A DNA stretch of 64,000 bases from Hydrogenophilales bacterium (GTDB taxonomy: Bacteria > Pseudomonadota > Gammaproteobacteria > Burkholderiales > Thiobacillaceae): contig JACPYT010000006.1 of NCBI GenBank assembly GCA_016195805.1, forward strand, positions 1 to 64,000, read 5' to 3'. The position numbers and the translations under genes were made by a program. Position 1 is the first letter of the stretch. The number at the start of each line of letters is the position of its first letter. Shown in pieces: positions 1-64,000 of this stretch. The notes beneath the pieces are model-generated. The model saw only the letters and a list, made by a program, of their open reading frames with translations. It made no database searches and was not told the DNA's origin.

Positions 1-1
1 C

Positions 2-637
2 GGCTCGCGCGAGTTCGCGGACATGGACATCCCGTTCGCCTGCGTCGCCGCCGACATCGAGACCGGCGAGGAGGTCGTGCTCCGCTCCGGCCGCGTCGCC
101 GAGGCCATCCGCGCCTCCTGCGGCCTGCCCATCATCTTCGTGCCCACGCAGATCAACGGCCGCTACCTCGTCGACGGCGGCCTGGTCAACCCGGTGCCGG
201 TGTCGCTATGCCGGGCAATGGGAGCCGACCTCGTGATTGCGGTCGATCTGAACGCCGACCTGCTCGGACGCCACCTCAAGCCCAGGCCCGCCAAAGCCAC
301 AAGCGCGCACAAACCAGCCGAGCCGGAAACCCTGACCGATACCGTGATGGCGCGCATCCAGATGGGGATGGCGCAACTCGGCATCAATCACGGCGATGCA
401 CCCAGGCCGCCCGCCATGCTCGATGTGCTGGCGAGCAGCATCAACATCATGCAGGTGCTGATCACGCGCAGCCGGCTGGCGGGCGAGCCGGCCGACGTGA
501 TGATCACTCCCCTGCTGGCAGACCTGGATTTGATGGATTTTCACCGCGGCAGCGTCGCCATCGACGCCGGGCGCCAGGCTGTCGAGTTCGTCCTGCCAGC
601 TTTGCGGGCACGCCTGAATGGCGCGAATGGCGCTTGA
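2..637 (+). CDS. Patatin-like phospholipase, C-terminal part (5' end outside window)
   Basis: The open frame runs in from the left edge; the first visible Met (position 23) is internal, because codons upstream of it are open and read like the same protein. The sequence holds the C-terminal part of the patatin fold. The DGG motif (in LVDGGLVNPVPV, about residue 50 after the Met) carries the catalytic Asp of the Ser-Asp dyad. The GXSXG nucleophile elbow would lie upstream, outside the window. Bacterial members of this group are lipid acyl hydrolases; the substrate cannot be read from this fragment. Confidence 0.85.
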   Translation, partial: GSREFADMDIPFACVAADIETGEEVVLRSGRVAEAIRASCGLPIIFVPTQINGRYLVDGGLVNPVPVSLCRAMGADLVIAVDLNADLLGRHLKPRPAKATSAHKPAEPETLTDTVMARIQMGMAQLGINHGDAPRPPAMLDVLASSINIMQVLITRSRLAGEPADVMITPLLADLDLMDFHRGSVAIDAGRQAVEFVLPALRARLNGANGA

Positions 638-652
638 TCGCGAAAATCCGGG

Positions 653-925
653 TCAGGGTGTGCGTGCGAACAGCGCCAGCTTGCGCGCGCGATCCAGCCG
701 TTTGATCGCCGCCTCACGGCGCGCTGCCTCGGCGCGGTTGGCTGCGGCTTCGGCATAGACCAGTTCCACGGGACGCCGGCTGCGCGTGTAGCGCGCACCC
801 AGTCCGGTGTCACCATTGTGTTCGGCGACACGGCGGACAACGTCGGTCGTGATGCCGGTATAGAGCGAACCGTCGGCGCAGCGCAGCATGTAGACCCACC
901 ACACGGCGCCCGAAGCAGTCGGCAT
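653..925 (-). CDS. GIY-YIG nuclease family protein (YhbQ-like)
   Basis: Small 90-residue protein consisting of one GIY-YIG domain: the VYMLRCADGSLYTGITTD segment near the N-terminus, then the conserved Arg region RRVAEHN and a basic C-terminus. I chose the ATG at 925 because the domain begins right after it and it lies 7 bp downstream of the HDOD gene stop, suggesting co-transcription. Stand-alone GIY-YIG proteins of this size are usually uncharacterised putative DNA nucleases. The longer frame upstream runs inside the HDOD gene and is not family-like. Confidence 0.85.
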   Translation of the reverse strand: MPTASGAVWWVYMLRCADGSLYTGITTDVVRRVAEHNGDTGLGARYTRSRRPVELVYAEAAANRAEAARREAAIKRLDRARKLALFARTP

Positions 926-932
926 GCTCAGA

Positions 933-2288
933 TCATACGTCGGCGGAGAGCTGTTGCGCCCACAGCAGCGCATCCATGTGCACGCCGTTGATGTCGGCGA
1001 CGTCGCGTCCGATCTGTGCAGCCAGGGTTTCGATGCTGCTCTGGTCTTCCTGCTCGCAGGCAATGGCCAGCGCCAGGTAGGGTGCATAGGGTCCGCGCTG
1101 CGACACGATGGCTTCGGTGATTTCGGCCGGCAGGCTGATCTGCTTCAGCACCTGCTCCATCGGCATGCGCATCACCACGTCGAGCAGCGAAAACAGCCCG
1201 GCGACGAAAATTTCGTCGCGCGCCTTGGCAAACAGCGCGCGGCCGGCCAGCTGCTCGGCTACCCGCCCACGCACCAGGGCATTTTCCAGCACAGCCTGGT
1301 CGAGTTCCTGGGCCTGGCCGCCCGTGAACAGGATCAGCGTGAGCCAGCGATACAGCTTGTCCTGGCCCATCACCATCAGCGCCTGCTCGATGCCGCCGAC
1401 CTTGTTCATCAGCCCCATGCCGGGGGAATTGACATAGCGCAGCAAGCGGACCGACAGCGCCGGGTCGTGGCGGAATTGTGCTGCCAGTTCCGGCTGTTCG
1501 GCACCGGTGCGCACCCGGTTCATCAGATCCAGCACCTTGGCGCGCGAGGGTCCCATCGCGGGACTGCCGAGGTTTTCGCGGCGGGTGATGAAGGGCCCCA
1601 TGAACAGCGCACACTGCAGCTTGTGGCACATGTGGAACGCTTCCAGCGTCTGCACGTCGGTCGCGACAAAACGTTTGCCTGCGGCCAGCTTGGACACGGC
1701 GGCCATCTGGGCGGTAATGGCGGGAATGTCCTCGCTGCTGACGTCCATCACCACATAATCGGCATGCTGCAGCAGCGCATGCCGTTCGGGGCGCATGACC
1801 GCGTCCGCCTGCACCGCAAAATTGAACCCGCGCGATTTCAGCTCGGCCAGTCGCGCCAGCAGGGGGGCATCGACGGCGACCCCGGCGTCGAGATTCAGGA
1901 GCCAGACCGTGCCGGCGGCCGGCCATTCCTCGATGAGCGGGTGATTCAGGGTGGCAGGCGCAATCGGCACGAACGCCAAGCGCTGCCCCAGCATGCGCGC
2001 AATATCCATGCGCTGCAGGTTGCCCAGCAGGGTCTCGTCATAGAGGCGCTGCATGTCGGGCAGGGCCACTTCGCTCTGCTCGTCGGGCGTTCGGCGCAGC
2101 ATGAAGGTATAACCCGCCACTTTCTGGTCGCGGCCCAGCATGGCCTCGCGACGCATCACCGACGGCGCTTTTTCAGCCGGCTTCGAGGTCGGTTTGGCCG
2201 CAGGCTCGGCCGCTACCGCGGCACGCGGCGCCGGCGCCGGCGACGGGGCCTGCTCCTTGTTGAACATTCCGACAAGACGATTCAGCAC
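933..2288 (-). CDS. HDOD domain protein with degenerate EAL-like N-terminal half (YuxH type)
   Basis: After a Pro/Ala-rich linker comes a region resembling a degenerate EAL phosphodiesterase domain, then an HDOD domain (from about residue 250; FRHDPALSVRLLRYVNSP). Such proteins are signalling scaffolds rather than proven enzymes; no intact EAL catalytic set is visible. The frame is open up to an ATG at 2525, but that start would collide with the divergent gene. I prefer the GTG at 2288 (451 aa), which has GGAGGA seven bases upstream; an ATG at 2267 is the other option. The GIY-YIG gene follows 7 bp downstream. Confidence 0.8.
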   Translation of the reverse strand: MLNRLVGMFNKEQAPSPAPAPRAAVAAEPAAKPTSKPAEKAPSVMRREAMLGRDQKVAGYTFMLRRTPDEQSEVALPDMQRLYDETLLGNLQRMDIARMLGQRLAFVPIAPATLNHPLIEEWPAAGTVWLLNLDAGVAVDAPLLARLAELKSRGFNFAVQADAVMRPERHALLQHADYVVMDVSSEDIPAITAQMAAVSKLAAGKRFVATDVQTLEAFHMCHKLQCALFMGPFITRRENLGSPAMGPSRAKVLDLMNRVRTGAEQPELAAQFRHDPALSVRLLRYVNSPGMGLMNKVGGIEQALMVMGQDKLYRWLTLILFTGGQAQELDQAVLENALVRGRVAEQLAGRALFAKARDEIFVAGLFSLLDVVMRMPMEQVLKQISLPAEITEAIVSQRGPYAPYLALAIACEQEDQSSIETLAAQIGRDVADINGVHMDALLWAQQLSADV

Positions 2289-2523
2289 GCTGCATTCCTC
2301 CATCACAAACTCTTGGACATCGAAGGAGGAAACGGCAGCGGCGGACAGGACTGAAGCCTGCGCGCGCACTTTTTTTACCCGCCAGGATTGCAGCGTGCGC
2401 TTGGCCGGGCCGATGTCGGTGGAAAGAAGCGATGCGGCCTCGCCGTTTGCCTGGATGAGCACCGCCCGCAGCGACACCACGCCCCCGCTTTGAATAGGTC
2501 CTGGCGTGATGTAGAGTTTATTC

Positions 2524-3489
2524 ATGCTGATCGAATGCTACGCCCAGCGCCTGCTCAATCCGTTTCGCGGAGCGGTGCACATCATTCGATACCAATCGGC
2601 CGAGGCGGTAACGACCGACGGCATCGAATGGGACATCTACGTGGCCAACGACGCCCTGCTCGACGGCCTGGGGCGTGCCGGGCGGCGGGCGCAGATTTCC
2701 GATATCCGCTACGGCCACTGGTCGGCGGAAAAAGGCCTGAAACGCGGCCCGCTCTTTCCCTCGGACGATTTCAAGCGGCTGGAAGACATGGGCGCCGTGG
2801 TGTACGAACACCTGCTCAAGGTGCATCGCGAGGCGCCCTTCGCCTTCCGCGACCAGTTCGAGCTCTGGCTGCTCGACCGGCACGACCAGCCGCTCGCGCT
2901 GTTGCACAGCGTGCGCACCGACATCGAAACCGACACCAAACCGCCGCTCGACTGGCGTGCCGGCATGGCGGCACAGGAACATTTCCAGAGCGCTGCGGTG
3001 GCCGATCTGAACGAGCCAGCCGGCGTGTATCTGACGCGCCACGTGAACAACCTCGCCGGCGGCGTGGTGCAATGGTTCCGTCGCTCGGATGACGGGGCGG
3101 GGCTGGGGCTGCATACGCTCAAAGGCGGCGACCACCTGCGCGGTCGCGTGCTCGATGCCGACGCCTTTCCCCAGCTGTTCATCTCCACCGCGGACATGGA
3201 CGATGCGCACACCCGGCTGGTGCACGACTATCATGCCTGGCAAGCGCCGTGGATGCTGCTGCTGCCGCACCTCGACGTTGCCACCCGCAGCAGGCTCGAA
3301 GCCTGCGCCTGCCAGCAGGCCGAGCTGATCGAAAAACACTGCCGGCTCTATCCCGTCGTGATCGATCGCCCCGCGCTGCATGCCGCGCGCGTCGAGGCGG
3401 CGCTGGTGCGCAGCCAGCCGTGCAAGAAGCCGGAGAACGAGGTCATGCCGATGTATTACATCGAGCTCGGCGTCAGCGCGGACGAATAA
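2524..3489 (+). CDS. Conserved hypothetical protein
   Basis: A 321-residue soluble protein with no signal peptide or membrane segment and no motif I recognise. It is rich in charged and aromatic residues and has a Cys pair near the C-terminus (ACACQQ). The ATG at 2524 overlaps, on opposite strands, with an ATG of the divergent HDOD frame, so one of those two is not a true start. There is no strong ribosome binding site. It stands alone between the HDOD gene and a convergent gene. Function not assigned. Confidence 0.7.
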   Translation: MLIECYAQRLLNPFRGAVHIIRYQSAEAVTTDGIEWDIYVANDALLDGLGRAGRRAQISDIRYGHWSAEKGLKRGPLFPSDDFKRLEDMGAVVYEHLLKVHREAPFAFRDQFELWLLDRHDQPLALLHSVRTDIETDTKPPLDWRAGMAAQEHFQSAAVADLNEPAGVYLTRHVNNLAGGVVQWFRRSDDGAGLGLHTLKGGDHLRGRVLDADAFPQLFISTADMDDAHTRLVHDYHAWQAPWMLLLPHLDVATRSRLEACACQQAELIEKHCRLYPVVIDRPALHAARVEAALVRSQPCKKPENEVMPMYYIELGVSADE

Positions 3490-3550
3490 TCAGGCCGCGA
3501 TCTTGTCGACCGGGGGTAAAGACTCTCGGGTAAGACGGGAAGGGGCGGGA

Positions 3551-4018
3551 CTATTGCCGGGGCGCGAGTGCCTGCTCGATTTTCCCGCTGTCGACATATT
3601 TTTCCAGTTCGCCGAGGCCCCGGGTCACACCGGGATCGGTGAACAGTTCGCGGGCAGCGACCTGGCCCAGCATCTGGAAACCGGTCTGCACCGCGGCGGC
3701 GCCCTCGTATTTCACCGCCTGCTGCGCCTGTGCCCGACACGATACGGTGAGCAGTTTTTCGAACAATTGCGCCGTGGATCGGGTGATCTCGGCACGTTCC
3801 GCTTCGGTCACCGATGCGATCGACTTGACCGCAGGATGCAGGGCCGCGGTGGCGAACATCCATTTGACCAGCGCATTCTTGTCGGCCGCGGTCGTCGATT
3901 CGACCAGACACTTGGCCAGATCGTCCGAATACGGACCCGCCTGTGCCAGCCCGGCGCCCAGGGCCAGCACACCCAGGGCGGCCTGCCCCCATCTCATCAC
4001 CGAGCTTCGTTGCGTCAT
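3551..4018 (-). CDS. Secreted hypothetical protein
   Basis: A 155-residue protein with a Sec signal peptide (hydrophobic stretch GQAALGVLALGAGLAQA, cleavage expected after AQA), so it is probably periplasmic. Two Cys residues in the mature part (DLAKCLVES and LLTVSCRAQ) could form a disulfide. The ATG at 4018 follows GAGGA overlapping the stop of the upstream gcvR-like gene, so it is probably translated from the same mRNA. No domain recognised. Confidence 0.72.
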   Translation of the reverse strand: MTQRSSVMRWGQAALGVLALGAGLAQAGPYSDDLAKCLVESTTAADKNALVKWMFATAALHPAVKSIASVTEAERAEITRSTAQLFEKLLTVSCRAQAQQAVKYEGAAAVQTGFQMLGQVAARELFTDPGVTRGLGELEKYVDSGKIEQALAPRQ

Positions 4019-4028
4019 CACCGTGTCC

Positions 4029-4568
4029 TCACATCCGTACCGGTTCGAAAGTCGCGTCGAGATTCTGGTCGTCGCAATAATCCAGGAAATCGCCGCGCAG
4101 GGTGGCGATGTGGGCATCGGCGGGGATGCCAAGCGTCATGTGGACAGCGAACATCGGCGCGCCGGTATGCGGGGCGGGATAGGTTTCGGTGTCGAGCGCC
4201 TCGATGTTGATGTGCAGGCGCGCGAAGAAGTTGGCGAGGCTGTTGACGATGCCGGGCTGGTCGAGCGCGGCGACCTCGACGGTATAGGGAATCAGCGGCT
4301 TGTCGGCACGCGTCGGGCGAGTGCGCTGCTGGGTGAGCGACAGGCCGAGCTCTTCGGCAACCGCAGGAAGCCGCGCTTCCAGTTTGGCCAGGGCGTCCCA
4401 GCTCCCCGACACGCGCATCAGCAGCGCAAAGCGTCCGCCGAGTGCAGCCATGCGCGACTCTTCGATATTGCAGCCGGATTCGTTGATGCGGCGGGTAAAA
4501 CCTTCCACCAGGCCGATTTTGTCTTCGCCGCTGGCGGTGATGACGAGTGATTCGGTGTCGTTGGCCAT
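4029..4568 (-). CDS. ACT-domain protein, glycine cleavage repressor (GcvR) family
   Basis: 179 residues forming two tandem ACT domains: SLVITASGEDKIGLVEGFTR at the N-terminus and YTVEVAALDQPGIVNSLANF in the second half. This is the architecture of GcvR, which in Escherichia coli binds glycine and antagonises GcvA. No gcv gene is nearby, so the role here is inferred from family only. It starts 2 bp after the AI-2E permease stop and is followed closely by a secreted protein gene, so the three are likely one transcript. Confidence 0.82.
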   Translation of the reverse strand: MANDTESLVITASGEDKIGLVEGFTRRINESGCNIEESRMAALGGRFALLMRVSGSWDALAKLEARLPAVAEELGLSLTQQRTRPTRADKPLIPYTVEVAALDQPGIVNSLANFFARLHINIEALDTETYPAPHTGAPMFAVHMTLGIPADAHIATLRGDFLDYCDDQNLDATFEPVRM

Positions 4569-4570
4569 GC

Positions 4571-5596
4571 TTAAATTAACTCCCGGTCGGACAGTTCTTT
4601 TTTGATATAGGCGTAAATGATCGGCGCGGCGATGACGCCTTGCACGCCGAACGCGGCTTCCATCACCAGCATGGCGACCAGCAGTTCCCATGCGCGCGCC
4701 TGGATCTGCCCCCCGATGATACGGGCATTCACGAAATATTCGAGCTTGTGAATGAAGATCAGGAATCCCAGCGATGCGGCGGCGACATGCAGCGATTGCG
4801 ACAGCGAAATGATGACGATCACGCTGTTGGAAATGAGATTGCCCAATACCGGTATCAGGCCGACCACGAAGGTGACCAGAATCATGGTCTTGGTGAAGGG
4901 CAGGGATACGCCGAACGCGGGCAGCACTCCCAGCAGATAAACCCCGGTCAACAGCGCATTGAGCGCCGAGATGCGAACCTGCGCAAATACCACCCGGCGG
5001 AAGGCCTCGCCCAGGCGGTGCATGCGCTCGCACATGGCTTGCGCCAACGGCGCCAGCGTCTGGTGCGGGATCGCCTCGCGTAGCGCGATGAGGCTGCCGA
5101 TCATGAGTCCGAGCATGAAATGCAGCAGCGTGTGTCCGACGTCGCCGCTGAGCTTGCGGATTTCCAGTGCATGGTTGCGCAGCCATTCGACCAGTCCGGC
5201 ACGGATGACCGATTCGTCGCCTTGCGGCAGCCACGATGCTGCCCACTGCGGCAGCAGCCCGCGCGAGCTGTCGATGATCTCGGCCATTTTCGTCAGCAGC
5301 CCCGTCACGCTCCCTTCGGCCCGCAGATACACGATCGCCCCTGCGGTAAACCCGCCCAGTGCACCCAGCACGATCAGCGTGATGAGCGACACCACCAGCA
5401 CCTTGGCCCAGTTATGGCTGAGGCGGCCGATGACAAAACGCGGCGCCAGCAGGTGCACCAGCTGGACCACCAGCAATCCCGCCAGCAAGGCCGGGAGCAG
5501 GTGAAACATCAGGGTAAACAACAGTCCGGCCGCCATCAGCAGCCAGGCGGCGATCTGATAGCGGGTAACGGCGAAAGGCGCAGGGGTGGCAGTCAT
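4571..5596 (-). CDS. AI-2E family transporter (inner-membrane permease)
   Basis: 341-residue polytopic membrane protein with paired hydrophobic helices at the N-terminus, a long amphipathic middle region and a cluster of helices at the C-terminus ending in the family-typical VLGNLISNSVIVIIS and GVQGVIAAPIIYAYIKKEL segments. The family includes TqsA, and most members are exporters of unknown substrate; the AI-2 role should not be assumed. The ATG at 5596 removes an implausible Arg-rich leader. It is the first gene of a short minus-strand run with the GcvR-like gene. Confidence 0.85.
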   Translation of the reverse strand: MTATPAPFAVTRYQIAAWLLMAAGLLFTLMFHLLPALLAGLLVVQLVHLLAPRFVIGRLSHNWAKVLVVSLITLIVLGALGGFTAGAIVYLRAEGSVTGLLTKMAEIIDSSRGLLPQWAASWLPQGDESVIRAGLVEWLRNHALEIRKLSGDVGHTLLHFMLGLMIGSLIALREAIPHQTLAPLAQAMCERMHRLGEAFRRVVFAQVRISALNALLTGVYLLGVLPAFGVSLPFTKTMILVTFVVGLIPVLGNLISNSVIVIISLSQSLHVAAASLGFLIFIHKLEYFVNARIIGGQIQARAWELLVAMLVMEAAFGVQGVIAAPIIYAYIKKELSDRELI

Positions 5597-5734
5597 GGCC
5601 GCACAGTGCCAATAAAAACGCTGTACGGCAAGCGCCTGCGCCGGACCACGCTCAGGGCTGCGCGTTGGGGGATGTTCTGCGCGACTTCGGGACCAGGCCC
5701 CTGCACCACCGCAGCGCGCATCCGCACACCCCAT

Positions 5735-5761
5735 GAAAAAAGCCCGACGGCGAGGTCGGGC
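5735..5761 (-). terminator. Rho-independent terminator of the PEP-CTERM gene
   Basis: A 7-bp GC stem GCCCGAC/GTCGGGC (5742-5748 and 5755-5761) with a 6-base loop. On the minus strand it is followed by a run of six T, so it acts on transcripts from the PEP-CTERM gene ending at 5800. Confidence 0.85.
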
Positions 5762-5799
5762 CTGTTGTTTCGGCTGTCAGTCAATCGGAAGGGGAATGC

Positions 5800-6396
5800 T
5801 CAGGCCGCCTTGCGACGCAGCATGCCCATGCCGAGCAGGCCGAGCCCCAGCAGACCGACGGTGGCAGGTTCCGGAACCGAATTGTTCAGCGGCTGAAGCG
5901 ACAGGGACAGCGTATACGCACCCGAGCTTATCCCGGTCAGGTTGTCGATGTAGGACACCGCGCCCAACGAGGCAGGCGGCAGGCCATCCAGGAACCAGCC
6001 CTGGTTGCTGGCATCGAACGCATACATGGCATAGTCGCCGATACCGATGTAATAGGTGCCGGCGCCGATGGCGTAGCTCATCAAGGAATTCAGGCCGCCG
6101 CCCGAATCATCGTCGCCGGCCAGCGCGTTGAAGCCCGCATCGAACAGCCCGATGTTGGTGTCGATCTGGTTGCTTGTGGCTAGGATGGTCAGGGTGCCGG
6201 CGGAGCCGAACACCAGCTTGTAGACGTCGCCTGCGTCGCCCTGACCGATCGTGCCCTGGATGGTCATATCCGTCGCCAGTTGGGCCGAGGCCAGGAAATT
6301 CGAGGCATCGCCCGATTCGATATAGGCAGCCTGGGCCGACGCCATGACCGTTGCGAGCGCGATCGCCGCGCCCAGTTTATTCAAGGTTGATTTCAT
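5800..6396 (-). CDS. PEP-CTERM sorting domain protein with PPC-like beta-sandwich
   Basis: 198 residues. A signal peptide (about residues 1-23, ending SAQA) is followed by a repeat-poor beta-sandwich domain rich in Gly and Asp (LFDAGFNALAGDDDSGGG, GTYYIGIGDY) resembling pre-peptidase C-terminal/DVUA0089-type domains. The C-terminus is a textbook PEP-CTERM tail: VPEPA at about residue 174, a hydrophobic helix, then RRKAA. The protein should be exported, cleaved by exosortase and displayed or secreted with exopolysaccharide. GGAG lies 4-5 bases before the ATG at 6396. No exosortase gene is in this window. Confidence 0.9.
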   Translation of the reverse strand: MKSTLNKLGAAIALATVMASAQAAYIESGDASNFLASAQLATDMTIQGTIGQGDAGDVYKLVFGSAGTLTILATSNQIDTNIGLFDAGFNALAGDDDSGGGLNSLMSYAIGAGTYYIGIGDYAMYAFDASNQGWFLDGLPPASLGAVSYIDNLTGISSGAYTLSLSLQPLNNSVPEPATVGLLGLGLLGMGMLRRKAA

Positions 6397-6657
6397 TTTT
6401 CTCCGCATTTCTTGTGTCATTGCTTGTCTGACCCGGCTCCGCGCTTGAATTTGGCTGGCCGAGGCATGATGCAACACTAAGCACGTACCGTGCCATTGCG
6501 GATATGCGTTTCTTGAATTCCATTTCAATTCAATACGTTAAACGCCATTGTCAGGGCAGCCCCCTATCCGCGCGCGCCTGCGCCCATCCCGGTTTGTAAA
6601 ATTCCCCGACGTCCAGCGCCACTTGGCCCGCCGTCAGGTTTTGGCCATGCGCAGTCA

Positions 6658-7422
6658 TCATGGCTCAGCCTGGTAACCGAGTGCCGCACCGGTTTGGGTG
6701 GCGGCCAGCTTCAGCGCCTCGGCCCAGCCAGGCTTGTGACGGTCGGTCGGCGCCGAGATCGACAGGCCGGCGACCAGCTTGCCTTCGGCGTCGCGCACCG
6801 GCGCGCCGATGCAGGCCACCCCAAGTTCGGCTTCCTCGCGGTCATAGGCCAGCTGGGCGCGGCGTATGGTTTCCAGTTCGGCCGACAGGCGTGCCAGCGT
6901 GGTCAGGGTATTCGGCGTGTAGGCCGGCAAGCCGGTGCGCTCGGCGTAGCCCATCACCCCGCTGGGGCTGTCCTCGGCGAGGAAGATCTTGCCGACCGCG
7001 GTCACGTGCAGCGGCGCGTGCGCGCCGACCACCTGCACCACCTGGATCAGCGTCTGCCCGCCCGACACGCGCTCGACGTAGACCGCCTCGTCGCCGCGCC
7101 GCACGATCAGGTTGACCGTCTCGCCGGTCGCCTCGGCCAGTTGCTGCATGAAGGGCATGGCCACCTGACGGATATTCAGCCGTGCACGTAAGCGATTACC
7201 CACTTCCAGCCAGCGCACCCCCAGATCGTATTCGCCGGCACCGGTCTTCTCGACCAGGCCGTGTGCCATCAGTGCGCCGAGGATGCGATGCGCGCTGGCG
7301 GTATGCAGGCCGGCCTGTTCGGCCAGCCGGGTGAGGCTGACGGGGCCGGGTGCACGGGAGAGCACGCCGACCAGCGCCATGGCGCGGTCGAGTACCTGGA
7401 TGGAGGAGCTTGTGTTTTTCAT
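6658..7422 (-). CDS. IclR family transcriptional regulator
   Basis: 254 residues: N-terminal winged helix-turn-helix (about residues 10-65, VSLTRLAEQAGLHTASAHRILGAL) and a C-terminal IclR effector domain (from about 80, with VYVERVSGGQ, VTAVGKIFLA and GLSISAPTDR). It is divergent from the TPP enzyme-kinase-glcDEF operon, and the 107-bp gap between their starts contains several TTTCAC/GTGAAA dyads, so it most likely controls that operon and itself. The ligand may be glycolate, glyoxylate or a C4 acid; this is inference. Confidence 0.92.
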   Translation of the reverse strand: MKNTSSSIQVLDRAMALVGVLSRAPGPVSLTRLAEQAGLHTASAHRILGALMAHGLVEKTGAGEYDLGVRWLEVGNRLRARLNIRQVAMPFMQQLAEATGETVNLIVRRGDEAVYVERVSGGQTLIQVVQVVGAHAPLHVTAVGKIFLAEDSPSGVMGYAERTGLPAYTPNTLTTLARLSAELETIRRAQLAYDREEAELGVACIGAPVRDAEGKLVAGLSISAPTDRHKPGWAEALKLAATQTGAALGYQAEP

Positions 7423-7520
7423 AAAGTGAAAATTTATCACGCGATGTGAAATGGCCCGCAGTTTACTGCTTCAATACGTCCATCGTTTCACATCATGTGA
7501 AACATTTTCATATTGTGAAA
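7416..7520. promoter_or_regulatory. Cluster of IclR-type operator dyads
   Basis: The region between the divergent genes carries a repeated dyad. The best copy is TTTCACATCATGTGAAA at 7486-7502, 8-bp arms around one base with no mismatch. A second, TTTCATATTGTGAAA (7506-7520), touches the Shine-Dalgarno of the downstream gene. The half-site ATGTGAAA recurs at 7444-7451, paired with a weaker half around 7434-7440. A fourth, imperfect copy (7416-7432) overlaps the start codon of the iclR gene. The arrangement fits autoregulation and control of the operon. Confidence 0.7.
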
Positions 7521-7529
7521 GGAGTCGCC

Positions 7530-9755
7530 ATGAGCGTCCAGATGCAATCCACCCCCGAGACCTTGCCCGCCTTCTGCGAGGGTATCCAGTACTTCGCCGA
7601 CAGCTTCCCCGAAATCGACCGCCTGGGCGCCGCCCCGCTGCTGGGCCCCAATCAGCCCGCGCTGCCCGACGCGACCAGCGAGGCTGCGGTCTACCAGACC
7701 CTGCTCGCCGCCGACGCGCTGCGCTACCTGACCCTGCAGGTCACCGGCAGCAAGTCGTCCGGCCACCCGGGCGGCTTCGCCTCCAGCGCCGACGCCGTCG
7801 CTGCACTGCACCTGCTGGGCCACCGCAACATGGTGACCGAGGTCGGCCACCACGCGCCCGGCTTCTATTCGGCGATGTTCCTCGACACCTCGCTCGAAGA
7901 CATGGGCATCCACAGCGTGGCCGAGATGCGCGCGCGTTTCCGTGAACGTCACGGCCTACTGGGTCACCTGTCGGGCGCGATCCCCGGCCTGCTGGCCCCC
8001 GCCGGCCCGCTCGGCCAAGGCCAGCATTTCGCCATGGCCGGCGCCTACCTGCACCGCAACAAGCTCTTCCCCGTCACCATCGGCGACGGCGGCCTCGGCG
8101 AGCCCTACATCATGAGCGCGTTCCAGCACTTCGCCACCGCGTATCCGGACGTCACCAACTACCTGCCGGTGCTGGTGTGGAACGGCTACTCGCAGGAGCA
8201 CCACAGCATGGTGTCGCTGTGGGACAACGCACGCATGACCGACTACTGGCGGGCGCACGGCTTCGACGACGTGTACCTGGTCGACGCCCGCGAGTTCGCC
8301 GACACGCCCGACGCCCCGGTGTATACAGATTCGACGACCTTCGGCTTCGCCGCGCGCATGGCCTTCATCGGCGCGATCCTGAAGGCCGCCGACGCCGCCG
8401 CGAAGAGTGCGCTCTCGGGCCGCCGCGCCTGCCTCATCGTCAAGCAGCTGAAGGGCGCGGGCGTGCACGCCACCGGTGCCAAGTCGCACAACCTGTACGC
8501 GCACCACACGCTCGATTCCGACGACGTCAAGGACGGCCTGCAGCGCCGCGCGCTGCCGATCAAGGCGTGGGAACTCGTGCGCGAGAACTTCCGCCACGCC
8601 GGCGGCGGCCCCGCCGCCAAGATCGCGGTGACCGAAAGCGTGCGCGAACTGCCCAGCCTCGAAGGACTTGCGCTGACCGAATTCACCGTCGGCGAGAACC
8701 ACATCCCGACCACGGCCTTCGGCCACGTGGTCGGCGAGGTCGGCAAGCGCGACCCGATGTTCGTGGTGACCAACGCCGACGGCAACGAAGCCTCGGGTAT
8801 GGCCAACATCAACAAGGCGCTGACGATCCGCCACCCGACCGCCGACAACCTCTACTTCCAGGGCCCATCCGGCCAAGTCTACGAACCGCTCAACGAGGAC
8901 GCCTGCGCCGGCCTCGCGGTGGGCGTGTCGCTGTTCGGCGGCCGCAGCCTGTGGTGCAGCTACGAGTCCTTCGCCATCAACGGCCTGCCGATCTGGCAGA
9001 CGGTGACGCAGGCGATGGCCGAACTGCGCCGTCCGACCCCGGCGACGGTGTGCCTGTTCACCGCCGGCGCGCTGGAGCAGGGCCGCAACGGCTGGACCCA
9101 CCAGCGCCCCGAAATCGAGAGCTACTTCGCCGCGATGATGCGCAACGGCAACGTCTACCCGCTGTTCCCGGTCGACGCCAATATGATCCAGGCGAGCTAC
9201 GACTGGGCGCTGAAGCAGCACAACAAGGGCATCGTGATCACGGCCTCGAAGTCGCCGCTGCCGATCCATGCGACGCTGGCGCAGAGCTATCAGGCGATCG
9301 ACGATGGTGCGATGGTGCTGCAGGAGCGTCCGGGCTCGCACAGCGTGGTGTTCGCGGTCACCGGCGACATGGTGCTGCAGCCGGTGTTCGCCGCCGCCGC
9401 GAAGCTGGCCGAGGCCGGCATCGGCTCGCGCATCGTCGCGGTGGTCAACCCGCGCCGCCTGTACCGCCCGAGCGACGTGCTGTGGGATAGCGTGTCGGAG
9501 CCCGACGGCCGCTTCATGGACGACGATGCCTTCCGTGCGATGTTCCACGGCGACGTGCTGATCGGCGTCACCGGCGGTCCCTCGGCGCCGCTGGAGCCGG
9601 TGCTGCTGCGCAGCCAGGCGGCGCAGCGCGACGTGTTCTGCTGGAAGCGCGGCGAGACCACCGCCAGCCCGCAGCAGCTGTTCGACTTCAACGGCATGAA
9701 CGCCCAGGCGATGCACGAGCGCGCGCTGGCGATGCTGGAGCGGGTGGCGGCATGA
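7530..9755 (+). CDS. TPP-dependent transketolase/phosphoketolase-like enzyme
   Basis: 741 residues. The TPP fold is clear: SGHPGG (about 78-82), GPLGQG (159-164, a transketolase hallmark) and a GDG...N cofactor motif (GDG at 185-187, Asn at 218). The second half resembles phosphoketolases more than transketolases: WCSYESFAINGL and NGWTHQRPEIESYF match the positions of the phosphoketolase CYEAF and NGFSHQ segments. Databases sometimes label such proteins xylulose 5-phosphate 3-epimerase; the reaction here is not certain. The ATG at 7530 has AAAGGAG seven bases upstream. It overlaps the kinase gene by ATGA. Confidence 0.85.
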   Translation: MSVQMQSTPETLPAFCEGIQYFADSFPEIDRLGAAPLLGPNQPALPDATSEAAVYQTLLAADALRYLTLQVTGSKSSGHPGGFASSADAVAALHLLGHRNMVTEVGHHAPGFYSAMFLDTSLEDMGIHSVAEMRARFRERHGLLGHLSGAIPGLLAPAGPLGQGQHFAMAGAYLHRNKLFPVTIGDGGLGEPYIMSAFQHFATAYPDVTNYLPVLVWNGYSQEHHSMVSLWDNARMTDYWRAHGFDDVYLVDAREFADTPDAPVYTDSTTFGFAARMAFIGAILKAADAAAKSALSGRRACLIVKQLKGAGVHATGAKSHNLYAHHTLDSDDVKDGLQRRALPIKAWELVRENFRHAGGGPAAKIAVTESVRELPSLEGLALTEFTVGENHIPTTAFGHVVGEVGKRDPMFVVTNADGNEASGMANINKALTIRHPTADNLYFQGPSGQVYEPLNEDACAGLAVGVSLFGGRSLWCSYESFAINGLPIWQTVTQAMAELRRPTPATVCLFTAGALEQGRNGWTHQRPEIESYFAAMMRNGNVYPLFPVDANMIQASYDWALKQHNKGIVITASKSPLPIHATLAQSYQAIDDGAMVLQERPGSHSVVFAVTGDMVLQPVFAAAAKLAEAGIGSRIVAVVNPRRLYRPSDVLWDSVSEPDGRFMDDDAFRAMFHGDVLIGVTGGPSAPLEPVLLRSQAAQRDVFCWKRGETTASPQQLFDFNGMNAQAMHERALAMLERVAA

Positions 9756-11086
9756 CCCCCAAGATCATCGTTCTCGACGACGACCCCACCGGCTCGCAGA
9801 CGGTGCATTCCTGCCTGCTGCTGACGCGCTGGGACGTCGCCACGCTGAAAACGGCGCTGGCCGACACCGCGCCCTTGTTCTTCGTCCTCACCAACACGCG
9901 TGGGCTCGATGCGGAACGCGCGGCGGCGGTGACGCGCGAGGTATGCGAGAACCTCAGGGCGGCGCTCGCCGACTACGCCGGCCCGGTGCTGTTCGTGTCG
10001 CGCTCGGACTCGACCTTGCGCGGCCACTATCCGGTCGAGACCGACGTGATGAATGACGTGCTCGGGCCGTTCGACGCCACGCTCCTGACCCCCGCATTCT
10101 TCGAGGGCGGACGCATCACGCGCGACAGCACGCACTATCTGATGGTCGACGGCAAGCCGATCCCCACGCATGAAACCGAATTCGCGCGCGACTCGGTGTT
10201 CGGCTACCGCACCGCGTTCCTGCCCGATTACGTCGCCGAGAAAACCGGCGGCCGCGTCGCCGCCGCCGATGTCGCGCGCCTGACTCTCGCTGGCCTGCGC
10301 GCTGGCGAGGCGGACACCTGGCTCGCCGCGCTGCACGACAACGCGATCGGCGTGATCGACGGTGATACACCCGACGACTACCGGATATTCGCCGATGCCG
10401 TGCTCAAGGCCGCCGCGGCCGGCAAACGCCTGCTGTTCCGCAGCGCCGCCTCGCTGCTCACCGCGCTGGCGAAGCTGCCGCCGCAACCGGTAGCCGCCGA
10501 AGCCTTCGCCACCCTGGTGCGCGACGGTCGGCCCGGCGCGGTCGTGGTCGGCTCGCACGTCGCCCGGACCACCGCTCAACTGACCGCATTGCTGAAGCAA
10601 CGCGGCGTGGTCGGCCTGCCGCTCGACGTCGCCCGTCTGCCGGCCGCGCGCGCGGCTGTCGTCGATGAACTGACCGCGAGCATCGCCCATGCGCATGCGC
10701 AGAGCCTCACCCCGGTGGTGTTCACCAGCCGCGGCGAACGCCAATTCGCCAGCGTGGCCGAGCGCCTGGCCTTCGGCGAGGCAGTGTCGGGCACGCTGAT
10801 GGATATCGTGCAGCGCCTGCCGGACACGCTGGGCTTCCTCGTCAGCAAGGGCGGCATCACGTCCAACGACGTGCTGTCGACCGGGCTCGAACTGACTGCG
10901 TCGCGCGTACTGGGACAGATCCTGCCCGGCGTCACCGTGGTGCAGACGCCGCCGTGGCACCGCCTGCCGCAGCTGCCGGTGGTGATCTTCCCGGGCAACG
11001 TCGGCGACGACGACGCGCTGGCGGAAGCCTACCGACGCCTCGCCCCCTCGCATGCGCAGGCAAGCCCGGCTAAACTCGCGGCCTGA
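9752..11086 (+). CDS. Four-carbon acid sugar kinase (DUF1537 family, OtnK/DtnK-like)
   Basis: 444 residues with the two halves of the DUF1537 fold: the N-terminal substrate domain (DDDPTGSQTVH at residues 9-19, SRSDSTLRGHYPVE) and the C-terminal nucleotide domain (SKGGITSNDV near residue 368). Characterised members phosphorylate 3-oxo-tetronate, erythronate or threonate with ATP. It is translationally coupled to the TPP enzyme (ATGA) and sits 21 bp before glcD, so it belongs to the same operon. The companion aldolase-like decarboxylase (OtnC) that usually accompanies 3-oxo-tetronate kinases is not in the window. Confidence 0.9.
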   Translation: MTPKIIVLDDDPTGSQTVHSCLLLTRWDVATLKTALADTAPLFFVLTNTRGLDAERAAAVTREVCENLRAALADYAGPVLFVSRSDSTLRGHYPVETDVMNDVLGPFDATLLTPAFFEGGRITRDSTHYLMVDGKPIPTHETEFARDSVFGYRTAFLPDYVAEKTGGRVAAADVARLTLAGLRAGEADTWLAALHDNAIGVIDGDTPDDYRIFADAVLKAAAAGKRLLFRSAASLLTALAKLPPQPVAAEAFATLVRDGRPGAVVVGSHVARTTAQLTALLKQRGVVGLPLDVARLPAARAAVVDELTASIAHAHAQSLTPVVFTSRGERQFASVAERLAFGEAVSGTLMDIVQRLPDTLGFLVSKGGITSNDVLSTGLELTASRVLGQILPGVTVVQTPPWHRLPQLPVVIFPGNVGDDDALAEAYRRLAPSHAQASPAKLAA

Positions 11087-11107
11087 TCCCACCCGCCACT
11101 CGCCTGC

Positions 11108-12562
11108 ATGATCAGTCCCGCCTTTCTCTCCCAGCTGCGACGCCTCTTGCCGCCGCACTGCGTGCTCAACGAGCGCGAGGACCTGCTGCCGTTCGAGTCC
11201 GACGGCCTGTCGGCCTACCGCAATACGCCCGACGTGGTGGTGTTGCCGGAGAGCGAGGCACAAGTGGCGGCGATCCTGCAGCTGTGTCACAAGGAGCAGG
11301 TGGCGGTGGTGGCGCGCGGCGCCGGCACCGGCCTCGCCGCCGGCGCGCTGCCGATTGACGGTGCGGTGCTACTGGTGCTGGCCAAGCTCAACCGGATCAA
11401 GGCAATCGACCCGCTGGCGCGGACGGCGACGGTACAGCCCGGCGTGCGCAACCTGGCGATCTCCGAAGCCGCCGCCGCACATGGCCTCTACTACGCGCCC
11501 GATCCTTCGTCGCAGATCGCCTGCTCGATCGGCGGCAACGTGGCGGAGAACTCGGGCGGCGTGCACTGCCTGAAATACGGACTCACCGTGCACAATATCC
11601 TCAGGCTGCGCGCCTGGACGGTCGATGGGCAACTACTAGAAATCGGCAACGAGTCGCTCGACGCGCCCGGCTACGACCTGCTGGCGCTGCTGACCGGCTC
11701 GGAAGGCATGCTGGCGGTGATCACCGAGGTCACGGTCAAGCTGCTGCCACGCCCCGAGCGCGCGCAGGTCGTGCTGGCGGCATTCGACGACGTCGCGAAG
11801 GCCGGCGCCGCAGTCGGCAACATCATCGCCGCCGGCGTCATCCCTGCCGGCCTCGAGATGATGGACCGGCTCGCCATCCAGGCCGCCGAGGCCTTCGTCC
11901 ACGCCGGCTATCCGCTCGACTGCGAAGCGCTGCTGCTGTGCGAAGTCGACGGCGTCAACGAGGAAGTGTCGGACGACATCTTCACCGTCCACGAGGTGCT
12001 CGCGGCATCCGGCGCAACCGAGATCCGCACCGCCGACAGCGAGGAACAGCGGCTGAAATTCTGGGCCGGACGCAAGGCGGCGTTCCCGGCTGTGGGGCGC
12101 CTTTCGCCCGACTACTACTGCATGGACGGCACCATCCCGCGCGGCGCTTTGCCGCATGTGCTGAAGCGCATCAGCGAGATGAGCAGCGAATTCGGCCTTC
12201 GGGTCGCCAACGTGTTCCACGCCGGCGACGGCAACCTGCATCCGCTGATCCTGTTCGATGCCAACCAGCCCGGCGAATTGCACAAGGCCGAAAGCTTCGG
12301 CGGCAGGATCCTCGAGCTGTGCGTCGAGGTCGGCGGCACCATCACCGGCGAACACGGCGTCGGGCTGGAGAAGATCAACCAGATGTGCGCGCAGTTCGCC
12401 ACCCCTGAACTGGTGCGCTTCCACGAGGTGAAGGCCGCATTCGACCCCGGCACCCTGCTCAACCCGGGCAAGGCCGTGCCCGAGTTGCACCGCTGCGCCG
12501 AGTGGGGCGCGATGCACGTCCACGGCGGCCAGCTGCCGCATCCCGCGCTGCCGAGGTTCTGA
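11108..12562 (+). CDS. glcD: Glycolate oxidase subunit GlcD (FAD-linked)
   Basis: 484 residues: FAD-binding PCMH domain (about 50-230, with VARGAGTGLAAGALP as the pyrophosphate loop and GGNVAENSGGVHCLKYG) and a C-terminal FAD-linked oxidase domain ending in GTITGEHGVGLEKI. Catalyses oxidation of glycolate to glyoxylate together with GlcE and GlcF at the membrane. The stop overlaps the glcE start by one base. In an autotroph the substrate would come from 2-phosphoglycolate made by Rubisco oxygenase activity. Confidence 0.95.
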   Translation: MISPAFLSQLRRLLPPHCVLNEREDLLPFESDGLSAYRNTPDVVVLPESEAQVAAILQLCHKEQVAVVARGAGTGLAAGALPIDGAVLLVLAKLNRIKAIDPLARTATVQPGVRNLAISEAAAAHGLYYAPDPSSQIACSIGGNVAENSGGVHCLKYGLTVHNILRLRAWTVDGQLLEIGNESLDAPGYDLLALLTGSEGMLAVITEVTVKLLPRPERAQVVLAAFDDVAKAGAAVGNIIAAGVIPAGLEMMDRLAIQAAEAFVHAGYPLDCEALLLCEVDGVNEEVSDDIFTVHEVLAASGATEIRTADSEEQRLKFWAGRKAAFPAVGRLSPDYYCMDGTIPRGALPHVLKRISEMSSEFGLRVANVFHAGDGNLHPLILFDANQPGELHKAESFGGRILELCVEVGGTITGEHGVGLEKINQMCAQFATPELVRFHEVKAAFDPGTLLNPGKAVPELHRCAEWGAMHVHGGQLPHPALPRF

Positions 12563-13626
12563 TGCTGGACGCTTACATCGACCGCATCCGCGCGGCCCAC
12601 GCCGAAGACTCGCCGCTCATCATCCAGGGGGGCGGCAGCAAGACCTTCTATGGCAACCCCGATGAAGGCGAGGTCCTCGCCGCCCGCGCGCTTGCCGGCG
12701 TGGTCGATTACCAGCCGAAGGAACTGGTGCTGACCGCGCGCGCCGGCACCCCGCTCGCCCAAGTCGAAGCGCTGCTCGCCGAGCAGAACCAGATGCTGGC
12801 GTTCGAGCCGCCGCATTTCGGCGGGCCTGCGACCCTGGGCGGCTGCATCGCCGCTGGCCTCTCCGGTCCGCGCCGCCCCTACGCCGGCGCCGCACGCGAC
12901 TTCGTGCTCGGCGTGCGCATGATCGACGGCACCGGCCAGCCGCTGCGCTTCGGCGGCCAGGTGATCAAGAACGTCGCCGGCTACGATGTATCGCGCCTGA
13001 TGGTTGGCGCGCTCGGCACGCTCGGCCTCATCACCGAGATCTCGCTCAAGGTGTTGCCGAAGCCGGCGGCGGAGGCCACGCTGCAATTCGAACTTGATGA
13101 AACCGAGGCGATTGTGAAAATGAACCAGTGGGCAGGGCAGCCGCTGCCCCTGTCGGCCACCAGCTGGCATGCCGGCCTGCTGACGGTGCGGCTGTCGGGT
13201 GCCGCCTCCGCAGTGCACGCCGCACAAGCCAAGCTCGGCGGCGAAGCCCTGAAAGACGCCGCCGCCTTTTGGCAACGCCTGCGCGACCACGCGACCCCTT
13301 TCTTCGACAGGCACCCGTCGACGCTAAATCAACGCCTGTGGCGGCTGGCGGTCAAACCGACCACGCCGCCGATGAATCTGGGCGGCGCGCAATGGATCGA
13401 ATGGGGCGGTGCGATACGCTGGCTGACTTCCGACCTGGCGGCGGCCACGCTGCGCGAAGCGGCAACAACGGCCGGCGGCCACGCCACCCAGTTCCGCGGC
13501 AATGCGCCCGCCGACGGCGTTTTCGCACCGCTCGCACCGGCACTCGCGACATTGCACCGCAGCCTCAAGCAACGCTTCGACCCCAAGGGCATTTTCAACC
13601 GCGGCCGCCTGTATCCCGATTTCTGA
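12562..13626 (+). CDS. glcE: Glycolate oxidase subunit GlcE
   Basis: 354 residues; a second, shorter FAD-binding subunit. Visible features are IIQGGGSKTFYG near the N-terminus (pyrophosphate loop), FGGPATLGGCIAAGLSGPRRPY, and GGQVIKNVAGYDVSRLMVGALGTLG. The length is normal for GlcE. The ATG at 12562 overlaps the TGA of glcD. It works as a complex with GlcD and GlcF. Confidence 0.94.
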   Translation: MLDAYIDRIRAAHAEDSPLIIQGGGSKTFYGNPDEGEVLAARALAGVVDYQPKELVLTARAGTPLAQVEALLAEQNQMLAFEPPHFGGPATLGGCIAAGLSGPRRPYAGAARDFVLGVRMIDGTGQPLRFGGQVIKNVAGYDVSRLMVGALGTLGLITEISLKVLPKPAAEATLQFELDETEAIVKMNQWAGQPLPLSATSWHAGLLTVRLSGAASAVHAAQAKLGGEALKDAAAFWQRLRDHATPFFDRHPSTLNQRLWRLAVKPTTPPMNLGGAQWIEWGGAIRWLTSDLAAATLREAATTAGGHATQFRGNAPADGVFAPLAPALATLHRSLKQRFDPKGIFNRGRLYPDF

Positions 13627-13627
13627 C

Positions 13628-14887
13628 ATGCAGACCACTCTCGCCGATTCCTTCCGCAACACCCCCGAGGGCGAGGTCGCCGAGCGCATCCTGCGCAATT
13701 GCGTGCACTGTGGCTTCTGCCTCGCCACCTGCCCCACCTACCAGATTCTCGGCAACGAACTCGACTCGCCGCGCGGCCGCATTTACCTGATGAAGCAGGT
13801 GCTCGAGGGCGCGACGCCGACGGCCAGGACCCAGCTGCACCTCGACCGCTGCCTGACCTGCCGCAACTGCGAAACCACCTGCCCTTCGGGCGTGGAATAC
13901 GGCAAGCTGCTCGACATCGGCCGCCACATCGTCGACGACAAGGTCGGGCGCAGCATGCGTGAAACCGCGACCCGGGCAGCGCTGAAGACCAGCCTCGGAT
14001 CGCCCATGCTGTTCAACAGCGCGCTGAAGCTCGGCCAGAGCGTGCGCGGTCTGATGCCCGGTTTTCTGAAAACCCGTATTCCGGCCGCTGAAACCGCAGG
14101 CGCCTGGCCCGTACCGCGCCATGCTCGCCGCATGCTGGTCCTGCAGGGCTGCGTACAGCCCGGCCTCAAGCCCAACATCAACACCGCCACCGCACGCGTG
14201 CTCGACCGGCTGGGTATTTCCTTGGTCGCCGCGGACGAAGCCGGCTGCTGCGGCGCGCTGGCGCATCACCTGAACGACACCGCGGACGGTCTCGCCGCCG
14301 CGCGCCGCAACATCGACGCCTGGCTGCTGCATCTCGAGGCCGGCGTGGAGGCCATCGTGATGACGGCGTCGGGCTGCGGCGTGATGGTGAAGGATTACGG
14401 CTGGCTGCTGCGCCACGACCCGCGCTACGCCGACAAGGCCGCACGCGTCTCCGCCGCGACGCGGGACATCTCGGAAATCCTCGCCGCCGAACGCGACGCG
14501 CTTGCGCCGCTTTTATCCTCGCGCAGCGAGGGCACTGCTCACCGCTCTCAACTCACTGAAAAACGCATCGCCTACCACCCGCCCTGCACCCTGCAACACG
14601 GGCAGAAGCTCACGGGCGATGTCGAGGCGCTGCTTGCGCAGGCCGGATTCGAACTCACGCCGGTGGCGGAGAAACACCTGTGCTGCGGCTCGGCCGGCAC
14701 CTACTCGATCCTGCAGCCCGAGATCGCCGGCGCACTCAAAGCCCGAAAACTCGGCCATCTGCAGGCGGGCGCACCGGACATGATCGTCACCGCCAACATC
14801 GGCTGCCTCACCCATCTGCAGTCGGGCAGCCCGATTCCGGTGCGCCACTGGGTGGAACTTCTGGACGAAGCGCTGGCCCCATCTTGA
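13628..14887 (+). CDS. glcF: Glycolate oxidase iron-sulfur subunit GlcF
   Basis: 419 residues. Two 4Fe-4S motifs at the N-terminus (CVHCGFCLATCP and CLTCRNCETTCP) are followed by two CCG domains (DEAGCCGALAHH and HLCCGSAGTYS), the heterodisulfide reductase-like layout of GlcF. It passes electrons from the flavin subunits to the quinone pool. The ATG at 13628 lies one base after the glcE stop; upstream in-frame Met codons fall inside glcE. Confidence 0.95.
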   Translation: MQTTLADSFRNTPEGEVAERILRNCVHCGFCLATCPTYQILGNELDSPRGRIYLMKQVLEGATPTARTQLHLDRCLTCRNCETTCPSGVEYGKLLDIGRHIVDDKVGRSMRETATRAALKTSLGSPMLFNSALKLGQSVRGLMPGFLKTRIPAAETAGAWPVPRHARRMLVLQGCVQPGLKPNINTATARVLDRLGISLVAADEAGCCGALAHHLNDTADGLAAARRNIDAWLLHLEAGVEAIVMTASGCGVMVKDYGWLLRHDPRYADKAARVSAATRDISEILAAERDALAPLLSSRSEGTAHRSQLTEKRIAYHPPCTLQHGQKLTGDVEALLAQAGFELTPVAEKHLCCGSAGTYSILQPEIAGALKARKLGHLQAGAPDMIVTANIGCLTHLQSGSPIPVRHWVELLDEALAPS

Positions 14888-14906
14888 ATACCCGCGGGAG
14901 CGTCGC

Positions 14907-15656
14907 ATGATTTTCAGACAGCTGTTCGAACCCATTTCCAGCACCTACACCTATCTCCTCGGCTGCGAGGAAACCGGCCAGGCGCTACTGATCGACCCGG
15001 TGCTGCCGACCTGGGAACGGGACCTGGGCGAGGTGAACCGGCTCGGCCTCACGCTCGCATTCACGGTCGAGACGCACATCCACGCCGACCACATCACCTC
15101 GGCCAGAAAGCTCAAGGACATCGCCGGCAGCCGCATCGCCGGCCCCGCGCTCGACCGGCTGCCGTGCACCGACGTCGGGGTCGCCGAAGGCACGCCGTTC
15201 AGGATGGGCTCGGTCGAACTGACGCCGCTCCACACGCCCGGCCATACCGACAATCACTTCGCCTACCTGAACGGCGACCGCCTCTACAGCGGCGACGCCC
15301 TGCTGATCGAGGCCTGCGGCCGCACCGACTTCCAGAACGGCGACGCGACCGCGCTGTATCACACGGTGCGCGGCAAGCTGTTCGCGCTCGACGACGACAC
15401 CCTGGTCTATCCCGCCCACGACTACGAGCAGCGCCGCGTCAGCAGCATCGGGCAGGAAAAGGCGCGCAACCCCCGGCTCGGCGGCGATCGCACGCTGGAT
15501 GACTTCGTCGGATTGATGGGCGGGTTGAAGCTCGCCTACCCCAGGTTCATCGACTATGCCGTGCCCGGCAACCGCGAATGCGGCGTCTGTCCGCCCGGCG
15601 TGCCGGAGCATCTGCAGCAGTATTGCGCGCAGATCGTAGCGAGCCGGCAGGGTTGA
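14907..15656 (+). CDS. MBL-fold hydrolase, ETHE1-like persulfide dioxygenase family
   Basis: 249 residues with the metallo-beta-lactamase signature THIHADH (about 55), HTPGHT (about 110) and a later metal-binding YSGDALLI. The N-terminus ([19 protein letters not shown]) and the overall length match ETHE1/Blh-type persulfide dioxygenases, which use one iron to oxidise glutathione persulfide to sulfite; glyoxalase II is longer and binds two metals. Last gene of the glc run, 19 bp after glcF. Why a persulfide dioxygenase would be here is not obvious, so a role in detoxifying aldehyde-thiol adducts cannot be excluded. Confidence 0.82.
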
Positions 15657-15669
15657 TTCCAGCAGCGGG

Positions 15670-16230
15670 CTAGGACCTGAGATCGTCGGGCTGATTGAAG
15701 TTGGCAAAGCCGGCGGCATCGAAGCGCACCCGCGTCGAGGACAGTTCCGCCTGCCAGTGGCGCACCGCGCGTTCGCCGCGTGCGAGAAACCCGGCCAGAT
15801 GGTCACGCTGGTCGGCATGCACGAGGAAGCAGCTATGGTGCACACGCGCCGCGTCCTCCACCACCGCCAGCGGCACGCTTTCCAGCTGCGCCGCGCCCAG
15901 CAGGCGAAGCGCCAGATCGGCGGGCAGGTGCGGCGTATCGCACGGGACGACCAGCAGCCAGTCCGCCGTCACTGCCTGCAGCGCCGCCAGCACGCCGGCC
16001 AGCGGACCCTGAAAATCGGGCAGGGTATCGGGCAGGACCCGGCGGCCATACGCCGCGTAGCGCTCGAGGTTGCGATTGGCGCTGATGACGATTTCCTCGA
16101 CCTGCGGCGCCAGCGCGGCCAGCACCCACTCGATCAGCGGGCGGCCCTGATAGTCGATCAGCCCCTTGTCCGCGCCGCCCATGCGGCGGCCCTGGCCGCC
16201 TGCCAGAATGACCGCGGCCACATTTTGCAT
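15670..16230 (-). CDS. mobA: Molybdenum cofactor guanylyltransferase MobA
   Basis: 186 residues opening with the nucleotidyltransferase loop VAAVILAGGQGRRMGGADKG, followed by VVPCDTPHLP. MobA transfers GMP from GTP to molybdopterin-Mo to make the bis-MGD cofactor of DMSO reductase family enzymes. The ATG at 16230 gives the usual family N-terminus. It lies 10 bp downstream of the ArnT-like gene on the same strand and converges with the glc operon. Confidence 0.92.
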   Translation of the reverse strand: MQNVAAVILAGGQGRRMGGADKGLIDYQGRPLIEWVLAALAPQVEEIVISANRNLERYAAYGRRVLPDTLPDFQGPLAGVLAALQAVTADWLLVVPCDTPHLPADLALRLLGAAQLESVPLAVVEDAARVHHSCFLVHADQRDHLAGFLARGERAVRHWQAELSSTRVRFDAAGFANFNQPDDLRS

Positions 16231-16240
16231 GCCCGGACTT

Positions 16241-17866
16241 TCAGCGGCGGCCATACAGCTGGAAACGATCCGAGCGGTCGCCCGGGCGGGCGCCTTCCCA
16301 CTGCTTGTCCCACCCACCCGGTATGCGCGGCGGGGCTTCGTGGCGGCGGGTTTCCACCAGCAGCCAGTTGCAGCGTGGATCAGCAGGGGCAAACTGCCGT
16401 CCACTGTGATAGGCCAGCAGTTCGCGTTGCTGGGTTCGCACGCGATAGGTCTGGATGCAGTCTGCTGGCGGCACCCGCGCCGCCAGTTCCGCGCCCACGC
16501 TGGTGTAGGACAGGCGCTGATCGAGCGGCGCCTGGAAGAGTGCCATCAGCAGCCCCCAGCTGAAAGTCATGCCCGCCGTCCACACCAGGATGGGCCGCAG
16601 CGGCGAACGACGGACGCGGGCGAGAAACATGATCCACGCCAGCGTGACGACGCAACCCAGCGCCAGCGCCCACGGCCGGAATACGCCCACGCGGGTCATG
16701 CCCAGCCTGGCCAGTCGGGCCGCCAGCTGGGTCGGGCTGCCCAGGTCATGCGCGCTCCAGTAGACCCAGAGGACCAGCGCGAGGAAGCCGAACAGCATGA
16801 TGCTGAACCACAACAAGGCATAGGCGGCACCGCGTCGCAGCGTGAGCAGCCCCGACGCGCCCAGCAAGGCCAGCGGTAGCAGCAGAATCAGGCCCTGTTC
16901 CTCACCGGGATCGGTATCGAAAGCATACAGGGCGAGCAGGCCCAGCAATGCGACGGCCGGCAGCACCATACCCGGCGTGCGCCACTGACGCCGGCCGCGG
17001 TAGAGCGCCCAGGCCGCCAATGGCCATGCCGGCCAGGCATACCAGCCGAGCATGCCCAGATAGAAAGCCGGGCGCAGTTCCGTTTCCCTGAACCAGCGCT
17101 GCAGATTAAATGCCAGCTTGAAAGGAACCCCCTGCGTGGCGAGATACGTCAGCCATGCCGCGCTCGCGACGATCGCCATGCCGACGCCCCAGGCCAGCGC
17201 GCGCCGCGCTGCCGGAGTACGGTAATCTTCCAGCAGCACGGGCAGCAGACCGGCAAGCAACAGGAACCAGACGGCTTCCGCAGCGCCCCCCGCAAGCAGC
17301 ATCAATACCGCGCCGCCCCCCAGCGCACCTACCCCGAGCACGCCGTCGCGGCGCGTGGCCTGCGGCAGACTGGCGAGGCCATAGAGCATCATCGCAGCTG
17401 CAGCGAACTGGGCGGTCGCCGCATTGAGTTCATGGCCGCGGACCAGCAGGCCCATGCAGCCCAGCAAGGTGAGCGCGGCCGCCCATGCTGACTCTGCGCC
17501 ATACAGCAGACGGGCCGTGCGTGCGACAAATAACAGCGCCAGCGCGATGAACAGCCCCGAGGCCAGCCGCGCGCCGTCGGCCAGGGGCAGGAAGGCCGAA
17601 GTGAGCCAAGCGGTGGCGGTGGCCACCCAGTAATACAACGGCGCAGCAGACACGGACTGCGGGGCGGCCCCGCTTTTCAGCAGCAGCCACAACCTCACGA
17701 AATGCTCGCCGTCGCCGCCTTTCCAGGGCGCATGTCCGACCAGCCCGGGCAATAGCCAGGCCACGCAAAGCAGCAGGAGCCCGATCCGGGCAAGGGGAAG
17801 CGAACGCTTATTGGACAATTTTGAGGAGCTGGCCCGGCCCGGGCTCGCCATTAGGGTAGAAACCAT
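16241..17866 (-). CDS. ArnT-like polytopic membrane glycosyltransferase (GT39/PMT superfamily)
   Basis: About 541 residues with some ten or more hydrophobic segments and a short soluble C-terminal domain. The acidic first loop (WKGGDGEHFVRLW) and the overall layout suit lipid-phosphate-sugar glycosyltransferases such as ArnT. The acceptor is unknown. The start is uncertain: the ATG codons at 17866 and 17851 lie inside the M48 gene end and have no clear ribosome binding site; a TTG near 17818 is possible. Confidence 0.72.
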   Translation of the reverse strand: MVSTLMASPGRASSSKLSNKRSLPLARIGLLLLCVAWLLPGLVGHAPWKGGDGEHFVRLWLLLKSGAAPQSVSAAPLYYWVATATAWLTSAFLPLADGARLASGLFIALALLFVARTARLLYGAESAWAAALTLLGCMGLLVRGHELNAATAQFAAAAMMLYGLASLPQATRRDGVLGVGALGGGAVLMLLAGGAAEAVWFLLLAGLLPVLLEDYRTPAARRALAWGVGMAIVASAAWLTYLATQGVPFKLAFNLQRWFRETELRPAFYLGMLGWYAWPAWPLAAWALYRGRRQWRTPGMVLPAVALLGLLALYAFDTDPGEEQGLILLLPLALLGASGLLTLRRGAAYALLWFSIMLFGFLALVLWVYWSAHDLGSPTQLAARLARLGMTRVGVFRPWALALGCVVTLAWIMFLARVRRSPLRPILVWTAGMTFSWGLLMALFQAPLDQRLSYTSVGAELAARVPPADCIQTYRVRTQQRELLAYHSGRQFAPADPRCNWLLVETRRHEAPPRIPGGWDKQWEGARPGDRSDRFQLYGRR

Positions 17867-19256
17867 TCATCAGGCGCAGCTGGCGCTCGGCATCGGCAGC
17901 CAGCGGCGATCGCCGCGCCAGGGCCGCCATCGTGAAATCGGGCCGGGCCGTGATCAGCTGCAGCACGTAGGGACGGACGGCCAGTTTCTCGGCGGGCGTG
18001 ATCGCGCGGAAGCTGTTGATCGCCGCGCGCAGGGCGCCGCGCTCGCGTTCGTAGGTGGGCGTGTCCTTCGTCATGCCGGCAATCAGGTATTGCGTGCCGT
18101 TGAATACCACGGCCGCCACCACCACCGGCTTGCCCTGCTGCGCGCCCGCGGCGAATGCGGCCGGGTAGCCGCTCAGGTGCCCGCTGTCGTAGCGCGCGCC
18201 CGCATCCAGCCTGACGCCCTGCTGCAGCGTCTCCAACGGATTGTCGTTCTTCGGTCCCTGTACCAATTCGACCAGGGCGTCGCCGTCGGGGCTCGTCGCC
18301 ACGACCCGGTCGGGACGATTCTGTACCCGCCAGCCCGCCGGGAATTGGATCGTCAGGCCGAGCTTTTCATGCAGCAGTGCATTGTTGCGAATCACCCCCT
18401 GATCGGGACTGTCGCCGAAAACCAGCCCCGCAATCTTCTGCAGGTAGTCGGTGCGGCCCTCACGCGGATTGGCCACGGTGTACCGGTTCGCTTCCGCCAC
18501 GACCTGCTGCAGGCGCGCATCGTTGCGGGGGGGCGTATCGAAGATGCCGTGATAGGTGGCACGCGGCGGCTGGCCGTCACGGATAGCCTGTTCGGCGGAG
18601 AACAGTTCCTGGTTTTTCAGGACACCGATGACCCTGATCATCGCCTGCGGGTCGTAGCCGGCCCGGGCCAGATATTCGGCGCCAAGGCGATCCGCTTCCA
18701 GTTCCTGCTCGCGGCCGTAACCGGCGCGCCAGGCCTGTGCCAGCGTCTGCAATAGCGCAGCGTCCGCCTGGTTGTCCGTCGCCGGCACCAGAACCGATCC
18801 CAGTCCTGCGCCAGCTGCGGTGGACGCGCTTTGCAGGCGCACCCCATGGCGGGCGCTGACGTGGCCGATTTCGTGGCCGACCACTGCGGCCAGTTCGGCC
18901 TCGGAATTCAGGTATGCCAGGAGCCCGCGCGCGATGTAGACATAGCCGCCGGGCAGGGAGAAGGCGTTGACGTCGGGACTGTCGACCACCGTGAAATGCC
19001 AGGGCAGGTTCGGGCGCAGGCTCTGCCTGGCCAGCCGCTGGCCCACCTCGTTCACGTAAGCCTGTAGCGCAGGATTATCCAGGGCAGCGTATGCCTTCAG
19101 CACCGCCTGGTGGGCCTGCGTGCCCATCTGGATTTCCTGTTGTTCGGACACCCGCACAAGGCCCTTGTCTCCACTGACCGGATTGCGCGCGCAGTGGGTC
19201 AGCACCAGCGCGCCCAGGACGATCACTGCGATGCGGCGAAAAGCTCGGGGAGTCAC
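17808..19256 (-). CDS. M48 family metalloprotease, predicted lipoprotein
   Basis: 482 residues. A signal sequence ending LTHC (Cys22) suggests a lipoprotein. The zinc protease motif HEIGH sits at residues 128-132, with the third ligand in ELEADRLGAEYLA. The C-terminal half contains a conserved extension ending in a PYVLQLITARPDF-type segment, as in BepA/YfgC-like periplasmic M48 proteases that act in outer-membrane quality control. I chose the GTG at 19256 because GAGG lies six bases upstream and the reading frame before it has no Met and no signal peptide. Confidence 0.85.
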   Translation of the reverse strand: MTPRAFRRIAVIVLGALVLTHCARNPVSGDKGLVRVSEQQEIQMGTQAHQAVLKAYAALDNPALQAYVNEVGQRLARQSLRPNLPWHFTVVDSPDVNAFSLPGGYVYIARGLLAYLNSEAELAAVVGHEIGHVSARHGVRLQSASTAAGAGLGSVLVPATDNQADAALLQTLAQAWRAGYGREQELEADRLGAEYLARAGYDPQAMIRVIGVLKNQELFSAEQAIRDGQPPRATYHGIFDTPPRNDARLQQVVAEANRYTVANPREGRTDYLQKIAGLVFGDSPDQGVIRNNALLHEKLGLTIQFPAGWRVQNRPDRVVATSPDGDALVELVQGPKNDNPLETLQQGVRLDAGARYDSGHLSGYPAAFAAGAQQGKPVVVAAVVFNGTQYLIAGMTKDTPTYERERGALRAAINSFRAITPAEKLAVRPYVLQLITARPDFTMAALARRSPLAADAERQLRLMNGFYPNGEPGPGQLLKIVQ

Positions 19257-19316
19257 GTCTGCCTCGTTGTCAGGATGCGGCGCACGAAATGATACCGTTG
19301 TCGCGCCACAAAAATG

Positions 19317-19339
19317 CAAAAAGCGGCCGAGGCCGCTTT
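19317..19339 (-). terminator. Terminator downstream of rpmE
   Basis: A nearly perfect dyad AAAGCGGCC/GGCCGCTTT (19320-19328 and 19331-19339), followed on the minus strand by a five-T run. It lies between the rpmE stop (19373) and the M48 start, so it ends the rpmE transcript. Confidence 0.8.
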
Positions 19340-19372
19340 GGATTGCATACGCAAATTTCGCGCAGGAGCGGC

Positions 19373-19579
19373 TTACTTCATGCCATAACGCTGGCGGAAC
19401 TTCTCGACGCGACCCGCAGTGTCGACGATCTTCTGCTTGCCGGTATAGAACGGGTGGCAGGATGCGCAGACTTCCACGTGCAGTTTGTCCTTGCCCAGCG
19501 TGGAGCGGGTGACGAACGTGCTGCCGCAGGAGCAGGTGACGGCTACTTCTTTGTAATCGGGGTGAATGCCGGCTTTCAT
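19373..19579 (-). CDS. rpmE: 50S ribosomal protein L31
   Basis: 68 residues, the zinc-binding (C+) form of L31: [12 protein letters not shown] start, Cys16, Cys18, Cys38 and Cys41 as zinc ligands, and the conserved HPFYTGKQK stretch. It lies downstream of rho on the same strand, a common order in proteobacteria, and has its own terminator. Confidence 0.97.
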
Positions 19580-19670
19580 GGCAATTCCTTCGGGTCGAAT
19601 TCGGAGAACGCGGGAGTATAGCGGAGCAACGCGCAGCGTGCAAGCCGGCCTTTACCCCCGCCCGGGCGGC

Positions 19671-20930
19671 TCAGCCGCGCCGCATCGAATCGAAGAACTC
19701 GTTGTTGTTCTTCGTCGCACGGATCTTGTCCAGCAAAAACTCCATTGCCTCCATGTCGTCCATCGGATAGAGCAGCTTCCGCAGCACCCACACCTTCTGC
19801 AGGATGTCGTGTGGCATCAGCAGCTCTTCGCGGCGGGTGCCGGAGCGGTTGACGTTGATCGCGGGGTACTGGCGCTTCTCGGCCATCTTGCGGTCGAGAT
19901 GGATTTCCAGGTTGCCGGTGCCCTTGAATTCCTCGTAGATCACGTCGTCCATGCGGCTGCCGGTGTCGACCAGCGTGGTGGCGAGGATGGTGAGGCTGCC
20001 GCCTTCCTCGATATTGCGCGCCGCACCGAAAAAGCGCTTCGGCTTCTGCAGCGCGTTGGCGTCGACGCCGCCGGTGAGCACCTTGCCGGAGGCGGGCTGC
20101 ACGGTGTTGTAGGCGCGTGCCAGACGGGTGATCGAGTCGAGCAGGATCACCACGTCCTTCTTGTGCTCGACCAGGCGCTTGGCGCGCTCGATCACCATTT
20201 CGGCGACTTGGACGTGGCGGCTGGCCGGTTCGTCGAAGGTCGAGGCGACGACTTCGCCGCGCACGGTGCGGCTCATTTCGGTCACTTCTTCCGGGCGTTC
20301 GTCGATCAGCAGCACGAACAGCACGACGTCGGGGTGGTTGGAGGTGATGGCGTGCGCGATGTGCTGCAGCATCACCGTCTTGCCCGACTTTGGCGGCGCC
20401 ACCAGCAGGCCGCGCTGGCCCTTGCCGATCGGCGCGACGATATCGATCACGCGGCTGGTAATGTTCTCCTCGGCCTTGATGTCGCGCTCGAGCTTGAGCG
20501 GCTTGTCCGGATGCAGCGGGGTGAGGTTCTCGAACAGGATCTTGTTCTTGCTGGCTTCGGGCGGCTCGCCGTTGATCAGGTCGAGCTTGGTCATCGCCGA
20601 ATAGCGCTCGCCGTCCTTGGGGGTGCGGATCTCGCCTTCGATCTTGTCGCCGGTATGCAGGTTGAAGCGGCGGATCTGCGACGGCGACACGTAGATGTCG
20701 TCGGTGTTGGCAAGATACGAGGACTCCGGCGATCGCAGGAACCCGAATCCGTCCGGCAGAACTTCCAGCACGCCATCGCCGTAGATGCTTTCGCCGCGCT
20801 TGGCCAGCGTCTTCAGGATGGTGAAGATCAGTTCCTGCTTGCGAAAACGGTTGGCGTTGTCGATGCCGTTGGTGGCGGCAATTTCGAGAAGCTCAGTGAT
20901 GGGTTTCTGCTTGAGTTCAGAGAGGTGCAT
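19671..20930 (-). CDS. rho: Transcription termination factor Rho
   Basis: 419 residues, the same length as E. coli Rho and without large insertions. Order: N-terminal helix bundle ([18 protein letters not shown]), the cold-shock-like RNA-binding domain ([17 protein letters not shown]), Walker A (APPKSGKT, about 178-185), Walker B ([17 protein letters not shown]), and the Q- and R-loop regions in the C-terminal half. It is an RNA-dependent ATPase/helicase. It follows trxA on the same strand, separated by a 111-bp leader with competing hairpins. Confidence 0.98.
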
Positions 20931-20984
20931 GGGATGGGCCTGGGTGGGCTCGCTTGAAAGAGCCGGACGTGGGGAGGAGTGAAG

Positions 20985-21028
20985 CCGGACGGTGCTGCGG
21001 GCCGACGGCGCTCGGATGCGCCGTCCGG
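20985..21028 (-). promoter_or_regulatory. rho leader with two mutually exclusive hairpins
   Basis: Between trxA and rho, GACGGCGC at 21004-21011 pairs with GCGCCGTC at 21018-21025. Alternatively CCGGACGG at 20985-20992 pairs with CCGTCCGG at 21021-21028. The two stems share bases, so they cannot form together. No T-run follows either, so neither is a classical terminator. E. coli rho is known to be autoregulated by attenuation in its leader; whether this is equivalent is inference. Confidence 0.45.
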
Positions 21029-21041
21029 TGAAAACGTGCTG

Positions 21042-21368
21042 TTAGATGTTGCTGTCGACGAAAGCGGTGAGTTGCGATTTGGACAGGGCGCCAACTTTGG
21101 TGGCTTCGACGTTGCCGTTCTTGAAGATCATCAGGGTGGGGATGCCGCGGATGCCGAACTTGGGCGGCGTGGCCTGATTTTCGTCGATGTTGAGCTTGCA
21201 CACCTTGAGCTTGCCGGAATATTCCTTGGCGACCTCGTCGAGGATAGGCGAGATCATCTTGCAGGGGCCGCACCAGTCCGCCCAGTAATCCACCAGCACG
21301 GGTACGCCGGCCTGGAGGACTTCCTGCTCGAAAGAATCGTCGGATATGTAATGAACATGCTCGCTCAT
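21042..21368 (-). CDS. trxA: Thioredoxin
   Basis: 108 residues, a single thioredoxin fold with the active site WCGPC at residues 32-36 and the cis-Pro loop [11 protein letters not shown]. General protein disulfide reductase of the cytoplasm. It is upstream of rho on the same strand and divergent from fdxA. Confidence 0.98.
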
Positions 21369-21526
21369 CGGTGAAGCTCCTGATTTAGAAGTGGGGTGGC
21401 CGGATACGGCCTGGATGGTTTGGGAAGATGGTAATGCTGGAAAATTCGGTTTTGTGCCGATATGCTACATCAAAATCGCCCCCTGCAAGCATCCGGGCAT
21501 TTCTCAAATCATCTGGGTAAATACGA

Positions 21527-21850
21527 ATGACTTACGTTGTAGCCGACGCCTGCGTGAAGTGCAAATACACCGATTGTGTCGATGTCTGTCCGGTCGACTG
21601 CTTCCACGAAGGACCCAACTTCCTCGTCATCGACCCCGAAGAGTGCATCGACTGCACCCTGTGCGTGGCCGAATGCCCGGTCGAGGCCATTTTTGCCGAA
21701 GACGACGTGCCGGATAACCAGCGCGCCTACATCGCGCTCAACGCCGACCTCGCCAAGGTGTGGAAGGTCATCATCGAGAAGAAGGATCCGCTGCCCGACG
21801 CCGACGAGTGGGCCGGCGTCAAGGACAAGCGCCAGTACCTGGAGCGCTGA
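21527..21850 (+). CDS. fdxA: 7Fe ferredoxin FdxA
   Basis: 107 residues. Cys9, Cys17, Cys46 and Cys50 plus Cys21, Cys40 and Cys43 match the 3Fe-4S and 4Fe-4S ligand pattern of seven-iron ferredoxins; the C-terminal extension ([21 protein letters not shown]) is typical of FdxA. It is a soluble one-electron carrier. It is followed 7 bp downstream by the AddB-like gene, so readthrough is possible although the functions are unrelated. Confidence 0.96.
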
Positions 21851-21857
21851 GAATCCC

Positions 21858-24485
21858 TTGAAACTCCCGGGCGGCCCCGCACTGCCACGGGCCGTCGCCC
21901 GCCACCTGCTTGACCAGCACGCCGACCGCCTGCCCGATCTGTCCGGGCTGACGGTACTCGTTCCCAACCACCGCGCCGGGCTTGATTTTGCCCGCGCGCT
22001 GGCGCAGGCTGCCGGCCGCTCCGTCCTGATTCCCCCCCGCATCACCCCGCTGAAAAGCTGGGCCGAAGAGACCCTGACGGGCACAAATCTGGCCGACGGC
22101 CGCGCCGAGCCGCAGGCACGACGGCTGGCACGTCTGCACGGTGTGCTTCGGCGCGAAGACTGGCTCGGCGAAGTCGACAAGTGGGCGCTCGCCAACGAGC
22201 TCCTGCAACTGGCCGACGAGCTGTCCGCCGCACGGCTGGGCGGCGCCATCGGATCGCGCATCCGGGCCCTGCAGGGGGGAATCCTCGATCGGGAAACCGC
22301 ACTGATCGAGGCCGTGTGGCAGGCGCTCAATACCGATGGCAGCGATCCGCAGGCACGCTATGCGCGCGCGCTCGACACTCTGCTCGGCCAGATCGCAGCA
22401 GATCCACGGCCGATCTATGGCTACGCGCTGGGCACGCTCACCGCCGTCGAACAGCAGTTTCTCGCGCGCTGTGCCGAGCATGTCCCGCTCACACTGATCG
22501 AACAGGAAGCGGATGCCGACGATGGCGTGGCCCTCGCGCTGCAACAGGCCTGGCAGCTGACCGAGCCGCCGCTGCGCGCGCGCGCCACCCGGCTGGCGCA
22601 GCAGCACCCCGTCTCGCCACTGGCCTCACGCATCACCCTCAGCCCGGCACCGCATCTGGAAGCCGAGGCGCGCGCCGTTGCCACCTGGGTGGCCGGGCAG
22701 CTCACTACCGGCCGGCGCGACCTCGCGCTGATCGCGCTCGACCGCGAGACGGCGCGCCGGGTGCGCGCCCTGCTCGAGCGCATGGAGGTGCTGGTGGCCG
22801 ACGAAACCGGCTGGACGCTGTCGACCACCGCCGCCGCCGCAGTGGTCGACCGCTGGCTCGAATGCGTGGCAAGCGACTTCCCGCACGTCGAATTGCTGGA
22901 CCTGCTGAAGTCACCCTTCGTGCTGGGCGAGACCGCCGCGCGACAGGATCAGGTACTGCAGTTCGAGCTCGCGCTGCGCCGGCACGGGGTTTCGCAGGGC
23001 AGGGCGGACATGCAGCGGCTGGCGCACACGGAATTCGCCGCGCTGCCCGACTGGCTGGCTGCGCTGTTCGACGCTAGACAAAGCTTTGCCCAGACCCGCG
23101 CCCCGCTTGCAGTCTGGCTCGCCCGCCTGGCCGACAGTCTCGCCCGACTCGACGCCATCGCCCCGCTCAAAGCCGACGCCGCCGGCACCCGCGTGCTCGA
23201 AACGCTCGACACCCTGCGCCATGACCTGACCGACGACCCTGAAAAATACGGCTTCGGCGAATGGCGGCGCTGGCTCAACCTCGCGCTGGAATCGGCCAGT
23301 TTCATCGACGCCAGCGTCGCCAGCCCCGTCGTGCTGACCTCGCTGCCCGCCGCGCGCGGACGCCTGTTCGAGGCAGTCGCCGTGATCGGTGCCGACGCCC
23401 GCCACCTGCCGGCCCGCCCCACGCCCGGCCTATTCAGCCAGGCCACGCGCACGCAGCTCGGTCTGCCCACCGCAGCCGACGACGCACGCGCCGCCACCGC
23501 CGACCTGATGCAACTGCTGACGCAGGGACCGGCACTGCTGAGCTGGCAGGCCTGGAACAACGACGAGCCCAACCCGGCCTCGCCGCTGGTGCTGCGCTTG
23601 CAGGCCCTGCACCAGGCGGCATGGAACACGGCCCTGCCCATCCAGGCCATCGGCGAGCCGCCCGCCCGGCCCAGCCCGCTGCCCGATGCCAGCGCACAGC
23701 CTGCGCCGGCAGTCTCCGCCGCGCAGTTGCCGCACCGCTATTCGCCCACGGCGTATCAAACCCTGCTCGACTGTCCTTACCGGTTCTTCGTGCGCAGCGT
23801 GCTCGCCATCCGCGAGCTCGACGAAGCCGACGAAGCGCTCGACAAGAGCGACTACGGCAACGCCCTGCACCACATTCTCCAGCGTTTCCACGACAGCGAT
23901 CCGCCGCCCGAACGCGACGCCGCACTGGCCCGGCTGAATGAACTCACCGCCAGCGAATTCGCCGCGCTGCCCGCCTACACGGCCGCCGCCTGGCGCGCCC
24001 GCTGGGACGCCCTGCAGCCCGCCTACATCGATGCGTGGCTGGCACACGCAGCACAAGGCTGGCGCTACCAGTCGGGCGAAACCGATTTCGCAGTGACCCG
24101 GACGGTGGCGGGCCTCGGCGAAGTCACCCTGCATGGCCGCGTCGACCGCGTCGATCAGAAGGGCGACGCCCGCTACGTCATCGACTACAAGACCGGGGCG
24201 GCCAAGAGTCTGAAAGACAAGCTCAAGGATCCCACCGAAGCCGTGCAGCTGCCGTTCTACGCCTGGCTGTGCGACGCCGCCGCCGCGTATCTGCCGATCA
24301 ACGAAGCGCCCATCGTCCCGCTCGAACTCGACGGCGAAACCGACGTCGACGCCATCAGCCGCCGCCTGCCGCAGCTCCTCGAAGCCCTCGCCGCGGGCGC
24401 GGCGCTGCCCGCGGCGGGCATCGACCGCGTCTGCCAGCACTGCGAGGCGCGCGGGCTGTGCCGCAAGGGGATGTGGCATGCGTGA
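21858..24485 (+). CDS. AddB-like PD-(D/E)XK nuclease/inactivated helicase subunit
   Basis: About 875 residues from the TTG at 21858 (no ATG lies between the fdxA stop and the conserved start). The N-terminal two-thirds resemble a helicase fold without intact ATPase motifs. The C-terminal domain is a RecB-type nuclease: HGRVDRVDQ and VIDYKTG carry the acidic and Lys residues. A Cys in LLDCPYRFF plus three in CQHCEARGLC make the four-Cys set that forms the 4Fe-4S staple in AddB. It partners with AddA (8-bp overlap) in double-strand break end resection. Confidence 0.87.
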   Translation: MKLPGGPALPRAVARHLLDQHADRLPDLSGLTVLVPNHRAGLDFARALAQAAGRSVLIPPRITPLKSWAEETLTGTNLADGRAEPQARRLARLHGVLRREDWLGEVDKWALANELLQLADELSAARLGGAIGSRIRALQGGILDRETALIEAVWQALNTDGSDPQARYARALDTLLGQIAADPRPIYGYALGTLTAVEQQFLARCAEHVPLTLIEQEADADDGVALALQQAWQLTEPPLRARATRLAQQHPVSPLASRITLSPAPHLEAEARAVATWVAGQLTTGRRDLALIALDRETARRVRALLERMEVLVADETGWTLSTTAAAAVVDRWLECVASDFPHVELLDLLKSPFVLGETAARQDQVLQFELALRRHGVSQGRADMQRLAHTEFAALPDWLAALFDARQSFAQTRAPLAVWLARLADSLARLDAIAPLKADAAGTRVLETLDTLRHDLTDDPEKYGFGEWRRWLNLALESASFIDASVASPVVLTSLPAARGRLFEAVAVIGADARHLPARPTPGLFSQATRTQLGLPTAADDARAATADLMQLLTQGPALLSWQAWNNDEPNPASPLVLRLQALHQAAWNTALPIQAIGEPPARPSPLPDASAQPAPAVSAAQLPHRYSPTAYQTLLDCPYRFFVRSVLAIRELDEADEALDKSDYGNALHHILQRFHDSDPPPERDAALARLNELTASEFAALPAYTAAAWRARWDALQPAYIDAWLAHAAQGWRYQSGETDFAVTRTVAGLGEVTLHGRVDRVDQKGDARYVIDYKTGAAKSLKDKLKDPTEAVQLPFYAWLCDAAAAYLPINEAPIVPLELDGETDVDAISRRLPQLLEALAAGAALPAAGIDRVCQHCEARGLCRKGMWHA

Positions 24486-27400
24486 GCCGCTCGACAACAC
24501 GGCCGCGCTCGACCCCACCCGTTCGGTCGTGGTCGAGGCTTGCGCCGGCAGCGGCAAGACCTGGCTCCTGGTGTCGCGCATGCTGCGCCTGCTGCTCGCC
24601 GGCGCGGCGCCGTCGGAACTGCTGGCGATCACCTTCACGCGCAAGGCGGCGCAGGAGATGACCGACCGGCTGCATGAATGGCTGCGGCTTCTGGCACTGG
24701 AGGACGACGCGACGGTGCGCGCCTTCCTGCGCGCACGCGAAGTGCCGTACGACAAGATCGACGCGCTGCTGCCGCGCGCGCGCGGCCTGCTGGAAGCGGT
24801 GCTGACCGCGCAGCCGGGGCCGACGGTGACGACCTTCCACGGCTGGTTCCTCGATCTGCTGAAACGGGCGCCGCTGGAAGCCGGGCTGCCGTGGGGCGCG
24901 CCGCTGCTGGAGCGCACCCGCCAGCTACAGGACGAAGTGCGCGATCGTCTGCTGGCGCAGTGGGCTGCCGCACCCGGATCGCCGGAAGGCACGGCCTTGC
25001 TGGCGCTGCTGTCCGATATCGGCGAGCACAACCTGCGCGCGCTGCTAAGAAACTTCGTTCAGGCCAGGGCGGAGTGGTGGGCCTACACCGATGGTCAGCC
25101 CGATCCGGTGGCCTATGCGCTGGACCAGTTGCGTCCGGGACTGCACACCGATCTGGACAGCGACCCGGTAGCGGCATTCTGGGCCGACGAGTCGATCGTC
25201 GCGCGGGTGAAGCGGGTGGGGCTCGCACTGGAAAAGGGCAGCGAGACCGAACGCAAGAAAGGCGTGTCGATTCAACAGGCGCTCGCCGACGCGGACTTCG
25301 ACGGGCTGCGCAGGAAAATCCTCAAGGCGGACGGTGGGCGGCTGGCGAGCAAGGCGACCAAAGGCCTGCTCGGCGCACTCGCGGCCGAGGCGGACGCCTA
25401 TCTGCGTGACTACGAAACACTGGAAAACGCGCTGGAAGACATCGCCCGGCAGCAGACCGATCAGCGCATCTGGACCCTCAACCGCCGCGGCCTGCTGCTC
25501 GGGCATGCACTTCTTTCGGCCTATCAGGATGCCAAGACGCAGCAGGGCGTGATCGATTTCGCGGACGCCGAATGGCTGGCCTGCCGCCTCCTGCAAAACG
25601 ACGAACACGCACCGGCGCTGGCGCTGAAGCTGGACGCGCGCTACCGGCACCTGCTGCTCGACGAATTCCAGGACACCAACCCGCTGCAGTGGCAGGCGCT
25701 GTCGACCTGGCTGTTTGAAGCGCGCGGCGGCGAGAGCGACATGACGGTGTTCATGGTGGGCGACCCCAAGCAGGCGATCTACCGTTTCCGCCGCGGCGAG
25801 GCGCGGGTGTTCGACGCGGCGGCGGATTTCCTGGCCACGCATTTCGGCGCCGCCCGCTTCAGTACCGACATGACGCGGCGGCTGGCGCCGGCCGTGGTGC
25901 AGGCGATCAACCCGGTGTTCGTCGAGGTCGAAGGCTTTGCCGAGCACACGCACGCGCCGGAAAACGACAACCGTCCAGGCGCGTTGCGCAGCCTGCCGGT
26001 GCAGGCGGAAAAGACCGAAGCCGCGACGGTCGAGAGCCTGCCCCACGAGGGAACTCCGATCCACTACGCGGCCTCCGGCCAGGTGTGGGATCGTATGCGC
26101 AACCCGCTCACCACGCCGCAGCCGGAAGCCGACGATCGCGCCGTGCACGAGGAGGCGCGACAGTTTGCGCACATCTTGCGCGACGAGGTGCTGGGGCGCT
26201 GGGGCGTGGTCGACGACGAAACCTCGCGTGCGGCGCGGCCGGGCGACGTCATGGCACTGGTGAGGAAACGCACCCACCTGCATCTATACGAACGCGAACT
26301 GGAAGCCGCGCGTATCCCCTTCATCACCTCGCGCCGCGGCGGTCTGCTGCATGCGCTGGAAGCCCAGGATCTGCTCGCGCAGCTCGAAACCCTGCTGCTG
26401 CCGCACGCCGACCTGAAGCTGGCGCATGTGCTGAAGAGCCCGCTTTTCGGCTGCAGCGACAACGATCTGCTGTGGGTATTCGCGCCACAGCCGCCGGACG
26501 CAGCGCGCGGCTGGGAACGTCTGACCACGCTGGCCGGACGAACAGACTGCCCCCCGACGCTGACGCGCGCCGCGCGCCTGCTTACCCGCTGGCGGACGCA
26601 CTGCGGCACCCTGCCGGTGCACGACCTGCTCGACCGCATCTATTTCGAGGGCGACCTCGAAGCGCGCTACGCCGCGGCCGTGCCGGAGGCGATGCGACCG
26701 CAGGTCGCCGCCAACCTGCGCGCCTTCATGCAGCTGGCGCTGACGCAGGACGCCGGGCGCTATCCGACGCTGGCCGGCTTCATCCGCGAACTCGCCAGCC
26801 TGATCGACGACGCCGACGCCGCGCCCGGCGAAGGGCTGGCCGCCGATGGCGAGAACGCGGTGCGGTTGCTGACCATCCACGGCGCCAAGGGACTGGAAGC
26901 GCCGATCGTCTGGCTGCTGGGCGGCAGCGACCACCAAAAAGGGGAAAGCTACGCCGTGCTGGCGCCGTGGCCGCCGGACGCCGCGCGGCCGCTGCATTTC
27001 TCGCTGTTCGGCAAAGCCGGCGAACGTGGCGCAGCACGGGAACACTGGTTCGCCGATGAAGCGACGCTCGCCCGGAAAGAATCCGACAACCTGCTGTACG
27101 TGGCACTCACCCGCGCCGAGCAGGCGCTGATCGTGAGCGGCGACGCCGACCGGAACGCCTGGCTGCAGCGCGTCGACGCCGCCTGGCAGGGCATGGATTT
27201 GCCGGCCGACCTGCCCGCCGCCGCCGCCCGGGAAGCGGACCGCGTCCCGGCGCCGGCCCGCATCGACGCCCCGGCGGTCGGGCAGCGCGCCGCCGAAGCG
27301 GCCGCGAATCCCGAAGCCGCGCGCGGTGAGCTCTTTCATGCCTGCCTCGAGCGCCACGCGCCGCCCAGTGCTCCGCGCGATCTGCCGGCGCTGGCTGCGC

Positions 27401-27765
27401 GCCTGGGGCTGGAGGCCAAGTTCGAAGCCATCGAATCCGCCGCCCGCACGCTGCTCGCGCAGCCGCACCTGATCCGTTTTTTCGACCCCGCGCAGTACCT
27501 GCGCGCGCACAACGAACTGGCGCTGCTCGACGGCAGCGGACGCCTGCAGCGGCTCGACCGCGTGGTGGAATGCGACGATTCGGTATGGCTGATCGACTAT
27601 AAAACCGGCGACGACAGCCGTAACCTGTCCGATGCACAATTGGCCGAGCGCCATCGTGCGCAGCTGGCGGGATACCGCTCCCTGCTTGCGGAGCTCTACC
27701 CCGCCAAGCCGATCCATGCGGCACTGCTGCTGGCCGATGGGCGCCTGATCCATCTGGAGACCTGA
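24478..27765 (+). CDS. AddA-like UvrD/RecB-type helicase-nuclease
   Basis: 1095 residues. Superfamily 1A helicase motifs in order: Walker A ACAGSGKT (21-28), TFTRKAAQEM, Walker B LLLDEFQDTN (near 395), GDPKQAIYRFR, LTIHGAKGLE and LYVALTRAEQ. A C-terminal PD-(D/E)XK nuclease follows (RGELFHACLERH, then LQRLDRVVE and LIDYKTG). Both nuclease domains of the pair look intact, as in AddAB, so this is probably the organism's RecBCD equivalent. Its gene overlaps the AddB-like gene and is followed 2 bp later by a methyltransferase gene. Confidence 0.9.
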   Translation: MREPLDNTAALDPTRSVVVEACAGSGKTWLLVSRMLRLLLAGAAPSELLAITFTRKAAQEMTDRLHEWLRLLALEDDATVRAFLRAREVPYDKIDALLPRARGLLEAVLTAQPGPTVTTFHGWFLDLLKRAPLEAGLPWGAPLLERTRQLQDEVRDRLLAQWAAAPGSPEGTALLALLSDIGEHNLRALLRNFVQARAEWWAYTDGQPDPVAYALDQLRPGLHTDLDSDPVAAFWADESIVARVKRVGLALEKGSETERKKGVSIQQALADADFDGLRRKILKADGGRLASKATKGLLGALAAEADAYLRDYETLENALEDIARQQTDQRIWTLNRRGLLLGHALLSAYQDAKTQQGVIDFADAEWLACRLLQNDEHAPALALKLDARYRHLLLDEFQDTNPLQWQALSTWLFEARGGESDMTVFMVGDPKQAIYRFRRGEARVFDAAADFLATHFGAARFSTDMTRRLAPAVVQAINPVFVEVEGFAEHTHAPENDNRPGALRSLPVQAEKTEAATVESLPHEGTPIHYAASGQVWDRMRNPLTTPQPEADDRAVHEEARQFAHILRDEVLGRWGVVDDETSRAARPGDVMALVRKRTHLHLYERELEAARIPFITSRRGGLLHALEAQDLLAQLETLLLPHADLKLAHVLKSPLFGCSDNDLLWVFAPQPPDAARGWERLTTLAGRTDCPPTLTRAARLLTRWRTHCGTLPVHDLLDRIYFEGDLEARYAAAVPEAMRPQVAANLRAFMQLALTQDAGRYPTLAGFIRELASLIDDADAAPGEGLAADGENAVRLLTIHGAKGLEAPIVWLLGGSDHQKGESYAVLAPWPPDAARPLHFSLFGKAGERGAAREHWFADEATLARKESDNLLYVALTRAEQALIVSGDADRNAWLQRVDAAWQGMDLPADLPAAAAREADRVPAPARIDAPAVGQRAAEAAANPEAARGELFHACLERHAPPSAPRDLPALAARLGLEAKFEAIESAARTLLAQPHLIRFFDPAQYLRAHNELALLDGSGRLQRLDRVVECDDSVWLIDYKTGDDSRNLSDAQLAERHRAQLAGYRSLLAELYPAKPIHAALLLADGRLIHLET

Positions 27766-27767
27766 AC

Positions 27768-28364
27768 GTGACCGACAAGCCTTTTTCCGAATCCTGCGTA
27801 CAGAACCGCGAACCCATCATGGCGGTATTGCGCGGGCTGTTCGCCGACCGCAGCCATGTGCTGGAAGTCGGCAGCGGTACCGGCCAGCATGCCGTGTATT
27901 TCGCGGCCGAGCTGACTCACCTGCGCTGGCAGACCGCCGACGTGCCCGAGCATCATGCGGGGATCCGCTTGTGGCTGGCCGAAGCCGGGCTGGCCAACGT
28001 ATTGCCGCCGCTTGCACTCGACGTCAATCAGACCGGCTGGTGCAGCGGTCGCTACGACGCGGTGTTTTCGGCCAACACGCTCCACATCATGAGCTGGCCC
28101 GAAGTCGAAAAATTTTTCGGGGGCGTGGGCAAGGTCCTGGAAGCCGGCGGCTTCCTGGCGGTATACGGCCCGTTCAACTACGGCGGCCGCTACACGTCGG
28201 AAAGCAATGCGCGTTTCGACGCCTGGCTGAAGGCACGCGACCCGGCTTCGGGCGTGCGCGATTTCGAGGCGGTGGATGCGCTGGCGCGCGCGCAAGGGCT
28301 GCACCTGCAACAGGACATCGCGATGCCGGCGAACAATCGCACGCTCGTGTGGCGCATGGCTTAG
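27768..28364 (+). CDS. DUF938 SAM-dependent methyltransferase-like protein
   Basis: 198 residues starting with GTG two bases after the AddA-like stop. The SAM-binding loop VLEVGSGTGQHAVYFA and the family-specific N-terminus (FSESCVQNREPIM) identify DUF938. The substrate of this family is not known. Its position suggests co-transcription with the nuclease pair, but a functional link is unproven. Confidence 0.9.
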   Translation: MTDKPFSESCVQNREPIMAVLRGLFADRSHVLEVGSGTGQHAVYFAAELTHLRWQTADVPEHHAGIRLWLAEAGLANVLPPLALDVNQTGWCSGRYDAVFSANTLHIMSWPEVEKFFGGVGKVLEAGGFLAVYGPFNYGGRYTSESNARFDAWLKARDPASGVRDFEAVDALARAQGLHLQQDIAMPANNRTLVWRMA

Positions 28365-28442
28365 ACGAATTTACCCCAACGCCGGCTTCCTCTTGCAGGG
28401 GGCTTTGCTATAACACAACCATCATGAGGTTGGGGAACACGC

Positions 28443-28781
28443 ATGCGCATTGCCGAATTGATCCAGCGCTGGGGCCAGGCGGGCCATGCACGCTCGGACG
28501 TGCGTGCCTATACCGTCCATTTGCCGCTGCGTGATGCCGCCCGCATCGAAGCGCTGCACGTGATGTATCCCGGCCGCAGCGACTCCCAGTTGATGGCCGA
28601 CCTGATTCGCGCCGCGCTCGACGAACTGGAGGTCGCCATGCCCTACGTCCCGGGCAACCGCATCATCGCCGAAGACGACTATGGCGATCCGATCTATGAG
28701 GATCTCGGCCCCACCCCGCAGTTCTATTCGCTGTCGCACGAAATCCTGCGCAAGCTGGCCACCACGCCGCTAGACAAATAG
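28443..28781 (+). CDS. Uncharacterised protein with ribbon-helix-helix-like core
   Basis: 112 residues. The segment AYTVHLPLRDAARIEALHV...SQLMADLIRAALDELE has the strand-helix-helix spacing of a ribbon-helix-helix DNA-binding domain, followed by an acidic Tyr/Pro-rich tail. Homologues in Betaproteobacteria carry the name type 1 pili tip component, for which the sequence gives no support. No pilus genes are nearby. Monocistronic by spacing. Confidence 0.72.
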   Translation: MRIAELIQRWGQAGHARSDVRAYTVHLPLRDAARIEALHVMYPGRSDSQLMADLIRAALDELEVAMPYVPGNRIIAEDDYGDPIYEDLGPTPQFYSLSHEILRKLATTPLDK

Positions 28782-28912
28782 CTGTCGAATTAATTTACAT
28801 TTCCCGCCCTGCCGCACGGCACACGCAGCGCACGGCATTGTTTCTTATGGTGTTTATTTCCTGGCACACCGCTTGCTGTCCCCCTCATACAACAATTCAA
28901 ATTGCGGACATC

Positions 28913-29152
28913 ATGTATCTTGGCCCAGCTTTCCTCTTTGCAGCATTCGCCAGTCTGTTTTATGTCCCTAGCTTTCTGGACATACCCTTGGGGATGCTCA
29001 CCTCGCGCCAGCTCATTTCGGAATTGCTGTTTTCCATCTTTGCACTGATCGCGCTGGCCGCGCTGGCACGCTCGATCGAGCTCGATCCGGTGTGGCCATG
29101 GCGGCCGGGATTCCGCCGCCTGTTGAGCGTGCTGTTGGGACGGGCACAGTAA
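28913..29152 (+). CDS. Small hypothetical membrane protein
   Basis: 79 residues from the ATG at 28913 with two hydrophobic helices (LGPAFLFAAFASLFYV and LLFSIFALIALAALA) and a basic tail. An upstream in-frame ATG at 28838 would add a Cys/His-rich leader that looks untranslated. No family recognised. It could be a chance frame, though the membrane pattern and coding-like third positions support it moderately. Confidence 0.5.
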   Translation: MYLGPAFLFAAFASLFYVPSFLDIPLGMLTSRQLISELLFSIFALIALAALARSIELDPVWPWRPGFRRLLSVLLGRAQ

Positions 29153-29217
29153 GCGCACCACCTCTATTTGCCGTCAGCCCGGCATAAAATAGCGGCTTTC
29201 CGTTCCGACCAGCCGCC

Positions 29218-30444
29218 ATGCCCGTCAACCTTACCGCTCCCGACCCCGCTTCCCTGCTGCCCGTTGCCGGCCTGCGCCTCGGCATCGCCTCTGCCGGCAT
29301 CAAGAAACCGGGGCGGCGCGATATCACGCTGATCGAACTCGCGGCAGGCAGCCAGGTCGCCGGCGTGTTCACGCAAAACCGCTTCTGCGCAGCACCGGTC
29401 ACGCTGTGCAGGCAGCATCTGGCACACGGCGGCATTCGCGCGCTGGTGATCAACACCGGCAACGCCAACGCCGGCACCGGCGAGGAAGGCCTGAAACGCG
29501 CGCGCCAGACCTGCGAAGCGGTGGCACACCTGATGGGATGCGCGGCCGAGGCCGTGCTGCCGTTTTCCACCGGCGTCATCCTGGAGCCGCTGCCGATCGA
29601 CAAGATCCTGCCCGCGCTGCCCGCCGCCCAGACCGATCTCGCGCCCGATCACTGGAGCGAGGCCGCGCACGCGATCATGACCACCGACATCGTCGCCAAG
29701 GGCGCGTCGCGCCAGACGCAGGTCAGCGGCAAAACGGTGACGGTAACCGGCATCGCCAAAGGTTCCGGCATGATCCATCCCAACATGGCGACCATGCTGG
29801 GCTACGTGGCGACCGACGCGGCGATCGCGCCCGGCCTGATGCAGCAGCTGGTGAAGGCGGTAGCCGACGTCTCGTTCAACTGCGTCACCGTCGACGGCGA
29901 CACCTCGACCAACGACAGCTTCATCCTGATCGCTACCAGTCAGGCCGGCAACGCCGAAATTGCCGACGCTGCGGGGGCGGATTATGCGGCGCTGAAAGCA
30001 GCCTTGAGCGACGTCGCCATCGAGCTCGCGCAGGCCATGGCGCGCGACGGCGAAGGCGCGACCAAGTTCATGACGATAGCCGTCGAAGGTGGCCGCGACC
30101 AGGCCGAATGCAAGCAGGTCGCCTATGCCATTGCGCGCTCGCCGCTGGTCAAGACCGCGTTCTTCGCCAGCGATCCCAACCTAGGCCGCATCCTTGCGGC
30201 CATCGGCTACGCGGGTGTGAACGACCTCGACGTCAATGCACTGCAGGTCTACCTGGGCGACGTGCTGGTCGCCGAGAAGGGCGGTCGCGCAGCGAGCTAT
30301 ACCGAGGCACAGGGCGCGGCGGTGATGCGCGAGGCCGACATCACGGTACGCGTCGTACTCAATCGCGGCAGCATTAACGCCACCGTGTGGACCTGCGACT
30401 TCTCCTACGACTACGTCAAGATCAACGCGGAGTACCGTACCTGA
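29218..30444 (+). CDS. argJ: Bifunctional ornithine acetyltransferase/N-acetylglutamate synthase
   Basis: 408 residues, full length. The autocleavage site [15 protein letters not shown] places the nucleophilic Thr at residue 192; the precursor self-cleaves there into alpha and beta chains. It transfers acetyl from N-acetylornithine to glutamate in the cyclic arginine pathway, and may also use acetyl-CoA. No other arginine gene is in the window. Confidence 0.97.
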
Positions 30445-30448
30445 TGCC

Positions 30449-30934
30449 ATGAGCGTTCAGCTGACCGTCGAGCAAGCCGCCTTTCTTCAGGGCCCGGTGT
30501 CGATCAACGTCGCCGCCGCCGGGCGCGACGGCTGGCCGCAGGTATGCCGTGCGCAGGGCTGCGTGATCGCACGCGACCGCCGGACGGTGACGCTGCTGCT
30601 CTCGGCTCGGCGCGGGCGCGAGTTGCTCGACGCGCTGGACGCCGGCAGCGGAATTGCGGCGGTATTCAGCCGGCCGTCGACGCACGCGACGCTGCAGCTC
30701 AAGGCCGTACGTGCGGAACGGGTGACGCTGAATGCGGCGCTACGCGCCGACAACGGGCGCTATGCGCAGGCTTTCGCCGACGAACTGGTGGGGCTGGGCT
30801 TTGGCGCCGAACTCGGGCAGAACCTGACCACCGTGATGACGAGCAACGATCTGACCGCGCTGCGCTTTGCCCCGGAAATCGTCTTCGACCAGACGCCCGG
30901 CCCCGCCGCCGGGCGCGTGTTGGCAACAACATGA
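30449..30934 (+). CDS. PPOX-fold (pyridoxamine 5'-phosphate oxidase-like) protein
   Basis: 161 residues with a split-barrel flavin-binding pattern: GPVSINVAAAGRDGWPQVCRAQGC followed by strands VTLLLSARRGRELLDAL and GIAAVFSRPSTHATLQLK. Probably binds FMN, F420 or haem; the ligand cannot be read from sequence. The stop overlaps the next gene (ATGA), so it works alongside the PPOX-GAF protein. Confidence 0.8.
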   Translation: MSVQLTVEQAAFLQGPVSINVAAAGRDGWPQVCRAQGCVIARDRRTVTLLLSARRGRELLDALDAGSGIAAVFSRPSTHATLQLKAVRAERVTLNAALRADNGRYAQAFADELVGLGFGAELGQNLTTVMTSNDLTALRFAPEIVFDQTPGPAAGRVLATT

Positions 30935-32235
30935 AGCCCACGCTCGAAGCCATGCGGTCCTGCCTCGACGGCGCGATCCCCGCCGTCGTCGCCACCTGCG
31001 CCCGGGATGGCACGCCCAATGTCGCCTATGCCTCGCAGGTGCATTACGTCGATGCCGAGCACGTGGCGCTGTCGTACCAGTTCTTCAGCAAGACGCGCGA
31101 AAATGTGCTCGCCCATCCCTACGCGCAGGTGCAGGTGATCGAGCCCGGCAGCTTCCGCCACTTCCGCCTCAAGCTGCATTACATGCGCACCGAAACCGGC
31201 GGGCCGCTGTTCGAATACATGAAGGCGCAGCTCGCCGGCATCGCCGCGCAGACCCGCATGGACAAGGTGTTCATGCTGCGCGGTGCAGACATCTACCGGG
31301 TGCTCGACATCGAGTCGGTCGATTCCCACCTCCCGCCCGCACCATTGCCGTCCGATGCACTGCTGAGCCTGCGCCGCACGCTCGAGCTGCTGGGCGATGC
31401 GACCGATCTGTCGGATCTGGCCGACCGCGCGCTCGCCGCGCTGACACCCGGCTTCGGCATCCGTCACGCGTTGCTGTTGATGCAGGACGAGACCGGCGAC
31501 ACGCTCTATACGCTGGGGAGCCTGGGCTATCCGGACTCCGGGATCGGGGCGGAAGTGAAGATCGGCGAGGGCCTCATCGGCGTTGCCGCGCGCGAGCGGA
31601 TTCCCATCCGCATCAACTACCGTACCGGCGACTATACCTACCAGGCGGCGATGCGCGCGACGAATGCGACCGAGCCGCGCATCCCCCTGCCGCTGCTGGC
31701 CAATCCGCACAGCCGCATCGCCGTCCCGCTGATCCACGGCGGCCGGTCCGTCGGCGTGCTCTACGCCGAAAGCGAGCAGGATGCCTTCTTCAGCCACGCC
31801 GACGAGGACGCGCTGGTCGTCTACGCCCACCATCTTGCCGCGCTGGTCGCACAGGCGGCGTGCGAATCCGACGACACCGAACCCGCGCACATCGAGCCCG
31901 CCGCGCGGCCCAGCGGCGCACCGCTCGCGGTGCGCTACTTCGCCGCCGACCACAGCGTCTTCATCGACAACGACTACCTCATCAAGGGTGTCGCCGGCAG
32001 CATCCTGTGGACGCTGCTCAACGAGCACGCGAGCAACGGTCGCCGCGATTTCTGCAACCGCGAACTGCGGCGCGACCCGCGCCTGCCGCTGCCCGATTTC
32101 GGCGACAACCTGGAGACGCGTCTGATCCTGCTGCAACGCCGGCTCGCCGAGCGCTGCCCGACGATCGCACTGGAAAAGACCGGACGCGGCCGCTTCCGGC
32201 TGAACGTCGGGCGTCCATTGCAACTCAGCGCCTGA
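30931..32235 (+). CDS. PPOX-GAF-winged-helix sensor protein
   Basis: 434 residues in three parts. Residues 1-130 form a PPOX split barrel (IPAVVATCARDGTPNVAYASQVHYVD); about 150-315 form a GAF domain (LGDATDLSDLADRALAAL ... GEGLIGVAARERIPIRI); about 350-434 look like a winged-helix module (DYLIKGVAGSILWTLL ... TGRGRFRLNV). The combination suggests a sensor of a flavin or haem-bound signal with an output on DNA, but the winged-helix call is tentative. It is translationally coupled to the upstream PPOX gene. Confidence 0.8.
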   Translation: MKPTLEAMRSCLDGAIPAVVATCARDGTPNVAYASQVHYVDAEHVALSYQFFSKTRENVLAHPYAQVQVIEPGSFRHFRLKLHYMRTETGGPLFEYMKAQLAGIAAQTRMDKVFMLRGADIYRVLDIESVDSHLPPAPLPSDALLSLRRTLELLGDATDLSDLADRALAALTPGFGIRHALLLMQDETGDTLYTLGSLGYPDSGIGAEVKIGEGLIGVAARERIPIRINYRTGDYTYQAAMRATNATEPRIPLPLLANPHSRIAVPLIHGGRSVGVLYAESEQDAFFSHADEDALVVYAHHLAALVAQAACESDDTEPAHIEPAARPSGAPLAVRYFAADHSVFIDNDYLIKGVAGSILWTLLNEHASNGRRDFCNRELRRDPRLPLPDFGDNLETRLILLQRRLAERCPTIALEKTGRGRFRLNVGRPLQLSA

Positions 32236-32244
32236 GCCGCACGG

Positions 32245-33225
32245 TCAGGACGCCGCGACCGCCATCTCCGCCAGCATGCCCTGCACCGCCTGTACCACCG
32301 CCTCGGCGGTCGGCAGCGCGGCCTGCTCCAGCACCCACGAGGACGCGCCCGGCGCGTCCGGACCGGTCAGCCGCACCACCGGTGCGCGCAGGACGTCGAA
32401 TGCCCGGGTAGCGGCCAGCGCCGCCAGTTCCGCCGCCATGCCGCATAACCCGCTGGCTTCGGTGACGACGACCAGCCGTCCGGTCTTGCGCAGCGAATTC
32501 AGCACCGTCGCCTCGTCCAACGGCTTCAGCGTGCGCAGGTCGATCACCTCGGCGGCGATGCCTTGCGCCTGCAACTGTGCAGCCGCCTGCAGGCACGCTT
32601 CGACCGTCTTGGCATAGCTCACCAGCGTCACGTCGGTGCCCGCGCGGCGCACCGCGGCCTGACCGAGCGGGACCAGATGCTCGCGATCGTCGGGCACCTC
32701 GCCCTCCTGATGCAGCAAGGCGAGGTCGCTGAAAAACAGCACCGGATTGTCGTCACGGATCGCCGCCTTCAAGAGGCCCTTGAAGTCCGCCGGCGTCGAC
32801 GGCATCACCACCTTGAGGCCCGGCGCATGCACAAACATCGCTTCCAGGTTGTGGTTGTGCTGTGCGCCGACACACCAGCCGCTGCCGGTCATGCTCATCG
32901 CGACCAGCGGGAAGTCGAACTGCCCCCCCGACAGGTAGCGCAGCTTGCCGGCGCTGTTGACCAGCGCGTCCATCGCATAGGTGAGGAAAGGCGCGAACAG
33001 CAGGTCGATCACCGGCCGCAGGCCGCTGGCGGCAGCGCCCACGGCGGTGCCGGCGATGATGGCCTCGGCCAGCGGGGTGTTGCGCACACGCGCCGCGCCA
33101 AAATCCTGCACCAGGTCGCGACGCTTGGTGGCGACGCCTTCGCCCATCAGGAGCACGCGTGCGTCGCGCTGCATTTCCTCGGCGAGCGCCTGATGGATCG
33201 CCTGCTCGGTCGTCATGCGGCTCAT
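32245..33225 (-). CDS. 2-oxoacid dehydrogenase E1 beta subunit (pyruvate dehydrogenase/acetoin dehydrogenase type)
   Basis: 326 residues: transketolase pyrimidine domain (TTEQAIHQALAEEMQRD, VRNTPLAEAIIAGTAVGAA) and C-terminal domain (RRAGTDVTLVSYAKTVEACL, ASSWVLEQA). Pairs with the E1 alpha subunit to decarboxylate a 2-oxoacid on TPP. The ATG at 33225 overlaps the E1 alpha stop. No E2 or E3 gene follows, which is unusual. Confidence 0.9.
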   Translation of the reverse strand: MSRMTTEQAIHQALAEEMQRDARVLLMGEGVATKRRDLVQDFGAARVRNTPLAEAIIAGTAVGAAASGLRPVIDLLFAPFLTYAMDALVNSAGKLRYLSGGQFDFPLVAMSMTGSGWCVGAQHNHNLEAMFVHAPGLKVVMPSTPADFKGLLKAAIRDDNPVLFFSDLALLHQEGEVPDDREHLVPLGQAAVRRAGTDVTLVSYAKTVEACLQAAAQLQAQGIAAEVIDLRTLKPLDEATVLNSLRKTGRLVVVTEASGLCGMAAELAALAATRAFDVLRAPVVRLTGPDAPGASSWVLEQAALPTAEAVVQAVQGMLAEMAVAAS

Positions 33226-34190
33226 GGCTGGACTCCTTGTTCGGCGTACACGTGGCGGGTGAGGGTGCGCGGGTCGGGCCACGCGCTTGCCTGGGCGAAG
33301 CTCACGGCCGCCTCGATACGTGCGGCGGCCTGTTGACGTAGTTGCGTCAGGCCCGCCGCATCAAGCGCATTCTGCGCGAGCAGGCGGTCGGCCTGATTTT
33401 GCACGGGATCGCGCGCCTGCCAGTGCGCCAGTTCGTCGGCATCGACGTAAGCCTGGTCGTCGGGTTCGAAGTGCCCGCGCAGCCGGTAGGTGACGAGTTC
33501 CAGGAAACGCGGACGACCGTCCGCGCGGATCGCAGCGACCGCTTCGCACGCGGCCGCATGCACCGCCTCGACGTCGTTGCCGTCGACCGTCGCGACCGGC
33601 AGGCCATGGCCCGCTGCCCAGTCGGCGATCGCGTTGTCGGGCATGGTTTCGCGGCGGTGCACGAAGGCCTGCCAGTCGTTGTTCTCGCAAACGAACAGCA
33701 GCGGCAACTGCCATTGCACAGCGAGATTGAGCGATTCGTGGAAGATGCCTTCGCAGGCTGCGCCATCGCCGAAGAACACCGCGACGATCCCGCCCGGCTC
33801 GCCCTGTCCCATCTTCTGCGCGAGTGCCACGCCGGGAGCCATCGACAGCTCGCCGCCGACGATGGTCGAGGTGAGCACGACGCCGAGTTCCTTCGCCGAG
33901 ATGTGCAGGCTGCCGCTGCGGCCACCGCAGTAGCCATCGACGCGACCCAGCACCTCGGCCATCAGGCGGCCGGGGTCGGCCCCGCGCGCGATCAGGTGGG
34001 CAGCGCTGCGATGGTTGGTGAGAATGCGGTCGCGTGCCTCCAGCGCGTCGACCACGCCGACAGCACACGCCTCCTGGCCGACGCTGGTACAGGTGCCGGG
34101 TGCGCCGGCGCGCTGCAGTTCGACGAGCGTCTCCTCGTAGGCGCGGACCCGCAGCATCGTCTCCAGCCTGCGAACAGCAGCGGCACTCAC
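33222..34190 (-). CDS. 2-oxoacid dehydrogenase E1 alpha subunit
   Basis: 322 residues. The TPP motif FFGDGAACEGIFHESLNLA...CENN is intact, as is the upstream SLHISAKELG segment corresponding to the substrate channel (GGRSGSMH-like). The GTG at 34190 overlaps the cytochrome c stop as GTGA; the long open frame upstream lies within the cytochrome gene and is not protein-like. Forms an alpha2beta2 E1 with the downstream gene. Pyruvate, acetoin or branched-chain acids are all possible substrates. Confidence 0.9.
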   Translation of the reverse strand: MSAAAVRRLETMLRVRAYEETLVELQRAGAPGTCTSVGQEACAVGVVDALEARDRILTNHRSAAHLIARGADPGRLMAEVLGRVDGYCGGRSGSLHISAKELGVVLTSTIVGGELSMAPGVALAQKMGQGEPGGIVAVFFGDGAACEGIFHESLNLAVQWQLPLLFVCENNDWQAFVHRRETMPDNAIADWAAGHGLPVATVDGNDVEAVHAAACEAVAAIRADGRPRFLELVTYRLRGHFEPDDQAYVDADELAHWQARDPVQNQADRLLAQNALDAAGLTQLRQQAAARIEAAVSFAQASAWPDPRTLTRHVYAEQGVQP

Positions 34191-34684
34191 TGGGCTACCT
34201 GCGTCGGCAGGTTCTTCGGCGTCAGGTCGAGATACGGCGTGGCGACCGGCCCGCCCGGCGGCACATAGGCCGGCACCGCCTGACCTTTCGGTCCCAGGCT
34301 GCGCACGTAACGATAGATCGCCTTGAGGTCGGCGTCGCTCATGGCGCGCAAGGAGGGCGCCGGCATCGGCGGCCGCATCGGCTGGCGCACCCGCACGAGC
34401 CAGGCTTTCTCGTCCATCTGCTGGACCAGCTGGCGCAGGTTGGCGGGGTAGGTCGTGCCCCACGGCCCGTGCCAGCCCATCGAATCGCCGGTGAGCCACT
34501 CGGCTTCCGGCACCTGGCCGTCCTTCTGCATGTAGCCGGGGGTATGGCAGTCGTTGCAGCCCGAGGTCCGGACCAGATAGCGGCCGTGGCGGATCTCGGC
34601 GGCGTCTCCTCCGCCCTGGGCCCAGGCCGCGAGGGGAATCAGGCCGGCGAGCAGCGCCCCCGCGATTTTCATGGATGTGTTCAT
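34187..34684 (-). CDS. Periplasmic c-type cytochrome
   Basis: 165 residues. A signal peptide (cleavage near AWAQ, residue 22) is followed by one haem c motif CNDCH at residues 43-47, and the distal Met candidates lie in PMRPPMPAPSLRAMSDADL. The SD GGAG lies close before the ATG at 34684. It is the first gene of an operon with E1 alpha and beta, coupled by overlapping stop and start. The haem segment resembles cytochrome subunits of periplasmic alcohol and aldehyde dehydrogenases. Confidence 0.9.
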   Translation of the reverse strand: MNTSMKIAGALLAGLIPLAAWAQGGGDAAEIRHGRYLVRTSGCNDCHTPGYMQKDGQVPEAEWLTGDSMGWHGPWGTTYPANLRQLVQQMDEKAWLVRVRQPMRPPMPAPSLRAMSDADLKAIYRYVRSLGPKGQAVPAYVPPGGPVATPYLDLTPKNLPTQVAQ

Positions 34685-34820
34685 GGTCTCTCCTTCCTTG
34701 TTTACCGGACGCGCAGTGCATCCGAATGACCGGGAGCTTAGGCGGATCGCCGGGCGCGCGTTGATAAGTCTTTGCTAGCGGAAACCTAAATTTTTCCTAA
34801 GCCGGCGCTAGAATCTGCGG

Positions 34821-35660
34821 ATGACCGACCTTGCTGCCCTCCTGCCCCGCATCGAGCGTCTGCTCGACCGCCTCGACAGCGCCGCCGCGCCGCGCGGCCT
34901 CGACTGGAAAACCGTCCGCGCCGCGCGCTGGGCCGCGCAGCCGGGTGCGCTCAAGCCCATCCTGCACCCGCAACGGGTAGCACTGAAAGACTTGCTGGCG
35001 ATCGACGAGCAGAAGCAGCAGGTGGACGCCAACACGCGCCAGTTCGTCGCCGGCAAGCCCGCCAACAACGTGTTGCTGACCGGCGCGCGCGGCTGCGGCA
35101 AGTCCTCGCTGGTGAAGGCAGTGCACGCCAAGTACGCGGCAAAAGGGCTGCGCCTGATCGAGGTGGACAAGGCCGGCCTGCCGCATCTGCCCGATCTGTT
35201 CGATCTGCTGGCGGACGCCGATTACCGCTTCATCGTCTTCATCGACGACCTCAGCTTTGCCGAGCACGAGCCCGGCTACGCCAGCCTCAAGGCCGCGCTC
35301 GACGGCTCGCTGGCCGGGCCGTCGGACAATGTGCTGATTTACGCCACCAGCAATCGCCGCCACCTGATGCCGGAATACATGGCGGAGAACCTGGAAACCC
35401 GTCATCTCGGCGGCGAGGTGCATCCAGGGGAGGCGACCGAGGAAAAGATCTCGCTGTCCGACCGCTTCGGACTGTGGGTGCCGTTTCATGGCATGGACCA
35501 GGACACCTATCTCGCCATCGCGCGGCACTGGGGCGCGATGCTGGGTGCCCCTGCCGACGAAAGTTTCGAGCGCGCCGCACTGCAATGGTCGCTCGGACGC
35601 GGCGCGCGCAATGGCCGGGTGGCCTGGCAGTTCGCGCGCGACTGGGCAGGGCGCCGGTGA
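34821..35660 (+). CDS. DUF815 AAA-type ATPase
   Basis: 279 residues with Walker [11 protein letters not shown] (about 88-97), Walker [11 protein letters not shown], and the sensor-like [14 protein letters not shown] typical of DUF815 proteins. The C-terminus lies over the start of the Nudix gene (GTGA). The cellular role of this family is not established. Confidence 0.9.
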
Positions 35661-36598
35661 GCCTGCCGCCCGTCACCGAAGTCGCGGCGGCAGTCCTCAC
35701 CCAGCCTGATGGGCGGGTGCTGCTGGCGCAACGGCCGGCCGGCAAGCCCTATGCGGGCTACTGGGAATTCCCCGGCGGCAAGGTGGAGCCGGGCGAATCG
35801 CTGGACGCGGCGCTGGCGCGCGAACTGCACGAGGAACTGGGCATCGTTGTCACCCGCGCCTGCCGCTGGATCACTCGCGTGTTCGAATATCCCCACGCCA
35901 CGGTGCGGCTGAATTTCTTCCGCGTGTTCGCCTGGCAGGGCGAACCGCATCCACACGAGGGGCAGGTGTTTTCCTGGCAGTTGCCCAACGCGGTCGGGGT
36001 GACGCCGCTGCTGCCGGCCAATTTCCCGATCGTGAAGGCGCTCTCGCTGCCCCCGGTGCTGGGGATATCGCACGCCGAGTCGCTCGGCGTGGACACGTTT
36101 CTGGCGCGCCTGGATGTGGCGCTCGCCAACGGCCTGCGGCTGATCCAGCTGCGCGACAAGTCGCTTCCGGACGACGTGCGCCTGCAGCTCGCGCACGCGA
36201 CCGTGCGCCGCGCCCATCTGCACGGCGCGCGCGTGCTGGTCAACGGCCCGCCGGAGCTGGCGCGCGCCGCCGGCGCCGACGGCGTGCACCTCGACTCGTC
36301 CGCCGCCGCCGCCCTGTCGGCGCGCCCCGATTGCGAGTGGATCGGCGTGTCGTGCCATAACGCCGCCGAGCTGGGACATGCCGCCGCACTCGACGCCGAC
36401 TTTGCGCTGCTGTCGCCGGTATTGCCGACACTTACCCATCCGGGCGCCGCCACGCTGGGCTGGGAAGCATTCTCCGCACTCGCCGCCGCCAGCCCGATTC
36501 CGGTGTATGGCCTGGGCGGTCTGGGACGCGCCGACGTGGCGCAGGCGCAGTCGCACGGTGCACACGGCGTGGCGCTGCTGCGAGGGGCGTGGACATGA
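35657..36598 (+). CDS. Nudix (MutT)-thiamine phosphate synthase-like fusion
   Basis: 313 residues. Residues 1-130 are a MutT-like Nudix domain with an intact Nudix box ([24 protein letters not shown]). Residues 140-313 are a ThiE/TenI-like TIM barrel ([41 protein letters not shown]). The first half should hydrolyse 8-oxo-dGTP; the second half may or may not make thiamine phosphate. The GTG start at 35657 is inside the DUF815 stop; the 3' end overlaps the next start. Confidence 0.88.
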
Positions 36599-37008
36599 GG
36601 CGGGTGCTGCTACCGCTGCTGCTGGTCGCCGTGCTGGCGGCCATCGCGGTGGCCGGCTACTGGCTGAGTCGCCCGGCCGCCTCGCAGGCGATCGCGTGTG
36701 CCGACCCGCTGGCAGGCTGCAGCTTCAGCCACCATGGCGCAGCCGTGAAGGTAGGTTTTTCGGCTCAACCGAAACCGCTGGAGGCGTTCGAACTCAGCGT
36801 CAGCGCCCCGGGCGCGACCCGGGTAAGCGCTGAATTTCAGATGAACGGCATGGAAATGGGCTTCAACCGCTATGATCTGCATAGGACAGGAAACGGCACG
36901 TTTGCCTCGAACGTGACCCTGCCCGTGTGCGTCAGCGGGCGGCGCGACTGGACCTTGTATCTCGAGATCGACGGGACGCATTACGCGCTACCCTTCAGTA
37001 CCCGCTGA
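36595..37008 (+). CDS. Hypothetical membrane-anchored protein
   Basis: 137 residues from the ATG at 36595, whose ATGA overlaps the Nudix-ThiE stop; GAGGGG lies upstream. One N-terminal transmembrane or signal segment ([20 protein letters not shown]) precedes a small beta-rich periplasmic domain with a Cys pair (ACADPLAGC) and a Met-rich stretch NGMEMGF, loosely reminiscent of FixH/YtkA-type or metal-binding domains. Function not assigned. Confidence 0.68.
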
Positions 37009-37080
37009 AACCTTCCGTACATATAAGCGTCACAAACCGGAGCATATAATTCAAAGTGGATTATTGGAGGGCACAACACG

Positions 37081-37782
37081 ATGCCAACTGAACACACCTA
37101 CAAGCAGTTCGACGCCGAGCTGGAAGCCGTGCGCGCCAACGTGCTGAAAATGGGTGGCCTGGTCGAGGAACAGATCACGAACGCCATCGAAGCGCTCATC
37201 CAGGGCGACATGGAACTGGCCAACCAGGTGGACGCCAACGACCACAACGTCAATGCGCTGGAAGTGGCCATCGACGAGGACTGTACGCACATCATCGCGC
37301 GCCGCCAGCCGACGGCCTCCGACCTGCGCATGGTGATGATGGTGGTCAAGACCATCACCGACCTCGAACGCATCGGTGACGAGGCCGCGAAGATCGCACG
37401 CATGGCCCGGCTGATCCACCAGGCCGAGCGCATCAGCCTGCCGCGCTTCTCCGAGGTCAAATACATGGGCGACCTGGTGCTCGACATGCTGAGGAAGGCG
37501 CTCGACGGCTTTGCTCGCCTGGACGCCACCAAGGCAGTGGAGATCGCGCGCCAGGACCAGTCGGTAGACGAAGAATTCCGCCTCAACCTGCGCCATCTGA
37601 TCACCTTCATGATGGAAGACCCGCGCACCATTTCGGTGTTCATCGACATCCTGTTCGTCACCAAGGCGATCGAACGCATGGGCGACCATGCCAAGAACAT
37701 GTCGGAGTACGTGGTCTACATGGTGAAAGGCAAGGACGTGCGCCACACCTCGCTGGAAGAGATCGAGAAGGAAGTCCTGTAG
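37081..37782 (+). CDS. phoU: Phosphate signalling protein PhoU
   Basis: 233 residues in two PhoU three-helix repeats; metal-site motifs are visible (EALIQGDMELANQV...DEDC near residues 40-70, and the matching DDQSVDEEFR region in the second half). Links the Pst transporter to PhoR and limits phosphate uptake. No pst or phoBR gene is adjacent. A strong terminator follows. Confidence 0.95.
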   Translation: MPTEHTYKQFDAELEAVRANVLKMGGLVEEQITNAIEALIQGDMELANQVDANDHNVNALEVAIDEDCTHIIARRQPTASDLRMVMMVVKTITDLERIGDEAAKIARMARLIHQAERISLPRFSEVKYMGDLVLDMLRKALDGFARLDATKAVEIARQDQSVDEEFRLNLRHLITFMMEDPRTISVFIDILFVTKAIERMGDHAKNMSEYVVYMVKGKDVRHTSLEEIEKEVL

Positions 37783-37804
37783 GTTCGTCCCGGGGCCCCA
37801 AAAG

Positions 37805-37830
37805 AAAACGGGCGCTGAGGCGCCCGTTTT
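37805..37830. terminator. Bidirectional terminator between phoU and yggX
   Basis: An 11-bp perfect stem AAAACGGGCGC/GCGCCCGTTTT with a TGAG loop. It has T-runs in both directions and sits between two convergent genes, so it serves both. Confidence 0.92.
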
Positions 37831-37846
37831 GTCGTGCGGTAACCCT

Positions 37847-38122
37847 TTACTTGCTGGGCGGCACGTAACCCTGGGCGGCATCGACATTGCCGCCGCCAAA
37901 GAAATAGCGCTCCATCTGTTCCATCAGATAGCCGCGCGCCTGCGGGTCGGCCAGATTGAGGCGGTTTTCGTTGATCAGCATGGTCTGGTGGCGCTGCCAG
38001 CCCGCCCAGGCCTCCTTCGACACGTTCTCGAAAATCTTCTTGCCGAGTTCGCCCGGCACCGGCTGGAAGGCCAGGCCTTCGGCCTCGCGTCCGAGCTTCA
38101 CACAGTTCACCATCCGCGTCAT
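37847..38122 (-). CDS. yggX: Fe(2+)-trafficking/oxidative damage protection protein YggX
   Basis: 91 residues, full family length, with Cys7 in the conserved [11 protein letters not shown] start and [15 protein letters not shown] in the middle. The family protects Fe-S proteins from oxidants. It lies 18 bp downstream of the TPR gene on the same strand. Confidence 0.95.
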
Positions 38123-38140
38123 TTGCTACTCCTGAAAAAT

Positions 38141-38476
38141 TCAATCGTCGGATTTTAACCCAAGCTGCTTTTCAATTCGGCGGGCGAACACGCCCATTTC
38201 CTTGGCCGCCTGCTTGTCGCCGCGCGCCTCGGCCACGGCGATGCCCTGCCGGTAAGCGGCCAGCGCCTCGTTCCAGGCTTCGGCATCGGCCAGCGCCTTG
38301 CCCAGCAGTTTCCAGGCGGCCGAATACTTCGGGTCATGCTCGACCGCGCGTCGCAGATGTTCGGCAGCGCTCAAAGCATCGCCGTGTTTGAGGTATTCGT
38401 TACCGATCGAAAACCGCAGCAGCGCATTGTCGCGGCCGCCGGCCAGCATGGCGAGGAAGTTTTCTAGTCCGGACAT
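38141..38476 (-). CDS. Small tetratricopeptide-repeat protein
   Basis: 111 residues holding about two TPR units (ALLRFSIGNEYLKHGDALSAAEHLRRAVEHDPKY and AAWKLLGKALADAEAWNEAL...). Cytoplasmic, no signal. Its start codon lies inside the left arm of a long inverted repeat (38464-38490), an odd feature. Immediately upstream of yggX and probably co-transcribed. Confidence 0.82.
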   Translation of the reverse strand: MSGLENFLAMLAGGRDNALLRFSIGNEYLKHGDALSAAEHLRRAVEHDPKYSAAWKLLGKALADAEAWNEALAAYRQGIAVAEARGDKQAAKEMGVFARRIEKQLGLKSDD

Positions 38477-38646
38477 TTCATGAATTCACGTGATGTCCTG
38501 AAGGATACCGGGCGTGTGCCCATAATCACGCAGGATTTTGTTTTGTAGGGGAGCAGTGTAGTCATTCATACACCCGACCGAGCAAGGTTTCCAGACAAAA
38601 CAAAAGACCAGCGAAGGCGCGCGAATTCATGAAATGCCCGGACTTG
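38464..38646. repeat. Nested inverted repeat between the TPR gene and trkH
   Basis: A 27-bp arm at 38464-38490 matches in reverse complement the segment 38620-38646 with 24 of 27 identical; the 21-bp core (38467-38487 and 38623-38643) has one mismatch. Inside it, TTTTGTTTTGT at 38536-38546 faces ACAAAACAAAA at 38595-38605, and GTGTA faces TACAC at 38556-38560 and 38569-38573. The left arm covers the TPR start codon. It could be a miniature mobile element or an inverted duplication. Confidence 0.7.
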
Positions 38647-38649
38647 TGT

Positions 38650-40107
38650 TCAGGCACGCCAGAATGTCCGGGTGAACAGCACGAACACGGTCATCAGTTC
38701 CAGCCGACCCAGCAGCATGGCGAAGGTGCAGACCCAGGTCTGGAAATCGGTCAGCACGCTGTAGTTGGTCGCCGGACCCACCTGGTTCAGCCCGGGCCCC
38801 GCATTGTTGATGCAGGCGATGATGGCCGAGAAGGCGGATAGAAAGTCCAGCCCGCTTGCCACCAGAATCAGGGTCAATGCGATGATGCTGCTGATGTAGA
38901 GCATCACGAACACCTGCACGGCAAACGCCACCTGGTTGGACACCGGGAGGCCCCCCAGCTTGATCGGCAGAACCGCGGTCGGGTGGATCTGCCGCTGCAG
39001 TTCGCGCTGGCCCTGCTTGAACATCAGCAGGCTGCGGATCATTTTGATGCCGCCGCCGGTCGATCCGGAACTGACCGTCACGCAGCTGAGAAACAGCATC
39101 CACAAGGGCACGAAAATCGGCCACCGGTTGAAGTCGACGCTGGCAAAACCGCAATCCGTCGCCAGCGACACCAGGTTGAAGCTGACGTGGCGTAGCGCGG
39201 TCCAGTAGCTGGCGTAGATGCCCGCGTGCCAGATATAAAAAGCCGCCCCCACGCAGCTGACCGCCACCAGCCCCAGCATCGGGAGAACCTCCGGGTCGGC
39301 GCGATAGGCTTGCAGGCTACGGCTGCGAAATGCCAGAAAGTGCGTGGCGAAATTCATGGCCGCCAACAGCATGAAAACGATCAGGACGGCCTCGATCGCC
39401 GGAGAATTGAAATAGCCGACACTGGCATCGTGCGTGGAGAACCCGCCCAGCCCCATGGCGGAAAAGGCGTGGCAGACCGCATCGAACCAGCTCATCCCCG
39501 CGATTTTGAGCGACACGATGCAGGCCAGGGTGATAGCCGCATAAACCAGCCATAGTGATTTGGCGGTGTCGGCGATGCGGGGGGTCAGCTTCGAGTCCTT
39601 CATGGGACCGGGCGTTTCGGCCTTGAAAAGCTGCCGTCCACCGATACCGAGCATGGGAAGAATGGCCACCGCCAGCACGATGATCCCCATCCCGCCCAGC
39701 CAGTTGAGCAAATGCCGCCACAGATTGATGGAAGGCGGCAGTGCATCGAGGCCCGTTAGCACCGTCGCGCCGGTGGTGGACAGTCCGGACGCGGTTTCAA
39801 AATAAGCATCCGTAAAACTCAGATGCGGGAGGTAACTCAGCAGGGGTAGGGTGGCAAAGGCCGGCAGGACGGCCCATACCAGCACCACCAGCAAGAATCC
39901 GTCGCGGGTTTGCAATTCGCGTTTGTTGTGGCGGGTAAACAGCCAGGTCAGCAGGCCCGAGGCAAACGTGATCAGAAACGCTTCGTCATAGGCATAGAGC
40001 GCCGCATCCCGCCAGATGAAAGCCACCCCCAGGGGCAACAGCATGGTGAAAGCGAAGATCAGGACCACCAGCCCCAGCACATGCAGGATAGGAAGGATGC
40101 GGCGCAT
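38650..40107 (-). CDS. trkH: Trk/Ktr potassium uptake membrane subunit TrkH
   Basis: 485 residues, polytopic, with four P-loop-like segments (TASGLSTTGATVL, CHAFSAMGLGGFSTHD, ATDCGFASV, and SAIIACINNAGPGLN). It is the pore subunit and works with cytosolic TrkA, encoded directly upstream (3 bp apart). Ends close to the inverted repeat. Confidence 0.95.
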   Translation of the reverse strand: MRRILPILHVLGLVVLIFAFTMLLPLGVAFIWRDAALYAYDEAFLITFASGLLTWLFTRHNKRELQTRDGFLLVVLVWAVLPAFATLPLLSYLPHLSFTDAYFETASGLSTTGATVLTGLDALPPSINLWRHLLNWLGGMGIIVLAVAILPMLGIGGRQLFKAETPGPMKDSKLTPRIADTAKSLWLVYAAITLACIVSLKIAGMSWFDAVCHAFSAMGLGGFSTHDASVGYFNSPAIEAVLIVFMLLAAMNFATHFLAFRSRSLQAYRADPEVLPMLGLVAVSCVGAAFYIWHAGIYASYWTALRHVSFNLVSLATDCGFASVDFNRWPIFVPLWMLFLSCVTVSSGSTGGGIKMIRSLLMFKQGQRELQRQIHPTAVLPIKLGGLPVSNQVAFAVQVFVMLYISSIIALTLILVASGLDFLSAFSAIIACINNAGPGLNQVGPATNYSVLTDFQTWVCTFAMLLGRLELMTVFVLFTRTFWRA

Positions 40108-40110
40108 GGT

Positions 40111-41484
40111 TCAGAAGAAGCCGAAGCCGACCTGGAGCAGTTTTTCCACCTTGGGAATGATGCGCTTGTTGAGCGCGAACAGGATGAGGTGGTCTTCCGC
40201 CTCGATCAGCGTGTCATGGTGGGCGATGATGACCTCGTTGTTGCGGATGATCGCAGCGATCGTGGAGCCTTCGGGCAGATCGATCTCCTCGATGCGCCGG
40301 CCGACGACACGCGAGGTCTTGGCGTCGCCGTGCACCGCCACCTCCAGCACTTCGGCTGCGCCGCGCCGCAGGGAATGGACCGCCACCATGTCGCCACGAC
40401 GAATCTTCGACAGCAACGGTCCGACCGTGGCCTGCGCCGGCGAGATGGCAATGTCGATCTGGCCGCCCTGCACCAGGTCGACATAGGCCGAGCGGTTGAT
40501 CAGGGCGATCACACGGTGCGCGCCCATCCGCTTGGCCAGCAGCGCCGACATGATGTTGTCCTCGTCGTCGTTGGTGAGCGCACAGAACATGTCCATGGCG
40601 GCGATGTTTTCCTGCTCGAGCAGCTCCTCGTCGGTCGCGTCGCCCTGTAATACCAGCGTGTGGTGAAGCTGTTCGGCCAGCAGTTTGCTGACCGTTTTGT
40701 TGTGGTCGATGACCTTGACGTCGTAATCGCGTTCGATCCGCGCGGCCAGGCGCCGCCCAATATTGCCGCCGCCGGCAATCATGACTTTTTTGACCGGGCG
40801 TTCGATACGGCGCAGTTCGCGCATCACCGAGGGAATGTCCTCCTTGCGCGCCAGGAAGAACACCTCGTCACCTGGCTCGATCACGGTGATTCCCTTGGGC
40901 ACGATGCCGTGGTCGCGCCGGTAGATCGCCGGGATGCGGCAATCCAGGCTCGGCATGTGGCGCTTGATGTCCTGCAGCTCGTGTCCCACCAGAGGTCCCC
41001 CATGGTAGGCGCGCACCGCGATCAGACGCACCTTGCCGTCTGCGAAGTCGAGCACCTGCAGGGCTTCGGGGTGCTCGATCAGCCGCCGCAGGGTGTCGGT
41101 CACTTCCTGCTCGGGGCTGATGACGTCATCGACGCCGAAGTGCTCGGCCAGAAAACCGGCTTCCATTCCCAGGAAATCGTTCGAGCGGATGCGCGCGATG
41201 CGGGTGGGTACATTGAACAGGGTCGATGCGATACGGCAGGCCACCAGATTGGTTTCGTCGCTTTGCGTGACCGCGACCAACATGTCGGCATCTTCGGCGC
41301 CGGCCTGTTTCAGCACCGAAGGATGCGCCGCGTGGCCGCACACGGTGCGCAGGTCGAAGCGGTCCTGCAACAGCGCCAGGCGCGCGGCGTCGAGGTCGAC
41401 GACGGTGATGTCGTTGTTTTCGGCGACCAGGCTTTCAGCCAGATTGCCGCCGACCTGGCCTGCGCCGAGGATGATGATTTTCAC
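40111..41484 (-). CDS. trkA: Trk potassium transport regulator TrkA
   Basis: 457 residues: two RCK units, each with a Rossmann NAD-binding loop (IIILGAGQVGGNLAESL at the N-terminus and VMIAGGGNIGRRLA near 230) followed by a TrkA_C domain. Gates TrkH in response to nucleotides. 16 bp downstream of ntrX, so the NtrYX system and Trk may share a transcript. Confidence 0.96.
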   Translation of the reverse strand: MKIIILGAGQVGGNLAESLVAENNDITVVDLDAARLALLQDRFDLRTVCGHAAHPSVLKQAGAEDADMLVAVTQSDETNLVACRIASTLFNVPTRIARIRSNDFLGMEAGFLAEHFGVDDVISPEQEVTDTLRRLIEHPEALQVLDFADGKVRLIAVRAYHGGPLVGHELQDIKRHMPSLDCRIPAIYRRDHGIVPKGITVIEPGDEVFFLARKEDIPSVMRELRRIERPVKKVMIAGGGNIGRRLAARIERDYDVKVIDHNKTVSKLLAEQLHHTLVLQGDATDEELLEQENIAAMDMFCALTNDDEDNIMSALLAKRMGAHRVIALINRSAYVDLVQGGQIDIAISPAQATVGPLLSKIRRGDMVAVHSLRRGAAEVLEVAVHGDAKTSRVVGRRIEEIDLPEGSTIAAIIRNNEVIIAHHDTLIEAEDHLILFALNKRIIPKVEKLLQVGFGFF

Positions 41485-41500
41485 GCGGCGCTCCTTGAAC

Positions 41501-42775
41501 CTACAGATCTTCGTCGAGGCGGCGGCCGTGCCGGATGTTCAGCTGTTTCAGCTTGCGGTAAAGGTGCGTGCGCTCCAACCCGGACTTGTCGGCGACCCGC
41601 GTCATGCTGCCGCCTTCCTTGTGGATCAGGTGTTCGAAATACATGCGCTCGAAGGCGTCGCGTGCCTCGCGTAGCGGAATGTCGAGCGGAATGCCATGTG
41701 CCACGGCGGGCGCCGACTGTTTCATCGGGGCCAGTACGCGATTGACATCGATCGCGTCGATTTCACTCGCCAGTGCAGTGACCGCCAGTGTACGCACCAC
41801 GTTGTTGAGTTGCGGCAGGTTGCCCGGCCAGTCGAAATTGCGCAACTGGTTCAAGGCCGGCGTCGTCAGCCGCCGCACCGGGCAGACGCCCGCCTCGATC
41901 AGTTGTGCCAGCATGAAATTGGCGACCTCGGGAATATCCTCGCGATGCTCACGCAAGGGTGGCACCTGGATGGCAAGACTGGACAGGCGATAGTACAGGC
42001 GGCTGTCGAATTCGCCGGCCGCGACCATGGTGTCGAGGCTACGGCTGGAGGCACACACCAGGCGCGCGCCACTGCCTTCGATGCGATCGAGCAGCAGCCC
42101 CAGGCCCTTTTGCTCCAGGCGCGCCAAGTCGCACACTTCAGGCAGGTAGAGCGTGCCGCTGCCTAGCGTTTCGACAAAGCTCAGCGGATCGGATACCAGC
42201 CGCGCGCGATCCTTGATCTCGACCCAGGGCGTGGAAGGCTGGTGCAGGAAATGGGCACAGATTTCAAAGCCGCTGCCGGGCTCACCCAGCAGCAGCACCG
42301 GCGCGGTGTTGCCGGCGATCTGGGAGAGGCGCTTTTTGAGCTCGAGAATCAGCGGGCTTTTGCCAAGCGCCGACAAATCCATGCCGGCAGCGCGCCGGGG
42401 CAGGGCCACGCCGCGCTTGATCGCCTTGTTGACGGTATCGATCAGCTTGGCCAGTGCCACCGGTTTTTCCAGGAAGTCGGTCGCGCCGAGCCGGGTGGCC
42501 TCGACCGCGGTATCGATGGTGCCGTGGCCGGACATCATCACCACCGGCATGGTGAGCTGACCGCCGCCCGCCCATTCCTTGAGCAGGGTCACGCCGTCGG
42601 TGTCGGGCATCCAGATGTCGAGCAGGACCAGATCCGGGCGCCGATGCGCACGGAACGCGCGCGCAGCCTCGGCATTTTCCGCCAGGTGCACGTCATAGCC
42701 TTCGTCGGTGAGGATCTCCGACAGCAATTCACGAATGCCCACTTCGTCGTCCACGACGAGAATATGCCCGCTCAC
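41501..42775 (-). CDS. ntrX: NtrX-family response regulator with degenerate AAA+ domain
   Basis: 424 residues: receiver domain with phospho-acceptor Asp53 (DLVLLDIWMPD), a sigma-54 activator-type central domain, and a Fis-type helix-turn-helix at the C-terminus (SMTRVADKSGLERTHLYRKL). The central domain has lost its key residues: Walker A reads GEPGSGFE (164-171; Phe where Lys should be), the GAFTGA loop is missing, and the Walker B acidic residues are replaced (GSGTLYLPEV). It therefore cannot be a classical sigma-54 activator. GTG start at 42775 overlaps the ntrY stop. Confidence 0.88.
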   Translation of the reverse strand: MSGHILVVDDEVGIRELLSEILTDEGYDVHLAENAEAARAFRAHRRPDLVLLDIWMPDTDGVTLLKEWAGGGQLTMPVVMMSGHGTIDTAVEATRLGATDFLEKPVALAKLIDTVNKAIKRGVALPRRAAGMDLSALGKSPLILELKKRLSQIAGNTAPVLLLGEPGSGFEICAHFLHQPSTPWVEIKDRARLVSDPLSFVETLGSGTLYLPEVCDLARLEQKGLGLLLDRIEGSGARLVCASSRSLDTMVAAGEFDSRLYYRLSSLAIQVPPLREHREDIPEVANFMLAQLIEAGVCPVRRLTTPALNQLRNFDWPGNLPQLNNVVRTLAVTALASEIDAIDVNRVLAPMKQSAPAVAHGIPLDIPLREARDAFERMYFEHLIHKEGGSMTRVADKSGLERTHLYRKLKQLNIRHGRRLDEDL

Positions 42776-44910
42776 GTGTTCTCTCCGCCTGCCACAAATA
42801 CAGGCAGCGAAATGCGGATTGCCGCGCCGCCTGTTTTGAGGTTTTCTATTTGAATTTTACCGTGATGCTCTTCGATGATCTTTTTGACAATAGCCAAGCC
42901 CAGGCCCGTCCCCTTGGCCTTGGTCGTTGCATAGGGCTCGAACAGCCGCGTCATCAGATGTTCCGGAAACCCGGCTCCATTGTCTGTTACGGATAAACAC
43001 ACTGTATTTTGATTGCTGCGCAGGCGCGTACCGACCTCCACACACGGCGCGGCGTGACCGGCCAGCGCATCCTGCGCATTTTGCAACAGATTATGTATCA
43101 CCTGTCGCAATAATGTGGCGTCTCCCGCAATGCGCGGCAAATCGGCGTCGAGATTCAGCACGAGTCCGAGCGTCTTGGCATCGTACAAGGTCAGCACGTC
43201 GCGCACCAACGCATTGAGATCGAGTGCATCGAGCTTGGCGCGCGGCATCCGCGCATAACCGGCAAATGCATCCACCATGCTTTTCATGGCGGCGACCTGG
43301 TTGACGATGGTCCCTGTGGCGCGCGTCAGGAACTCGGCGTCGACCGCTTCCAGGCGCCCGTCCAGCTTGCGCGCGATGCGCTCGGCCGACAGCTGGATGG
43401 GGGTGAGCGGATTCTTGATCTCGTGCGCCAGCCGGCGCGCCACTTCGCTCCACGCGGCGTTGCGCTCGGCGTCGATCAGCTTGGTCACGTCGTCGAACAC
43501 CAGCACGTAGCCGCGCTCGACGCCCGCCGGCAGGCGGGTGCCGCGCAGCAGCAGCGACTGGCTGCCGCCATGGCCGGCGTAATCGACCTGCTCCTGCCAC
43601 TCGCCTTCATGCTCGCCAAAGCGGGCCGCCACCGTTGCACCGAACGCATGCAGCGCCTCGCCCGGCTGGCCCAGTTCCGCAAGCCATTGTGCGTCCAGTG
43701 TCGAAGCGGTCACCCCCAGAATCTGCGCCGCCGCGCTGTTGACCGTGCGTACCCGCAAGCGCTCGTCCAGCACGACCACACCGGACGACAGGTTCGCCAG
43801 CACGCGTTCGAGGAAGGCCTTGGCCTGCTCGGTCTGTTGATGGTTCTGCGCGACCTGCTCGCGGGCGTCGGACAACTGGCGGGTCATGCGGTTGAACGAC
43901 TGAATCAGCACGCCCAGTTCGTCGCGGCTGGACACCGACGGCATCTGCGAGAAATCGCCCTTGGCCACGGCGCGGGTGCCGCGTGCCAGCGTGCGCAACG
44001 GCGCACCGAGCCGCTCCGACAGCAGGTAGGCGATCACGAAGGTCATCAGCAAGGCCAGCATCAAGGTGAGGGTGAGCGCCAAACCATAGATGCGCTTGAT
44101 GCCCAGTCGCGAGACCGAAATCTGCTGGTACTCCTGGTACGCCAGCTGGACCGCCTGCGCATCGTGCGCCAGCCGGGCCGGCACCGGCTGCACCAGCTGC
44201 AGCACACGCGTCTCGCCGGTCAGGGAACTGGTATACACCGGCACGATGACGTGCATCACCAGCCCACGCTCGGGTACCTCCTCGATGCGGCTGTAAGGTT
44301 GCTGCTGCCGGACCTGCCACAGCACGTTGCGGTCGGGCAGCACCGGCAGCAGGGTGCCGCGCTCGCCGCTGATGTGGGCCACCACGCCGCCGCGCTCGTC
44401 GAACAGGGTCAGTTCCTGTACCGAACTTTGCTCGCGCAGGGTGGACAGGCTGGTGATGACCGAGCCCGGACCCTCGTCCGACAGGGCCAGCGCCATGCGC
44501 TGCGCTTTCTTGTCCAGATCGCGCAGCAGGTCGTCCAGCGCAGCCTGGCCGAGGTTGACACCGGAAGCCAGCGCATTGTCCACCCGCACGTCGAACCAGG
44601 TTTCGATGGAACGGTTGAGAAAGAATACTGATGCGCCATACACCACCAGACCTGGCAGCATGGCGACGACCCCGAACATCAGCAGCAACTTCAGCGTCAG
44701 CTTGGCGCCGAACACGCCGCGGCGGATGCGTTTCTGCAGCCACCACATGCGCCAGCCCAACAGCACCAGCAGCGCCATGCCCAGCACGCCGCCGCCGATG
44801 AACAGCGTGGGCAGGGTGTCGGAAAAGGTGCTGCTGCCGCCACTGGCATAAAACAGCAGCGACAAGAGCACGATGCCCAGGATCAGGGCGGCGGCAATCA
44901 GACTGCGCAT
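42772..44910 (-). CDS. ntrY: NtrY-family membrane sensor histidine kinase
   Basis: 712 residues. Two N-terminal transmembrane segments, then a third near residue 90, a periplasmic domain of about 190 residues, a further transmembrane segment, HAMP (SERLGAPLRTLARGTRAVAKGD), PAS (VLANLSSGVVVLDERLRV), a HisKA domain with phospho-His at 496 (RRLAHEIKNPLTP) and an HATPase with N, G1 and G2 boxes (LLQNAQDAL, VTDNGAGFP, GTGLGLAI). Phosphorylates NtrX; in other Neisseriales and Rhizobiales the pair responds to redox or nitrogen. Start at 44910 removes a non-coding Arg-rich leader. Confidence 0.93.
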   Translation of the reverse strand: MRSLIAAALILGIVLLSLLFYASGGSSTFSDTLPTLFIGGGVLGMALLVLLGWRMWWLQKRIRRGVFGAKLTLKLLLMFGVVAMLPGLVVYGASVFFLNRSIETWFDVRVDNALASGVNLGQAALDDLLRDLDKKAQRMALALSDEGPGSVITSLSTLREQSSVQELTLFDERGGVVAHISGERGTLLPVLPDRNVLWQVRQQQPYSRIEEVPERGLVMHVIVPVYTSSLTGETRVLQLVQPVPARLAHDAQAVQLAYQEYQQISVSRLGIKRIYGLALTLTLMLALLMTFVIAYLLSERLGAPLRTLARGTRAVAKGDFSQMPSVSSRDELGVLIQSFNRMTRQLSDAREQVAQNHQQTEQAKAFLERVLANLSSGVVVLDERLRVRTVNSAAAQILGVTASTLDAQWLAELGQPGEALHAFGATVAARFGEHEGEWQEQVDYAGHGGSQSLLLRGTRLPAGVERGYVLVFDDVTKLIDAERNAAWSEVARRLAHEIKNPLTPIQLSAERIARKLDGRLEAVDAEFLTRATGTIVNQVAAMKSMVDAFAGYARMPRAKLDALDLNALVRDVLTLYDAKTLGLVLNLDADLPRIAGDATLLRQVIHNLLQNAQDALAGHAAPCVEVGTRLRSNQNTVCLSVTDNGAGFPEHLMTRLFEPYATTKAKGTGLGLAIVKKIIEEHHGKIQIENLKTGGAAIRISLPVFVAGGENT

Positions 44911-45545
44911 CAGGGCACAGGCGTGGGCGGAGAGGGGACGGCAGGCGCATCGAACGACCAGGCGTGCCAGGGGGTGACCAGGTCCCAGCGGTCGCCGCCC
45001 ACCGCGCCGATGGACAGTGGCTTGGGCAGCTGCGAGGTGTCGAGCCGCAGGCGCAGGCGCGCGTCGTAGCGTTTGCCCGTCACGAGCGCGCCGCGCTCCA
45101 GCACCTGCCACGCGTCCACCCGTCCCAGCATGGCCAGCGCCTCGCCGAGGGTGGCGGCGGTGCGGGTGGTGTAGCCGGTTTCGACCACATAGCGTCGCAG
45201 CAGCAGATGGTAATAAATCCGCATCTTGCGTACGGGTTCGGCAAGGGTTTCGTCAAACCACCAGTTACGCGGCCGGGTCAGTTCCAGCTCGAGCAGAAAA
45301 TACAGGTTGATGCCCCGGTTGAGCGCGTCCTCCAGCGTGGGGTTGAGCACGATGTTGACATCGCCATCCAGCACATAGCCTTGCGGGGTGGCATGGATGG
45401 CTGCCTGGCTGACCACGCTCCTGTCGCTGGCCAGCGCGCCGCCCGCGACCGTCAGCCAGAAGCCCAGCAACAGCCCGGCCAGCCAGCGGATGGCAGGGTC
45501 ACGTCTTGCGCAACAGGGCGTAAAAGAAGCCATCATGTTCGGCAT
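44910..45545 (-). CDS. DUF4390 exported protein
   Basis: About 211 residues with an N-terminal hydrophobic segment (WLAGLLLGFWLTVAGGALA), then a conserved YVLDGDVNIVLNPTLEDALNRG stretch typical of DUF4390. The gene always sits between rsmB and ntrY in Betaproteobacteria, so it may relate to the sensor's periplasmic input; no function is known. The start overlaps the end of rsmB; Met at 45545, 45536 and 45533 are alternatives without clear SD. Confidence 0.85.
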   Translation of the reverse strand: MPNMMASFTPCCARRDPAIRWLAGLLLGFWLTVAGGALASDRSVVSQAAIHATPQGYVLDGDVNIVLNPTLEDALNRGINLYFLLELELTRPRNWWFDETLAEPVRKMRIYYHLLLRRYVVETGYTTRTAATLGEALAMLGRVDAWQVLERGALVTGKRYDARLRLRLDTSQLPKPLSIGAVGGDRWDLVTPWHAWSFDAPAVPSPPTPVP

Positions 45546-46824
45546 CAGGCAACAGCGATCCGTCTGACAAAGGTTCTGGAAGCGTGCAACGTTCGGCGCC
45601 GTCTGGATGACGCATCAGGAACGCACGCACCTGCCCCTCGTTTTCTTCATGGAATATCGAGCAGGTGGCGTAAAGCAATGTACCACCCGGGGCCAGCAGC
45701 CGCCAGAGCGCATCCAGCATAACGGCTTGTTGCGCGGCAAATTGAGCGATGTCCTCGGGACGGCGCAGCCACTTGATGTCGGGGTTGCGGCGCACCACCC
45801 CGGAGGCGCTGCACGGCACGTCGGCCAGAATCCGGTCGAACGGCTGGCCGTCCCACCAGCGCTCGGGATGCGCGGCATCGCCCTCAACCAGGGTGGCGGC
45901 GAGATGCAGCCGGTCGAGATTTTCCTGCACGCGCGCCAGCCGGGTGGTGTCGACGTCGAGCGCGATCAGGTCCACTGCGATTGAATTGGATGCGGCGCGC
46001 TCCAGGATATGGCCGGTCTTGCCGCCGGGCGCCGCGCAAGCATCGAGTACCCGCAAGGGGTACGCCGTCAGACACTCGCCCTGCGGGCGGTCTTGGCGCA
46101 GCTCCCGCTCAACCGGCCCGGGAATGAGCAGGCGCGCCGCCCACTGCGCGCCTGCGTCCTGCACCGATACATGACCTTCATCGAAGCCGGGCAGGCTGTG
46201 CACCGGCACCGCCTTGTCCAGGGTGACGGCGTCCGGGCCGGTTTGATGCGCGGGCAGGCCAGCCTCGTTGAGACGCCGCAGGTAGCTTGAGACGTCGCCG
46301 TGGCGGCCATTGACGCGCAGGGTGAACGGCGGGTGCAGCAGGCTGGCCTCGAGGATGCCCTGCCAGTGCTGCGGGTACTCGGCTTTCAGTTTGTCGATCC
46401 ACCAGTCGGGATGCGACCAGTGCGCGGACGGCTGGGCGTCGACGATGGCGTCCAGTTCGGCCCGGCGGCGCTGGAAATTGCGCAGCACCGCATTGGCCAG
46501 TCCGCGACGCCAGCCCTGGCCGGCCGCGGTGACGGCGTTGTGGACCACGGCATGGGCGGGGGCGCGAGTGTAGGCCAGCTGATACAGCGCCACGCGCAGC
46601 AGCCAGCCCAGTTGCGGGTCGGTCAGCGGGCGTTCCAGCAGCGCGGCCAGCCAGGCGTCGAGGCGGCCCAGCTGGCGCAGGCTGCCGTAGACGATGTCCT
46701 GCAGCGCGCCGCGCTCGCCCGGCGTGTGCAGTTGCTGGAGGCTGTGCGGCAAGACCTGATGCAGGGCCGCGCCAGTGAGGATCTCTTCCAACGTGCCGGC
46801 TGCCAGTTTCTGCAGCTTACGCAT
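45499..46824 (-). CDS. rsmB: 16S rRNA (cytosine(967)-C(5))-methyltransferase RsmB
   Basis: 441 residues: NusB-like N-terminal domain (LPHSLQQLHTPGERGALQDIVYGSLRQL) and a Rossmann methyltransferase domain. SAM loop VLDACAAPGGKTGHILE, catalytic Cys motif ADVPCSASGVVRRNPDIKW and second Cys in LLYATCSIFHEEN. Methylates C967 of 16S rRNA. Part of the def-fmt-htpX-rsmB block. Confidence 0.95.
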   Translation of the reverse strand: MRKLQKLAAGTLEEILTGAALHQVLPHSLQQLHTPGERGALQDIVYGSLRQLGRLDAWLAALLERPLTDPQLGWLLRVALYQLAYTRAPAHAVVHNAVTAAGQGWRRGLANAVLRNFQRRRAELDAIVDAQPSAHWSHPDWWIDKLKAEYPQHWQGILEASLLHPPFTLRVNGRHGDVSSYLRRLNEAGLPAHQTGPDAVTLDKAVPVHSLPGFDEGHVSVQDAGAQWAARLLIPGPVERELRQDRPQGECLTAYPLRVLDACAAPGGKTGHILERAASNSIAVDLIALDVDTTRLARVQENLDRLHLAATLVEGDAAHPERWWDGQPFDRILADVPCSASGVVRRNPDIKWLRRPEDIAQFAAQQAVMLDALWRLLAPGGTLLYATCSIFHEENEGQVRAFLMRHPDGAERCTLPEPLSDGSLLPDAEHDGFFYALLRKT

Positions 46825-46905
46825 CGAAGGAAAACCCGGGGGATGTCTGCTGATTCATCGAATTACGCCGCGGCTGGGAGCGGCGGATGATAGCAGGCCG
46901 CACGG

Positions 46906-47757
46906 TCAAGCCGAGCGGCGCATCTGCAACAGCCGCGCGACACGTTCCTCGGTGGCGGGGTGGGTGGAAAACAGCCCGGCCAGTCCACCCCCGGACAGCG
47001 GGTTGATGATCATCATCTGCGCCGTTTCGGGATGGGCTTCCGCCGTCGGCAACGGCAGGCCCTTGGCGTAGGCTTCGATCTTCCGCAATGCGTTGGCCAG
47101 CGCCTGCGGGTCGCCGGAAATTTCGGCACCGCCGGCGTCGGCGCCGAATTCGCGGGCACGTGAAATCGCCATCTGGATCAGCATCGCCGCAATCGGCGCG
47201 ACGATCATGATCGCCATCGCCAGCAGCGGATTGGCCTGGCGTCCCTCGCTATCACGCCCGCCGAACAACATCCCGAAGTTGGCCAGCGCCGAGATCGCGC
47301 CGGCGATCGATGCCGACACCGTGGAAATCAGGGTGTCGCGGTTTTTCACGTGGGTGAGTTCGTGCGCCATCACCCCGCGCAGTTCGCGCTCGGTGAGCAG
47401 CTGCATGATGCCGGTGGTGGCCGCCACCGCAGCATGCTCCGGGCCGCGGCCGGTGGCAAACGCGTTCGGCTGCGCCTCGTCGATGACATACACGCGCGGC
47501 ATCGGCAGCCCGGCCCGCGCCGCCAGCTCGCGCACCAGTGTGTAGAAATGGCCGCCGCTGCCGGCGTCCACTTCACGTGCGTGGTACATGGCGAGCACCA
47601 TCCGGTCGGAATTCCAGTACGCGAACAGGTTCATGCCGGCGCCGAACAGCAGCGCGATCAGCATGCCCTGGGCGCCGCCGATGGCCGCACCGATGGCACC
47701 GAACAGCGCGATGATTCCAGCGAACAGAATGGAGGTTTTGACCCAGTTACCGAACAT
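46906..47757 (-). CDS. htpX: Membrane protease HtpX (M48B)
   Basis: 283 residues with two N-terminal and two central hydrophobic segments. The zinc motif HELTH lies at residues 132-136. HtpX degrades damaged inner-membrane proteins together with FtsH. The order def-fmt-htpX-rsmB is conserved in this class. Confidence 0.95.
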
Positions 47758-47824
47758 GCATAGCTCCTAGCAGACGCCCGCAGGCGCGTCGACGAGCGTT
47801 AGATGGGGGTGGGCCGCGCAGGTT

Positions 47825-48745
47825 TCAATGACCGAGCCGGGTACCCGGCGGCAGCTGCCGCCCGGTGAGAAACGCGCCGGCGCCCATCCGCTTGCTGCCC
47901 GCCGGCTGGATTTCCTGCAGGGCCAGCGCGCCGCTGCCACAGGCGACGACCAGCTGGTCCGCTTCGGCGCGCAGGACCTCGCCCGGAATCCCCAAGCCCG
48001 GCACAGGCTGTGCGGCCCAGATTTTCAGCGGCGCGCCGTCCAGCAGCGTCCACGCGCCGGGCACCGGATTGTAGGCACGCACGGCACGCGCAAGCGCCTC
48101 TGCAGGCTGGCTCCAGTCCAGCTGCGCCTCGTCCTTGCTGAGCTTGGCCGCATAGGTGGCCTGTGCCTCGTCCTGCGCCACCGGAACGAGCGTCGAGTAG
48201 TTCGCCAGCGCCGCGACGATGGCGGACGCGCCGGCTGCGGCCAGCGCGTCGTGCAGGCTGGCCGCGGTGTCGCTGTCGCGGATCGACAGCACCGTTTTTG
48301 ACAGCATCGCCCCGGTATCGAGCCCGGCATCCATCTGCATGATGGTGATGCCGGTTTCCGCGTCGCCCGCCAGAATCGCCCGCTGGATCGGCGCCGCGCC
48401 GCGCCAGCGCGGCAACAGCGAGGCATGGATGTTGAGGCAGCCGAAGCGCGGCAGGTCCAGCACGACTTGCGGCAGGATCAGGCCATATGCTGCGACCACC
48501 ATGACGTCGGCGTCCGCAGCCCGCAATTCGTCCTGCGCCTCGGGGGATTTCAGGCTTGGCGGCTGGGACACCGGCAAGCCGCGCGCCAGCGCAGCCTGCT
48601 TGACCGCGCTGGGCGTGAGCTTCATGCCGCGCCCGGCCGGGCGGTCGGGCTGGGTCAGCACCAGAACGATGTCATGCCCGGCGTCCGCCAGGGCATCGAG
48701 CGCTGCCGCCGCGAACGGCGGCGTGCCGGCAAACAGGATGCGCAC
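47825..48745 (-). CDS. fmt: Methionyl-tRNA formyltransferase
   Basis: 306 residues beginning VRILFAGTPPFAAAALDAL; the formyltransferase signature with HASLLPRWRGAAPIQRAI (N, H and D active-site region) is clear, and a C-terminal OB-like domain follows. Formylates initiator Met-tRNA using 10-formyl-THF. GTG at 48745 chosen because it starts at the conserved position and lies 8 bp after the def stop. Confidence 0.95.
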   Translation of the reverse strand: MRILFAGTPPFAAAALDALADAGHDIVLVLTQPDRPAGRGMKLTPSAVKQAALARGLPVSQPPSLKSPEAQDELRAADADVMVVAAYGLILPQVVLDLPRFGCLNIHASLLPRWRGAAPIQRAILAGDAETGITIMQMDAGLDTGAMLSKTVLSIRDSDTAASLHDALAAAGASAIVAALANYSTLVPVAQDEAQATYAAKLSKDEAQLDWSQPAEALARAVRAYNPVPGAWTLLDGAPLKIWAAQPVPGLGIPGEVLRAEADQLVVACGSGALALQEIQPAGSKRMGAGAFLTGRQLPPGTRLGH

Positions 48746-48753
48746 CGGTAAAC

Positions 48754-49287
48754 TCAGAGCGAGGCGCGCACCGGCGCGGCGTCCGGCCGGTGTTCGCGCG
48801 CCTGCTTCAGGAGCTTGGCCTTGATGCGGTTGCGCTTGAGGCTGGACAGGTAATCGACGAACACCTTGCCCTTCAGATGATCCATCTCGTGCTGGATGCA
48901 CACGGCCAGCAGGCCGTCGGCGTCGAGTTCGAACGATTTGCCGTCGCGGCCGAGGGCACGCACCGTGACACGTTCGGCGCGTGTCACCTTGTCGAAGATT
49001 CCCGGCACCGACAGGCAGCCTTCCTCGCTCTCCTCGGTTCCGGACTGGGCGACGATTTCCGGGTTGATGAACACCCGCAGCTGGTCATGGGTTTCTGACA
49101 CGTCGATGACGATGACGCGCTCGTGCACGTCGACCTGCGTCGCGGCCAGCCCGATGCCGGGCGCGGCGTACATGGTTTCGGCCATGTCGTCGACCAGCTT
49201 GCGGATGCGATCGTCCACTGCCTTCACCGGCCTGGCGACGGTGTGCAGGCGCGCATCGGGATAATGCAAAATGTCGAGTCGGGCCAT
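48754..49287 (-). CDS. def: Peptide deformylase
   Basis: 177 residues with all three motifs: GIGLAATQ (45-51), EEGCLS (metal ligand Cys91) and HEMDH (His133, Glu134, His137). Removes the N-formyl group from nascent chains, complementing Fmt just downstream. Divergent from the LysM gene. Confidence 0.97.
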
Positions 49288-49446
49288 AAAAAGTCTGCGA
49301 ATTGAATGGGCTGGACGCGCACTTTGATGCAGAATCTGCGTTTAGTTGCGCACAACCCTAAATATAAGGCGGCGGATAGCCGTAAGCTAAGCGCACAGTA
49401 TATTTTCAACGCAAAATTAGACAAGGTCTAAATGGAGGGTTCCCCC

Positions 49447-50646
49447 GTGCGTCAACTCGTTGTTTCGCTTGCCCTGTTGCTGGCTGCCGCTCCCGCGCTG
49501 GCCGATACCCTTAAATTGCAGGAGAACGCGCCGGACAAGTACGTCGTGGTCAAAGGCGATACGCTGTGGGACATTTCCGGCAAGTTTCTCAAGGACCCGT
49601 GGCGCTGGCCGCAGATCTGGAAAATGAATCGCGCGGAAATCAAGAACCCGCACTGGATCTATCCGGGCGACATGATCGTGCTCGACCGCAGCGGCAAGGA
49701 GCCTCGCCTGTCGCTGGTCAAGGGCGACAAGGGCGGCATGGAGACCGTCAAGCTGTCGCCCGGCGTGCGCGCAACCGAGATCGGCAACGATGCGATTCCC
49801 TCCATTTCCATCCGGGTGATCCATCCTTTCCTGTCGCAGCCGCGCGTGGTGGCCAAGGGGGCACTCGATGACGCACCCTTCATCCTGGGTAGCAACGACG
49901 AGCGCGTGGTACTGGGTGCCGGTGACGATGCCTATGCCACCGGCGGCAAGCCCGGCGTCACCCGCTGGAACGTGCTGCGCCCGGGCAAGGCCCTGAAAGA
50001 CCCGGAAACCGGCGAAGTGCTGGGCTATGAAGTCGAATACCTGGGCGACGCCCGCACGCTGGCGGAAGGCGCGCCGCAGAAAATCCGCATCACCCAGTCG
50101 GTGCGGGAAATCCTGCCCAAGGACAAGCTGGTGGAGGCGGACAACAGCACCCCCTTCGAATACATTCCGCATGCACCGGAAAGCAAGATCAGCGGCCGCA
50201 TCATTTCGGCCTACGGCGGACTGTCCGACAGCGGCCGCTACCAGACCGTGGTGATCAACCGCGGCAGCCGCGACGGCCTCGAGCCCGGCCATGTGCTGGC
50301 GGTATACCGCGAAGGCAAGGCAGTGACGCTCAGCCGCGACGAAAAGGAGCGCATGGCCTGGGTCAAGGAAAAGGCCACGGGCATTCCCGACGGCGGTGCC
50401 TGGCTCTACAACGACGTGCGCTGTCTGAAGGAAAACAGCAAGGCCACCTACGATCAGGTTGCCGACGTGCGCAACTCCTTCCGCAGCACCTGTCTCGGCA
50501 ACAGCAGCGACCGTTCCGTCAAGCTGCCCGATACCCGCAGCGGACTGGTGATGGTCTACCGGGTGTATGACCGCGTGTCCTACGCGCTCATCATGCAGTC
50601 CAACGGACCGGTCTACCTGCTCGACAGCGTGAAAAATCCTGATTGA
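49447..50646 (+). CDS. LysM-domain exported protein
   Basis: 399 residues. Signal peptide (MRQLVVSLALLLAAAPALA), then one LysM domain (YVVVKGDTLWDISGKFLKDP...NPHWIYPGDMIVL, about residues 33-80) with the family's typical WxWPQIWKMN insertion, then a 300-residue C-terminal region of unknown fold. Probably a periplasmic peptidoglycan-binding protein. The GTG at 49447 is the start: GGAGGG lies seven bases upstream, and the ATG at 49432 would put that SD inside the gene. Always upstream of dprA in this class. Confidence 0.87.
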   Translation: MRQLVVSLALLLAAAPALADTLKLQENAPDKYVVVKGDTLWDISGKFLKDPWRWPQIWKMNRAEIKNPHWIYPGDMIVLDRSGKEPRLSLVKGDKGGMETVKLSPGVRATEIGNDAIPSISIRVIHPFLSQPRVVAKGALDDAPFILGSNDERVVLGAGDDAYATGGKPGVTRWNVLRPGKALKDPETGEVLGYEVEYLGDARTLAEGAPQKIRITQSVREILPKDKLVEADNSTPFEYIPHAPESKISGRIISAYGGLSDSGRYQTVVINRGSRDGLEPGHVLAVYREGKAVTLSRDEKERMAWVKEKATGIPDGGAWLYNDVRCLKENSKATYDQVADVRNSFRSTCLGNSSDRSVKLPDTRSGLVMVYRVYDRVSYALIMQSNGPVYLLDSVKNPD

Positions 50647-51761
50647 ACGCACTTGACCCCTGGCTGCGCCTCGCCCTCGTACCGGGGGTCGGCAACACCA
50701 GCCTGATCCGCCTGCTCACGGCCTTCGGTTCTCCGGAGGCCGTTTTGTCGTCCGGCCGCAGCGCGCTGGCGCCCCACCTCACGCCCGCCCAGTGCGACGC
50801 CTTGCTGGCCGAACCCGACGCTGCGCAACTGGACGCCGCCCAGACCTGGCTCGCCCAGCCCGGCAACAGCTTGATGACGCTGGCGGACACGGACTACCCC
50901 AAGGCCCTGCTCGAGATCGCCGATCCGCCGGCCATACTGTATTGCAAGGGCCTGCGCAGCCTGCTGAGCCAGCCCGCACTCGGCATCGTCGGCAGCCGCA
51001 ACGCCACCCCGCAGGGGGTGCGCGATGCCGAAGCCTTCGCCCACTCCCTGTCGGATGCCGGACTCACCATCGTCAGTGGACTCGCCCTCGGCATCGACGC
51101 GGCAGCGCATCGGGGCGGGCTGGCCGGGGCAGGCTCCAGTGTTGCCATCATCGGCACCGGGCTCGATCGCATCTATCCCGCGCGCAACAAGGCGCTGGCC
51201 CACCAGCTGGCCGAACGCGGGCTGATCGTGTCGGAGTTTGCGCTCGGCACGCCACCCTTGCCCGGCCATTTCCCGCGCCGCAACCGGCTCATCAGCGGCT
51301 TGAGTCGCGGCGTGCTGGTGGTGGAAGCCGCGCCCGACAGCGGCTCGCTCATCACGGCACGAGTGGCCACCGAACAGGGGCGCGAAGTGTTCGCCATTCC
51401 CGGTTCGATCCATTCGCCGCTGGCGCGAGGCTGCCACGCGCTGATCAAGCAGGGCGCCAAGCTGGTCGAGTCCGCTGCCGACATCCTCGACGAACTGGCC
51501 TGGCAGCAGCGGCTGGCCCCGCCTGTGCTGCGCCAAGACCACCCGCAGGGTGAGTGTCAGGCGGCGTACCCCTCGCGGGTGCTGCCCGAAACCCGGCCCG
51601 ACCCGGTGCTGGCCGCGCTGGACGGCGCCCCGACCACGCTCGACACGCTGGCGCAAAGAACCGGGTTGACGCTGGATGCGCTTTCAGCGAAGCTGTTGAC
51701 GCTAGAACTGGATGGGCTGATTGCTTCCTTGCCCGGCGGGCGCTACCAAAAAATTCACTGA
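50643..51761 (+). CDS. dprA: DNA processing protein DprA
   Basis: 372 residues: N-terminal helical domain, the Rossmann-like DprA core (LGIVGSRNATPQGVRDAEAF, VSGLALGIDAAAHRG, VIGTGLDRIYPARNK), and a C-terminal winged-helix-like domain. Loads RecA on incoming single-stranded DNA during natural transformation. TTG start at 50643 overlaps the LysM stop. Confidence 0.93.
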   Translation: MNALDPWLRLALVPGVGNTSLIRLLTAFGSPEAVLSSGRSALAPHLTPAQCDALLAEPDAAQLDAAQTWLAQPGNSLMTLADTDYPKALLEIADPPAILYCKGLRSLLSQPALGIVGSRNATPQGVRDAEAFAHSLSDAGLTIVSGLALGIDAAAHRGGLAGAGSSVAIIGTGLDRIYPARNKALAHQLAERGLIVSEFALGTPPLPGHFPRRNRLISGLSRGVLVVEAAPDSGSLITARVATEQGREVFAIPGSIHSPLARGCHALIKQGAKLVESAADILDELAWQQRLAPPVLRQDHPQGECQAAYPSRVLPETRPDPVLAALDGAPTTLDTLAQRTGLTLDALSAKLLTLELDGLIASLPGGRYQKIH

Positions 51762-51765
51762 CACT

Positions 51766-52212
51766 ATGCTCGACATTCTGGTTTACCTGTATGAAAGCTT
51801 CCGCATGGCGGAGCTGGCACCCGACCGCGACGCGCTGGAAAAGCGCCTGTTTGCCGCCGGGTTTGAAGAGTCCGACATCAACGCCGCGCTGGACTGGTAC
51901 GCCAATCTGACCGGCAGCGCCACCCACGAACGGCTTGCGCTGGCCTACGACCGCCACTACGCCGCCGAGGAACTCGAGCGCCTGAACGACGCCTGCCGCA
52001 GAGAACTGACCTATCTGGTGAGCGCGCAGGTGCTCGATCCCGAATCGCGCGAATGGGTCATTTCCGGCCTGATGGCGCTGGGCGGCGAGGACATCGAGCC
52101 CGACCACGTGCGCTGGATGACGCTGATCGTTCTGTGGAGCCGCGGCCTGATCGAACATTTCACGCATCTGGAAGACATGCTGTTGAATCACGAGCCGGGA
52201 CGTCTACATTAA
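51766..52212 (+). CDS. smg: Smg family protein (DUF494)
   Basis: 148 residues, beginning MLDILVYLYESF and containing LYLVSAQVLDPESREWVISGLMAL-type conserved stretches (seen as LTYLVSAQVLDPESREWVIS). Acidic and helical, function unknown. Sits between dprA and topA, as in most Beta- and Gammaproteobacteria. The ATG at 51766 is 4 bp after dprA. Confidence 0.92.
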   Translation: MLDILVYLYESFRMAELAPDRDALEKRLFAAGFEESDINAALDWYANLTGSATHERLALAYDRHYAAEELERLNDACRRELTYLVSAQVLDPESREWVISGLMALGGEDIEPDHVRWMTLIVLWSRGLIEHFTHLEDMLLNHEPGRLH

Positions 52213-52218
52213 TTACTC

Positions 52219-54782
<2,564 letters not shown>

Positions 54783-54786
<4 letters not shown>

Positions 54787-55181
54787 GCACGCCGCCCCGG
54801 CTGCTCATGCTCAATGCCTTCATCGGCACGGCAGGCTACAAAAAGCTCTATCAGGAACTGGGATACAGTGTTGTCGCCGAATGGTCGGAACGCAAGGCCA
54901 TCAGCCTGGTGCGCAAATCCCCGCCTGCCGTCATCGTCGCGGACTTCTATCACCAGACGGATTTCCGCGACCGGCTGTCCAACCTCGAATCGCTGCTGGC
55001 CGCCGCGCAGGCTTCGCCCGCTACCCGGATCCTCGTGTTATATGAAGCGGCCCATCAGGCCGCGCTCGACAAGGTCAGTACCCGCCTGCGCATCGACGCC
55101 GCCTTGACGCTGCCGGTGCAGGAAGACCGGTTGCGGGCTACGCTGCTGACTTGGCTGGAAAACGTGCCGGCGTCGATTTGA
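54783..55181 (+). CDS. Hypothetical protein, possible receiver-like fold
   Basis: 132 residues, start overlapping the topA stop. Alternating beta/alpha pattern (PPRLLMLNAFIG, AVIVADFYHQTDF, RILVLYEAAHQ, DAALTLPVQEDRLRATLLTWL) resembles a receiver or Rossmann-like domain, but no phospho-acceptor Asp in the usual context is obvious. Function not assigned; coupled to topA by translation. Confidence 0.72.
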
Positions 55182-55298
55182 GACGCCACCTGGCAATCAT
55201 TCCGGCGTTCTGATTTGTGGGAACCGCCGGTCTGACACCCGGTCTTCTTGGCGTGCGTTTACCAAGGCACTCACTCATCCCGAGGCAAGGAGCATTAC

Positions 55299-55715
55299 AT
55301 GAACCCAGTCACCCTGAATGGCAGCTGCCTGTGTGGTGCCGTCCGCTATGAAGTCAGCGGCGATCCGCAACGCTTTTATCACTGCCACTGTTCGCGCTGC
55401 CGCAAGTCTTCTGGAACCGGACATGCGACGAACCTGATGCTGACCGACGCAAAACTTGTCTTCTCACGTGGCGAGTCTCTGCTGAAACGTTACAAGGTCC
55501 CGGAGGCCGAGCGATTCACTCGGCAGTTTTGTGGCGAATGCGGCAGCTCGGTGGCGCGCTTCGTGCCCGAGATTGATGCCGTAATCGTGCCCGCGGGCTC
55601 GCTTGACTGCGCGGCGCCCATCCAGCCGCAAGCGCGTATTTTCTGGGACTCGCGTGCGGAGTGGTCGTGTGGCGATGCGCCATTGCCGCGGCATGCGGAA
55701 TATCCGGCGTCATGA
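55299..55715 (+). CDS. GFA family glutathione-dependent aldehyde-activating-like protein
   Basis: 138 residues with the CxxC-rich zinc site of the GFA family: GSCLCGAVRYEV, HCHCSRCRKSSG and FCGECGSS. Family members resemble formaldehyde-activating enzyme but most are of unknown substrate. AAGGAG lies before the ATG at 55299. It stands alone; no formaldehyde dehydrogenase is adjacent. Confidence 0.9.
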   Translation: MNPVTLNGSCLCGAVRYEVSGDPQRFYHCHCSRCRKSSGTGHATNLMLTDAKLVFSRGESLLKRYKVPEAERFTRQFCGECGSSVARFVPEIDAVIVPAGSLDCAAPIQPQARIFWDSRAEWSCGDAPLPRHAEYPAS

Positions 55716-55788
55716 AATTCCTGGCCATATCCGGCAGCCGTCGCGCGCTTGGCACCGCCTGGTATGGTTGTTCCCCATTAAAGAACGG

Positions 55789-56274
55789 TCACATTGCCTG
55801 GATTGGCAATGCGGTCGTGTCGACTACCCGGCGCAGCACGAAACTGGAATGCACCCCTGTCACGCCAGGGATGCGAGTAATGTGGTTCAGTAGCAGCTCC
55901 TGATAGGCCTCCATGTCGCGCACAACGACCTTGAGCTGGTAATCGGCCGCCTGTCCTGTGATGAGCAGGCATTCTATGACTTCCGGAATATTTCCGACCG
56001 CCGCCTCGAGACCCTGGAAGCGCTCCGGCGTGTGCTGGTCCATGGAGATGTGAATCAATGCCATCAGGCTCAGGCCGAGCGCCTTGGCATCGATCAGTGC
56101 GCGGTAACCGGCAATGATCCCCGCTTCTTCCAGTGCGCGAACCCGGCGCAGGCAAGGCGACGGCGACAAGCCGATGCGGTCGGCGAGTTCCTGGTTGCTT
56201 AAGCGTCCGTTCTCCTGCAGCTGGCGGAGAATCTCCAGATCATAACGGTCGAGTTCCATTGAATTGCCACTCAT
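55789..56274 (-). CDS. Lrp/AsnC family transcriptional regulator
   Basis: 161 residues: N-terminal helix-turn-helix (LDRYDLEILRQLQENGRLSNQELADRIGLSPSP) and a C-terminal RAM domain (DYQLKVVVRDMEAYQELL). Divergent from leuA, with a perfect palindrome between them, so regulation of leuA is likely. ATG at 56274 or 56259 are both plausible. Confidence 0.9.
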   Translation of the reverse strand: MSGNSMELDRYDLEILRQLQENGRLSNQELADRIGLSPSPCLRRVRALEEAGIIAGYRALIDAKALGLSLMALIHISMDQHTPERFQGLEAAVGNIPEVIECLLITGQAADYQLKVVVRDMEAYQELLLNHITRIPGVTGVHSSFVLRRVVDTTALPIQAM

Positions 56275-56307
56275 TTTAATGGATTGGCATAATATATCCA
56301 TAATACT

Positions 56308-56325
56308 TAATCTGTCGGCAGATTA
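56308..56325. promoter_or_regulatory. Palindrome between lrp-type gene and leuA
   Basis: TAATCTG and CAGATTA are perfect inverted 7-mers around TCGG, 99 bases before the leuA start and 34 bases upstream of the regulator start. The surrounding sequence is AT-rich compared with the genes, as expected of a promoter. Candidate operator for the adjacent Lrp-type regulator. Confidence 0.5.
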
Positions 56326-56424
56326 TGCCGCCCCCCATTCATTTTACAGGCAACTTCGCAATCATTTGCCGCGCCTTCGCAGTTATTCTGTCTCCAGCAA
56401 AAACGAACCTCCTGGAGGCCTGAA

Positions 56425-58122
56425 ATGTTGCAGAATCCCGCCGGCAAGTACCGCCCGTTCCAGCCCATCGGCCTGGCCGACCGCCAGTGGCCGAACCGGG
56501 TTCACACGCACCCGCCGACCTGGATGAGCACCGATCTGCGCGATGGCAACCAGGCCTTGTTCGAGCCAATGAACGTCGAGCGCAAGATGCGCATGTTTCG
56601 CACCTTGTGCGAGATCGGCTTCAAGGAGATCGAGGTAGCCTTTCCCTCGGCCTCGCAGACCGATTTCGATTTCGTGCGCGAACTGATCGAGGGCGGCCAC
56701 ATCCCGAACGACGTGACGATCGAGGTGCTCACCCAGGCGCGCGAACACCTCATCCGACGCACCATGGAATCGCTGCGCGGCGCGCGCCGGGCCATCGTCC
56801 ATGTCTACAATGCCACGTCCCAACCCTTCCGCGACATCGTGTTCGGCATGAGCACGCAGCAGGTGGTCGAGATGGCGGTCTCCTCGGTCCGCCTGATCCG
56901 TGAATTGGCCGCGGCCCAGCCGGAAACCGAATGGGTGCTCGAATACAGCCCGGAGACCTTCTCCGCCACCGAGCTCGATTTCGCGCGCGAAATCTGTGAT
57001 GCAGTGACCGCCGAATGGGGCGCCACGCCGGACGACAAGGTCATCCTCAACCTGCCCGGCACAGTGGAAATGGCCACACCCAACGTCTACGCCGACCAGA
57101 TCGAGTGGATGCACCGCCACCTTGCCCGGCGCGACAGCGTCATCCTCAGCGTGCATCCGCACAATGACCGTGGCACGGCGGTCGCATCCGCCGAATTGGC
57201 CATGCTGGCCGGCGCCGAGCGCGTCGAGGGCTGTTTGTTCGGCAACGGCGAGCGCACCGGCAACGTCGACATCGTCACGCTCGCGCTCAATCTCTACACT
57301 CAGGGCATCGCACCGGGGCTCGATTTCTCCGACATCAACGCCGTGGCGCGCACGGCCGAACATTGCACGCACCTGCCCATCCATCCGCGCCACCCCTATG
57401 TCGGCGACCTCGTCTTCACCGCTTTCTCGGGATCGCACCAGGACGCGATCAAGAAGGGTTTCGCCGCACAGCGGCCGGACGCGATATGGAACGTCCCGTA
57501 TCTGCCCATCGATCCGGCCGACCTCGGCCGCAGTTACGACTCGGTCATCCGGGTCAACAGCCAGTCCGGCAAGGGCGGCATCGCCTACCTGCTTGAAACC
57601 GGGTACGGCGTGATTTTGCCGCGCCGCCTGCAGATCGAGTTTTCGGCCGAGGTGCAGCGCCACACCGACTGCCATGGCGGCGAGATGAGTGCGGCCGACA
57701 TCTGGGCATTGTTCTCGCAGACCTATCTTGAGCGCAGCCGTCCCGTGCGTTACGTCGAGCACCATCTGTACGAACGCGACGGCAATCAGGGCATCCGGTT
57801 GAGCGTCGAGGTGGGCGATGTCACCCATCTGCTCAATGGCGAGGGCAATGGCCCCATCGATGCGGCCGTACATGCCTTGCGCAGCCTCGGCATTGAGCTC
57901 CAGGTCCGTGGCTATGAGGAACGTTCCATGGGAAGCAGCGCTGACGGCGGCAACGCCCAGGCGTGTGCATTCGTCGAAGTGGCCAATACCGCTGGCTGTC
58001 AGGCATGCTTCGGCGTGGCCATCGACGTCAATATCGTCACCGCGTCGATCAAGGCCCTGATTGGCGCCGCCGCGCGCATCGCGGAGCGAGTCCATCCGGC
58101 TTTAGCCGTTGAAGCGGCATAA
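56425..58122 (+). CDS. leuA: 2-isopropylmalate synthase (LeuA2 type)
   Basis: 565 residues. HMGL-like TIM barrel with the DLRDGNQAL motif near residue 37 and the metal-binding SVHPHNDRG near 243, then a C-terminal LeuA allosteric regulatory domain (leucine feedback). The N-terminus ([17 protein letters not shown]) matches the yeast/actinobacterial LeuA2 type rather than E. coli LeuA. Condenses acetyl-CoA with 2-oxoisovalerate. A strong GGAGG precedes the ATG. Monocistronic and divergent from an Lrp-type regulator. Confidence 0.95.
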
Positions 58123-58284
58123 GCCAACTTACTTCACAGAATCTTGGGTGTGTTTGGGGGACGGTTAGCCCCGTGACCGGTTAGGAGGCTCGCCTGTTAT
58201 GTTCCTTTCCCGTGGGTCCGGCAATGCCGGGCTGTTGCGTGATGCAGACTGCCTGAACGAATGGCACGACTGTCGGTCAGACTG

Positions 58285-58305
58285 CCATCGTACGGATAAC
58301 GATGG
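58285..58305 (+). promoter_or_regulatory. Hairpin in the 5' region of the DUF4156 gene
   Basis: CCATCGT and ACGATGG form a perfect 7-bp stem with a 7-base loop, ending 15 bases before the ATG at 58321. No T-run follows, so it is not a terminator; it may lie in the leader or be an operator. Confidence 0.35.
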
Positions 58306-58320
58306 AGCACTCAACCGAAA

Positions 58321-58662
58321 ATGAAAACATTCCTGCAAATCACCCAAGTAAAGATCGTCGCCCCCGTCCTGATGTCCCTGGCATTGGGCGGGTGCGCCAG
58401 CAGCCTGATCGAAGTACGGCAAGGGTCCGAGCAGGTTGCCGTTGCCCAGCCCGATCAGGTGAGCCAATGCAAAGCCATCGGAAAAACCACGGTCAGCGTC
58501 CTGGCCGAAGTCGGATTCATCAGCCGGGGCATCGACAATGTCGACGCCAACCTGTTGCAACTGGCACGAAACGAAGCCGTAAGCCAGGGTGGCGACACGG
58601 TTGTGCCGGGCGACAGGCCCGAGATCGGCAAACGTACCTTCGCGATCTACAAATGCCGCTGA
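58321..58662 (+). CDS. DUF4156 lipoprotein
   Basis: 113 residues. A signal peptide with lipobox LGGCAS (Cys25) predicts an outer-membrane lipoprotein. The mature domain has two further Cys (VSQCKAIG and the C-terminal YKCR) as in the RcsF-like DUF4156 family, where they form a disulfide. No neighbours suggest a partner. Confidence 0.88.
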   Translation: MKTFLQITQVKIVAPVLMSLALGGCASSLIEVRQGSEQVAVAQPDQVSQCKAIGKTTVSVLAEVGFISRGIDNVDANLLQLARNEAVSQGGDTVVPGDRPEIGKRTFAIYKCR

Positions 58663-58689
58663 TTTGAGCGGCCATCCCGGCGTACCGAT

Positions 58690-58819
58690 CAGGTCGATGC
58701 CGGAGTAGATGGCGATCTTCCACACCGTACCTTCTTCGGTAGCTTGGGCTGTCGGTGATCGCCCACAGGGCGACATGCGTATCGAGCAAAAGACTCAAGG
58801 AGGCGGGGTTTCCGGTCAT
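58690..58819 (-). pseudogene. Remnant of a PIN-domain toxin (VapC) gene
   Basis: On the minus strand the frame from 58819 begins SLLLDTHVALWAITDSP, the conserved N-terminus of VapC-type PIN ribonucleases with its first catalytic Asp. The frame then loses similarity, but another frame close downstream reads TVWKIAIYSG (about 58700-58730), like the SVWEIAIK motif normally found some 30 residues later. An internal deletion and a frameshift are implied; the rest of the toxin and the antitoxin are gone. Confidence 0.65.
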
Positions 58820-58879
58820 TGCGAAGACGGAATGAGCCTCACGGCGCCCATGCAAAAGCCCGGCGATGCCCGGCAAATC

Positions 58880-58907
58880 AAACGGGAGCTCCGGCCCCCG
58901 TTTTTTT
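58880..58907 (+). terminator. Rho-independent terminator, plus strand
   Basis: AAACGGG (58880-58886) pairs with CCCGTTT (58897-58903) around an inner loop that contains GGAGCTCC, and seven T follow on the plus strand. It could end the DUF4156 transcript 220 bp upstream, or be left over from deleted genes. Confidence 0.65.
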
Positions 58908-58926
58908 GTGCGCGCCGCCTTTCCCG

Positions 58927-59466
58927 TTACGGCTGGTCCAGTCGTGCGATGACCTCATCGGCCATGAACGTCCGGTTCCGCCCGAGCTTGCCCGTCGGGC
59001 GCAGGATCTTCGCATCCACCAGCTGCGCGATCGCCGTATTGGCGGCGGGGAATGAAACGCCCAAGGCCGCCTTGATCCCGTTCGCGGTGACCACCGGGCT
59101 TGCAAGGATCACATCCAGCGCCGCCAGGGCGCTTGCATCGCTGCGAAGATGCGCCAGCCGTTGCCCCCATTTCGCCCGGATGGCGAGGAGATCTTCCGCC
59201 GTCCTGATCGAATCGAGGCAAGAGGCCACCACCGCTTCGGCCAGAAACCCGACCCACTCCGGCCAGCGCTCCCTCAACTGGGCCTCGGCAAGGGTGCCGT
59301 AATACCTGGCCTGGTGTTTCTTCAGGAAGCCCGCCAGATAAACAGGCGGGTGACCTTCCGCCGCCAGCATCAGCGGCATCAGCATGCGGCCGACCCGGCC
59401 GTTCCCGTCGATGAAGGGATGCACCAGCTCGAAGTGGGCATGGAGAACCGCCATCCGCAGCACCAC
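58927..59466 (-). pseudogene. Fic family protein, C-terminal fragment (downstream of an in-frame stop)
   Basis: This fragment carries the Fic core HPFIDGNGRVGR, whose His is the catalytic base for AMPylation, and a C-terminal winged-helix domain (ALDVILASPVVTANGIKAAL). It lies in exactly the same reading frame as the N-terminal fragment at 59617-60099, and the 50 codons between them are open. They are one gene broken by a single TAA. The GTG at 59466 could start this part alone, but without the inhibitory helix. Confidence 0.8.
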
Positions 59467-59616
59467 CGAGATGCTGTAGGGCTCTTCTTCGGCAGGGCGG
59501 TACTGTAACCCCCGCTCCAGGTCGGCCAGCGGGCCACTCAGCCTGTCGGGGGGTGGCGGGACGATCTTCGCATCCTGGATCCTCAGGCCGCCGATCCAGT
59601 TCTGGCGACTTCTGAA

Positions 59617-60099
59617 TTACCCCGGAACGTCTTTTTTCAGGTATTCGGTATCCCCCTCCATCAGCAGCGCATGAAGCGTGCGGATCAGGTCGAGCGTGAG
59701 CGCCTGGTTGGAACCGATCCGTTGGATTTCTCGAAGACCATGATCCAGTGCCCGCACGTAGTTCGCGGTCACCCGCACATCGGCGGGCAGCCCCTGATCG
59801 CTGCCGGTTGCCTCGTACTCGAACACGTGGTCAATCCCCGCGTGGGTGCCCTCGATCTGGCTGCTTCGGACGGCCTCCCGGCAATCCAGTGTGCGCCGGA
59901 CCAGATTGGGGTTGGGCAGACCGGCCAGCTTCGCCTGCAGGCTCGCCAACGCGTCGTGCGCCAGCAACAGCTGGCTCTCCACGCCGCCCAGCGGAACTCG
60001 CAGCGGCGGGGGCGGCGGAACAAGCGCCTGCACCCCCGGGTAATCCGGCAGGGGGACCCGTGTTTTCCTGAGCGCAGGGCTGAGGTCGGCCGATTTCAT
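59617..60099 (-). pseudogene. Fic family protein, N-terminal fragment ending in a premature TAA
   Basis: 160 residues containing the Fic_N domain. The auto-inhibitory helix motif is intact: SSQIEG at residues 79-84, the (S/T)xxxE(G/N) pattern of class II Fic proteins. It ends at KKDVPG followed by TAA and then FRSRQNWIGG in the same frame; relatives read PGEFR..QNWIGG there, so GAA changed to TAA. Whole length without the stop would be 390 residues, normal for the family. Confidence 0.82.
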
Positions 60100-60393
60100 T
60101 AGGGGGTTATTCTTTAACGAAAGACATTTGGTTAAAGCTTATCACCGACATCATTTAATAACAAAGCAGTCATGAAAGCTTGGCGGCAAACGAAAGAATC
60201 TGGTTCGACGAGTAGCGACGGGACCCCGAAGGAGAAAGAGGCAACTCCTGTTGATCAACAAATCAGCCCATGGAAATAACATATATATTATTTCACAATA
60301 CAAGATTAATAACATGAATATTATATTAATGTTGTATGTTTATAATATATATGCTATTTATACGATGTGATTTTTAGCCTATGAGTTATTACC
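60100..60393. other. AT-rich gene-free region between two Fic loci
   Basis: This 294-bp stretch is much richer in A and T than the rest of the window, particularly 60265-60375, which suggests acquired DNA. Apart from the large dyad at 60281-60352 I see no gene. It contains the promoters of the two divergent Fic loci. Confidence 0.75.
60281..60352. repeat. Large AT-rich dyad upstream of the mobile mystery operon
   Basis: Outer arms ATATATATTAT at 60281-60291 and ATAATATATAT at 60342-60352 are perfect complements; AATACAA (60297-60303) faces TTGTATG (60332-60338); inner arms ATTAATA (60305-60311) and TATTAAT (60324-60330) are perfect. The whole could extrude as a 72-bp cruciform or act as a multi-site operator. 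It lies 42 bp before the start of mystery protein A. Confidence 0.65.
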
Positions 60394-60864
60394 ATGCGCT
60401 CTTCAGACCGTGCATCGGCCCGCCGCCAGCTCGACAAGCGCTTGAGCACGCTGGGCAACATCGAGGCCCTGACTCGCCCCCCGCGCGGATGGGTGAAAGC
60501 CATCCGCGAAGCCTTGGGCATGACCAGCGCCCAGCTCGCAAAACGCATGGGCGTCAGCCAGCCGCGCGTGTTCACGCTGGAGCAGGCCGAAGCCAAGAGC
60601 GCGGTCACGCTCGAGAGTCTTGAACGGGCGGCGCGGGCGCTGGATTGCCGCCTCGTCTATGCGCTGGTGCCCCGGCAACCCCTCGATGCGCTGATCGAGG
60701 AACGCGCGCTTCTTCTCGCCAAAAAGCGGCTTGCTGCCGCCAGCCATACGATGGCGCTCGAAGCCCAGGGCATCGAGAAGGGCGACGAAAGCGAGCAACT
60801 CGAGCGCCTTGTCCGCCAGATCATCGAGAAGGCCGGTTCCGGGCTGTGGGAAGAGCAGTCATGA
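60394..60864 (+). CDS. Mobile mystery protein A (HTH, antitoxin-like)
   Basis: 156 residues with an Xre-type helix-turn-helix (ALGMTSAQLAKRMGVSQPRVFTLEQAE, about 40-66) and a helical C-terminal half. The length and the partner identify the TIGR02612 family. By analogy to HTH-Fic pairs it is likely an antitoxin that represses its own operon through the AT-rich dyad upstream. ATGA overlap with mystery protein B. Confidence 0.85.
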   Translation: MRSSDRASARRQLDKRLSTLGNIEALTRPPRGWVKAIREALGMTSAQLAKRMGVSQPRVFTLEQAEAKSAVTLESLERAARALDCRLVYALVPRQPLDALIEERALLLAKKRLAAASHTMALEAQGIEKGDESEQLERLVRQIIEKAGSGLWEEQS

Positions 60865-61448
60865 CCGATCCCCTGTTCGACCAGGATGATGCCGCCACAC
60901 CGCTGACGCCGGAAGAACAGGAAGGCCTGATTCCGTCCTACATCACGCTGCGCCACGAGCTCAACGAAGCGGAACAGGCAAACATTCTGGAAGCCGGGGA
61001 ATGGGCCTTCGCGCGCAAGCGCGACGTACTCGATGAGAGGTTCCTGAAAAGCCTGCACAAGCGGATGTTTGGCCGGGTCTGGCGCTGGGCCGGAGAATTC
61101 CGCCTGACAGAGCGCAATATCGGGGTTGCTCCCCATCGCATCGGCGTCGATCTGCGAAACCTGCTGGATGACTGCCGCTACTGGATCGAGCAAAGCACCT
61201 ATCCGCCGGACGAGATCGCGGCACGGTTTCATCACCGGCTGGTGTGGATTCATCCCTTCCCAAACGGCAATGGCCGTCATGCGCGGCTGGCCACCGACCT
61301 GCTGTTGGCAGGGCTTGGCCAGCCGCCCTTTTCATGGGGCCGGGTCAATCTGGTCGATGCCGGCGAGACCCGCCGGGCCTATGTTGCGGCACTGCGTGCC
61401 GCTGACGGCCATGACATTCAGCCCTTGCTGGAATTTGTGCGCGCCTGA
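60861..61448 (+). CDS. Mobile mystery protein B (Fic domain)
   Basis: 195 residues with an intact Fic core HPFPNGNGRHAR (His131) and the flap region HRIGVDLRNLLDDC. Predicted AMP or other nucleotide transfer to a target protein. No inhibitory S/TxxxE motif is evident within it, so inhibition may come from protein A. Unlike the other Fic gene in this island it has no stop or frameshift. Confidence 0.88.
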   Translation: MTDPLFDQDDAATPLTPEEQEGLIPSYITLRHELNEAEQANILEAGEWAFARKRDVLDERFLKSLHKRMFGRVWRWAGEFRLTERNIGVAPHRIGVDLRNLLDDCRYWIEQSTYPPDEIAARFHHRLVWIHPFPNGNGRHARLATDLLLAGLGQPPFSWGRVNLVDAGETRRAYVAALRAADGHDIQPLLEFVRA

Positions 61449-61665
61449 GCTGCGGCCCCTTTAAGGACTTCCATCCAGCCTGCTCGTTATAGGCGGCATC
61501 ACGCCCCAGAAACAGTGAATGGCAATGTTAGGCTTTTGCAATTTCAGTCAGAGAGCGCCCGAGTGAAGGGTCTCTAACGCCGGCCAATCTCAGGTCTCGA
61601 ACAGGGCAAGACACCCGGCAGGACGTCGGCTATCGTCAAGAATATGGCGACCGACGGAGGCACGC

Positions 61666-62121
61666 ATGGACGACGCAATCAGACAGAAAATCCTCGGGCT
61701 CCTGGACCAGCACCGAATCATGACCATCGCCACGCTCCGGCCCGACGGCTGGCCGCAGGCGACGACGGTGGGCTATGCCAACGACGGGCTCACTCTCTAT
61801 TTCCTCTGCGGCCTGGACAGCCAGAAGGCGGCGAACCTGGCCCGGGACGATCGCGTTTCGCTGACGATCGATCACGACACGCCGCAGGTGATGGAGATTA
61901 CCGGGCTATCGATGGCGGCGCATGCGCGGCGGGTCGCCGACCGGATCGAAGCGGAGAAGGCCCTGGGCCTGCTGATGCAGAAATACCCAGAGCCTCTGGA
62001 GCCCTTGCCGATTCCCATGCCCGCACCGGAGGACGTTGCCATCTTCCGCGTGACGCCGGTGGTGATCTCCGTACTCGACTATACGAAGGGGTTTGCGCAC
62101 ACCGATCTTGTCACGTGCTAG
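61666..62121 (+). CDS. Pyridoxamine 5'-phosphate oxidase family protein
   Basis: 151 residues with the split-barrel pattern IMTIATLRPDGWPQATTVGYANDGLTLYFLC and later VTPVVISVLDYTKGF. Probably an FMN- or F420-binding general stress type protein. Start at 61666 follows GGAGG. It stands alone within the accessory region, with 217 bp of apparently empty DNA before it. Confidence 0.87.
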   Translation: MDDAIRQKILGLLDQHRIMTIATLRPDGWPQATTVGYANDGLTLYFLCGLDSQKAANLARDDRVSLTIDHDTPQVMEITGLSMAAHARRVADRIEAEKALGLLMQKYPEPLEPLPIPMPAPEDVAIFRVTPVVISVLDYTKGFAHTDLVTC

Positions 62122-62224
62122 GGATGGCCGCCTCAAAGGATGCGGAGGCTGCGCCCACCGAAAACTGTTATTCCGGCGGGTTGAGAGATACGAGAGCTGA
62201 TGGGGCGTCCGTTTGATGGACGCG

Positions 62225-63106
62225 CTAGCAATTGGGGACCTCCTCCCCAGCCATTTTGGCGTCGACCTGTGCCGGGGGAGTCGGGGGGACAGGAAACACG
62301 ACCCTGCCCACCGTTGATAACAGTGCGGCACGACATGCGGACGCATACACGGGATCTGAATTAGCAAGCAGGTACTGGACGGCTAGAAAGAGGTCAGCCG
62401 TTGACACTAGCGCTGTCGATGACGTCGAGGCGGCACTGTAGCATTTGTCCGTAAATGGGTCAGGACGCGCAGCGGGCTCTTGAAGTCGGAACCCGTTTCC
62501 GAACAGGACTGCCTTTGCAGGCGTGGAAATTTCCTCCCGCTGAAGGTCCTCATGAATATTCATCGAGAGCTGACGAAGCTTATCAATGTTAATGGCCTTA
62601 CAGTCCTTTCCTTCAGCCTCCCCAATCAGACGACCCTCGGCAGACTCGAAAACCACGTCAAACTCGGAGTCCGACTCTTTATAGGGTTCGGCTTTGAAAC
62701 CGAATATGGTCAGCGCGTGAATGATCGCCGCTTCCAGCGGCTTTCCTTTTTCATAGAGAAGGCTCCGCGGCATCGTTGCCACAGAAATTGACTCGACAAG
62801 CTCTTCCTTTTTCCGCTGTGCCTCTTCGACATGACGCTCCGCATCCAAAAGTTGGACGCGCAGCTCCGCCTCCGGCGCGAGCGCGTATTTCTTCGTTGCT
62901 GCCCAAGGTGGCTCTGGTGTCACTTCAGAAGAGGAGCGGAGCGCCTTATCGAGAGCAACTACAGCAGCTGTAAACGCGCCGGCGAACTGTTCGGCAGCGG
63001 GCGTCCAGACCTCACTTTCGCCCTTCCGTTTCGTGAAGTTTGGCGGACTGAAATCCATGTCAGGGAGCAACACGAGCGTCCCCGCAGACGACTTGCTTCG
63101 ATACAT
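62225..63106 (-). CDS. Nuclease-like protein, C-terminal part of a frameshifted gene
   Basis: 293 residues as an open frame. A coiled-coil-like stretch (about 85-110) precedes a putative PD-(D/E)XK core: EAAIIHALTIFGFKAEPYKESDSEFDVVFESAEG and IGEAEGKD, placing Asp, Glu and Lys in the expected order. Upstream of its ATG the same frame continues openly and reads TRVGDRAVGAMYRSKSSAGT, which fits the end of the next frame. I therefore think this and 63112-63672 were one gene. Confidence 0.6.
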   Translation of the reverse strand: MYRSKSSAGTLVLLPDMDFSPPNFTKRKGESEVWTPAAEQFAGAFTAAVVALDKALRSSSEVTPEPPWAATKKYALAPEAELRVQLLDAERHVEEAQRKKEELVESISVATMPRSLLYEKGKPLEAAIIHALTIFGFKAEPYKESDSEFDVVFESAEGRLIGEAEGKDCKAINIDKLRQLSMNIHEDLQREEISTPAKAVLFGNGFRLQEPAARPDPFTDKCYSAASTSSTALVSTADLFLAVQYLLANSDPVYASACRAALLSTVGRVVFPVPPTPPAQVDAKMAGEEVPNC

Positions 63107-63111
63107 CGCGC

Positions 63112-63672
63112 CTACTGCTCTGTCTCCGACCCGGGTCTGTACGCACGCTGGATATCGGCAGAGCTCAGGACGACGCTGTAGCTAGATTTTTCACCAAACT
63201 GGGTCCAATAAGGAGCCAGTATTTCTGCCCCCTTGGAGGCGAGTTTCATCGAGCTTCCCGTCGCTGCAACCGGCTGTAGGCTCACAGGGAGTGCGTCATA
63301 GTTTGTGAGAAGAGCGACGTGGCGGGTGGTCTTTTGATTCCGGCCGGTGCCCGAGTACGAACGCGTACCCGTGTCCACGTATGCTTCGTACAAAGGGGGG
63401 AGAAAGACAATGATTGTCTTCCCCGCCTCTACGGCCTGTTTAATCTCTCGGCGCCAGTGTTCACAGCACTCTTTCGCTTCAAATGACGCGCTGTCAGTGA
63501 AGCATGGCTTTCCTTGGTAGGTTTCGTAGTAGTTGTGGAGAAACTCCGAAATCTGCGGCCTGAATAGAAAGATGTCCCAATCCAACAGAGACGTCTTTGA
63601 TCTAAACGGCGCAAAAGTGGTCGCTGACGAGGCGAGTTCTAGGCCGACCGTGAGGATATTTCTTGCTGACAT
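63112..63672 (-). CDS. N-terminal part of the same frameshifted gene
   Basis: 186 residues with no recognised domain; aromatic-rich start (LLDWDIFLFRPQISEFLHNYYE) and IIVFLPPLYEAYVDTG. It ends AYRPGSETEQ just 5 bp before the next ATG in another frame. A one-base change around 63130-63136 would fuse the two proteins. Together they would give a protein of about 490 residues, possibly a defence nuclease. Confidence 0.6.
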   Translation of the reverse strand: MSARNILTVGLELASSATTFAPFRSKTSLLDWDIFLFRPQISEFLHNYYETYQGKPCFTDSASFEAKECCEHWRREIKQAVEAGKTIIVFLPPLYEAYVDTGTRSYSGTGRNQKTTRHVALLTNYDALPVSLQPVAATGSSMKLASKGAEILAPYWTQFGEKSSYSVVLSSADIQRAYRPGSETEQ

Positions 63673-63761
63673 GAATCAGGCTGAAATGTGATGGCTAACG
63701 CCGAGCGAAACACGACGTCCAACTGAGCACTGACAACGCAGTCGGGCGTCCAAGGTTGTCG

Positions 63762-64000
63762 TTAAACGTCGAGGTTCCTCACCCCCAACGCATTCGTCTC
63801 GATGAAGTTCCTGCGCGGCTCCACCTCGTCGCCCATCAGCGTGGTGAAGATCTGGTCGGACGAAATCACGTCCTCGATCTGCACTTTCATCAGCCGGCGC
63901 ACCTTGGGGTCCATGGTCGTTTCCCACAGCTGTGCGGGGTTCATTTCGCCCAGACCCTTGTAACGTTGGATGCTCATGCCGCGTTTGACTTCGGCGAGGT
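63762..64000 (-). CDS. gyrB: DNA gyrase subunit B, C-terminal end (5' part outside window)
   Basis: The frame enters from the right edge and ends with [20 protein letters not shown] and [12 protein letters not shown], the universally conserved end of GyrB. Only about 78 residues are in the window. In most Betaproteobacteria gyrB follows dnaA and dnaN, so the replication origin is probably not far beyond the right edge. Confidence 0.97.

Follow-up and report, generated by a model that had tools for sequence, protein, structure and literature searches.

We favor, at a probability of roughly 0.5, the possibility that a five-gene operon within a 64,000-nucleotide stretch of Hydrogenophilales bacterium DNA (the window) is a phosphoglycolate-salvage (photorespiration) module in a sulfur bacterium that uses the Calvin cycle, in which a TPP-dependent enzyme and a DUF1537 kinase act as a unit that consumes glyoxylate and, by ketol transfer followed by phosphorylation, leads to DHAP. 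In organisms with a Calvin cycle the product of the RuBisCO oxygenase reaction is dephosphorylated to glycolate. Judging from family membership, GlcDEF would convert this glycolate to glyoxylate; a Calvin-cycle ketose phosphate (xylulose 5-phosphate or fructose 6-phosphate) would then donate a two-carbon ketol unit, which the TPP enzyme would add to glyoxylate to form 3-oxo-tetronate; the C4 hydroxyl of this product would be phosphorylated by the kinase; and the beta-keto acid would lose CO2, either without an enzyme or with the help of a class II aldolase, to give DHAP, which would return to the Calvin cycle. The net reaction would be glyoxylate + xylulose 5-phosphate + ATP -> glyceraldehyde 3-phosphate + DHAP + CO2 + ADP, with neither amino-group transfer nor NADH involved. 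Judged from sequence, ketol transfer, phosphorylation and decarboxylation to DHAP appears to be the chemistry that fits the operon best.

The operon occupies positions 7530-14887, as first annotated, with all five genes on the plus strand. The TPP enzyme (741 aa, 7530..9755), our proposed glyoxylate ketol-transferase, belongs to a separate family with the phosphoketolase/transketolase fold; the listed open reading frame opens earlier, at GTG 7446, and we prefer the ATG at 7530 because 741 aa fits most close homologues (731-757 aa). The start of the kinase gene overlaps the TPP stop codon by 4 bp (ATGA), and its product (444 aa, 9752..11086) is an acid-sugar kinase of the DUF1537 (SBD_N/NBD_C) type by Pfam matches and a proposed 3-oxo-tetronate 4-kinase. 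It is followed by the FAD subunit (GlcD, 11108..12562), the FAD-binding subunit (GlcE, 12562..13626) and the iron-sulfur subunit (GlcF, 13628..14887) of glycolate oxidase. GlcE and GlcF pass curated models above the equivalog cut-offs (531 vs 284 bits and 665 vs 333 bits, respectively), and GlcD, matched over its full length, is by sequence a clear relative of the GlcD models that scores slightly below both cut-offs (821 bits vs 897 for PRK11230 and 535 vs 568 for TIGR00387). The kinase gene lies directly 3' of the TPP gene in 29 of the 30 proteobacterial loci found by homology and GlcD is close by in 27 (exceptions are L019, at a contig end, for both, and L020 and L040 for GlcD), so this arrangement is not due to chance. 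Downstream, a metallo-beta-lactamase-fold hydrolase gene (14907..15656, plus strand; PF00753, 60 bits) resembles GloB, with a score of 98 bits against the GSH_gloB cut-off of 200.8. This gene is linked mainly in Thiobacillus-type loci, L176 and L178 also have a 71-73% relative close to the pair, and a role in the pathway is doubtful. Elsewhere in the window, 'up276' (3380-4210, plus strand) was rejected as a gene because by eye it looks like a shadow frame.

The initial annotation had described the TPP enzyme and kinase as parts of one operon; this holds for the five genes here, but the two enzymes constitute a widespread module of carbon-fixing bacteria, including many cyanobacteria. Within one bacterial order the kinase was present in 28 of 28 TPP-positive genomes and in 0 of 272 TPP-negative genomes (agreement 300/300), and the two genes were adjacent in all 28 carriers. 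Within the cyanobacterial phylum a close kinase was present in 69 of 70 TPP-positive and 3 of 124 TPP-negative genomes (agreement 190/194); there the two genes are mostly unlinked, and none of the 36 kinase stretches fetched contains the TPP gene. The trees of the two proteins also agree (r 0.86; 0/2000 permutations). On the basis of linkage, co-occurrence and tree agreement, the TPP enzyme and the kinase form one unit. PF07005 alone was rejected as a test for the presence of the kinase, being misleading in that it matches 179 of the 194 cyanobacterial-phylum genomes. The PF07005 copies examined in seven small genomes (L120-L124, L134 and L139) belong to another subfamily, missed by the window's kinase at 1e-6, and the kinase count was therefore redone with the window's kinase as the query. 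No conserved neighbors that would explain function were seen at the cyanobacterial TPP gene (50 loci) or kinase gene (42 loci), and no phage-borne copies were confirmed in one scan of viral_contigs. Genes named by eye as minC/minD-like lie near the cyanobacterial kinase gene in 20 of the 42 loci.

A glycolate salvage context, as originally suggested, is supported by the position of the pair beside glycolate oxidase in Calvin-cycle hosts. GlcD adjoins the pair in 20 of the 24 order genomes with fetched flanks, and RuBisCO is present in 27 of the 28 carriers in the order vs 103 of the 272 non-carriers. A search of the genome for gcl had been proposed at the outset; Gcl (TIGR01504, E<=1e-150) was found neither in the window's genome (G000) nor in any of the 28 order carriers, with the caveat that, taken by itself, the anticorrelation between Gcl and the module carries little weight (Fisher p 0.04 to 0.09). 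Malate synthase (PF01274) is also absent from the window's genome. It is present in 7 of the 20 proteobacterial carriers tested, including one from the same genus as the window's genome (G393), and the module is therefore not simply a malate synthase substitute; in two genera this glyoxylate-using enzyme is encoded directly upstream of the pair. From linkage, co-occurrence and host type we infer that the pair probably consumes glyoxylate. There is a parallel in Cupriavidus necator, a Calvin-cycle chemolithoautotroph in which glycolate oxidation is coupled to glyoxylate disposal through the glycerate pathway and the malate cycle (PMC7486775), although the key enzymes in that case are the Gcl and malate synthase that the window's genome lacks. 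A C. necator strain deprived of both routes is unable to grow autotrophically at ambient CO2 (PMC7486775). According to the same source, malate synthase is encoded in ~60% of the RuBisCO genomes outside the cyanobacteria, against 2% of the cyanobacterial species.

With regard to the TPP enzyme itself, plain membership of the phosphoketolase or transketolase family was ruled out on curated scores (53-86 bits vs 777-1518 for the phosphoketolase models of the PRK05261 set, 34.5 vs 682 for transketolase TIGR00232 and 44.8 vs 488 for the best transketolase equivalog). Its Pfam matches, XFP domains included, are weak (PF03894, 42.5 bits; PF02779, 33.3 bits; PF09364, 25.5 bits). Like phosphoketolase (XFP, EC 4.1.2.9/4.1.2.22), the enzyme has the fold over most of its chain and the catalytic His and Glu positions, but identity in structure alignments is 16-19% and the gene for the TPP enzyme is linked to those of a kinase and of glycolate oxidase. 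With transketolase (EC 2.2.1.1) it shares the fold and the proposed ketol transfer to an aldehyde, as well as GHPGG and GPLGQG motifs that we take to be reminiscent of transketolase; the acceptor proposed here differs in being an acid aldehyde, glyoxylate. The catalytic phosphoketolase residues E479, H142, H553, N549, Y501 and K605 align to E456, H146, H524, N520, Y478 and K574 of the TPP enzyme by hand counting on one alignment, and these six are invariant across 38 sequences. Candidate counterparts of the four phosphoketolase histidines with mutants named in structure titles are likewise invariant in the 38 sequences, two of them aligned directly (H142 to H146 and H553 to H524) and two motif-matched by eye. 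In the structure model of the TPP enzyme, confidence is low over 140-160 and 513-528, two segments that contain active-site residues. H548 of phosphoketolase, beside N549, corresponds to R519, and this Arg is invariant (38/38).

Alternatively, the TPP enzyme could act as a further phosphoketolase that forms acetyl phosphate, perhaps to feed malate synthase, with the link to the kinase being incidental. We consider this improbable given the low scores against the curated phosphoketolase models, the invariant Arg at the H548 position and the near absolute link to the kinase. In addition, the window's genome encodes a separate phosphoketolase-type protein and has no malate synthase for such an enzyme to supply. 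The Anabaena member, Alr1850, is also said to be devoid of phosphoketolase activity.

The kinase scores well above the Pfam cut-offs for its family (PF07005, 178 bits vs 25; PF17042, 129 vs 28.3). The only kinase equivalog that it matched, the D-threonate kinase DtnK (NF047819), gave 68.6 against a cut-off of 450, which counts against the DHAP route, and no OtnK model in NCBIfam was matched. Our reasoning for the substrate is that a ketol unit plus glyoxylate equals the substrate of 3-OtnK, a known DUF1537 kinase activity on 3-oxo-tetronate (PMC12540250). Another reading is that the operon breaks down four-carbon sugar acids (threonate, erythronate) of external or repair origin, glycolate oxidase being linked to it through a two-carbon product. 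DUF1537 kinases are known from pathways of this kind (same paper), and in L121 a distant DUF1537 gene of a small cyanobacterial genome adjoins PdxA as well as SSB (named in this locus only). Such a role seems very improbable for the operon studied here, as it contains no dehydrogenase or isomerase of the threonate/erythronate pathways, nearly all carriers have RuBisCO and the kinase falls short of the threonate kinase model.

The lower half of the proposed DHAP route resembles the L-threonate pathway (LtnD-OtnI-OtnK-OtnC), where a DUF1537 kinase acts ahead of decarboxylation of the 4-phosphate to DHAP. However, 3-oxo-tetronate would here derive from glyoxylate and not threonate, and the operon is without LtnD, OtnI and an Aldolase_II OtnC. 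The initial annotation had pointed to the rest of the genome as a place to look for an OtnC-like decarboxylase; no Aldolase_II (PF00596) is present in the window's genome, and the proposed last step is therefore without a named enzyme. An OtnC-type Aldolase_II decarboxylase was also rejected as a conserved partner, being absent from 15 of 33 carriers, the window's genome among them. What does speak for a decarboxylation step is a class II aldolase-type gene between the kinase gene and GlcD in a gammaproteobacterium (L073; L100 is the same genome) that has PF01116, the domain of 2-OtnC decarboxylases (according to PMC12540250). A 33% relative of this aldolase lies beside the cluster in another gammaproteobacterium (L040); these are the only two loci in which this type of aldolase was seen, and none of the 24 order stretches has it.

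On 5 of the 24 order stretches (L160, L163, L164, L175 and L180), the surroundings of the pair include a gene of the TSR (tartronate-semialdehyde reductase) type. The further claim that the operon bypasses the glycerate pathway is therefore tentative, and a variant of that pathway is possible. The TPP enzyme would in that case be an unrelated replacement for Gcl that converts two glyoxylate to tartronate semialdehyde and CO2, with TSR and a kinase (glycerate kinase or DUF1537) then providing phosphoglycerate. The TSR of L022 (its sequence matches L180) passes TIGR01505 (376 vs 340.75), and a 55% relative is found near a cyanobacterial kinase gene in L084. Among the 120 matches listed for the L022 query, most are unnamed and the remainder carry the names Sulfuriferula, Sulfuricella, Sideroxyarcus, Sideroxydans, Gallionella, Nitrosomonadales and mine drainage metagenome. 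Glycerate kinase is near the pair in 2 of the 24 order stretches, both from Gcl-lacking carriers. In G271 the gene order is TSR, 2-hydroxyacid dehydrogenase, glycerate kinase, malate synthase, TPP enzyme, kinase and GlcDEF, and G254 has a like cluster without malate synthase; neither genome has Gcl. These TSR and glycerate kinase genes, which the DHAP route does not need, count against it, as does its loss of one CO2 per glyoxylate, twice that of the glycerate pathway. We nevertheless regard the glycerate-pathway variant as unlikely: the DUF1537 kinase would be redundant in G254 and G271 because their clusters have a separate glycerate kinase, yet it is almost never parted from the TPP enzyme. 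Furthermore, neither the remaining 19 order stretches nor the window contained a TSR relative (E<=1e-15), and the known Gcl is a member of another TPP-enzyme family.

Extending the DHAP reading beyond this operon, we tentatively propose, at a little under even odds, a two-enzyme salvage route common to chemolithoautotrophic proteobacteria and many cyanobacteria, in which a ketol-transferase of a new family and a DUF1537 kinase lead to DHAP and the cyanobacterial 'second phosphoketolase' is the TPP enzyme. As part of this proposal, the route may be separate from the C2 cycle, the glycerate pathway, oxalate/oxalyl-CoA decarboxylation and the malate cycle. Cyanobacteria have other photorespiratory routes, and this tempers a mutant result that goes against the DHAP route. 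In Synechocystis, growth of a strain lacking slr0453 and sll0529 on glucose in the light equaled or slightly exceeded that of the wild type (PMC9034593). The 'pket2' proteins (sll0529, alr1850) were published as a putative phosphoketolase isozyme but are very probably of the same family as the TPP enzyme, and sll0529 is probably its cyanobacterial version. PMC7744508 calls for verification of the activity of the sll0529 product; it also reports that the transcript was only 1.10-fold up in ambient vs high CO2, which again counts against our reading. If the proposal is true, a function would be assigned to a protein family annotated as phosphoketolase in many cyanobacteria, flux models that count the TPP enzyme as phosphoketolase would be corrected, and a short, NADH-free and ammonia-free bypass would be available for photorespiration engineering. 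A wasteful by-product of carbon fixation would also be recycled by a route for which no description was found in the open-access full-text literature of PMC. The module names two enzymes that are open to direct test.

Two elements missing from the initial annotation of the operon are a divergent regulator gene and an inverted repeat. The regulator, of the IclR family and BhcR-like (6658..7440, minus strand, starting at GTG 7440 or an ATG near 7422; PF01614, 150 bits), is probably a glyoxylate sensor; its best NCBIfam model is BhcR (NF045644), where it reaches 175 bits of the 350 required. The beta-hydroxyaspartate cycle provides a precedent for a BhcR-kind regulator divergent from a glyoxylate-using gene cluster (PMC11323563), but the operon contains no genes of that cycle and the BhcR score is below the cut-off. 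The intergenic region that separates the regulator gene from the TPP gene contains a perfect 17-bp inverted repeat, TTTCACATCATGTGAAA (7486..7502), which is the sole such site in the window and a probable operator. Of the 20 loci L004-L023, 18 (all but L010 and L022) have a neighbor that is 80-93% identical to the regulator. Of the 40 proteobacterial loci listed, 12 have the same or a variant repeat at -42 to -44, all of them within L004-L023, in a count that leaves out L019.

We consider it very likely (probability about 0.85) that the role of the TPP enzyme and the DUF1537 kinase (the pair) is glyoxylate disposal, and the case for the pair as a module coupled to glycolate oxidation in autotrophs is strong. 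The initial annotation placed both genes in one operon with GlcDEF, and this gene order was confirmed from 7530 to 14887 on the plus strand: TPP enzyme (7530-9755), kinase (9752-11086), GlcD (11108-12562), GlcE (12562-13626) and GlcF (13628-14887). Since the TPP and kinase genes overlap at their ends, as do GlcD and GlcE, the operon genes are likely co-expressed. The window is part of contig C5 of a 2.96-Mb, 99.85% complete genome in which the TPP gene and the DUF1537 gene each occur once and the RuBisCO large subunit has two matches. Proteins named Thiobacillus share 85-93% identity with the window's TPP enzyme. Downstream of GlcF lie a GloB-like hydrolase and then MobA (molybdenum cofactor guanylyltransferase; 15670-16404, minus strand). 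MobA again adjoins GlcF in several relatives (L024, L163, L172, L174 and L181), and a glutathione S-transferase-like gene separates GlcE and GlcF in two gammaproteobacteria (L026, 9329-10048; L035, 16566-17225).

Divergent from the TPP gene is an IclR regulator (6658-7440, minus strand), and between the two lies a perfect 17-bp inverted repeat (7486-7502) that sits 44 bp ahead of the TPP start and recurs, exactly or as a variant, at 12 of the 40 loci examined, all in the Thiobacillus-type set L004-L023. The nearest model to the regulator is BhcR (NF045644; 175 bits, below the cut-off of 350). According to PMC11323563, BhcR regulates glyoxylate assimilation in Paracoccus and its DNA binding is weakened by glyoxylate. 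Thiobacillus-type loci encode, upstream of the regulator, a conserved membrane-type protein with no Pfam match (4571-5734, minus strand; start probably the later ATG, MTATPAPF...); in L075 its gene is on the opposite strand, between kinase and GlcD.

With 18 homologues as queries, a scan of GTDB genome contigs confirmed at least 517 relatives of the TPP enzyme from at least 585 matching stretches, and we analysed the best 80 (30 proteobacterial, 50 cyanobacterial). Among these, the kinase follows the TPP gene at 29 of the 30 proteobacterial loci and GlcD is nearby at 27. A search of 35 carrier genomes reached via these loci found a PF07005 kinase in 34, some matches being fragments. In the window's order (300 genomes), the same 28 genomes hold TPP enzyme and kinase (Fisher p 5e-40, shared ancestry ignored), in each case side by side on a single contig by listed coordinates. 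Flanks were retrieved for 24 carriers: in all of them the kinase gene comes after the TPP gene on its strand, 8-348 bp separating the aligned parts, and GlcD is near the pair in 20; the others are L171, L175, L177 (contig ending 1.9 kb past the kinase) and L179. The TPP and kinase trees mirror each other (54 genomes, r 0.86; G308, with a kinase truncated at a contig end, G317, G492 and G393 are absent from them), and in some genera of the window's own family both genes belong to another deep clade. Both patterns argue for joint inheritance. One contig filed as a Rhizobium MAG (L004, JAIBEL010000067.1) carries the Thiobacillus cluster, eight genes at 78-93% identity, and is probably mis-binned.

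Among the 300 order genomes, 130 have RuBisCO (PF00016, E<=1e-20, RuBisCO-like proteins admitted), 27 of the 28 carriers among them (p 5e-10); G521 has no match and that of G492 is weak (1.6e-46). At a stricter E<=1e-100, counted by eye, the figures are 26/28 carriers versus 84/272 others. Two members of the window's family without the pair (G355, G427) have one RuBisCO match each, below form-I-like scores (about 1e-122), and perhaps only form II; the carrier G393 follows the same pattern. The initial annotation had also proposed looking for gcl in the genome. Glyoxylate carboligase (Gcl, E<=1e-150) occurs in 29 of the 300 order genomes and in none of the 28 carriers, the window's genome included. 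Malate synthase was likewise not found in the window's genome and is absent from 26 of 33 carriers tested, counting the window's; 7 of 20 proteobacterial carriers tested have it, including G393, of the window's genus. With neither Gcl nor malate synthase, the window's genome lacks the key enzyme of two of the four phosphoglycolate-salvage routes given in PMC7486775, which closes both.

Genes beside the pair in some relatives count against the ketol-transfer chemistry set out below and also fit a variant of the glycerate pathway. G254 and G271 have tartronate-semialdehyde reductase (TSR), a 2-hydroxyacid dehydrogenase and glycerate kinase ahead of the pair; G512 (matching L022) has the first two of these, and malate synthase precedes the pair in G271 and G276. 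With TSR-type genes on the G457 and G416 stretches, TSR totals 5 of 24 order stretches. None of the six genomes named here gave a Gcl match, and such neighbours fit glyoxylate metabolism. The separate glycerate kinase in the G254 and G271 clusters speaks for a different substrate of the DUF1537 kinase.

Ketol transfer onto glyoxylate would give exactly the compound used by 3-oxo-tetronate kinase, a DUF1537 member whose product is decarboxylated to DHAP; the 2-OtnC domain is PF01116 (PMC12540250). The gammaproteobacterium L073 has, between its kinase and GlcD genes, a gene of the PF01116 class II aldolase type that passes no model but the broad cbbA subfamily one. A relative at 33% identity adjoins the cluster in L040, and none was found on the 24 order stretches. 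Class II aldolases generate a DHAP enediolate, and decarboxylation of 3-oxo-4-phosphotetronate would pass through this same intermediate, so a Calvin-cycle aldolase could act as the decarboxylating enzyme where no dedicated gene is seen. We put the specific chemistry, ketol transfer, kinase and decarboxylation taken jointly, at an even chance or slightly less.

In cyanobacteria, the kinase lies near the TPP gene at 2 of the 50 loci among the best 80 (L038, and L082 about 8 kb off). Across 194 genomes of the phylum, the TPP enzyme occurs in 70 (E<=1e-30) and the kinase in 72 (E<=1e-140), 69 of them TPP carriers (Fisher p 1e-47, shared ancestry ignored). G165 has the TPP enzyme without the kinase, and G139, G152 and G216 the reverse. 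Joint loss is possible in G180, which has no TPP enzyme and a decayed kinase gene (G180:C1:574220-574641; pieces at 65% and 53% identity that contain stops). Weaker kinase matches in sixteen further genomes are of 36-49% identity or are the G180 fragments. Three putative Anabaena phosphoketolases were reportedly tested by Moriyama et al. in 2015, and Alr1850 is reported to be the inactive one. The Trichormus variabilis family member is named 'Transketolase, central region' and Nostoc alr1850 is listed as a transketolase (PMC4915528), from which we infer, judging by annotation names, that alr1850 and Synechocystis sll0529 belong to the window's TPP enzyme family. PMC7744508 describes both as a second phosphoketolase and wants the sll0529 activity verified by experiment. 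It also states that two of the Anabaena enzymes have been biochemically characterised and counts alr1850 as the second isozyme, and so does not confirm that Alr1850 is inactive. Photomixotrophic growth of a Synechocystis strain without slr0453 and sll0529 was normal, and even slightly faster (PMC9034593). Another DUF1537 subfamily forms a conserved cluster in cyanobacterial-phylum genomes of 1.7-2.1 Mb (L120-L124, L134, L139); its neighbours in L121, an SSB-like and a PdxA-family gene, suggest chemistry on threonate or erythronate 4-phosphate, or a connection with vitamin B6.
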